Assembly (NCBI RefSeq): GCF_021298855.1
Contig: NZ_JAJTHI010000003.1
Location: 1 to 32,355 of the forward strand
Source: Gemmatimonas sp.
Lineage (GTDB): Bacteria; Gemmatimonadota; Gemmatimonadetes; Gemmatimonadales; Gemmatimonadaceae
Reading direction: 5' to 3'
Length of the DNA stretch: 32,355 nucleotides
In this document: positions 1-32,355 of the stretch, in pieces
How the letters are laid out: the number at the start of each line of letters is the position of its first letter
Position numbering within the stretch: position 1 is the stretch's first letter
Translations under genes and position numbers: made by a program
The notes under the pieces: generated by a model
Database searches by the model: none
What the model saw: only the letters and a program-made list of their open reading frames with translations
Told to the model about the DNA's origin: nothing

Positions 1-85
1 GCGCAGCGTCGCGCCCCCGACCCACCCACGACGCCCAGCGCAGCGTCGCGCCCCCGACCCACCCACGACGCCCAGCGCAGCGTCG
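1..85. repeat. 37-bp tandem repeat at the window start
   Basis: Two exact copies of a 37-bp unit (1-37 and 38-74) are followed by a partial third copy (75-85). The unit begins GCGCAGCGTCGCGCCCCCGA. The 17 bases CCAGCGCAGCGTCGCGC at 35-51 match the last 17 bases of the window (32339-32355) at 16 of 17 positions, so the same repeat family sits at both ends. No gene is visible in it. I infer an intergenic repeat at which an assembly may have broken. Confidence 0.85.
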
Positions 86-156
86 GCCCGCCGGAGCCCC
101 GACCCCGACTGCGCCGTTCGGCCCCGACCCGGCCGCACCCGCGACTGCAGGAAAGA

Positions 157-223
157 CCCCGACCGTGGTGGCGGTACCCCGACCGTAGTGGCAGTACCCC
201 GACCGCAGTGGCAGTACCCCGAC
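157..223. repeat. 20-bp tandem repeat upstream of the creatininase gene
   Basis: Three near-identical 20-bp units (157-176, 177-196, 197-216) plus a 7-base partial copy. The units differ only at a few G/A and T/C positions around CCCCGACCGTAGTGGCAGTA. The array ends about 30 bases before the ATG of the creatininase-family gene. A GTG at 208 opens an in-frame extension of that gene, but it starts inside the repeat and encodes a Pro/Arg-rich stretch, so it is probably not translated. Confidence 0.8.
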
Positions 224-255
224 ACCCCCCCCGACCCAGACCCAGACGCACGAGC

Positions 256-1032
256 ATGCACGAAACACGAAGAAACGGCGTGTTGCGCGACGCCACCTTT
301 CCGCAGATTCGCGACACGACATGGCCCGTGGCGCTGCTGCCGTTCGGCGCCACCGAGCCCCACAACACGCATCTGCCGTACGGCACCGACACCATCCTCG
401 GCAGCGAAGTCGCCGCGCGCGTTGCCGCCGCCTGCATCGCGCGGGGCACCACGGTGGTGGCGCTCCCCGCGGTGCCCTTCGGCGTGAACACCACGCAGCT
501 CGACCTGCCACTCACCATCAACGTCATGCCCAGCACCCAGCTGGCCATCCTGCGCGACGTGATCGGCAGTCTCGAACCCCATGGCGTACGCGGGCTCGTG
601 CTGCTCAACGCGCACGGCGGCAACGAGCTGCGGGCGCTCGTGCGCGAGCTGCAGCCCTCCACCTCCATCATGCTTGCCATCGTGAACTGGTGGCAGGCTG
701 CCGATCAGCAGGCGTTCACCGAGCCCGGCGACCATGCCGGGGAACTCGAGACCGCGGCCATGCTGCATGTGGCGCCGCATCTCGTGGAGCCCCACCGCAA
801 CGCCTGGGGCGACGGACGCACCAACCCCAGTACCCTCGAAGGGGTGCGCACCGGAGTCGCGTGGATGCCGCGCCGGTGGACCCAGGCCACGCACGATACC
901 GGCGTGGGCAACCCGCGCGCGGCCAGCGCCGAGTCGGGCGCGGCGTTCATGGCGCAGGCGGTGGACCGCATTGCCGCGTTTTGCTGCGAACTGGCGATGG
1001 CCGATCCGCAGCGGCTCTGGGCGCCGCTCTAG
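256..1032 (+). CDS. Creatininase-family amidohydrolase
   Basis: A 258-residue member of the creatininase/MftE/FAPy-deformylase superfamily, which are cytoplasmic metal-dependent hydrolases of C-N bonds in cyclic or formamide substrates. The N-terminal motif GATEPHNTHLPYGTD gives E34, H36 and D45. H120 lies in the AHGGN motif, and HAGELET follows near residues 159-165. From the ATG at 256, E34, H36, D45 and H120 take the same numbers as the metal ligands of Pseudomonas creatininase, which supports this start over the in-frame GTG at 208. The usual creatininase E122 is Gly here (HGGN), as in many non-creatininase members, so the substrate is probably not creatinine. The gene stands alone, converges on nadE with a 60-base gap and has no clear ribosome binding site. 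The family is certain; the substrate is unknown. Confidence 0.85.
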   Translation: MHETRRNGVLRDATFPQIRDTTWPVALLPFGATEPHNTHLPYGTDTILGSEVAARVAAACIARGTTVVALPAVPFGVNTTQLDLPLTINVMPSTQLAILRDVIGSLEPHGVRGLVLLNAHGGNELRALVRELQPSTSIMLAIVNWWQAADQQAFTEPGDHAGELETAAMLHVAPHLVEPHRNAWGDGRTNPSTLEGVRTGVAWMPRRWTQATHDTGVGNPRAASAESGAAFMAQAVDRIAAFCCELAMADPQRLWAPL

Positions 1033-1092
1033 CGGTAGGGCGTCAGCGTCCTTGCGCGTCCCCGCTGCGTTCGACGCTGGTCGCTGCCCGCG

Positions 1093-3018
1093 TCAGTAAT
1101 CCACCGGCCGCAAATACGATTCCCCGATGCCGCTCTGGCTGAGCAGCGCCACCGCCGGCGGGCGACGCTTCCAGTGCGTGCCGTTGAGCCGCCGGGAAAC
1201 GGTGGTGAGTTCGTCGTTGCCAAACCCACGCGCCCGCAGTGCCTCGTGCGAGAAGCCGTGCAGCATGCCGTTGAGAATCTGGTCGGCGCGGGCATAGCTG
1301 ATTCCCAGATCGCCCTCGTCCGTCTGCCCAACGACCAGGTCGGCCGTGGGTGCCTTGTGCACCACCACATCGGGCACGCCCAGGTGGTGCGCCAGCTGCC
1401 ACACCTGCGTCTTGTACAGATCGCCCAGCGGATTCACCGGCGGCGAATCGTCGGCGTGCCAGGTGAAGTAGCCCAGGAGGCGCTCCGTCTTGTTGCCCGT
1501 GCCAATGGGCAGCGCGCGATACCGCGCCGACAGATCGAAGAGGGCGATCATGCGCTGCCGCGCCATGATGTTGCCGCGGCGTTGCGCATCGGCATCGGGC
1601 TCATGGACGAGATAGCCGTCCACCGCCGCGGTGATGTCCACCGTGCGCGATTCGATGCCCAGGGCGTCGATCACCAGCTGGGCATGCTCCAGCGACTCCT
1701 GGCTGGAGGTGCGATAGGGGAGCCGTACGCCCACCACGTTCTCGCGGCCGAGGGCCTCGACGGCCAGAAACGCCGACACGGCGGAATCGACGCCGCCCGA
1801 CATGCCAATCACCGCCTTGCCGAAGCCGCGCCGCGCCAGCTCTTCGCGCAGGAACCCCACCAGCCAGGACTCCGTGAGCTCGGTATCGAGCAGCAGCGAC
1901 GGCGGACCGCCCTGATCACCAAGGCCGTGGCGAATGACCGGCAACTGCTCGGGGAGGGCGCGCACCACCGTGTTCGCGCGCTCGAGCAGTTCGGTCGGCA
2001 CCGCGAACTCGCCGGTGGTGAAGCCGCGGGCCCCGCGCAGCAGATCGGCGGCCGCTGGTTCCGGGCCGTCGTACGACAGCGCCACCGGCCAGCCTTCGGT
2101 GACACGCTTCACATTGTCGAGCACGTGCGGCAGGGCCACGCGCAGGTCGCTCAGCAACGGGCTGTCGGCGCGCGCGCGCACCAGATCGTCGAGGTCCACC
2201 GAAATGGACACGAAGCTCTCCTCCCACACCGGCGCGCGCCCGCGGATGTCGCCCCCCGGGCCCACCAGGTGCGAGGTGCCGAAGAAGCGCTTGCCCCCCT
2301 CGCTCCCCACGAGATTGACGAAGCTGGCGAACACGCCGTGCTCCTCGGCGATGTCGCGAATGAGACGTTCCCAGCGCGCCGCGCTGTTGGGGCCGGGGAC
2401 CCCGTCGGTGCGGGGCCACGGGCCACGCGCCGGCGCGGCCGAGGAGATGAAGACCACCTGCGCTCCGTCGAGGGCCGCAATGGTGCCGCTGAGGGAGTGC
2501 CAGGCATCTTCGCAGACGAGGAGCGCCGCCTTGCCCCACGGCGTTTCGAAGGCACGGATATCCGACCCGCGCTCCACGAACCGCTCCTCGTCGAAGAGGC
2601 CATAGGTGGGGAGGTAGTTCTTGCGGTGCACGTGGCGCACCTTGGGCGGGCCGTCATCGAGGCCGATGCTGAGATACGCCGCGCTGTTGTGCAGCGTGTC
2701 GCGCCAGCGCTCGTAGAAGCCGATGACCACATCGAGCGGCAGCACGTCCAGTCCGGCCGCTGCGCAGGCGGTGCGATACGCGTCGTCGAGGTCGTAGGAG
2801 AGCGACCCGGCGGTGCAGGCCACTTCGCGCACCCCGCCTTCCACGAAGTAGCCGCTGAGGGCCGTCTCCGGAAAGTGCACCACCTGCGGGCGCGGTTCGA
2901 GCGCCGCGGCCTGGGCGCAGAGACGCCCAATGCGGGCGAGGTTGCCCGCCGTATCGCCCTTGCGGGGGGCGAACTGGCAGAGCGCGAGAGTCAGCGGACG
3001 AATCGGGTCACCTGGCAT
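1093..3018 (-). CDS. nadE: Glutamine-dependent NAD+ synthetase
   Basis: This 641-residue two-domain enzyme makes NAD+ from nicotinic acid adenine dinucleotide, ATP and glutamine in the cytoplasm. The N-terminal nitrilase-type glutaminase domain (about 1-290) shows the Glu-Lys-Cys triad: E51 in FPETALSGY, K133 in RKNYLPTYG and C169 in LVCEDAW. The C-terminal synthetase domain (about 370-641) has the P-loop SGGVDS at 407-412 and the GTGNKTERLLGYFT and GDLYKTQVW motifs. Length and order are normal for the long, ammonia-tunnelling form. The open frame runs on upstream, antisense to the PBP gene, but the ATG at 3018 begins the first nitrilase strand (LTLALCQF) and lies 6 bases after a TATCTT box. 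The gene is divergent from the PBP gene. Confidence 0.96.
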   Translation of the reverse strand: MPGDPIRPLTLALCQFAPRKGDTAGNLARIGRLCAQAAALEPRPQVVHFPETALSGYFVEGGVREVACTAGSLSYDLDDAYRTACAAAGLDVLPLDVVIGFYERWRDTLHNSAAYLSIGLDDGPPKVRHVHRKNYLPTYGLFDEERFVERGSDIRAFETPWGKAALLVCEDAWHSLSGTIAALDGAQVVFISSAAPARGPWPRTDGVPGPNSAARWERLIRDIAEEHGVFASFVNLVGSEGGKRFFGTSHLVGPGGDIRGRAPVWEESFVSISVDLDDLVRARADSPLLSDLRVALPHVLDNVKRVTEGWPVALSYDGPEPAAADLLRGARGFTTGEFAVPTELLERANTVVRALPEQLPVIRHGLGDQGGPPSLLLDTELTESWLVGFLREELARRGFGKAVIGMSGGVDSAVSAFLAVEALGRENVVGVRLPYRTSSQESLEHAQLVIDALGIESRTVDITAAVDGYLVHEPDADAQRRGNIMARQRMIALFDLSARYRALPIGTGNKTERLLGYFTWHADDSPPVNPLGDLYKTQVWQLAHHLGVPDVVVHKAPTADLVVGQTDEGDLGISYARADQILNGMLHGFSHEALRARGFGNDELTTVSRRLNGTHWKRRPPAVALLSQSGIGESYLRPVDY

Positions 3019-3024
3019 AGGCGA

Positions 3025-3030
3025 AAGATA
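3025..3030 (-). promoter_or_regulatory. -10 box of a probable leaderless nadE transcript
   Basis: Read on the minus strand this is TATCTT, ending 6 bases before the nadE ATG at 3018. No Shine-Dalgarno sequence fits in that gap. With the usual -10 to +1 distance, transcription would start at or next to the A of the ATG. No recognisable -35 hexamer is seen. Confidence 0.5.
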
Positions 3031-3069
3031 ACCGCCTGCGGCCCCCGGATCGGTCCTGTGCCGTCCGTG

Positions 3070-3075
3070 TAGAAT
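3070..3075 (+). promoter_or_regulatory. -10 box of a probable leaderless PBP transcript
   Basis: TAGAAT ends 6 bases before the ATG at 3082, the same geometry as the divergent nadE promoter 40 bases away. There is no ribosome binding site between the box and the ATG, and no good -35 element at the expected distance. Confidence 0.5.
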
Positions 3076-3081
3076 TCCCAC

Positions 3082-5148
3082 ATGCCAGCCCCGCGGTTCC
3101 TCCCGACTGCCCCACTGTGGTTCCTGCCGTCTGCCGTCTTCGTCGGTGGGGTGTTCACCCCACTGCAGGCGCAAACCGCGGCCAGTTCCGGTGAACCGTG
3201 GCGCATCATCACGCCGGCGCAGGTCACCGTGGTGCTGGGGCGCGACGGCTCGCTCATTGGCGAGATCGGGCGCGAGCGCCGGCTCAACGTGCCGTTGCGG
3301 ACGCTTCCCCGGTATGTGGGGCAGGCGTTCATTGCGGTGGAGGACAAGCGTTTCTATCAGCACGATGGCGTGGATCTGGTGGGGGTGGCCGGTGCGCTCA
3401 AGGACGCCGTCACCAAGGGCAACCTCCGCGGGGCCAGCACCATCACGCAGCTGCTGGTGGGGAACATGCACCCCGATGTGATCGACCGGCGTGACCGCTC
3501 GCCGGCGCGCAAGCTGCGCGAGCAACAGGCGGCGCGGGAGATGGAGCGGCGCTACAGCAAGGAGCAGATTCTCGAGGCGTTCCTCAATCAGCTCGACTTC
3601 GGGCGCGGCGCGTTCGGCATCGAGATGGCGGCGCGTCAGTACTTCGGCAAGGGGGCCGCCGAGCTCACGCTGGCGGAGGCCGCGAGCCTCGCGAGCATGC
3701 CCAAGAGCCCCACGCTCTACGATCCGTCGCGCTACACCGCGCGCAATCGCGAACGGCGCAACACGGTGCTCGCGCTCATGGCGCAGCAGGGGTACATCAC
3801 CCCGGCCCAGGCCGCCGCGGCACAGCGCGAGCCGGTGGTCACGGTGAGTCGTCAGGAGAAGCTGGCCCCGTGGGTCACCGATGTGGTGCGCGTGCAGGCC
3901 GAACGGGCCGGCGTGCCAGTCATGTCCGGCGGCTTTCGCATTCAGACCACCATCGACGCGGTGTTGCAGCGGCAGGCGCAGCGTGCGCTCTCCGAGGGGA
4001 TCAACGAGATCGAAGCGCGCCCGGGCTTTCGCGGCACGCGGTGCGCCGCGAATGCGGGCACGCCGATTCCCGCGCCGGCCACCGCGCGCAAACCACGGGT
4101 AGATGCCTGTCTCGAAGGCGCGGTGGTGGTGATGGACCCGACCACCGGTGACGTACGTGCCCTGGTGGGCGGGCGGGATTACGCGCGGTCGAGCTTCAAC
4201 CGTGCCATCGACGGCAACCGGCAGCCCGGCTCGAGCTTCAAGGCCTTCGTGTATGCGCAGGCCATGAGTCAGGGGCTCACGGCCAACGCCATGGTGGCCG
4301 ATACCGCGCTGCGCGTGCGCCTCGAGAACGGGCAGGTGTACTCGCCCGACAACGCCGACAACGCGTTTCTCGGAGCCCTCACGCTGCGCGACGCGCTCAC
4401 CCGGTCGCGAAATCCGGTGGCCGTACAGCTCGCCATGTCGGTGGGGATGGACAGCGTCATTGCGCTCGCGCGTCGCACCGGCCTGCGTTCCAGCATTGCC
4501 CCCTATCCGTCCAGCGCCCTCGGCGCGAGCGTCGTGCAGCCGCTCGACTTCGTGGCGGCGTATGCGGCATTCGACAACGGGGGCGTGTCGGTTGAGCCCC
4601 GGTTCATCGCGCGCATCGACGACCGCGCGGGGCGTCCGGTGTTTACGCCGCAAGGGGTGCCCATGCGTCCGGCCATGGATCCGCGCGTGGCGTTCATTGT
4701 GCGCGACATGCTGCAGGATGTGGTGGAGCGGGGCACGGCCACCGCGCTGCGACGCATCGTGCCGGCCCGCATCCCCGTGGCAGGGAAGACGGGTACGACC
4801 AACGACAACACCGATGTGTGGTTCGTGGGGATGACACCGGAGTTGGTGACCGGCGTGTGGTTGGGCTTCGACAAGCCGGCCATGATCGCGCCGGGGGCGG
4901 CCGGCGGCACGTTGGCGGCCCCCATTGCCGGCCGCGTGATTGCCGCCGCGTACGAAACGCGCACCGCCGGCACGTGGACACCGCCACCGGGTGTGGTGGC
5001 GGCGGAGATCGACCGGCTCACGGGGCAACCGTCCGACGGCAACACGCCGGCCGACCGGCGCTATCGCGAATGGTTCATCGAAGGCACCGAACCGGGCGCC
5101 TTGGCATGGCCCCTGAGCCTCTTCCGGCTGGGCCCGATCGGCTATTGA
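3082..5148 (+). CDS. Class A penicillin-binding protein (glycosyltransferase/transpeptidase)
   Basis: A 688-residue bifunctional peptidoglycan synthase. It polymerises lipid II and cross-links stem peptides on the outer face of the inner membrane. The GT51 domain (about 60-250) has the catalytic motif EDKRFYQHDG with E87, then GASTITQLL and a LNQLDFGRGAFGIE block. The transpeptidase domain (about 330-650) has SSFK with nucleophile S384, SRN at 442-444 and KTG at 569-571. The N-terminus is hydrophobic and ends LQAQTAA, which looks like a cleavable signal peptide rather than the usual permanent membrane anchor; an uncleaved anchor remains possible. A GC-rich hairpin follows 38 bases after the stop. 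The family call is firm; which PBP1 type it is cannot be told. Confidence 0.94.
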   Translation: MPAPRFLPTAPLWFLPSAVFVGGVFTPLQAQTAASSGEPWRIITPAQVTVVLGRDGSLIGEIGRERRLNVPLRTLPRYVGQAFIAVEDKRFYQHDGVDLVGVAGALKDAVTKGNLRGASTITQLLVGNMHPDVIDRRDRSPARKLREQQAAREMERRYSKEQILEAFLNQLDFGRGAFGIEMAARQYFGKGAAELTLAEAASLASMPKSPTLYDPSRYTARNRERRNTVLALMAQQGYITPAQAAAAQREPVVTVSRQEKLAPWVTDVVRVQAERAGVPVMSGGFRIQTTIDAVLQRQAQRALSEGINEIEARPGFRGTRCAANAGTPIPAPATARKPRVDACLEGAVVVMDPTTGDVRALVGGRDYARSSFNRAIDGNRQPGSSFKAFVYAQAMSQGLTANAMVADTALRVRLENGQVYSPDNADNAFLGALTLRDALTRSRNPVAVQLAMSVGMDSVIALARRTGLRSSIAPYPSSALGASVVQPLDFVAAYAAFDNGGVSVEPRFIARIDDRAGRPVFTPQGVPMRPAMDPRVAFIVRDMLQDVVERGTATALRRIVPARIPVAGKTGTTNDNTDVWFVGMTPELVTGVWLGFDKPAMIAPGAAGGTLAAPIAGRVIAAAYETRTAGTWTPPPGVVAAEIDRLTGQPSDGNTPADRRYREWFIEGTEPGALAWPLSLFRLGPIGY

Positions 5149-5186
5149 GCAGAGCCGGCCGTGCGCCGTCTCGTGGTGCATCCGCG

Positions 5187-5212
5187 CCGTGCCGCGCATC
5201 ACGGCGGCACGG
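5187..5212 (+). terminator. GC-rich hairpin after the PBP gene
   Basis: CCGTGCCGC (5187-5195) and GCGGCACGG (5204-5212) form a perfect 9-bp stem around an 8-base loop, starting 38 bases after the PBP stop codon. The bases that follow are G-rich, not T-rich, so it is not a classic intrinsic terminator. It may stop transcription with help or protect the 3' end. Confidence 0.35.
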
Positions 5213-5305
5213 GGGTCGCTGGGCTCCCGTTCTCCGATTCTCTCCCGGTCCGTTCACCCACCTGCATGCGCACGCCGCTCCGTGCGGAAATGGATGCGGA
5301 GAGAA

Positions 5306-5428
5306 TCAGGGAACCGCAGAACGGACGGACGAACCGTCGGCGATCGCGGCGCGCAGGGCACCGGGCGGGAGCCCCAGGCGCTCGGCGTGGTCGATGAGAC
5401 GCTCACCGATTTCGCCATGGCTCACCAC
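5306..5428 (-). CDS. Possible small protein or gene remnant
   Basis: A 40-codon reading frame on the minus strand with a GTG start at 5428; the frame itself is open from 5503. The peptide (ending ADGSSVRSAVP, with GEIGERLIDHAERLGLPPG in the middle) looks like real amphipathic helix, and its codon third positions are mostly G or C like the neighbours. I recognise no family. There is no convincing start codon or ribosome binding site, so it could be the C-terminal remnant of a lost gene. It sits in the 428-base gap between the PBP gene and the metal operon and points away from that operon. Apart from this frame, the hairpin at 5187-5212 and the operon promoter, I see nothing else in the gap. 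Confidence 0.3.
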   Translation of the reverse strand: MVSHGEIGERLIDHAERLGLPPGALRAAIADGSSVRSAVP

Positions 5429-5495
5429 CGGCGGGCGCGGGTGACCCGTGGCGAAACATGGGCTGTCAGGGGGGCAGAATGGGGGCTCAGTGATA

Positions 5496-5524
5496 TTGAC
5501 GTCTCACTACGGATAGGCTAGGCT
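5496..5524 (+). promoter_or_regulatory. Sigma-70-type promoter of the metal operon
   Basis: TTGACG at 5496-5501 and TAGGCT at 5519-5524 are separated by 17 bases, the ideal spacing. It is the best -35/-10 pair in the window. Transcription would start near 5531, at the edge of the inverted repeat at 5532-5550, leaving a leader of about 45 bases with GAGG at 5568-5571, 5 bases before the ATG at 5577. Confidence 0.6.
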
Positions 5525-5531
5525 TGCCTCT

Positions 5532-5550
5532 GTTGAGAAGGTCAACTCAA
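5532..5550. promoter_or_regulatory. Operator-like inverted repeat at the metal operon start site
   Basis: The 15-bp inverted repeat GTTGA-N5-TCAAC (5532-5546) overlaps a second pair, TTGAG (5533-5537) and CTCAA (5546-5550). It covers the predicted transcription start, a typical repressor position. The core TTGA-N5-TCAA recurs at 10204-10216 just after the operon. Given the gene content a zinc-responsive repressor is a natural guess, but the sequence does not match a Zur box I know. Confidence 0.5.
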
Positions 5551-5576
5551 TAGCAACCCTGCTTTCCGAGGCCCTT

Positions 5577-6866
5577 ATGCACGCCGTCCCCGTTCGTCCA
5601 ATCAATGCCGACCCCGTTTCGCGCGCGTCCCGCGGTCTCCTGACCGCTGGTGTCGTCCTGCTCGCTGCCTGCGGTGAAGACGCCCCCACCGCCGGTAATG
5701 CCACCGCCGAGGCGACCGAATTCCGCCGTCTGGTGGTCACCGATACGGCACCCTTTGCCCGGGTATTCGACGTGGCGACGGCGCAGCGCGTGGACAGCAT
5801 GGGCGGCCTGCCCTCGCGTGTGACGTACCTCTACACGGCGCGGGGGCGCATCGCCTTTGCGCACTTCCAGACGCGCAATCAGGTCTCGTTCATCGACGGC
5901 GGCGTCTTCGAACAGGCGGGCCGCGGCGTGAAGCAGGCGCCCCGCATCGTGGGCAGCTTCAGCGACCAGACGCCCATTCATGGCAACTTCAACGGCGACA
6001 TGGTGTCGGTGCACTTCGATGGCTCCGGCAACGTGCGCTTCTGGAGCGAACAGGGGGTAGCGGCGGGCAACACGCAGCCGGTGCTCACCGTGCGCACGGG
6101 CAACGCGCATCATGGGGCCGGCATGTCCAACGTGGACGGCGGCTTCGTGTCGGCCTCCATTCAGGATCCGGCCAACCCGGTGCTCCCGAACGGGGTGGTC
6201 GTGTTCAACCGCCAGGGGCAGGAAGTGGCACGCAACACCAGCTGCCCGGGGCTCCATGGCCTCGCCGGCAACGCCGTGGGCAAGCTGTATGGCTGCGCCG
6301 ACGGCGCGCTGCTGGTGACCACCACCGGCAACACCGTCAACTTCCAGAAGCTCGCGCACGCCACCGACCCGCGCTTTGGCGTGGGCACCGTATGGGCGCG
6401 CGAAGGCCAGCCCAACTTCCTGGTGCGCATGGCCATTCGCGGGCAGCCGGTGAGCCCCGCCACGCGCACGCTCGGCGTGACCAACGTAGCCACCCGCACC
6501 ATGCAGCCCGTGTCGATGCCCGCCAATGAAATCGACTGGACCGCCGAGGTCGATTACACGGGCCGTTTCGCGCTCGTGCTGGGGCGCCTCGGCAACCTGC
6601 ACGTGCTGGACATGACGACCCGTCAGGTGACCGGGACGCTGGCCGGTGTCGTGCCGCCGATGCCCACGGCGGGTGCCGTGCTCACGCCGTTCTTCGCCTT
6701 TGCGCAGGGGGTGGCGTACATGACGAGCCCCACGCAGGGACGCGTGTATGAGATTGCCATCTCCGCCACGGGTACCCCGTCGCTCAGCCGCACCATGAAT
6801 GTGGGTGGCACCCCCGAGCGCATCGCCGTGCTCGGCGTGCGTGAGAACCGTACGCTGCAGCGCTGA
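5577..6866 (+). CDS. AztD-like metallochaperone lipoprotein (beta-propeller)
   Basis: A 429-residue secreted lipoprotein: the hydrophobic N-terminus ends in a lipobox with C32 (VVLLAAC). The rest looks like a seven-bladed propeller, with recurring strands such as RVFDVATAQRV and LHVLDMTTRQV. It resembles AztD, a periplasmic chaperone that hands zinc to an ABC-transporter binding protein, especially in the block CPGLHGLAGN followed by YGCADGALL and in scattered His residues (IHGNF, VHFDG, AHHGAG) that could bind metal. Known AztD proteins are soluble; here a lipid anchor is predicted. It is the first gene of a four-gene operon, with a promoter at 5496-5524 and a GAGG ribosome site. Its stop overlaps the next start (TGATG). 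Family assignment is by motif resemblance; metal specificity is inferred. Confidence 0.72.
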   Translation: MHAVPVRPINADPVSRASRGLLTAGVVLLAACGEDAPTAGNATAEATEFRRLVVTDTAPFARVFDVATAQRVDSMGGLPSRVTYLYTARGRIAFAHFQTRNQVSFIDGGVFEQAGRGVKQAPRIVGSFSDQTPIHGNFNGDMVSVHFDGSGNVRFWSEQGVAAGNTQPVLTVRTGNAHHGAGMSNVDGGFVSASIQDPANPVLPNGVVVFNRQGQEVARNTSCPGLHGLAGNAVGKLYGCADGALLVTTTGNTVNFQKLAHATDPRFGVGTVWAREGQPNFLVRMAIRGQPVSPATRTLGVTNVATRTMQPVSMPANEIDWTAEVDYTGRFALVLGRLGNLHVLDMTTRQVTGTLAGVVPPMPTAGAVLTPFFAFAQGVAYMTSPTQGRVYEIAISATGTPSLSRTMNVGGTPERIAVLGVRENRTLQR

Positions 6867-9148
6867 TGCCGCAGTTCCGGTCACGGCTCGCGCCGTGGCA
6901 GCAGTGCACCGTGGCGGTCGTCGTGGCGTTCTGCCCGGCGGCCGCCACGGCGCAGTTGCAGCCGCCCAAGTCCCGCGCCGATTCGCTGCGCGCTGATTCA
7001 CTGCGCGCGGATTCGCTGCGGGCGGCCGCTCGGGTGCGCGGGGCGGGCGCGGCCCAGCAGTTGGGGACCGTACGCGTCACGGCCACTCAGGGCAGCGGCA
7101 TTGGTCTGGTGCGCCCCACCACCGCGCTCGAGGGGCGCGAGCTCGACCGGCGACGGGCGCCTTCCATTGCCGCCACAATTGCCGGTGAACCGGGGGTCAC
7201 CTCGCGCAGCAATGGGCCCATGGCCACGCAGCCGGTCATCCGCGGCCTCACGGGCGACCGTGTGCTGGTACTCGAGGACGGGCAGCGCACGGGAGACATT
7301 GCGACCACGGCCCCCGATCATGCCGTCACCATCGACCCCATGACGGCGCGTCGCGTGGAAGTCGTGCGCGGCCCCGCCGGCCTGCTCTTTGGCAGCAACA
7401 GTCTTGGTGGCGTGGTGAATGTCGTCCGTGACGATGTCCCCACGGCGCGCGCGGCGCGTGCGCTGGGTGGGACATTCAGTGGCCAAGGTGAGTCGGTGAA
7501 CGACGGTGGCGTCCTGCACGGCCAGTTGCACGGTGGCACCGGTGCCCTCGCCTGGCGCGCCGGCGGCTCGTGGCGCACCGCCGGCGATACGCGCGCGCCG
7601 CGCGGCGTGCTCCCCTTCTCCGATGTGCGCGGGCACGACGCCGGTGCCGGCATTGGTCTGGTCGATCTGGTCACCGAACTCGGCACGTGGCGCGTGGGCG
7701 CGGCCGTGCGCGATGTGGCCAGCAGCTACGGCGTGCCGGGGAGCTTTGGCGGCGTGGTGCTGCCGGGGGCGCACGATGGTGGCGTGTACGTGGACTTGAG
7801 CCGGCGCAGCGTGCGCGGCGACGCCTCGTGGCGTGCCAATGACGCCGAGTCGCCAGCCCCGGCGCGCTGGTGGCCGCGATTCACGCAGGCCAATCTGTCG
7901 TCGCAGTTCGTGCGTTTCGAACAGTCCGAGCTCGAGCGTGGCGGCTTCGTGGGCACCCGCTTCGGGCAGCTGATGGCCAACGGGGATCTGCTGGTGCAGT
8001 ACACGCGACGCGCCGGCGTACCGGTGCGGGGCAGCGCGGGTGGCTGGGCGCAATGGCGCGACTTCCGGGCGACGGGCAGCTTCACCGGCACGCGTCCCGG
8101 CGTGCTGCGCGGGGCTGCGCTCTTTGCCATGGAAGAATGGGAACTCGACGCGCTCTTTGGCGGGCGGGCCGTGCGCCTGCAGTGGGGTGGACGCTGGGAT
8201 GCCACCAGCATCGTGCCGCTCGACAGCACGGAAACCGCGCTCGTGCGCGACGTGCGCACCCGTCGCTTCTCCGCACCCACCGGGAGCCTCGGGGCCACCG
8301 TGGCCCTGCGCCCGGGCTTCGTGCTGGGCATGAGCGCCACGCGCGCCTTTCGCCCACCCGCCATTGAAGAGCTCTTCTCTGCAGGGCCGCACCTTGCCAC
8401 CTACGCCTACGAAGTGGGCAATCCGCAATTGCGCGCCGAACGGGGATACGGACTGGATCTCTTCGCGCGTTTCCAACAGCGGCGCGTGAACGGCGAAGTC
8501 GCGGTCTTCAGCACCCGCCTGGCCGACTACATCTACCAGCGGCCGCTGGTGGACAGCATCACCGGCGCCCCCGTGCGCGATCGCCGGCTGCGCCGGTACA
8601 ACGTGTACCAGGCCGACCAGAGTGATGCGCGGCTGTACGGGGCCGAGGGGCGCGTCGTGATCACCGTGCCCCGCGTAACGGGTACGGTGCTCGATGCCAC
8701 GGTGTCGTGGGTGCAGGGCGATCAACGCGCCGGCCTGGCGTGGGCGCCATTGCCGGCCATGCCCCCGTTGCGTTCGCGGGTGCAGCTGCGCCGCGATGGC
8801 CGCGCGTGGAGCGTGTCGGCGGGCCTCGATGCGGCGCTGCGCCAGCGCCGGGTGCCACCGGCTCCCGCCACGATTGGTGCCGTGACCTGCGTGCTCTCCG
8901 CCTCGGAGGCGGTGCGTGGCGCCGGCGCGCCGTCGCTGCTGCCGGCCGAGTTCTGTCCCACCGATGGGTGGGTGCAGGGGCAGGCGAGCGTGTCGCGTCG
9001 CTGGCTGATGGGGCGGCAGCTGCACGAGATCACCACCGCGGTGGACAATCTCTTCAATACCGACTGGCGCGACCATCTCTGGCGCGCCAAGCAGGTGGCC
9101 CCGCAGCCGGGACGCAATCTCCGGCTGCTGTATCGCTGGAGCTGGTGA
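6866..9148 (+). CDS. TonB-dependent outer-membrane receptor, ZnuD-like
   Basis: A 760-residue outer-membrane receptor that should import a metal or metal complex using TonB energy. A signal peptide ends near AATAQ. Residues 37-51 are three exact RADSL repeats, followed by a probable TonB-interaction segment (GTVRVTATQ). The plug domain (about 80-190) contains QPVIRGLTGDRVLVLEDGQR, APDHAVTIDP and RVEVVRGPAGLLFGSNSLGG; the PDHA block is typical of the ZnuD/zinc-receptor branch. The 22-strand barrel fills the rest and ends YRWSW, with a terminal aromatic residue. The ATG overlaps the stop of the AztD-like gene, so the two are probably translationally coupled. The next gene starts directly after this stop. 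Receptor type is certain; zinc as substrate is inferred from the neighbour and the plug sequence. Confidence 0.88.
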   Translation: MPQFRSRLAPWQQCTVAVVVAFCPAAATAQLQPPKSRADSLRADSLRADSLRAAARVRGAGAAQQLGTVRVTATQGSGIGLVRPTTALEGRELDRRRAPSIAATIAGEPGVTSRSNGPMATQPVIRGLTGDRVLVLEDGQRTGDIATTAPDHAVTIDPMTARRVEVVRGPAGLLFGSNSLGGVVNVVRDDVPTARAARALGGTFSGQGESVNDGGVLHGQLHGGTGALAWRAGGSWRTAGDTRAPRGVLPFSDVRGHDAGAGIGLVDLVTELGTWRVGAAVRDVASSYGVPGSFGGVVLPGAHDGGVYVDLSRRSVRGDASWRANDAESPAPARWWPRFTQANLSSQFVRFEQSELERGGFVGTRFGQLMANGDLLVQYTRRAGVPVRGSAGGWAQWRDFRATGSFTGTRPGVLRGAALFAMEEWELDALFGGRAVRLQWGGRWDATSIVPLDSTETALVRDVRTRRFSAPTGSLGATVALRPGFVLGMSATRAFRPPAIEELFSAGPHLATYAYEVGNPQLRAERGYGLDLFARFQQRRVNGEVAVFSTRLADYIYQRPLVDSITGAPVRDRRLRRYNVYQADQSDARLYGAEGRVVITVPRVTGTVLDATVSWVQGDQRAGLAWAPLPAMPPLRSRVQLRRDGRAWSVSAGLDAALRQRRVPPAPATIGAVTCVLSASEAVRGAGAPSLLPAEFCPTDGWVQGQASVSRRWLMGRQLHEITTAVDNLFNTDWRDHLWRAKQVAPQPGRNLRLLYRWSW
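6974..7018 (+). repeat. Three 15-bp in-frame repeats encoding RADSL
   Basis: Three tandem 15-base units inside the receptor gene, each encoding Arg-Ala-Asp-Ser-Leu, lie between the signal peptide and the TonB-box region. The units differ at synonymous third positions (gcc/gct/gcg, tcg/tca), so the protein repeat has been kept while the DNA drifted. It probably forms a periplasmic spacer. Confidence 0.8.
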
Positions 9149-9610
9149 ATGGCCCGACTTCGTGCTGTCCTGATGCTGCTCGCGCTCGCCGGTCTGGCGG
9201 CCTGTGAACATCCCATCGCCGTGGTGACCCCCCACGCGGAGGTGGCCGACCTCGTGTTCACCGACTCCAGCAGCGCCGCGGTGGTCATGCGCACCACCGA
9301 CAATCGCGTGTGGAACGAGACGCCGCTCGTGCTCTGCGAGGGAGAGATGCGGACGCTGGTGCCGCAGGCGCTCGATTTCCGCGGCGTGCCGGTGGATCTC
9401 GTGTCGCGTCGCGATCTCGAGATTCGCGGCGAGAGTGTGGAGCCGAATGTGGTATGGGAGCCGCTGCGTGGTCGCGGTCGATTGATCGCGCTTGCACCGG
9501 GCACGACCCGCGTGCGCTTTCTCGTGTGGCACCTCACGCACGCCGACCTCGTGTCGCCGTGGCTCGAGGTGCGTGTCCAACCCAGGGCGGCGTGTCCGCG
9601 CCCCCGCTGA
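9149..9610 (+). CDS. Small lipoprotein of the metal operon, Ig-like fold suspected
   Basis: A 153-residue lipoprotein with lipobox LAAC at C19. I do not recognise a named family. The mature part is beta-rich, and features such as ALDFRGVPVDL, VEPNVVWEPL and LIALAPGTTRVRFLV resemble bacterial Ig-like (Big_2-type) domains, in which a value of the 'always true' kind ends with a G-T-T-x-V-x-F strand. It carries two Cys after the lipid Cys (in VLCEGE and RAACPRPR) and a WHLTHAD segment. The ATG follows the receptor stop directly (TGA-ATG), so it is co-translated in the operon. I infer a periplasmic or outer-membrane-anchored partner of the receptor. Confidence 0.7.
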   Translation: MARLRAVLMLLALAGLAACEHPIAVVTPHAEVADLVFTDSSSAAVVMRTTDNRVWNETPLVLCEGEMRTLVPQALDFRGVPVDLVSRRDLEIRGESVEPNVVWEPLRGRGRLIALAPGTTRVRFLVWHLTHADLVSPWLEVRVQPRAACPRPR

Positions 9611-9624
9611 CGATGGAGCTCATC

Positions 9625-10119
9625 ATGACCTGGGCCACCGCTCGCGTTCGCTGGACGCGTCGCGCCACTCTTCTTTCGCTCGGTATCGCGGTTGCCTGCG
9701 GCGGTGGCGGCGACATCGCCGCGCCACCACCGGCAGCCCCGCGCCTGCAGATCGCGAGCGTCCTGGTGGAAGATCCCGCCACCGGTACCGTGTACTTCTC
9801 GCATGACGACCACTGGCACGGATTCCCCACGGTAACCGCGGGTGCCCCTCGTCGCCTGCTCATGCACTTCGTGAAGCAGGGGCGCGCCCCCGACGACCAC
9901 GACATGCCGCCACGCAACGAGTGGTTCACCCTGGCGCCCCATGCCGACCACTCGCTGCCCGTGGTCATCGAGGACCCGACACGCGCACGGTGGGAAGGGG
10001 ACCGGCTGGGAGGCGCCCTCACCGGCCAGCAGGCCGGCGCGTCTCGGCTCAACATCCGGGTGTTTCGCGGGACGACCACGGTGTGGGAAGCACCGCCGCT
10101 CAACTTCATCGTGCGCTGA
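9625..10119 (+). CDS. His-rich lipoprotein of the metal operon
   Basis: A 164-residue secreted protein of no family I know. The N-terminus RRATLLSLGIAVAC ends at a probable lipid-bearing C25 (a relaxed lipobox), followed by a Gly/Pro linker. The mature domain holds a dense set of metal-type ligands: YFSHDDHWHG gives H60, D61, D62, H63 and H65, then H81, D90, D91, H92, H106 and H109. That is seven His in fifty residues, as expected of a Zn- or Cu-binding periplasmic protein. The ATG at 9625 is preferred because GGAG lies six bases upstream; an in-frame ATG at 9613 adds only MELI. It starts 14 bases after the previous stop and is the last gene of the operon. Its metal and partner are inferred, not shown. 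Confidence 0.75.
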   Translation: MTWATARVRWTRRATLLSLGIAVACGGGGDIAAPPPAAPRLQIASVLVEDPATGTVYFSHDDHWHGFPTVTAGAPRRLLMHFVKQGRAPDDHDMPPRNEWFTLAPHADHSLPVVIEDPTRARWEGDRLGGALTGQQAGASRLNIRVFRGTTTVWEAPPLNFIVR

Positions 10120-10199
10120 CGGCGCGGCGAAGGGGCGCGGGCCACCTCCGGGTCCAAACCCTGTTTCAACCGCCCGTACCATGAAAGGTTCCTCTCATT

Positions 10200-10220
10200 C
10201 ACATTGAAATTGTCAATGTG
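10200..10220. promoter_or_regulatory. Perfect inverted repeat after the metal operon
   Basis: CACATTG (10200-10206) and CAATGTG (10214-10220) form a perfect 7-bp inverted repeat around AAATTGT, and include TTGA-N5-TCAA, the same core as the operator-like site at 5532-5550. It lies in an AT-rich island (about 10185-10270), where a promoter for the downstream SPFH gene could be, though I cannot pick a convincing -35/-10 pair. There is no T-run after it, so a terminator is unlikely. The rest of the 377-base gap (10120-10496) shows no gene. Confidence 0.5.
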
Positions 10221-10496
10221 TGATGTCTGAAGAATCAATTATGGAAAAACATTGCGGATTTCTAACATTCCGGTCGAAGGGGAGTAGCGCCATGCGCGCC
10301 GCTGAGGGGCGGCTGCGCATGTTGCCGATTCGTCAACACTGCGCCAGCGAGAGCGCACGGATCGGTGAGTCGCCATGCAGAGGCGATGGGCGAGACCTTC
10401 GCGACCGCGGGATCGGTCGTGTCGCAAATGCGCACGACCCGAAGATCCCGCGGAATTCGCGGAGGACTCGCCCTTCGCACATCCGGATGTCTGACC

Positions 10497-11396
10497 ATGC
10501 GTCTGTTTCCATCTGCCTCCCGCCCTGTGCTGGGCCTGCTGTGTGTTCTGCCACTCGCCACCGGCTGCGCCACCATCCGCCAGGATGAGATCGGCGTCAA
10601 GACCTCCTTCGGCCGCATCTCGAGCGGGCCACTGCAGCCGGGTGCCCAGTTCATCATTCCCGGCGTGAACTCCGTGCTGCGCGTACCGGCGCGCGTGGTG
10701 AACCGCGAAGTGCGTCTGGAGATGCCGTCCAAGGAAGGGCTGAACGTGGCGGCGGAAGTGTCCATCCTCTACCGCGCCAAGACCGAGAACATCCGGCAGA
10801 TCCTCGAAACGAGCGGCACGCGGTACGAAGAGGACGTGATCATCCCGGTGTTCCGCTCGGCCGCCGCCGACGTGTCGGCCCGCTACATGGCGAAGGACAT
10901 GCACAGCGGGACCCGTATCGGCATCGAGCAGGCCATCCGCACGCAGATGATGGAGACGCTCGAGCCCAAGGGCTTCGTGGTGGAGAACGTGCTGCTCAAG
11001 AGCATCCGTCTGCCGGCGGACCTGGCGCGCGCCATCGAGGAGAAGCTCGAGGCCGAGCAGCGCTCGGAGCAGATGCGCTTCGTGCTCGATCGTGAGAAGC
11101 AGGAGGCCGAGCGTCGCACCATCGAGGCGCAGGGTATCCGCGACTCGTGGGCGATCATCGCGCAGGGGCTCACCCCGTCGATCATCTCGTACCAGTCCAT
11201 CGAGGCGTTCCGCGAACTGGCGCGCAGTCCGAATGCCAAGGTCATCGTGACGGACGGGCGGGCGCCCATGCTGCTGACGAACGAGATGAGCGGCATGCCC
11301 AGCGTGACGACGCCGACGACCACGGTGGAGCCGGTGGCGCCGCGCCGCATCGTGCGTCCGACCATGCCGACGACGTCGACGCCGCGCCAGCCGTAA
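10497..11396 (+). CDS. SPFH/prohibitin-domain lipoprotein
   Basis: A 299-residue member of the SPFH (stomatin/prohibitin/flotillin/HflK) superfamily, which builds large oligomeric rings on membranes and often controls membrane proteases. Unusually it has a lipobox (LATGC, C24) in place of a transmembrane helix, so it should sit in the outer or inner membrane leaflet facing the periplasm. The SPFH domain (about 30-190) has the prohibitin-like features GVKTSFGRI, LQPGAQFIIPGVNSV and ENVLLKSIRLP. A charged coiled coil (about 185-235) with KLEAEQRSEQM follows, then a Thr/Pro-rich tail. A frame extension upstream to 10365 lacks typical sequence, so I use the ATG at 10497. The next gene starts 2 bases after the stop. 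Confidence 0.85.
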   Translation: MRLFPSASRPVLGLLCVLPLATGCATIRQDEIGVKTSFGRISSGPLQPGAQFIIPGVNSVLRVPARVVNREVRLEMPSKEGLNVAAEVSILYRAKTENIRQILETSGTRYEEDVIIPVFRSAAADVSARYMAKDMHSGTRIGIEQAIRTQMMETLEPKGFVVENVLLKSIRLPADLARAIEEKLEAEQRSEQMRFVLDREKQEAERRTIEAQGIRDSWAIIAQGLTPSIISYQSIEAFRELARSPNAKVIVTDGRAPMLLTNEMSGMPSVTTPTTTVEPVAPRRIVRPTMPTTSTPRQP

Positions 11397-11397
11397 C

Positions 11398-11952
11398 GTG
11401 CGCGTCCTCCGGCACCCCCTGAGCGTCGCCGGTGCGGCGTGCGCGGCCCTGTTCGTGTGTGCCCCCCCGGCCCACGGGCAGTGGTCCGCCGCCCCGGCGG
11501 TGGCTTTGGGGGTGGCCATTCCGGGGGGCACGCTGCGCGATGTCGTGGCCGAGGGGGTCACGGCGAAGGCCGGCGTCTGGATGCGCGCCCCGCGGGTGCC
11601 CGTAGGGGTGACGGCCGAGGCCATGTTCACCCACCTGCGCGGCGACCGCCGCGGGGCCGACGATGGCGCGCTGCAGGTGGGCGCCATGCTGTTCAATGTC
11701 ACGTCGCGTCGCCATGAGGGGCGTCTCGATCCGTACGGCACGATCGGGGCCGGATGGTATCTGTTCAACAATCCCGAGAATCGTTTTCGCGAGCGCCATG
11801 CCCCAGGAGTGAACGTGGGGATCGGCGAGGTCATCGCCGTGGGCGATCGCGACTACTTCGTGGAAGTGCGACTGCACGCCATGTACACCGCCAATACGAC
11901 CGGTCGGGGCTGGACCACATTCCTGCCGCTCATGGCGGGCATTCGTTTCTGA
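11398..11952 (+). CDS. Small outer-membrane beta-barrel protein
   Basis: A 184-residue exported protein with a signal peptide ending near PAHGQ. Alternating hydrophobic strands (GLRF-like ends, YGTIGAGWYLFNN, DYFVEVRLHAMY) and a C-terminal GIRF ending in Phe point to an 8-stranded outer-membrane barrel of the OmpA/OmpX-like type. No specific family is recognised. The GTG start lies 2 bases after the SPFH gene's stop with no Shine-Dalgarno sequence of its own, so translation probably depends on the upstream gene. A hairpin in the 58-base gap follows before the large protease fusion. Confidence 0.7.
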   Translation: MRVLRHPLSVAGAACAALFVCAPPAHGQWSAAPAVALGVAIPGGTLRDVVAEGVTAKAGVWMRAPRVPVGVTAEAMFTHLRGDRRGADDGALQVGAMLFNVTSRRHEGRLDPYGTIGAGWYLFNNPENRFRERHAPGVNVGIGEVIAVGDRDYFVEVRLHAMYTANTTGRGWTTFLPLMAGIRF

Positions 11953-11962
11953 GACATTCACC

Positions 11963-11989
11963 GATGGCGGGCCTCACGGGCCGGCCATC
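11963..11989. other. Intra-cluster RNA hairpin
   Basis: GATGGC (11963-11968) pairs with GCCATC (11984-11989), and inside it GGCC (11970-11973) pairs with GGCC (11979-11982) around a TCACG loop, with one G-G mismatch. It lies between the barrel gene and the 12011 gene and is not followed by a T-run. It could be a processing or attenuation element. Confidence 0.4.
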
Positions 11990-12010
11990 GCGCCACTACA
12001 AGAGGTCCGC

Positions 12011-15000
12011 ATGCTCCATCGATCGGCTGGGCGCACCCGTGTGCGACCGCGCATCGTTCGGGTGCTTGCGTGTCTGGCCGCAGCGCTGGTGTGGTTGCCG
12101 CTCCCACTCCACGCGCAGTACTTCGGACAGAATCGCGTGCGCTGGGAACGGTTCGACGTGCAGGTGCTGCGCACGGCGCACTTCGACATTCACTTCGACA
12201 AGGCCGCCGAGCCCACGGTGCGCGAAACGGCCCGCAAGGCGGAGCGGTGGTACGAGCGCCTGTCGTCGCTGCTCGGCCACACCTTCACCCAGCGCAAGCC
12301 GCTGGTGCTGTACACCAATCATCCCGACTTCCAGCAGACCACGCTGTCCGACACCCCGCTCAGCGAGGGGACGCGCGGGTTCGCCGAGTCGCTGCGTGAC
12401 CGGCTGGTCATGCCGCTTACCGGGGTGGGCGCCGAGAACGATCACGTGCTGGGGCACGAGATCGCGCACCTCTTCCAGTTCGACATGGCGCGGCAGGTGA
12501 AGGGCGGCAACGGCCTGATGCAGCTGCCGCTCTGGTTCGTGGAAGGGATGGCCGAGTACGTGTCGCTCGGAAGCGACGACCCCAATACCGCCATGTGGTT
12601 GCGCGCGGCGCTCGCCGCCGGCGAGTTGCCGGGCATCGATGCGCTCACCACCGATCCGCGCCTGTTCCCCTATCGCTACGGGCATGCCTTCTGGGCCTAT
12701 CTGGGTGGGCGCTTCGGCGACGATGCGCTGGCGGCATTCTTTCTGGACGCGGTGGCGGTGGGGGTGCGCGCCGGCATCGTGCGCACGCTGGGCGTGTCGG
12801 CGGAAGCGCTGGAGAACGACTGGCACGCGCACATTCTCGCGGCGTACGGCACACTCCTGGAGCAGCGTGAGAACATCGATGTCATTGGCACCGCGCTGAG
12901 CGCGGCGCCGGAGCGCGGCGGTTTCGCCCTCAACCCGCAGCTGAGCCCCGATGGGGCGTGGCTGACCTACATCGGCCGCGACGCGCTTGGTCAGGTGGAC
13001 GTGCGACTGCGCAACATGGCCACCGGGCGCGACGTGCGGTCCTTCGGGAACCTCGCCCGTGATGGCCACACCGATGCCATTGCCTTTCTGTACGCATCGG
13101 GGGCGTGGTCCCCGGACTCGCGTCAGTACGTCCTGGTGGTGACGCGCGCCGGCGATTCGGAGTTGGCCATTTTCGACGTCATGCGGGGGACGCTCCTGCA
13201 GCGCATTCGCGTGCCGGGGGTGCAATCCATCAGTGCCGTGTCCTGGTCGCCCGATGGACGGCAGCTGGCCATTGCCGGCACGAGCAACGGGCAGGGCGAC
13301 CTGTTCCTGTTCGACCTCGCCGAACGACGCACACAGCGGCTCACGAACGATGCCTTCACCGAGTTGCACCCGGCCTGGGCGCCGAACGGCCGGTACATTG
13401 CGGTCGCAACCGACCGGCACGCGGAAACCGACCTGGCAACGCTCGCGTATGGTCGGCTGCGACTGGCCCTGGTGGATCCGGTGGGCGGGCGCATGCGGGC
13501 GCTCCCCGACCTGGGCGCGGACGCGCGCATGATCAACCCCCAGTGGAGTGGCGACAGCCGTTCCCTGTATTTCATCGGTGACGTGGATGGTGTGGCCGAT
13601 GTGTTTCGTCTCGACCTGGCTCGCGGCGCGTTCGATCAGCTGACGCAGCTGCGCACGGGCGTGGCCGGCATCACGGCGCGTTCCCCGGCGCTCACGGTGT
13701 CACCGGCGACGAACACCGTGGTGGTCACCGTATTCGATCGCGATGGCTACCAGATGGTCGCGCTCGACCGGAGCCGGGTGGAGAGTTACCAGCGGCTGGC
13801 CGACGACGAAGTGGCGCTGACCGCGCCGATCATGCAGAGTGGCGGGGGCATCCTGCCGCCGCACACGGAATCTCCGGTGCCCATCGTGGACGCCATGCTG
13901 GCCGATGGCGTGAGCGGATTGCCGGGGCCCACGGCGGGCGCGGCCACGGTCGCCCGCTACCGGCCGCGCTTTGGCCTCGAGGGACTGGGGCTCCCGGCGG
14001 CCGGTGTGGCGGCCGGCTCGAACGGCGCCGCCGTGGGCGGTGGCCTGAGTGTGTTCTGGGGAGACCTGCTGGGACGCCGGCGGCTGGGCATTGCGGTCCA
14101 GGCCCAGGGACGCGTGCAGGACGTGGGCGGGCAGGTGCTGTACGTGAATGCCGTCTCGCGGTGGAACGTATTTGCTACGCTGGGTCGCACCCCGCTGCCC
14201 GCTGCGTTCAACAGCGTGGCGCCGATCCGTGTGCGGGATGCCTCGGGGAACCTGCGCGACGCCACGCTGGTGGAGCAGGGGATCGCGCGTACCCTGGTGC
14301 ACGAGGGGACACTGGGCGCGCAGTACCCGTTCTCGCGTACCCGACGCGTGGAGTTTGCCTTCACGGGCACACGGCTCACGCAGGACTTCGACGTGACCCA
14401 GCAGGTGGTGGACAACGTCACCGGGCGCGTGCTCGACCGGCGTCGCTCGACGGGGAGTGCCGGTGAGGCAATCCAGTACGCCCAGTCGAGTGCGGCCTTC
14501 GTGGGGGACAACGCGGTGTTCGGTCCGGCCTCACCACTCGATGGCTGGCGCTACCGCGCCGAAGTACAGCAGACGGTGGGGCGCACGCAATTCACCGGGG
14601 TGACGGTCGATGGGCGATGGTACCAGCCGCTCTGGCGTGGCGCGCTGGCCTTCCGGGCCATGCACACGGGGCGCTACGGCCGTGACGACAGCCAGGCATT
14701 GCTCGCCCCCATGTTCGTGGGCGCGGGCACGCTGGTGCGCGGCTATGCGGCCGAATCGCTGGCGGAGCGCGAGTGCGGCCGGTCGGCGTTCGGGCCGTGT
14801 CCCTCGTTCGATGGGCTGCTGGGATCGCGCATGGCGGTGGCGAACGTGGAGTACCGACTCCCCATCAACCGGCTGGGCGTTCGGGGGCTCGCCATGGAAG
14901 TGGCGCCATTCCTCGACGCCGGGATGGCGTGGCGGGGCGGCGATGCGCTGTCGCTGCGGCCGCGGGCGCTGCAGAACGCCGACGCGGTGCGGCGGCCGGT

Positions 15001-15124
15001 GCTGTCGCATGGGATCAGCACCCGCCTCAATCTCGGCGCGATCATCGTGGAGATGTTCCACGCGCGGCCCGTGCACCGCCGCGGTGGCGGGGTGTTCGGA
15101 CTGAATCTGGCACCGGGGTGGTGA
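12011..15124 (+). CDS. Peptidase/TolB-like propeller/Omp85-like barrel fusion protein
   Basis: A 1037-residue outer-membrane protein with three modules. After a signal peptide (PLHAQ), residues about 35-290 are a peptidase_MA-like zinc metalloprotease domain: HEIAH at 149-153, with the third ligand probably E178 in WFVEGMAEY. Residues about 305-560 are beta-propeller (PD40/TolB) repeats, for example WSPDGRQLAIAG and WAPNGRYIAVATDR. Residues about 640-1037 form a surface-antigen/BamA-like barrel, with VANVEYRLPINRLGVRGLAM, and end in Trp. AGAGG at 12000-12004, 6 bases before the ATG, supports the start. Such fusions are known in Gemmatimonadota and some other diderms but their substrate is unknown. 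A proteolytic domain fixed to an outer-membrane barrel suggests a role in envelope protein handling. Confidence 0.85.
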   Translation: MLHRSAGRTRVRPRIVRVLACLAAALVWLPLPLHAQYFGQNRVRWERFDVQVLRTAHFDIHFDKAAEPTVRETARKAERWYERLSSLLGHTFTQRKPLVLYTNHPDFQQTTLSDTPLSEGTRGFAESLRDRLVMPLTGVGAENDHVLGHEIAHLFQFDMARQVKGGNGLMQLPLWFVEGMAEYVSLGSDDPNTAMWLRAALAAGELPGIDALTTDPRLFPYRYGHAFWAYLGGRFGDDALAAFFLDAVAVGVRAGIVRTLGVSAEALENDWHAHILAAYGTLLEQRENIDVIGTALSAAPERGGFALNPQLSPDGAWLTYIGRDALGQVDVRLRNMATGRDVRSFGNLARDGHTDAIAFLYASGAWSPDSRQYVLVVTRAGDSELAIFDVMRGTLLQRIRVPGVQSISAVSWSPDGRQLAIAGTSNGQGDLFLFDLAERRTQRLTNDAFTELHPAWAPNGRYIAVATDRHAETDLATLAYGRLRLALVDPVGGRMRALPDLGADARMINPQWSGDSRSLYFIGDVDGVADVFRLDLARGAFDQLTQLRTGVAGITARSPALTVSPATNTVVVTVFDRDGYQMVALDRSRVESYQRLADDEVALTAPIMQSGGGILPPHTESPVPIVDAMLADGVSGLPGPTAGAATVARYRPRFGLEGLGLPAAGVAAGSNGAAVGGGLSVFWGDLLGRRRLGIAVQAQGRVQDVGGQVLYVNAVSRWNVFATLGRTPLPAAFNSVAPIRVRDASGNLRDATLVEQGIARTLVHEGTLGAQYPFSRTRRVEFAFTGTRLTQDFDVTQQVVDNVTGRVLDRRRSTGSAGEAIQYAQSSAAFVGDNAVFGPASPLDGWRYRAEVQQTVGRTQFTGVTVDGRWYQPLWRGALAFRAMHTGRYGRDDSQALLAPMFVGAGTLVRGYAAESLAERECGRSAFGPCPSFDGLLGSRMAVANVEYRLPINRLGVRGLAMEVAPFLDAGMAWRGGDALSLRPRALQNADAVRRPVLSHGISTRLNLGAIIVEMFHARPVHRRGGGVFGLNLAPGW

Positions 15125-15316
15125 GGGAGTGCGGCTGCGCAGGCAGGATGTCGGCACGCGCTTCGCGAACGGGGGGCAGGCGCGGCAGGGGCTCTCCCTC
15201 ACCGTTGGGCCCGGCAAGTTGGGGGCGCAGGGGCCGAACGGGGCGGGGACGTCCACGCGCATGCGCAGGTTGACCCTCTGCGACGTGCGGCGCGGTGCCG
15301 CGGCGGCACCGCCACC

Positions 15317-16549
15317 GTGATCAGCATTCCGCGGGGCAGCCTTCCGCCGCTCGCGCTCTCCCTCGTTGCGGCAATGTCACTGGGGGCGCAGTCGGCACCG
15401 CCGTCGTCGCCCACGTCACGCACCGACGATGAGCGTGGCAGCATCGACCTCGCATTCGGCGACGAGATGCGCCTGAGCATGGGGGGATACCTGCAGGTGG
15501 ACGGGCGCTGGGCATCGGGGCCGCAATCGCGGGCCCCTGACGGCCTGCTGCTGCGCCGCGCACGCCTGGTTTTCGATGCCTCGCGTGCCGACGGGTGGCA
15601 TGTCCGGTTGCAGCCCGACTTCGGCCAGGGGCGCGTGCTGGTGCAGGACGCCTTCGTGGGGTGGCGCGACCGGCGCACCACCGCACGGATCGGGCGCTTT
15701 CGACCGGCCTACGGCACCGAGCGCATGCAGTCGTCCAGCACATTGCTCTTTCCGGAGCGGAGTATCGTGAATACGCTCATGCCGAGTCGCAGCATGGGAG
15801 CGCAGGTCACGCACCAGCGGGGTCATGTCACCGTGGCCGCCGGCGGCTTTCGCACGCCGATCGGGTCGGACGTTCCGGTGGTGGATACCGATGGCGATGT
15901 GCGCGCCACCAATGGCGTGGGCTACGACCTGCTGGGCCGTGCGAACTGGCGCGTGGTGCGTGGTTCACGGTACGCCGATATCCAGGGCAGCCTGCTGGCG
16001 GGGCAGGAGCGCGGCACTGCCGAGAATCCCGCGGTTGCCCGCCTGCTGTCGGTCGGGCAGCTGCCGCTGGTGGTCTTTCGCGACGGCGCGACGGAGGCCA
16101 CGACGGTCATTGCCGACGGTGCACGCGGCCGCTGGTCACTGGGGGGCGTGCTGGGCACGGCGCGCACGATGGTGGGCGTGGAACGTGCGCAGCAGTGGCA
16201 GCGGCTGCGTTTCGCGGCGGCGCGGCAGCAGGTGCAGGCCACGGCGTGGTCGCTGCGTGCCGCCACGGCCTGGGGTGGCACGCGCAACGCCAATCAGGAG
16301 ATCACGCCGCGGCACCGTCGCGGTGCGTTGGAATTGGGCGTGCGGGCCGGCCAGCTGCAGCTCGACACGCCGGCGGGCGTGACCCTCCTGGCGGATGGGT
16401 CCCGCCCGCTGGTGCGCACGGCCGGTGCTGCCGTGGGGTGGATCCCCACCATCTCCACCCGCCTGAGTGTCGCCCTCGATGTCACGTGGCCCGGCTTTGG
16501 CGGCTCCACGGAGCGTGTGGCCGTGATGCGGTGGCAGCAGGGGTTCTGA
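15317..16549 (+). CDS. OprP/OprO-type phosphate-selective porin
   Basis: A 410-residue outer-membrane porin. A signal peptide (VAAMSLGAQS) is followed by the family's typical start: an acidic strand (IDLAFGDEMRLSMGGYLQVD), then LRRARLVFDASRADGWHVRL and ARIGRFRPAYGTERMQSS. The chain ends WQQGF with a terminal Phe. The family passes phosphate, pyrophosphate or other anions, but specificity cannot be read from the sequence. The GTG start at 15317 has no clear ribosome site, and the ATG nearest to it is far inside. A 192-base gap without a visible gene separates it from the fusion protein, so it may have its own promoter. It converges on lon, with a terminator between. Confidence 0.8.
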   Translation: MISIPRGSLPPLALSLVAAMSLGAQSAPPSSPTSRTDDERGSIDLAFGDEMRLSMGGYLQVDGRWASGPQSRAPDGLLLRRARLVFDASRADGWHVRLQPDFGQGRVLVQDAFVGWRDRRTTARIGRFRPAYGTERMQSSSTLLFPERSIVNTLMPSRSMGAQVTHQRGHVTVAAGGFRTPIGSDVPVVDTDGDVRATNGVGYDLLGRANWRVVRGSRYADIQGSLLAGQERGTAENPAVARLLSVGQLPLVVFRDGATEATTVIADGARGRWSLGGVLGTARTMVGVERAQQWQRLRFAAARQQVQATAWSLRAATAWGGTRNANQEITPRHRRGALELGVRAGQLQLDTPAGVTLLADGSRPLVRTAGAAVGWIPTISTRLSVALDVTWPGFGGSTERVAVMRWQQGF

Positions 16550-16569
16550 CCGGGCACCTGGCGAGGGGT

Positions 16570-16600
16570 GGCGGCAACCTCGGTCTGCCGCCTGTTTCTT
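16570..16600 (+). terminator. Intrinsic terminator between the porin gene and lon
   Basis: GGCGGCA (16570-16576) and TGCCGCC (16586-16592) form a 7-bp stem around a 9-base loop, followed by TGTTTCTT. It starts 21 bases after the porin stop codon. It is the clearest hairpin-plus-T-run in the window; its orientation fits the porin gene best. Confidence 0.55.
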
Positions 16601-16620
16601 GGCCGCCGTGACACCCGCAG

Positions 16621-19173
16621 TCACACGCCTACCAGCTCCTCCACCGCCTCCTCCACCGGTGCCTGCACCAGCGCGATCTTCAGTACGTCCCGCAGCGTCT
16701 CGACGCAGTGGAAGGTGAGCTGCCGGCGCACCTCCTCCGGCACATCCTCGAGGTCGGCCTCGTTGGCCTTGGGCACGATCACTTCCTTGATGCCGGCGCG
16801 ATGCGCGCCCAGCACCTTCTCCTTCACGCCGCCAATCGGCAGCACGCGGCCCCGCAGCGTGATCTCGCCCGTCATCGACACGTCGCGCCGCACCTTGCGA
16901 TTCGACATTTCGCTCACGAGCGCCGTGGCGATGGCGATGCCCGCACTGGGCCCATCCTTGGGAATCGCGCCGGCCGGCACGTGAATGTGCGCTTCGCTGG
17001 CGCTCGCCACGCGCTCCGCCGGAATGCCCAGCACCTCGGCGTTGTTGGTGGCGTAGGTGAGGGCAGCGCGCGCGCTTTCCTTCATCACGTCGCCAAGCTG
17101 GCCGGTGAGAATGAGGGAGATGGGCCCCACCCGCACCACGTTGGTGTCGTCGTCGCGCGTCTGCGGGGCGGTGCCCCGGCGGATGCTCGCCTCCACGAAC
17201 ATGATGTCGCCGCCCATGGGCGTGTAGTACATGCCCGTGGAGATCCCGACCTCGTCGTGCTCCGCCGCGCGCTCGGGATGCACCTTGGGACGCCCCAGCA
17301 GCTCGCGCACTTCGCCGTCGCTGATCACCTTGTCGTCGATCGTGGCCGTGTCCCCCATGGCGACACGCCGCGCGACCTTCCGCGCCACCGCCCCCAGCTG
17401 CCGCTCGAGCTGGCGCACGCCGCTTTCGCGGGTGTACTCGCTGATCACCTTCATGATGGCGTCGTCCGTGAAGGAGAGCTCGCGGTTGGAAAGCCCCGAC
17501 TCCTCCAGCTGACGCGGCACCAGGTAGGTCTTCGCGATCTCCGCCTTCTCCCGCTCGGTGTAACCGCTGAACTCCACCACTTCCATGCGGTCGAGCAGCG
17601 GACCGGGGATGTTCTGGATGAAATTCGACGTGGCGATGAACAGCACTTCGCTGAGGTCGAAGGGCACCCCGAGGTAGTGGTCGGTGAAGGAGTCGTTCTG
17701 CGCCGGGTCGAGCACCTCGAGCAGGGCGCTGGACGGGTCGCCCTGATACGACTGCCCCAGCTTGTCCACCTCGTCGAGCAGGAAGACGGGATTGCGCGTC
17801 CCGGCCTGCTTCATTCCCTGAATGATGCGGCCCGGCATTGCGCCCACATACGTGCGGCGGTGGCCGCGAATGTCGGCCTCGTCGCGCGCACCGCCCAGCG
17901 CCACGCGCACGTACTCGCGGCCGAGCGCGCGGGCAATGCTCTTGGCAATCGATGTCTTGCCCACTCCCGGAGGACCGTTGAAGAGCAGGATGGGCCCGCG
18001 GGCCATGGCGCGCGCCTTGGCTTCCCGGGTGTCGGTGATCTGGCGGTCTTCCTCGCCGTTCCCAAGCGCGGGCGTGGCGTCGGTGGCTTCCCCCTTCAAC
18101 TTCGATACGGGGAACTCACCGGTCGTCGCGACTTCAGCCGCCACCTGCTGCGCCCGCAGCTGCCGCACGGCGAGGAACTCGAGCACGCGATCCTTCACGT
18201 CCTTGAGCCCGTAGTGATCCTCGTCGAGGATCTCCCCGGCGCGCGCCAGTTCGAGGTGGTCGTCGCTGCGCGCGTTCCACGGCAGCTCGGCGATCCACTC
18301 GAGATAGGTGCGGATGACCTGCGCCTCCATACTTTCGCGGCCGGCACGCTCCAGGCGCCCCAGCTCGCGCTCCACCTCGGCGCGCGCCTCCTTGGGCAGC
18401 AGGAGCTTGCTGAGCTTCTCCCGAAGCTCGCTGATCTCCTTGCCGGTGTCGTCGTCGCCGAGCTCCTTCTGAATGGCCTTGAGCTGTTCGCGCAGGAACA
18501 TTTCGCGCTGGCGCTCGCCGAGCTCCTCCTGGACCTGACTCTTGATGTCTTCCTGGGCTTCGAGCAGGCCGATCTGTCGCTGCACGTGCACGAGCACGCG
18601 GCGCAACCGCTCTTCCACGCTGAGCGTTTCCAGCAGCCCCTGCTTCTCGGGCACGGTGAGCTCGATGTAGCCGGCCACGAGGTCGGCGAAGCGACCGGCG
18701 TCCTCGACCGAGTCGAGCACCTGATGCACCACCTCTTCGGGCAGTCCGCGCTTCTCACCAAGCTCGGCGGCCCGCTCGCGGGCTTCCTTGTGGAGCGCGG
18801 TGAATGCCGGATCCTTGAGATCCAGCGGCATCATCTCTTCGGCGGGCACGATCACGGACGTGAGATAGCCGTCCTGCTCGCCATAGTGCAGGGCGGTGGC
18901 GCGCTGTTCCCCCTGCAGCAACAGCTGTACGCCGCCGAGGCCACGCTGCACCTGGCCGATCCGCGCAATGACACCGGTGCTGAACAGGATATCGGCGGTG
19001 GGCTCCTCGGTGTTGTCGCGCTGCGCCACTGCGAAGACAAGCCGGTCGCCCTTGAGCGCCGTTTCGATGGCGCGCAGGGTACCGGGCCGCCCGGCGGCGA
19101 TGGGGGCGGTGATTCCGGGAAACATGACCGTCCCACGCAACGGGAGGACGGGGAGGGTCTGGCGCTGACTCAT
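16621..19173 (-). CDS. lon: ATP-dependent Lon protease
   Basis: An 850-residue cytoplasmic AAA+ serine protease that degrades misfolded and regulatory proteins. The LON N-terminal domain (about 8-200) begins LPVLPLRGTVMFPG. The AAA+ module has Walker A GPPGVGKT with K406 and Walker B FLLDEVDKLG. The proteolytic domain has the PKDGPSAG motif with S743 and the partner lysine K786, the same 43-residue spacing as in E. coli Lon. The chain is about 65 residues longer than E. coli Lon, and most of that comes from a linker insertion of about 45 residues just before GPILLFNGPPGVGKT. AGGAA ahead of the ATG supports the start. It converges on the porin gene; no heat-shock box (CIRCE or sigma-32 type) is seen upstream. 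Confidence 0.97.
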   Translation of the reverse strand: MSQRQTLPVLPLRGTVMFPGITAPIAAGRPGTLRAIETALKGDRLVFAVAQRDNTEEPTADILFSTGVIARIGQVQRGLGGVQLLLQGEQRATALHYGEQDGYLTSVIVPAEEMMPLDLKDPAFTALHKEARERAAELGEKRGLPEEVVHQVLDSVEDAGRFADLVAGYIELTVPEKQGLLETLSVEERLRRVLVHVQRQIGLLEAQEDIKSQVQEELGERQREMFLREQLKAIQKELGDDDTGKEISELREKLSKLLLPKEARAEVERELGRLERAGRESMEAQVIRTYLEWIAELPWNARSDDHLELARAGEILDEDHYGLKDVKDRVLEFLAVRQLRAQQVAAEVATTGEFPVSKLKGEATDATPALGNGEEDRQITDTREAKARAMARGPILLFNGPPGVGKTSIAKSIARALGREYVRVALGGARDEADIRGHRRTYVGAMPGRIIQGMKQAGTRNPVFLLDEVDKLGQSYQGDPSSALLEVLDPAQNDSFTDHYLGVPFDLSEVLFIATSNFIQNIPGPLLDRMEVVEFSGYTEREKAEIAKTYLVPRQLEESGLSNRELSFTDDAIMKVISEYTRESGVRQLERQLGAVARKVARRVAMGDTATIDDKVISDGEVRELLGRPKVHPERAAEHDEVGISTGMYYTPMGGDIMFVEASIRRGTAPQTRDDDTNVVRVGPISLILTGQLGDVMKESARAALTYATNNAEVLGIPAERVASASEAHIHVPAGAIPKDGPSAGIAIATALVSEMSNRKVRRDVSMTGEITLRGRVLPIGGVKEKVLGAHRAGIKEVIVPKANEADLEDVPEEVRRQLTFHCVETLRDVLKIALVQAPVEEAVEELVGV

Positions 19174-19620
19174 GGGAATTCCTGAGCAAAAGGATTGGCG
19201 TCCTCACTGGAGCACGATCCGCACCGCGCAAATTGCGTCACGACGGCAGGGACGCGTCAGGGCGCGGCACATCACACTGTCACGGTGGCGGACCTGGCGC
19301 GTATTCCGGCTGAATCGGCAGGCGCTCCGCACGCCGGCTTCCCCGTCCCCACCGTGCGCGCTGCGCCGGCGGTCGCGCCACCGCGATGCCCACGGCTGTG
19401 TGGCGTCCTCTGCCGCCACGCCCCCATCCCACCGCTGGTCACCGGACTGCGCGAAACCCGTGCCGCGGGGGAAGCCGCTGCCGGGGGGTGAGTCAATCTG
19501 CAACTTTGCGGGGGGGACTCTACGTAGTGCCCACACACCTTCCGTTCGTCCCATGCTGTCGTCCGTTTCCCTGCCGTGCTAGACTAAGGAAGACGGTCAA
19601 CTCCCCGAATTCCGCTTCGA
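19174..19620. other. 447-base gap between lon and the first kinase
   Basis: The two genes diverge from this region, so it should hold both promoters. I see a TAGACT -10 candidate for the kinase at 19580-19585 but no convincing promoter for lon. No RNA gene or credible small coding frame is visible; the open frames across it have repetitive Arg/Pro/Ala-rich products typical of GC-rich noise. Confidence 0.5.
19580..19585 (+). promoter_or_regulatory. -10 candidate for the kinase pair
   Basis: TAGACT lies 35 bases before the GTG at 19621, in the least GC-rich part of the gap. A weak TGTCGT sits 17 bases upstream at 19557-19562. An in-frame TAA at 19585-19587 blocks any longer version of the kinase, so the GTG is the first usable start. 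There is no Shine-Dalgarno sequence next to it. Confidence 0.35.
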
Positions 19621-21756
19621 GTGTCCGAAAACACCGCTCATCACGCCGAAGACGCCGAACTGCGTGCCCACGTGGAGCAGGCGCTCAGCGCCGCCTACGA
19701 GCTCGACCAGGAAATCGGCCGTGGCGGCATGGGCATCGTGTATCGTGCGCGTGATCGTCGACTCAAGCGGCATGTCGCCATCAAGCTGCTGCCGCCGGAG
19801 CTGTCGTTCCGGCGCGACGTGCGGTCCCGGTTTCTCCGCGAGGCGGAAACCGCGGCGCAGCTGAGTCACCCGAACATCGTGCCCATCTACTCCGTCGACG
19901 AGGTGGGCAACCTGGTGTTCTTCGTCATGGCGTGCATTGACGGGGACAACCTCGCCACACTCGTGCAGAAGCGTGGCCCGTTGCCCGTGGACAGCGTGCG
20001 TCGCTGGCTGGGCGAAGTCGCCGATGCGCTGTCCTACGCCCACTCGCGCGGCGTGGTGCACCGCGACATCAAGCCCGACAACATCCTGCTCGACGGCATT
20101 GACGGACGTGCGCTGGTCACCGATTTCGGCATCGCGCGCGCGGCCACGGACAGCGGGGAAACGTCGCGGCTCACGGCCACCGGTATGGCCATTGGTACGC
20201 CGGCGTACATGAGCCCGGAGCAGGCGTCGGGAGATCGCGATCTCGACGCGCGCAGCGACCTTTATTCCCTGGGGATCGTGGCCTACCAGATGCTGTGTGG
20301 CGAGCCGCCGTTCGTCGGTGGCACCACGCCGGCACTGCTGGTCAAGCATCTGGCCGAGGCACCGGTCCCCATTCAGCAACGCCGCGCCGATGTCCCGCCC
20401 GACCTGGCGGCCATCGTGATGCGGCTGCTGGAGAAGAACCCCGATCATCGGTTCCAGCAGGCCACCGAGCTGTCGCAGGCGCTGCGGACGGGCGTGGTGC
20501 CCCCCGCACCGGCAGGCGCCACCTCGGCCAGCATGCCACGGTCCACGTCGCCCGTTTCGTTCAACGGCGCGCCCATTGGCGGCATGCCCATGCCCGCGAA
20601 CGGCACCAGTGGTTACCAGGCCCCGTCGTATCCGGCGCCCGGGTATCAGGCACCGGCCTATTCGCCCCGCACGCTCACCACGGCCCCCGCCGGCTTCGGC
20701 ACGGCCGCGCCCGCTGCGGCGGGCGCGGTGGCACCGGCGTATGGCTACGGCGTTCGCCCCGACGACGCGTACATCCCGACCACCGAAGACCGCGCCCGCT
20801 GGGAAGCGCCGCGTGTCGTGAAGTTCCGGCGCCAGCTCGTGCCCTACCTGTTCGTCAATTTCGCGTTCCTCGTCATCGCGATCTTCGGCGACTCCAGCTT
20901 CGGCAGCGTGACCACGATCTGGACGATCTTCATGGTCTGGCAGTACACGAAGCTCTGGACCGACGGCTACGACTGGAAGGATGTGCTGCGGCAGCCCAAG
21001 CATCGGCTCTTCGGCGAAGTGCTGGAAGACATCACGAACAGCGTGTGGGCCACCTTCAGCAGCAGGAAGCGCGAAGAGCTGCGGGCGCAGGGCAAGCTCA
21101 CCAATCGGCTCACGGGCGCCCTCACGCTGGGCGGCTCGAACGCTCCCGTGCCCATGGCCGACAGTGGACGTGCGGCCCCAGCCCTGCCGGCGCGCGACGA
21201 CGAACTGGGCGCGTATCTGCCGCTCGTGCGCGCGGCCCGTGCCGATCGTGAAGAAATCGGCCGGCTGCTGGCCACACTCCCCGCCGAGGATCGCCAGCGC
21301 ATTCCCGATGTGGCCAACACCAGCATCGATCTGGTGCAGAAGCTCGAGGCCATCACCAAGGATCTCGTGCGCCTGGAGGCCACGCTGGCGCCCGAGCTGC
21401 TGACGCGCACGGAGCAGGAGATCGACACGCTGGAGCGGGAGGCGAATCCACTCGACACGACGCGCAGCGAGGCCCGTGTGCGGCGACTGGCGCAGCTGCG
21501 CCGCGAGCGGCGGGCGCTGCTCGACGGCCAGGCCAAACTGCAGGCGCGACGGGGGCAGGTGGACAGCTGCCGGTTGGCACTCGAGAATGTGCGTCTCGAC
21601 CTGGTCCGCCTGCGCACCGGCAACAGTTCAGTGCAGAGCGTGACGCTCGTGGCGGAACAGGCGATGCAGATGGCCCGCGAGGTGGACATCGCCGTGCAGG
21701 CGGTGAGCGAGGTGCGCGACCTCACGTCGCCGCGCACCGCGTCGCGCGGCGCCTGA
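19621..21756 (+). CDS. Membrane-anchored Ser/Thr protein kinase with helical tail (paralogue 1)
   Basis: A 711-residue Hanks-type kinase. The kinase domain (about 26-290) is complete: glycine loop GRGGMG, K55, HRDIKPDN with D149, DFG at 168-170 and SPEQ in the activation segment, so it should be active. A Pro/Gly/Ala/Tyr-rich linker (about 295-385) precedes two close hydrophobic helices (about 406-424 and 431-448), like a 2TM hairpin, which would leave both ends in the cytoplasm. The last 185 residues (about 527-711) are charged and helical, probably coiled coil. There is no extracellular sensor domain such as PASTA. The adjacent gene is a paralogue with the same layout, starting 17 bases after this stop, so the two are probably co-transcribed. 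The target is unknown. Confidence 0.9.
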   Translation: MSENTAHHAEDAELRAHVEQALSAAYELDQEIGRGGMGIVYRARDRRLKRHVAIKLLPPELSFRRDVRSRFLREAETAAQLSHPNIVPIYSVDEVGNLVFFVMACIDGDNLATLVQKRGPLPVDSVRRWLGEVADALSYAHSRGVVHRDIKPDNILLDGIDGRALVTDFGIARAATDSGETSRLTATGMAIGTPAYMSPEQASGDRDLDARSDLYSLGIVAYQMLCGEPPFVGGTTPALLVKHLAEAPVPIQQRRADVPPDLAAIVMRLLEKNPDHRFQQATELSQALRTGVVPPAPAGATSASMPRSTSPVSFNGAPIGGMPMPANGTSGYQAPSYPAPGYQAPAYSPRTLTTAPAGFGTAAPAAAGAVAPAYGYGVRPDDAYIPTTEDRARWEAPRVVKFRRQLVPYLFVNFAFLVIAIFGDSSFGSVTTIWTIFMVWQYTKLWTDGYDWKDVLRQPKHRLFGEVLEDITNSVWATFSSRKREELRAQGKLTNRLTGALTLGGSNAPVPMADSGRAAPALPARDDELGAYLPLVRAARADREEIGRLLATLPAEDRQRIPDVANTSIDLVQKLEAITKDLVRLEATLAPELLTRTEQEIDTLEREANPLDTTRSEARVRRLAQLRRERRALLDGQAKLQARRGQVDSCRLALENVRLDLVRLRTGNSSVQSVTLVAEQAMQMAREVDIAVQAVSEVRDLTSPRTASRGA

Positions 21757-21772
21757 CCCCGGGGAGCTGGCG

Positions 21773-23956
21773 ATGTTCGACACGCCTGATGTCGCGCCCG
21801 CGCCCGCGCCGCCGTCTGCCGCCGCCCCGCCACCGAACCTGCACGGCAATCCGGGGCGTGAGGGGGCGTACGGTGTCGATGCCGCGCTGCTGCGCGATCG
21901 GGTCACTGCCGCCATTGGCGACCACTATCTCGTCGGGCGTGAAGTCGGCCGCGGCGGCATGGCGGTGGTGTACGCGGCCGAGGATGTGCGGCTGCAGCGC
22001 AAGGTCGCGCTCAAGGTGCTGCCTCCCGATCTCGCGTTCCGCCCGGATGTGCGCGAGCGGTTCGTGCGCGAGGCGCAGATGGCCGCCCGCCTCAATCACC
22101 CGCACATCGTGCCCATCTACGCCGTGCACGAGGTACCCGGGCTGGTGTGCTTCGCCATGGCGCTGGTGGAGGGGGAGAGTCTGGCCGCGCGCATCCTGCG
22201 CGAGCCGCGTCCGCCGTTCTCCTTCGTGGCGAGCGTGCTGGAGCAGATGGCCGACGCCCTGGCCTACGCCCATGCCTACGGCGTGGTGCATCGTGACATG
22301 AAGCCCGACAACGTGCTGCTCGATCGCGAGTCCGGGCGGGCGCTGGTTACCGACTTCGGCATTGCGCGCGCGGCCGAAAGTGACTCGCGGCTCACGCAAA
22401 CGGGCATCGCCGTGGGAACGCCGGCGTTCATGAGCCCGGAACAGGCCATGGGGGACAAGGAGGTCGACGGGCGCAGTGACGTGTATGCGGTGGGCGTGAT
22501 CGGCTATCTCATGCTGGCTGGCCGCCTGCCGTTCGAGGCGCCCACGACGCCGGCCATGCTCATGCAGCATGTGAGCGACCCCCCGCCGCCGCTGCGCAGC
22601 CTGCGCCCCGACACGCCGCGTGTGCTGGTGGACATTCTGGAGCGCTGCCTCGCGAAGAAGCCCGCCGATCGCTGGGAGAGTGCGCTGCAATTGCGCGACA
22701 CGCTGCGTCGGGTACAGCGCGACGGGTCACTCTCGGCGCCGATGCCATCGGCCGTGCCGCCACTATCCGTCCCGCTACCGGTGCCCGCGCCGCCGGCGCG
22801 GTCCTGGGATTCCGACCGGGACGAACGCGTGGGGTATCGCGCCGAGGACTGGGCGCCACGGCGCGTCAGTGAATCCTCGCCCGCGCCGCGGCAGGCACCG
22901 GCGCCCGGGGCGCTGCCGCCCATGCCGCAGCTGCCGCCGCTCCCCATGGGAGCGGATCGTTCGACCCGGCGTGAGTGGAAGAAGGCCAACCGGGAAGCCG
23001 TGAAGCAGTGGCGCCGGTCGGTGAAGCTGCAGCGCAAGCAGGCGAACGCGGCGTACGTGGCCGAACTCCAGGCGCAACAGGTGGCGGGCCGGATGGCGGG
23101 GGGGGCAGCCAGCACGCCCGCCGTGGTTGCCGACCGCGTGATGCGTTTTCGCACGAGCCTCAAGTGGGTGGGGGCCTCGTCGGCACTCGGGATCGGCAGT
23201 CTCCTCGTGGGGGTGTCGCTGAACGAAGAGATCTTTATCGCGCCCATGCTCGCCGGGCTCGTCGTGGCGTTGGGCAGTCTGGCCGTGGCGGGGCGGCACG
23301 CGCTCCGGCTGCGGCGCTTCGGCATTTCCCCGCTGGCGGCGTTCGGGGATGCGTGGCGTACGGCGCCGGCGGCGCGTGACAACCGGGCGCATCATGTGCG
23401 CCTGGCCGAGTTGCTGGAAAAGACGGCGGGGGGCGGGGTGGCCCAGTCGGCATACGGTGACCTGGTGCGCAACGCCTGCGACGACCGGCTCGTGATTGCC
23501 GAGATCGTGTCGAAGCTGTCGCCGGAGGATCAGGCGCTGGTGCCCGATGTCGACCCCACGGCCGATGCGCTGCTCGAGCGCATTGGCGGGTTGGCGAACG
23601 GCCTCGAACGGCTCGATCGTGACTTGCCCCGTGGCGCACTGACCGATCTGGCCGCGCGCCTTGCCGCCGTGGAAGCGGAGCCGCTCACCAGCCCCGATCG
23701 TGAGCGCCGTCTGACGCTGCTCATGCGTCAGCGCGCCTCGCTCGACGACTTGCAGTCGCGCCGTGAAACCATGCGCCGGCAGATCGACAGCGCGAGCATG
23801 GCGCTGCGTTCGTTGCGCCTCGACCTCGTGAAGCTGCGCACGATGGGGATGCACGCGTCCGCGGATGACGTAACCAGCGCCACACAGGAAGCGCGAGCGG
23901 TGTCGCGCGAACTGGGATACGTGCTCGAGGCGGCGGAGGAGAGCCGGCGACTGTAG
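21773..23956 (+). CDS. Membrane-anchored Ser/Thr protein kinase with helical tail (paralogue 2)
   Basis: A 727-residue kinase with the same order of parts as its upstream neighbour. A Pro/Ala-rich head (1-35) leads to the kinase domain (about 52-315) with GRGGMA, K81, HRDMKPDN (D175), DFG (194-196) and SPEQ. A long Pro- and Arg-rich linker follows, then two hydrophobic helices (about 466-484 and 489-510) and a helical tail (about 535-727). The tail matches that of paralogue 1 in several blocks, for example LRLDLVKLRT against VRLDLVRLRT and SPEDQALVPDV against PAEDRQRIPDV. GGGGAG at 21761-21766, 6 bases before the ATG, gives a strong ribosome site. Kinase activity is expected; the shared tail may mediate pairing of the two kinases. 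Confidence 0.9.
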   Translation: MFDTPDVAPAPAPPSAAAPPPNLHGNPGREGAYGVDAALLRDRVTAAIGDHYLVGREVGRGGMAVVYAAEDVRLQRKVALKVLPPDLAFRPDVRERFVREAQMAARLNHPHIVPIYAVHEVPGLVCFAMALVEGESLAARILREPRPPFSFVASVLEQMADALAYAHAYGVVHRDMKPDNVLLDRESGRALVTDFGIARAAESDSRLTQTGIAVGTPAFMSPEQAMGDKEVDGRSDVYAVGVIGYLMLAGRLPFEAPTTPAMLMQHVSDPPPPLRSLRPDTPRVLVDILERCLAKKPADRWESALQLRDTLRRVQRDGSLSAPMPSAVPPLSVPLPVPAPPARSWDSDRDERVGYRAEDWAPRRVSESSPAPRQAPAPGALPPMPQLPPLPMGADRSTRREWKKANREAVKQWRRSVKLQRKQANAAYVAELQAQQVAGRMAGGAASTPAVVADRVMRFRTSLKWVGASSALGIGSLLVGVSLNEEIFIAPMLAGLVVALGSLAVAGRHALRLRRFGISPLAAFGDAWRTAPAARDNRAHHVRLAELLEKTAGGGVAQSAYGDLVRNACDDRLVIAEIVSKLSPEDQALVPDVDPTADALLERIGGLANGLERLDRDLPRGALTDLAARLAAVEAEPLTSPDRERRLTLLMRQRASLDDLQSRRETMRRQIDSASMALRSLRLDLVKLRTMGMHASADDVTSATQEARAVSRELGYVLEAAEESRRL

Positions 23957-24000
23957 GGTCCGTGGGTGCGGAGCGGGGGGGCCTCAACGGCTCGGCGCGA

Positions 24001-24468
24001 CTACGTCGCGTCGCGATCCAGCGCTTCCAGCGCTTCCAGCGCGGCGACATCCGCGAGGTCCTGCGGTCGGGCGGTTGCCCGCTTGTTGCGGATCAGGTCC
24101 GCTCGCCCGAGCATGGCGACGTGCATCGAATCGAGCGACGCCTCGACGCGCCGGGACCATGCCTCGTCGAACTCGACGCCCCACAGTCGCGTCAGCAGGT
24201 CCACGCGATTGGGTGCTCGTCCCAACTGGATCACGCGATCGTCGGCCGTGAAGTCGTTGGCCGTGAGCCCGAGGCTGCCAAACCCGAATGCCTCGAGTGC
24301 GGCCACGATGCGCGCGCCATTCTCGGGAGTGGCGCGCACGTAGAGATCCAGATCTTCGGTGTACCGCGGGTACCCGTGGAACGCGACCGCGTGACCACCG
24401 GCAACGAGAAAGTCAGCGCCGTGGGCGATCAACAATGCGAGCAACTCGCGCAAGTCCTCGTCCAGCAT
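24001..24468 (-). CDS. Nucleotidyltransferase-fold protein (AbiEii/MNT-like)
   Basis: A 155-residue protein of the minimal nucleotidyltransferase superfamily. It has the signature VAGGHAVAFHG (G24-G25) followed by TEDLDLYV with the metal-binding D39 and D41, then a helical region with GRAPNRVDLLT and a C-terminal ALGRADLIRNKRATAR block often seen in this group. Related proteins are toxins or antitoxins that add nucleotides to RNA or protein, or are uncharacterised. The ATG at 24468 is chosen because it begins the typical first helix; the open frame upstream is shared with the overlapping partner gene. This gene starts inside the partner (56-base overlap), so the two are translationally linked. 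Whether it is a toxin is not shown by the sequence. Confidence 0.8.
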   Translation of the reverse strand: MLDEDLRELLALLIAHGADFLVAGGHAVAFHGYPRYTEDLDLYVRATPENGARIVAALEAFGFGSLGLTANDFTADDRVIQLGRAPNRVDLLTRLWGVEFDEAWSRRVEASLDSMHVAMLGRADLIRNKRATARPQDLADVAALEALEALDRDAT

Positions 24469-24607
24469 CGCCCAGTCGTTTGCGGTGGGTCTGTTGCATG
24501 TGCAGCAGCCGATCCAGGCGGGCCTGCGGCGACAGTCGCCGGAGCGCGTCGCGGTCGGCAGCGGCTGCCGCGTCATGCGTGGGGTACACGATGACAATCC
24601 GTTCCAT
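24413..24607 (-). CDS. Small partner of the nucleotidyltransferase
   Basis: A 64-residue protein, MERIVIVYPTHDAAAAADRD at the start, then RRLSPQARLDRLLHMQQTHR. It has one short beta strand followed by charged helices. Small proteins of this kind, with an 'AxxADRExxxxLSPxxRL' helix, are often found just ahead of nucleotidyltransferase genes. I know the pairing but no proven function, so an antitoxin role is a guess. Its last 56 bases overlap the nucleotidyltransferase gene in another frame. A TACATT -10 box ends 6 bases before the ATG and no Shine-Dalgarno spacing is available, so the transcript is probably leaderless. Confidence 0.65.
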   Translation of the reverse strand: MERIVIVYPTHDAAAAADRDALRRLSPQARLDRLLHMQQTHRKRLGDAGRGLARVARIVDRPRR

Positions 24608-24613
24608 CCTTGA

Positions 24614-24619
24614 AATGTA
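24614..24619 (-). promoter_or_regulatory. -10 box of a probable leaderless transcript for the nucleotidyltransferase pair
   Basis: On the minus strand this reads TACATT and ends 6 bases before the ATG at 24607. The geometry is identical to that at nadE and the PBP gene. No -35 element is recognisable. Confidence 0.45.
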
Positions 24620-24647
24620 GCATTCGCCGCGATTGGCTGGAGGCGTC

Positions 24648-24830
24648 GTGACCACGAACATGGGCGACCGCCTCTCGGCCGCCCTCGCCGACCGCCATCG
24701 CCTCGAGCGCGAGCTCGGCGCCCACGACATGGCGCCCGTCCGGCTCGTGCACGAGAAGGTAGTCGGCCGTGGCGTCGTCATCGGCGCAGAGGTGGCGTGC
24801 GGCGGACCAGGCGGGGCGCTGTCGCGCTAG
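24648..24830 (+). pseudogene. N-terminal relic of a Ser/Thr protein kinase
   Basis: A 60-codon frame starting at GTG 24648, with GGAGG at 24639-24643, encodes a kinase N-terminus: MGDRLSAALADRHRLERELG, then AHDMAPVRLVHEKVVGRGVV. Typical kinases of this phylum read ...LADRYRIERELGAGGMATVYLAHD..., so the glycine loop has decayed (GAGGMATVY became GAHDMAPVR), and the frame loses homology soon after and stops at 24830. The catalytic lysine, HRD and DFG are absent. I infer a truncated, decayed copy. It diverges from the nucleotidyltransferase pair and its end overlaps the 3' end of the TPR gene. A functional small protein cannot be excluded, since the start region looks intact. Confidence 0.6.
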
Positions 24831-25129
24831 CCGTACCGTTCCTCGAATTCCTGCACCATGCTGCCGTGCCCGTATCGTGTGGCCGCATCGATGCCCTTGG
24901 CGGCCGCCGCGCGCGCCTCTTCGTGGCGCCCCAGCGCGGTGAGCGTGTCGGCGTAGCGCAGCCACCCGTTGCCTTCGTCGTCGTAGCTGGCGAGGTATGC
25001 CTGCAGTTCCGTCGCGGCTTCCTCGTGCAGATTGGCCTTGAGCAGCTCGTTGGCGAGGCCGAAGCGCACGAGGGCATTGCCTGGCTGGCGCGCCGCCATG
25101 GCGCGCATGGTGGCAAGTCGATCGGTCAT
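24827..25129 (-). CDS. Small TPR-repeat protein
   Basis: A 100-residue, all-helical protein with tetratricopeptide-like pairs: PGNALVRFGLANELLKANLH followed by EEAATELQAYLASY, and NGWLRYADTLTALGRHEEAR followed by AAAAKGIDAA. No signal peptide is present, so it is a cytoplasmic scaffold of two to three repeats with no enzymatic part. The ATG at 25129 opens directly with the first helix. It follows the alpha/beta hydrolase gene on the same strand after 72 bases and may share its transcript. The partner is unknown. Confidence 0.75.
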   Translation of the reverse strand: MTDRLATMRAMAARQPGNALVRFGLANELLKANLHEEAATELQAYLASYDDEGNGWLRYADTLTALGRHEEARAAAAKGIDAATRYGHGSMVQEFEERYG

Positions 25130-25201
25130 GATGGGCCGTGAAAGAGTGGAGTGGGGGGCGACGGGGAGTCGATGGGAACCTGAGGGGCAGGCGACAGCGG
25201 C

Positions 25202-26056
25202 TCAGCGGGCAATGAGCTCGCCCACGAGGGTGCCGAGTCGGTCGGGCGCTTCTTCGGGGGCCACGTGGGCCACCCCCGGCAACGTGTGTACGCCGACGGT
25301 GTTGCCGGTGGCGGTACGGAGCCACTCCACGAGTCGTTCACTGCGCGCGGCATTGAGAAACGGATCGTGTTCCCCCAGCACGAGTGCGGTGGGGCAGCGC
25401 AGCGCGCCGGGGGCGAGCGCCGCCACCGTGTCGCCGCGCGATTGCCCAAGCGCGCGGAGCTGGGCGCAGGCCGCGTCGCGGCCGTCGCGCTGGCGGAAGG
25501 GCATGAGGTACACATCGAGCGATCGCGCGCCGACATCGCGGTGGGCGAAACAGGGGAGGAGTGCCGCGTGCAGCGCCGAGGCCACCCACGACGGGGCGAT
25601 GCGCTGCCAGAGCCAGACGAGCGACGCCACCCGACGCACCTTGCGGTTGAGCAGCGCTTCGTCGGCGCGCGCCGCCAGCAGCGTCGGGTTCACCAGCATG
25701 AGTTGGGCGATGCGCTCAGGGTGTTCGTGCGCCACGCGCGCGGCCACGGCGGCGCCCATGCCATGGCCCACGAGCATGACCTGCTGCACGCCCATGATGT
25801 CGAGCAGCTGCTCCAGCCGCTCCGCATGCGCGGCCACGGTCATGGCGGCGGAGCCGGGCGGGTCGCTGCGGCCGTGCCCCAGCAGGTCGAGCACCAGCAC
25901 CCGGTGCCCCTTGGGGAGCCGCGGGAGCACGTCCTGCCACAGGTGGGAGGAGGTGAACGATCCGTGCACCAGCACGATGGGGTGCCCCGTGCCGCGCTGC
26001 CCGAAGGCATAGCAGTACAACCGGACCCCATCGAGGTCCACGAACTCGCCGCGCAT
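25202..26056 (-). CDS. Alpha/beta-hydrolase-fold protein without the nucleophile serine
   Basis: A 284-residue cytoplasmic alpha/beta hydrolase. It has the oxyanion-region HGSFTSS, LDLLGHGRSDPPG, an acid D231 in LGEHDPF and H264 in GVAHVAP. The nucleophile elbow, normally G-x-S-x-G, reads GHGMG with Gly at position 99 (codon GGC, not one base from AGC-type noise alone). The other triad members and the lid helices are intact, so the fold is sound but ordinary Ser-dependent hydrolysis should not be possible. It may be a binding protein, use another nucleophile, or be a lyase-like member. It is upstream of the TPR gene on the same strand and 152 bases downstream of the Spy-like gene. Confidence 0.85.
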   Translation of the reverse strand: MRGEFVDLDGVRLYCYAFGQRGTGHPIVLVHGSFTSSHLWQDVLPRLPKGHRVLVLDLLGHGRSDPPGSAAMTVAAHAERLEQLLDIMGVQQVMLVGHGMGAAVAARVAHEHPERIAQLMLVNPTLLAARADEALLNRKVRRVASLVWLWQRIAPSWVASALHAALLPCFAHRDVGARSLDVYLMPFRQRDGRDAACAQLRALGQSRGDTVAALAPGALRCPTALVLGEHDPFLNAARSERLVEWLRTATGNTVGVHTLPGVAHVAPEEAPDRLGTLVGELIAR

Positions 26057-26129
26057 TCAGCGGCGCTCGCCTGCGAAGACGGCCCTGGCTGCCATGATGG
26101 CCGAACGCTAATGCCGGCAACGGCACAGG

Positions 26130-26171
26130 GGCACCGGCGATGTTGCCGATGCCCCCGTGGTCGCCGGTGCC
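26130..26171 (-). terminator. Long hairpin after the Spy-like gene
   Basis: GGCACCGGCGA (26130-26140) and TCGCCGGTGCC (26161-26171) form a perfect 11-bp stem around a 20-base loop that itself can fold. It lies 37 bases beyond the stop of the minus-strand Spy-like gene, in the gap before the hydrolase gene. There is no T-run, so its terminator role is likely but unproven. Confidence 0.4.
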
Positions 26172-26208
26172 GTGGGGACGGCGCCGGGATGTCTCCGCCG
26201 TCCGCGGC

Positions 26209-26607
26209 TCAGCGGCCCCCGCGGCGCCCCTGCGGCATGTTCTTGAGATTCTCGTCGAACTTCGCCTTGTCGGCGTCGCTGGTGAGCAGCGCCTTGAGGG
26301 CGTCGTTGCGCTCGGCGTTCATCTTCTGCATCTGCTCGCGCATGCTGGCCATGTCGCCACTGCCGGAGCGGGCGGCCTGCATGGCTTCCATCTGCTTGCG
26401 CATGCCCTGCATGATGAGGGTGTCGGCCTTGGCCGACTGGTCTGCCGACAGGGTAATGCCCCGAAAGAGCATGTCCTTCTGGCGGGCGAGACGCTGTTCG
26501 GGGGACATTTGCCCCATACCGCCGCCCGGGGGACCGCCCTGGGCGAGGGCCGGGGTGGCAATGGCGAGTGCCGCAACGGCGGCCAGGGCACGCAGGGTGG
26601 TCTTCAT
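26209..26607 (-). CDS. Spy/CpxP-like periplasmic protein
   Basis: A 132-residue exported protein. A clear signal peptide (AAVAALAIATPALAQ) is followed by a Gly/Pro/Met-rich stretch and helices containing an LTxxQ-type motif (ITLSADQSAKADTL), the mark of the Spy/CpxP/ZraP family of periplasmic chaperones and stress or metal sensors. A Met- and Gln-rich helix (MRKQMEAMQAARSGSGDMAS) and a basic tail (RRGGR) complete it. The usual length of this family is 140-170 residues, so it is short but complete. The ATG at 26607 starts the signal peptide; the frame open far upstream is noise. Chaperone function is inferred from the family. Confidence 0.75.
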   Translation of the reverse strand: MKTTLRALAAVAALAIATPALAQGGPPGGGMGQMSPEQRLARQKDMLFRGITLSADQSAKADTLIMQGMRKQMEAMQAARSGSGDMASMREQMQKMNAERNDALKALLTSDADKAKFDENLKNMPQGRRGGR

Positions 26608-26752
26608 GGACGGAGTCGGTGACTGGGAAGGGCTGGAGCGCCGACGCCCGTGCGTCGGGTGCCGCGCTGTGGGGTGAGACGTACGAGGGCGCGCGTTCGT
26701 TAATCGGGCGGGCCAATGGCGTGCCGCCTCTGGCGGACCCGCGAAATGATCG

Positions 26753-26758
26753 TACAAT
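26753..26758 (+). promoter_or_regulatory. -10 box close to the start of the toroid-like gene
   Basis: TACAAT ends 9 bases before the GTG at 26768, with no Shine-Dalgarno sequence between. This fits a leaderless or nearly leaderless transcript and supports GTG 26768 over the ATG at 26789. Confidence 0.4.
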
Positions 26759-26767
26759 TGCGGAATT

Positions 26768-27973
26768 GTGACGATCCCCCCCTCCCCGATGCCGCCGGCC
26801 GGCAGTGACGCGATTCTGGTTCCCGGCGAACTGACGGTGCCGCGGCAGGTGTTCGTGCCGCCTCCGCCGCCACCGATGCCGGTGACCGTGCCGATTTCGT
26901 GGCTGCTGGTGAATGGGTCGCCGGCGGTGCAACTCCGTGCCTGGCGTGATGTTGCGCTGCAGAGTCCGCCTGCAGGGCGCTGGGGGCTACTGCCGTACGC
27001 GAGCACAGCGGGCTGGTATCTGCTGGGGACGCAGGACCACGACGGCACGTGGCCGGGCGGCATGCTGGCGATGCCCACGGGCACGTCGCTGCAGGGGGTG
27101 GGCACCATTCCCGCGTTTCGGCGTCTGCTCGAACTGGGGTGGGATGTGGATGCTCCGGGGATGGCGGCAACCCGGCGCCTGCTGTTCCGGCTGTTGGCCG
27201 AGGACAACGACCCTACCCTTCTGGCTGAGTTGCGTCCCGCGGACGACGACGAGGAGCTGGTGCGCCGGGGGCGTCTGCTGTTGCGCGAGGCGGCGGCGGC
27301 GGCGCTGGCGCACGCCGGCTTCGAGGCGGACCCACGTTTGCGGGGGGCGGCACGCCGGCTCATTGACCGGGTGCATGGGTTCCTCAAGTCACCGCAGGCG
27401 CAGAAGCCCTGGGTCCGGATCGGCAACCAGCACGTGCTCCCACCGGAGGTGGCGATGCCGTCGTTCCACCTGCTGGTGATGCTGAGTTACATGCCGCAGT
27501 TTTGCAGCGAGCACTATCACTTCATGGATCTGCTCTTCAAGTGGCTTACGCAGCCGTGGCCGCGGCAGGTTCCGATGCAGCAGGTGGGGGAGCATCTCGT
27601 CGAGCAGTCGCACTACGTGCTGGGGGATTTCCTGACCACGCGCAGTGCGCTCGACGGGGACATGCCCAGCGCGCTGGCGTGGCTGGAAGCGATGGCTCGC
27701 CTGGGGTGGCTGCCGAGGCAGGAGGGGTGGGTGAAGCTGCTCGACCGCACCCTCGATGACCGCAAGCGCGGGGTGTGGACGCCGCCGCGCTCGGTGGTGA
27801 TGCCGGCGCAGGTGCCGGTGTGGTCGTGGCCGGTCCTGCCGCTGCACGATGGTGCGGCCGAGTCTGCTGGTGAGGCGGGGGCTGTTCGCGAGGCCACGGG
27901 GCTGTCGGCCGACGTCACGTTCCGTCTGGGGCTGGTGGCGAGGCTGGCTGGCCGGACGATCGAGCTGGGGTGA
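26768..27973 (+). CDS. Uncharacterised protein resembling alpha/alpha-toroid (terpene cyclase-like) proteins
   Basis: A 401-residue protein without signal peptide. A Pro-rich head (residues 5-37) leads to PISWLLVNGSPAVQLRAWRD and GWYLLGTQDHDGTWPGGML, the second being much like the QxxxGxW repeats of squalene-cyclase and prenyltransferase toroids. Mid-protein helices contain NQHVLPPEVAMPSFHLLV and SEHYHFMDLLFKWLTQPWP, and the C-terminal third has RTLDDRKRGVWTPP. I recognise no named family and no clear catalytic DxDD, so enzyme activity is not claimed. It has its own promoter-like TACAAT and lies divergent from the Spy-like gene. A conserved hypothetical with a toroid-like helical fold is the fairest description. 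Confidence 0.6.
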   Translation: MTIPPSPMPPAGSDAILVPGELTVPRQVFVPPPPPPMPVTVPISWLLVNGSPAVQLRAWRDVALQSPPAGRWGLLPYASTAGWYLLGTQDHDGTWPGGMLAMPTGTSLQGVGTIPAFRRLLELGWDVDAPGMAATRRLLFRLLAEDNDPTLLAELRPADDDEELVRRGRLLLREAAAAALAHAGFEADPRLRGAARRLIDRVHGFLKSPQAQKPWVRIGNQHVLPPEVAMPSFHLLVMLSYMPQFCSEHYHFMDLLFKWLTQPWPRQVPMQQVGEHLVEQSHYVLGDFLTTRSALDGDMPSALAWLEAMARLGWLPRQEGWVKLLDRTLDDRKRGVWTPPRSVVMPAQVPVWSWPVLPLHDGAAESAGEAGAVREATGLSADVTFRLGLVARLAGRTIELG

Positions 27974-28021
27974 TCGTCCCCCGGTGTGTGGTGTTCGTCC
28001 CCACCTGCCGAGCGAGGGTGT

Positions 28022-28027
28022 TATCTT
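28022..28027 (+). promoter_or_regulatory. -10 candidate for the DEAD-box gene
   Basis: TATCTT ends 12 bases before the ATG at 28040; the same hexamer (GTTATCTTTC) is found before nadE on the other strand. There is no ribosome binding site in the short gap, so the leader is at most a few bases. Confidence 0.4.
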
Positions 28028-28039
28028 TCCCGGCTACAC

Positions 28040-29200
28040 ATGACAGTCATCGATCCTGATACGCTTGTCGGCGATGTGACCTTCGCCGATCTGGGGCTGG
28101 CGCAGCCCCTGTTGGATGCCCTGCACGAGGCGGGGTATGAGCGCCCTACACCCATCCAGCGTGAGGCAATTCCGCTGGCGCTCACGGGGCGCGACCTCAT
28201 CGGTCTGGCGCAGACCGGCACCGGCAAGACCGCCAGCTTCACGCTGCCGGTGGTGCATCGGCTCATTGGTGGGCCGCGGCGAACCCGGGTGCTGGTGCTG
28301 ACCCCCACCCGCGAGCTGTGCCTGCAGGTGGAGGAGAGCGTGCGCAAGTACTCCCAGTACGCGCCGGTGGATGTGATTCCGGTGTACGGCGGGGTGGGGT
28401 ACGAGCCGCAGGAGCGCGCCTTGCGCAACGGCGTGGACGTGGTGGTGGCCACCCCCGGCCGCCTGCTCGATCACCTCGAGAAGCGCAACGTGGACTTCAC
28501 GTATCTGGAGACGCTGGTGCTCGACGAGGCGGACCGCATGCTCGACATGGGGTTTGCGCCGCAGATCAATCGCATCGTGGACCAGATCCCACGCTATCGC
28601 CAGACGTTGCTCTTTTCGGCGACGATGCCACCGGAAGTGGAGGCGCTGGGGCGCAAGTATCTGCGCAAGCCGGTGGTGGTGCAGGTGGGGCGGCGCTCGA
28701 GTGCGGCGACGACGGTGACGCACGCCGTGTATCCGGTGCCGCGGCACCGAAAGAACGACCTGCTCGTGCACCTGCTCACGAAGGCGTCGCACGACTCGGT
28801 GCTGGTGTTCACGCGCACGAAGAGCGGCGCCGACCGGGTGGTGCGCGATCTCGAGCGCGCCGGGGTGAAGGCGGGCGCGATGCACGCCGACAAGTCGCAG
28901 CGCGAGCGCATGGCCGCGCTGGAGGACTTCAAGAGCGGCAAGCTGCGGGTGCTGGTGGCGACGGACATTGCGCAGCGCGGCCTCGACATCAGCGGCATCA
29001 CGCACGTGATCAACTTCGACGTCCCGCAGCAGCCGGAGGACTACGTGCACCGGATCGGGCGCACGGGTCGCGCGGCGAGCACCGGCGATGCGTACACGTT
29101 CATGAGCGCCGAAGAGATCGGGATGGTGCGCACGATCGAGCGCACGATCGGGCAGGAGATCCCGCGCGTGTCGGTCCCGGGGTTCGATTTCGGGACGTGA
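28040..29200 (+). CDS. DEAD-box ATP-dependent RNA helicase
   Basis: A 386-residue RhlE-like RNA helicase that unwinds RNA duplexes with ATP, probably in ribosome assembly or RNA decay. All core motifs are present: the Q motif (F15...PTPIQ at 36-40), motif I AQTGTGKT (57-64), PTREL, TPGR, DEAD (162-165), SAT, and in the second RecA domain ARG-finger motif VI HRIGRTGR (337-344). It ends 42 residues later, with no basic or Arg/Gly-rich tail as in the longer RhlE/SrmB proteins, so substrate recruitment must come from the core or partners. The ATG at 28040 is preferred; the open frame from 27986 has no typical sequence. It stands alone and is followed by the convergent pseudopilin gene. Confidence 0.95.
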   Translation: MTVIDPDTLVGDVTFADLGLAQPLLDALHEAGYERPTPIQREAIPLALTGRDLIGLAQTGTGKTASFTLPVVHRLIGGPRRTRVLVLTPTRELCLQVEESVRKYSQYAPVDVIPVYGGVGYEPQERALRNGVDVVVATPGRLLDHLEKRNVDFTYLETLVLDEADRMLDMGFAPQINRIVDQIPRYRQTLLFSATMPPEVEALGRKYLRKPVVVQVGRRSSAATTVTHAVYPVPRHRKNDLLVHLLTKASHDSVLVFTRTKSGADRVVRDLERAGVKAGAMHADKSQRERMAALEDFKSGKLRVLVATDIAQRGLDISGITHVINFDVPQQPEDYVHRIGRTGRAASTGDAYTFMSAEEIGMVRTIERTIGQEIPRVSVPGFDFGT

Positions 29201-29221
29201 GGGCGGGGCGGGTGCGGTGGT

Positions 29222-29644
29222 TCAGTGCCACTGCACGCGCCCGAGCCGCGAGATGGTAATGGTGTCGGCGCGCGCACCGCGCGACAGGATGAGCCGGAGA
29301 TTGGCCGCGCCCACGCCCAGCCCGTTGGCCGCATAGGCCATGGAGTCGCGGGTGGCGTGGAGCCGGACGCCGCGGTCGGTGAAGTCGGCGCGGGCGACGG
29401 TATCCGTGCCGATATGGACCACCACCCGTTGTGGCCCGAAGTGCACGGCCGTGCGTTCGCCGGCCGACAGGGCGTGATCGCGGGCGAGTCCCAACAGCGC
29501 CGTGGCATCGCGCGAGGCGGTTTGTACGGCGGCGGCCTCCAGCAGCGGGGCACCGCTGGTCATGGCAATGAGGGCCAGGAGGGCGAGCAGGGTGATGACG
29601 AGGAGCTGCTCGAGGAGCGTGGTGCCGGGGCGGAGCGCGGGCAT
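29222..29644 (-). CDS. Type II/IV pseudopilin (GspH-like)
   Basis: A 140-residue prepilin-like protein. A short leader MPALRPG ends in Gly, then TTLLEQLLVITLLALLALIA gives the prepilin-peptidase cleavage site (G/T), Glu at +5 and a long hydrophobic helix, the diagnostic N-terminus of pseudopilins. The rest is beta-rich (VAVHFGPQRVVVHIG, NLRLILSRG), as in GspH/FimT minor pseudopilins. The frame is open further upstream to 29716, through the heptamer repeat array, but that extension is Ser/Arg-rich and would spoil the leader. No other pilus or secretion gene is near, so it is an orphan. It converges on the DEAD-box gene. The product belongs in the inner membrane. Confidence 0.8.
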   Translation of the reverse strand: MPALRPGTTLLEQLLVITLLALLALIAMTSGAPLLEAAAVQTASRDATALLGLARDHALSAGERTAVHFGPQRVVVHIGTDTVARADFTDRGVRLHATRDSMAYAANGLGVGAANLRLILSRGARADTITISRLGRVQWH

Positions 29645-29666
29645 GGAGGCGGGGCCAGAGTGCGAT

Positions 29667-29772
29667 CGGGATTCGGATTTCGGACTTCGATCGGGTTTCG
29701 GATTTCGGACATACATCGGACGTCGGACGTCGGACGTCGGACATCGGATATCGGGTATCCGATGTCGGATGG
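29667..29772. repeat. Degenerate 7-bp tandem array (CGGAYRT-type)
   Basis: About fifteen heptamers starting with CGG fill 29667-29772. Three exact CGGACGT copies (29717-29737) are followed in phase by CGGACAT, CGGATAT, CGGGTAT, CCGATGT and CGGATGG; CGGATTT and CGGACTT variants lie upstream (29674-29712). Related TCGGA/TCCGA words continue thinly to about 29815. The period is 7, so any coding frame through it would shift. It lies in the 342-base gap between the divergent pseudopilin and phosphofructokinase genes. Nothing else certain is seen there except a TACATT at 29945-29950. Confidence 0.75.
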
Positions 29773-29944
29773 ATACCGGAAATCCGAGTCGCGATTGGGT
29801 GTCGGAAGTCCGAGGCCGGATGGGGGGCGAGTCCCGGCAGGTTGGGAATGATGGCGCGGTGGGCGGGAAACACCGTTACCGAAAATCGGCCAATTGGACC
29901 AATTCGACGCCGCGCCCCCTTCCCTCCATTTCGGGTCCCGAGGG

Positions 29945-29950
29945 TACATT
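29945..29950 (+). promoter_or_regulatory. -10 candidate for phosphofructokinase
   Basis: TACATT lies 36 bases before the ATG at 29987 in a lower-GC stretch. No good -35 hexamer is placed 16-18 bases upstream and no Shine-Dalgarno sequence precedes the ATG, so the assignment is weak. Confidence 0.3.
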
Positions 29951-29986
29951 TGAGCACCTTCCCACACCCACGTCATTTTCAGAAAC

Positions 29987-31066
29987 ATGCGGATTGCCAT
30001 TTCCACCGGTGGCGGTGACGCCCCGGGCCTGAACGCGGTCATTCGGGCCGCGGTCCTTTCGGCACGTACCCGTGGCTGGGACGTGCTTGGCATCAAGCGC
30101 GGGTTTGCCGGCCTGCTGGGCGAGGACGAGATCGTTCCCCTCACGGTGGACAGTGTTCGCGGCATCGCGGGCCAGGGCGGCACGATCATCAAGACCACCA
30201 ACCGCGGCAGCCCGTTCGCCTATCCCATTCAGCAGCCCGACGGCAGCTGGAAAAACGTCGACCGTTCCGACGAGCTGGTGGAGAACGCCCGCAACCTCGG
30301 CATCGAAGCCATCATCTCCATCGGCGGCGACGGCTCGCTCAAGATCGCACAGCAGCTGCAGGCCAAGGGGGTGCGCGTGGTGAGCGTGCCCAAGACGATC
30401 GACAACGACGTGGCGGGGACGATCACCACGTTCGGCTTCGACACCGCCGTGAACACGGCGATGGAGGCGATCGACAAGCTGCACACGACCGCCGAATCAC
30501 ACGACCGCGTGATGGTGCTCGAGGTGATGGGGCGCGAGGCCGGCTTCATTGCGCTGCATGCCGGCGTGGCGGGGACCGCCGACGTGATCCTGATTCCCGA
30601 GATCGAGTGGGAGCTGGAGAAAGTGTGCGACAAGATCATGGCGCGCGATGCGAGCGGAAAGCGCTTCAGCATCGTCGTGGTTGCCGAGGGGTCGAAACCG
30701 AAGGGGGGCAACGAGTCGATCATTGGCGCCTCGCTGCCCGGGCAGGAGCGTCGCCTTGGCGGCATCGCGGAGCGGCTGGGGTACGATATCCAGCGGGTCA
30801 CCGGGAAGGAGACGCGCTCGATGGTGCTGGGGCATCTGCAGCGTGGCGGGTCACCCACGGGGTACGACCGGCTGCTGGCCACCCGCTTCGGGGCTGCGGC
30901 GGTACAGGCGGTGGCGGACAAGAAGTGGGGGCACATGGTGGCGCTGCAGTCGCCGCACCTGGTGACGATTCCCATTGAAGAGGTGCTGCGCGAAACGAAG
31001 CGGGTGGATCCCAAGCATGACATCGTGCAGACGGCGCGCATGATCGGGATCAGCTTCGGGGACTGA
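29987..31066 (+). CDS. pfkA: 6-phosphofructokinase
   Basis: A 359-residue group A phosphofructokinase, which phosphorylates fructose 6-phosphate to the 1,6-bisphosphate, the committed step of glycolysis, in the cytoplasm. It shows GGGDAPGLNA at the N-terminus, GGDGS at 113-117, PKTIDND at 135-141 with the catalytic D139, and MGREAGF. The residue equal to E. coli position 104 is Gly (G116), typical of ATP-users, whereas the residue equal to position 124 is Lys (K136), typical of pyrophosphate-users. This G/K pair marks the mixed-substrate group III lineage, in which the Gly form is generally ATP-dependent. It is about 40 residues longer than E. coli PfkA. The ATG at 29987 starts the first strand directly. 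Confidence 0.93.
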   Translation: MRIAISTGGGDAPGLNAVIRAAVLSARTRGWDVLGIKRGFAGLLGEDEIVPLTVDSVRGIAGQGGTIIKTTNRGSPFAYPIQQPDGSWKNVDRSDELVENARNLGIEAIISIGGDGSLKIAQQLQAKGVRVVSVPKTIDNDVAGTITTFGFDTAVNTAMEAIDKLHTTAESHDRVMVLEVMGREAGFIALHAGVAGTADVILIPEIEWELEKVCDKIMARDASGKRFSIVVVAEGSKPKGGNESIIGASLPGQERRLGGIAERLGYDIQRVTGKETRSMVLGHLQRGGSPTGYDRLLATRFGAAAVQAVADKKWGHMVALQSPHLVTIPIEEVLRETKRVDPKHDIVQTARMIGISFGD

Positions 31067-31097
31067 GGTGGGAACAACGGGGCGTCTTCGGTCTCCC

Positions 31098-31134
31098 CAG
31101 CGGACACCCGCTGTCCCCCCGCTCGGACACCCGC
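31098..31134 (+). repeat. Hairpin and short direct repeat after phosphofructokinase
   Basis: CAGCGG (31098-31103) and CCGCTG (31108-31113) form a 6-bp stem over ACAC, followed by TCCCCCC. The 11-mer CGGACACCCGC is present at 31101-31111 and again at 31124-31134. It lies 32 bases after the pfkA stop and may be a weak terminator. The rest of the gap up to 31302 holds no visible gene. Confidence 0.35.
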
Positions 31135-31254
31135 GTAACGTCGCGGACCCTCCCCCTGTCGGTAGGGTACTGATCTGCCGATACTTCGGAGTGTTGGCCC
31201 ACCACGCCGACCCTGGCATGCACCCTGCCCTTACTGCCGGCAGGAGGACGGACG

Positions 31255-31273
31255 GCGGCTCACCGTGAGCCGC
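31255..31273. promoter_or_regulatory. Perfect 19-bp palindrome before the last gene
   Basis: GCGGCTCAC (31255-31263) and GTGAGCCGC (31265-31273) are exact inverted repeats around a single central C. With a one-base centre it cannot form an RNA hairpin easily, so a DNA-binding operator is more natural. It lies 29 bases before the ATG at 31303 and just ahead of GGAGG (31287-31291). Confidence 0.4.
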
Positions 31274-31302
31274 TGCCGGGCTCCGCTGGAGGATGTGCCC
31301 TG

Positions 31303-32319
31303 ATGGTCTCACCCACTCGCATTTCGAACACGTCCATGTCTGCGCCGTGGCGCCTGCTGGTGGCGGCCGTGTCGCTCGCGCTGGCGCTGCCGTTGGCACA
31401 GGCGTCTGCCCAGTCGCGTGACCGGGACAAGGATCGTGAGAGCGACAAGACCGGCGTGCCGCGGGAGTATCTGCCGCCCGCCGGGATGTGCCGCGTGTGG
31501 ATCGATGGCGTGCCCGCGCAGCAGCAGCCCGCGCCCACCGACTGTGCGTCGGCGGTCCGCAACAAGCCGGCGAACGGTCGCGTGATTTACGGCGAGGACA
31601 AGGCCAAGGGGAAGAAGATTGACGACCTCCCCATCAAGAGCCTGCGCGGGACCGACCGGAAGGGTCCGCCGCTCATTCCGCCCGATCTATCGCTCGCCGA
31701 TGGCCGCGCGCGGGAGGCGTGGGAAGCAAAGAAGATCACCGATGAACAGCTCCACGGCGATCGGCCGGCGTCCAGTGCGCCGGCCTCGTCGTTTCCGGGT
31801 GGGGGACCGTTACAGCAGGGGGCGGCAGGGTCATACGGCGGGTACATCACGCCAGGCGGTGTGGTGGTGCCGGGCGGCGTGAACGATCCGCGCTACTTTG
31901 CGCCGAACACCCCGCCACCGGGCCGTGGCAGTTCCAGCTGCCTCGACCGCGACGGCGATGGCTGGTGCGATGATCAGCGCTTTGGACCGCCAGTGTGCGT
32001 GGACCGCGACAAGGACGGCCGGTGTGACGACCTGCCGGAGTTCGCCGCGCAGGCGTACCCGCAGACGCTGCCGAGTATGCGGAGTGCCCTGGACGTGGTG
32101 CAGGGACGGCCGAGCACCGAGATCATGCAGTGGCTGGGGACGAACGAGTTCGTGCTGCGCATCCCCGACCAGGGGCGGGGCGGGGTGCCGTGGCGGGCGA
32201 TCTTTCTCGATGTGAACAGCGAACTGCTGCAGGTATGGACGGATGTGAACCGCGACGGCCGGGCCGATCGCGTGGAGGTATTCCGTGGCGGGCAGCGGGT
32301 GAAGCTGATTCAGCGGTAA
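31303..32319 (+). CDS. Secreted protein with calcium-binding (thrombospondin type 3-like) loops
   Basis: A 338-residue exported protein. A signal peptide (LALALPLAQASAQ) is followed by a charged RDRDKDRESDK stretch and a compact N-terminal segment (YLPPAGMCRVWIDGVPAQQQ ... DCASAVRNKP) with paired Cys. A Gly/Pro-rich linker leads to two Cys-flanked acidic loops, CLDRDGDGWCDD and CVDRDKDGRCDD, of the type-3 thrombospondin repeat kind that bind Ca2+. A third, DVNRDGRAD, is near the C-terminus in a small beta domain (VLRIPDQ, WRAIFLDVNSELLQVW, VEVFRGGQRVKLI). Start choice: ATG 31303 has GGAGG 11 bases upstream; ATG 31336 would begin nearer the signal core. No family name is known to me. It should be periplasmic or on the cell surface. 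Confidence 0.75.
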   Translation: MVSPTRISNTSMSAPWRLLVAAVSLALALPLAQASAQSRDRDKDRESDKTGVPREYLPPAGMCRVWIDGVPAQQQPAPTDCASAVRNKPANGRVIYGEDKAKGKKIDDLPIKSLRGTDRKGPPLIPPDLSLADGRAREAWEAKKITDEQLHGDRPASSAPASSFPGGGPLQQGAAGSYGGYITPGGVVVPGGVNDPRYFAPNTPPPGRGSSSCLDRDGDGWCDDQRFGPPVCVDRDKDGRCDDLPEFAAQAYPQTLPSMRSALDVVQGRPSTEIMQWLGTNEFVLRIPDQGRGGVPWRAIFLDVNSELLQVWTDVNRDGRADRVEVFRGGQRVKLIQR

Positions 32320-32338
32320 GCCGCCCCCCCTGACCGCG

Positions 32339-32355
32339 CCAGCGCCGCGTCGCGC
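32339..32355. repeat. Terminal copy of the window-start repeat
   Basis: CCAGCGCCGCGTCGCGC at the very end matches 35-51 at the start of the window in 16 of 17 bases and is cut off by the window edge. It lies 20 bases after the stop of the last gene. Confidence 0.55.

Follow-up and report, generated by a model that had tools for sequence, protein, structure and literature searches.

In the window, the 32,355-nucleotide stretch of Gemmatimonas sp. DNA that was analyzed, four closely packed forward-strand genes encode an AztD-like β-propeller lipoprotein (5577..6866; recognized by profile, PDB and alignment matches), a ZnuD-like TonB-dependent receptor (6866..9148; profile, PDB and ligand matches) and two Ig-like lipoproteins, Lp3 (9149..9610) and Lp4 (9613..10119, with its start at 9613 or 9625), both recognized by alignment and predicted fold. 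The overlapping and abutting codons of the original prediction are confirmed in frame, strand and junction: the AztD-like gene and the receptor gene share TGATG (TGA at 6864-6866, ATG from 6866), receptor and Lp3 adjoin as TGA-ATG (9146-9151), and the Lp3 stop (TGA, 9608-9610) is followed by a Lp4 ATG at 9613, leaving a 2-base gap, or at 9625, the only start for which the predicted 14-base gap holds. The designation of all three soluble proteins as predicted lipoproteins also stands, the lipobox-type Cys being invariant in each of the three families. Purifying selection acts on all four genes, with dN/dS values of 0.05-0.30 in comparisons with four relatives. The neighbors of the operon encode a PBP1-type protein and a Band 7 protein, and the operon itself contains no ABC permease or ATPase of the ZnuABC or AztABCD type. 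In the space separating the operon from the Band 7 gene (at 10365), an inverted repeat, CACATTG-AAATTGT-CAATGTG, lies at 10200-10220; it may be an operator or a terminator. Farther downstream, 12011-15124 encodes a protein of 1037 residues whose N-terminal part resembles a peptidase and which also contains PD40 propeller repeats and an Omp85 barrel.

These four genes constitute a real, conserved and co-inherited operon. Among 395 Gemmatimonadota genomes (presence called at E < about 1e-10), the AztD-like protein occurs in 18, Lp4 in 17 and both in 15. The corresponding Fisher p of about 2e-22 across these 395 genomes of the phylum overstates independence, because the genomes are related, yet six genera besides the window's own contribute to it. 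Gene order, which the original prediction had singled out as a check, is conserved: AztD-like, receptor, Lp3, Lp4 run unbroken on a single contig in 14 sampled genomes (8 of the own genus, together with G336, G202, G373, G144, G092 and G184), while a 15th, G288, has the operon in pieces at contig ends; together they represent as many as 7 genera and 2 families. The distribution is patchy, and the four-gene module is therefore optional. The single-contig genome G068 has receptor-Lp3-Lp4 without an AztD match, and in G191 and G326 the AztD gene has a different setting, without that receptor adjoining.

The single strong promoter that had been predicted survives in part: no consensus σ70 pair upstream of the operon passes the scan, but an element with a -35-like TTGAC, conserved in nine relatives, precedes the first gene. 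This promoter/operator-like element, TGATATTGACGTCTCACTA (5491..5509, forward strand), has the form GATATTGAC-N4-CANTA; a second operator-like element, TTGAGAAGGTCAACTCAATAG, at 5534..5554 on the same strand, emerges from the upstream-region alignment of nine relatives, in which it reads TTGATA...TCAATA. In searches that covered six genomes, and three genomes, GATATTGAC-N4-CANTA with at most one mismatch has a single occurrence in the own genome and one or two in each of five others; a looser pattern (three mismatches) occurs at 9 places in the own genome, versus 5 for the reversed control. Because the operator-like element is nearly unique to this operon, it reveals no regulon; it is plausibly a repressor site. 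The genome encodes two Fur-family proteins (L046 and L047). A Zur regulon defined by motif was considered and set aside, since the element marks almost solely this operon.

Remote AztD and ZnuD relatives

The first protein matches the NCBIfam AztD model (NF038015) over residues 55-418 (E 6.4e-29, under the curated cut-off of 400 bits) and the solved structures 6cmk (E 7.8e-12) and 6ck1 (E 2e-8). The second has a TonB-dependent plug and barrel (PF07715 and PF00593), and its best specific family is NCBIfam ZnuD (E 4e-44), at 151 bits against a curated cut-off of 950, with haem/transferrin models at 120 bits; it also matches PDB 4rdr (E 2e-34). Both scores lie well below the curated cut-offs, and the two proteins are therefore referred to as relatives of AztD and ZnuD and not as certified members of these families.

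Paracoccus AztD has two zinc sites: site 1, formed in the pore by His124, His167 and His218, has a role that is stated as unclear, and site 2 (His99, His102, Asp104 and His408) is the sole site that passes zinc to AztC; zinc binding persists in a mutant deleted for site 2, at an affinity of about 0.5 nM (PMC6689063). The window protein retains the site-1 histidines (His135, His179 and His227) and the disulfide cysteine pair (Cys223 and Cys240). When 17 relatives are aligned to the two solved AztD chains, the three site-1 histidines are found in 17/17, as are both disulfide cysteines, and a complete site 2 is found in none. At site 2 the window protein reads GRV-, with no C-terminal His, and only G373 and G092 have a HDDHAH/HGDHAH loop. 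The method does not account for the loss of site 2, because identical treatment of plasmid-borne AztDs from Thermus, Deinococcus, Neorhizobium and Skermanella recovers the full HGHD. A second site-1-only lineage is represented by a Pseudoalteromonas AztD-like lipoprotein (NZ_CP022523.1, 6833-8146), which has a deletion of the site-2 loop.

The ZnuA family (PF01297) is absent from 16 of the 19 genomes tested, including the window's own (99.5% complete), and is present in G373, G092 and G191 only; these are the two genomes with a HxDHAH site-2 loop and one with a partial loop. A strict rule tying ZnuA to site-2 histidines was dropped: L057, which has an offset VHGH loop and no ZnuA, breaks it, and the association is therefore stated as a tendency. 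Thus, of the "AztD-like chaperone" that had been proposed, the likeness holds, but the chaperone label is unearned, because the residues for transfer to AztC are gone and the genome has no protein of the ZnuA/AztC type. The protein resembles a natural site-2-deleted AztD in a genome without an AztC-type acceptor, and probably does not act as a chaperone of that kind. No ZIP protein was found in the own genome, and an ABC-3 match (L068) reaches 20 bits only.

The zinc ligands of ZnuD are Asp99, His100, Glu340 and His499 (PMC4557270). Three of them have counterparts in the receptor (D151 and H152 for D99/H100 in the plug, H509 for H499 in loop 6), and across 30 aligned receptors this plug Asp-His and loop-6 His do not vary. 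The motif in the plug reads PDH, in which an Asp adjoins the His just as it does in ZnuD, and loop 6, GPHLATYAYEVGN, corresponds to the ZnuD sequence GKHVATNTFEVGN; the Glu340 region falls outside the HMMER alignment and is not placed, and the barrel has conserved E355 and E357. The prediction of a ZnuD-like receptor is borne out by its best family and by the invariance of every alignable zinc ligand, and the choice of zinc by family resemblance is supported as the likeliest metal by the ZnuD and AztD matches together with these ligands. Haem receptors likewise have two distal histidines in these positions (PMC4557270), and the substrate is for that reason something that we infer.

Paired Ig-like histidine lipoproteins

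Lp3 is defined by the invariants C19-x-H-P, H29, E31 and H128-x-x-H131-x-D133, the last forming a (W)HxxHxD cluster, and Lp4 by the H64-x-x-H67-W-H69-G triad and D95-H96. Both are modeled confidently as Ig-like sandwiches (mean pLDDT 85 and 89), for which Foldseek and VIA retrieve generic Ig-like domains only (Z up to 9.7 and 9.5). Neither belongs by sequence to a known family in Pfam, NCBIfam or the PDB; the PDB matches obtained with the Lp4 profile seem to be chains that start with histidine tags and were discarded, and Lp4 was not found on plasmids. Hence the "two undescribed lipoproteins" of the original prediction are indeed without a known family, but they are not two separate kinds: profile comparison places Lp3 and Lp4 in one homologous family (probability 97%, E 2.6e-11).

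The HxxHxH motif of Lp4 is also the histidine triad of the zinc-binding streptococcal Pht proteins, of which PhtD is a surface zinc scavenger (PMC3842936). A search with PF04270 gives no match for the window's Lp4 and one at E 0.095 among 15 members; there being no convincing family match, the likeness is one of motif only and probably reflects convergence. A lipoprotein of G216 (L147; G216:C81, 5239-6531), with no ZnuD-like receptor in the 11 kb examined around it, is built from three Ig-like repeats in tandem, and HGDHWHG and WHDxHADW are present in every one of them. Since these repeats carry both motifs, both histidine sites can share one domain; Lp3 and Lp4 would then be complementary halves that followed a duplication.

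Relatives of these lipoproteins extend beyond the four-gene operon. The Lp3 profile matches 46 genomes, and in 14 of 16 distant loci examined, from other families, a single Lp relative directly adjoins a ZnuD-like receptor. The common core therefore looks to be a receptor and one Ig-like histidine lipoprotein, to which AztD and the second lipoprotein look like additions made in the Gemmatimonadaceae and some relatives. The pairing of AztD with ZnuD has an independent case in the Gammaproteobacteria: on plasmid pCadTS8_2 of Catenovulum adriaticum, a ZnuD-like receptor (NCBIfam E 3e-101) is followed 50 bases on by an AztD-like lipoprotein (E 7e-29). No published account of a link between AztD and a TonB receptor was found in the searchable papers, and one may exist elsewhere.

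At NZ_CP109967.1, 6827-8242 encodes an AztD-like, His-rich lipoprotein right behind a ZnuD-like receptor; its product name, 5-methyltetrahydrofolate-homocysteine methyltransferase, is probably wrong. In G326 (contig C20, 203-9402), an AztD-like gene split between frames is accompanied by two DUF3526 permeases, an ABC ATPase and a TonB receptor of a type other than ZnuD. A NosDFY-like scheme suggested by this arrangement was not adopted: it is found in one genome only, and its AztD is split over two frames.

Probable metal uptake and its alternatives

The reading that we prefer, with a probability of roughly 0.6, is that the operon specifies an outer-membrane uptake module for a metal, most likely zinc, composed of a receptor, two capture lipoproteins and a zinc-holding AztD-type propeller. 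The ZnuD-type receptor would bring zinc across the outer membrane; the two homologous Ig-like lipoproteins, with their different histidine clusters, would catch it on a lipid anchor near the receptor; the AztD-type propeller lipoprotein would be its receiver or reservoir, keeping it in the pore site with no hand-over to an ABC substrate-binding protein; and an inner-membrane importer would presumably take the onward step. The order of the genes, their families, the conserved ligands, the kinship of the two lipoproteins, the loss of AztD site 2 and the lack of ZnuA in the genome are seen in the sequences; zinc as the substrate, the side of the membrane, the direction of transfer and the relay itself are what we infer. 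The module reading is weakened by AztD and ZnuD family scores far below the NCBIfam cut-offs, by an operator-like element that points to no zinc-responsive regulon, by the histidines shared with haem receptors, and by G068, G191 and G326, in which AztD and the receptor do not stand together. A broader proposition can be put forward tentatively, at somewhat less than even odds: that Gemmatimonadota have a previously undescribed, ZnuABC-independent outer-membrane zinc system built from a ZnuD-type receptor and a dedicated family of Ig-like histidine lipoproteins, and that in the lineage of the window the lipoprotein was duplicated, its two histidine sites were split between the copies, and an AztD that had lost its transfer site was co-opted to hold zinc on a lipid anchor.

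The lipid anchors, the histidine clusters and the tight linkage to the receptor would also suit zinc handling at the cell surface, with outward-facing lipoproteins scavenging for the receptor in the manner of Pht proteins feeding AdcAII or of the surface partners of TonB receptors. PhtD offers the precedent of a surface scavenger with the same triad, and it is precisely the AztD site working with a periplasmic acceptor that has been lost. Inner and outer leaflet are, however, not told apart by any available Gemmatimonadota sequence rule, and Gram-negative AztD proteins are described as predominantly periplasmic (PMC6689063); we consider a surface role rather unlikely.

Uptake of haem or of another chelate, by a haem-type TonB receptor with HmuY-type lipoproteins for haem or metal chelates and a co-opted AztD-like propeller, is less probable still. 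Haem models do score close behind ZnuD, and for some relatives almost level with it (in L133, 191 bits versus 196), and plug and loop-6 histidines are, as noted above, common to haem receptors. Against this stand the ZnuD-like PDH plug motif and loop 6, the invariance of AztD zinc site 1, the presence in Lp4 of a known zinc motif and the recurrence of the ZnuD-like/AztD pair in Catenovulum. Sensing or buffering, in which the genes would answer metal excess and the lipoproteins would sequester metal, accords with the failure to find a ZnuABC- or ZIP-type inner-membrane importer but would be countered by a TonB-dependent importer in mid-operon, and is the least probable of all.

If the uptake module is real, TonB-dependent zinc uptake gains dedicated lipoprotein partners, and bacteria lacking ZnuABC or ZIP, this one among them, would be predicted to import zinc by another inner-membrane route. 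The module would also bear on a question of the AztD literature, the purpose of the universally conserved pore site 1: in this lineage, where site 1 is the sole zinc site retained and AztC is missing, the pore site can be examined in isolation.

Comparison with known systems

The AztD of AztABCD (Paracoccus denitrificans and Citrobacter koseri; 6ck1 and 6cmk) shares with the window protein full-length similarity, the pore-site histidines, the disulfide cysteines and export, whereas the window protein lacks site 2, has a lipobox, adjoins an outer-membrane receptor and comes from a genome without AztC or ZnuA. ZnuD of Neisseria meningitidis (4rdr) and the window receptor have in common the plug/barrel architecture, the plug-loop Asp-His and the loop-6 His; the receptor differs in its distance from the family (about 151 bits versus a cut-off of 950), in its accompaniment by dedicated lipoproteins and in a Glu340 that is not placed. 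Lp4 and the streptococcal polyhistidine triad proteins (PhtD, PF04270) share HxxHxH and a suggested handling of zinc outside the cytoplasm, but Lp4 has a different fold, an Ig-like sandwich, with one triad per domain. The Catenovulum adriaticum pCadTS8_2 pair comes close in setting a ZnuD-like receptor beside an AztD-like lipoprotein; there, in contrast, the receptor comes first, no Lp3/Lp4-like neighbor is annotated, and the AztD is His-rich and has site-2 histidines.
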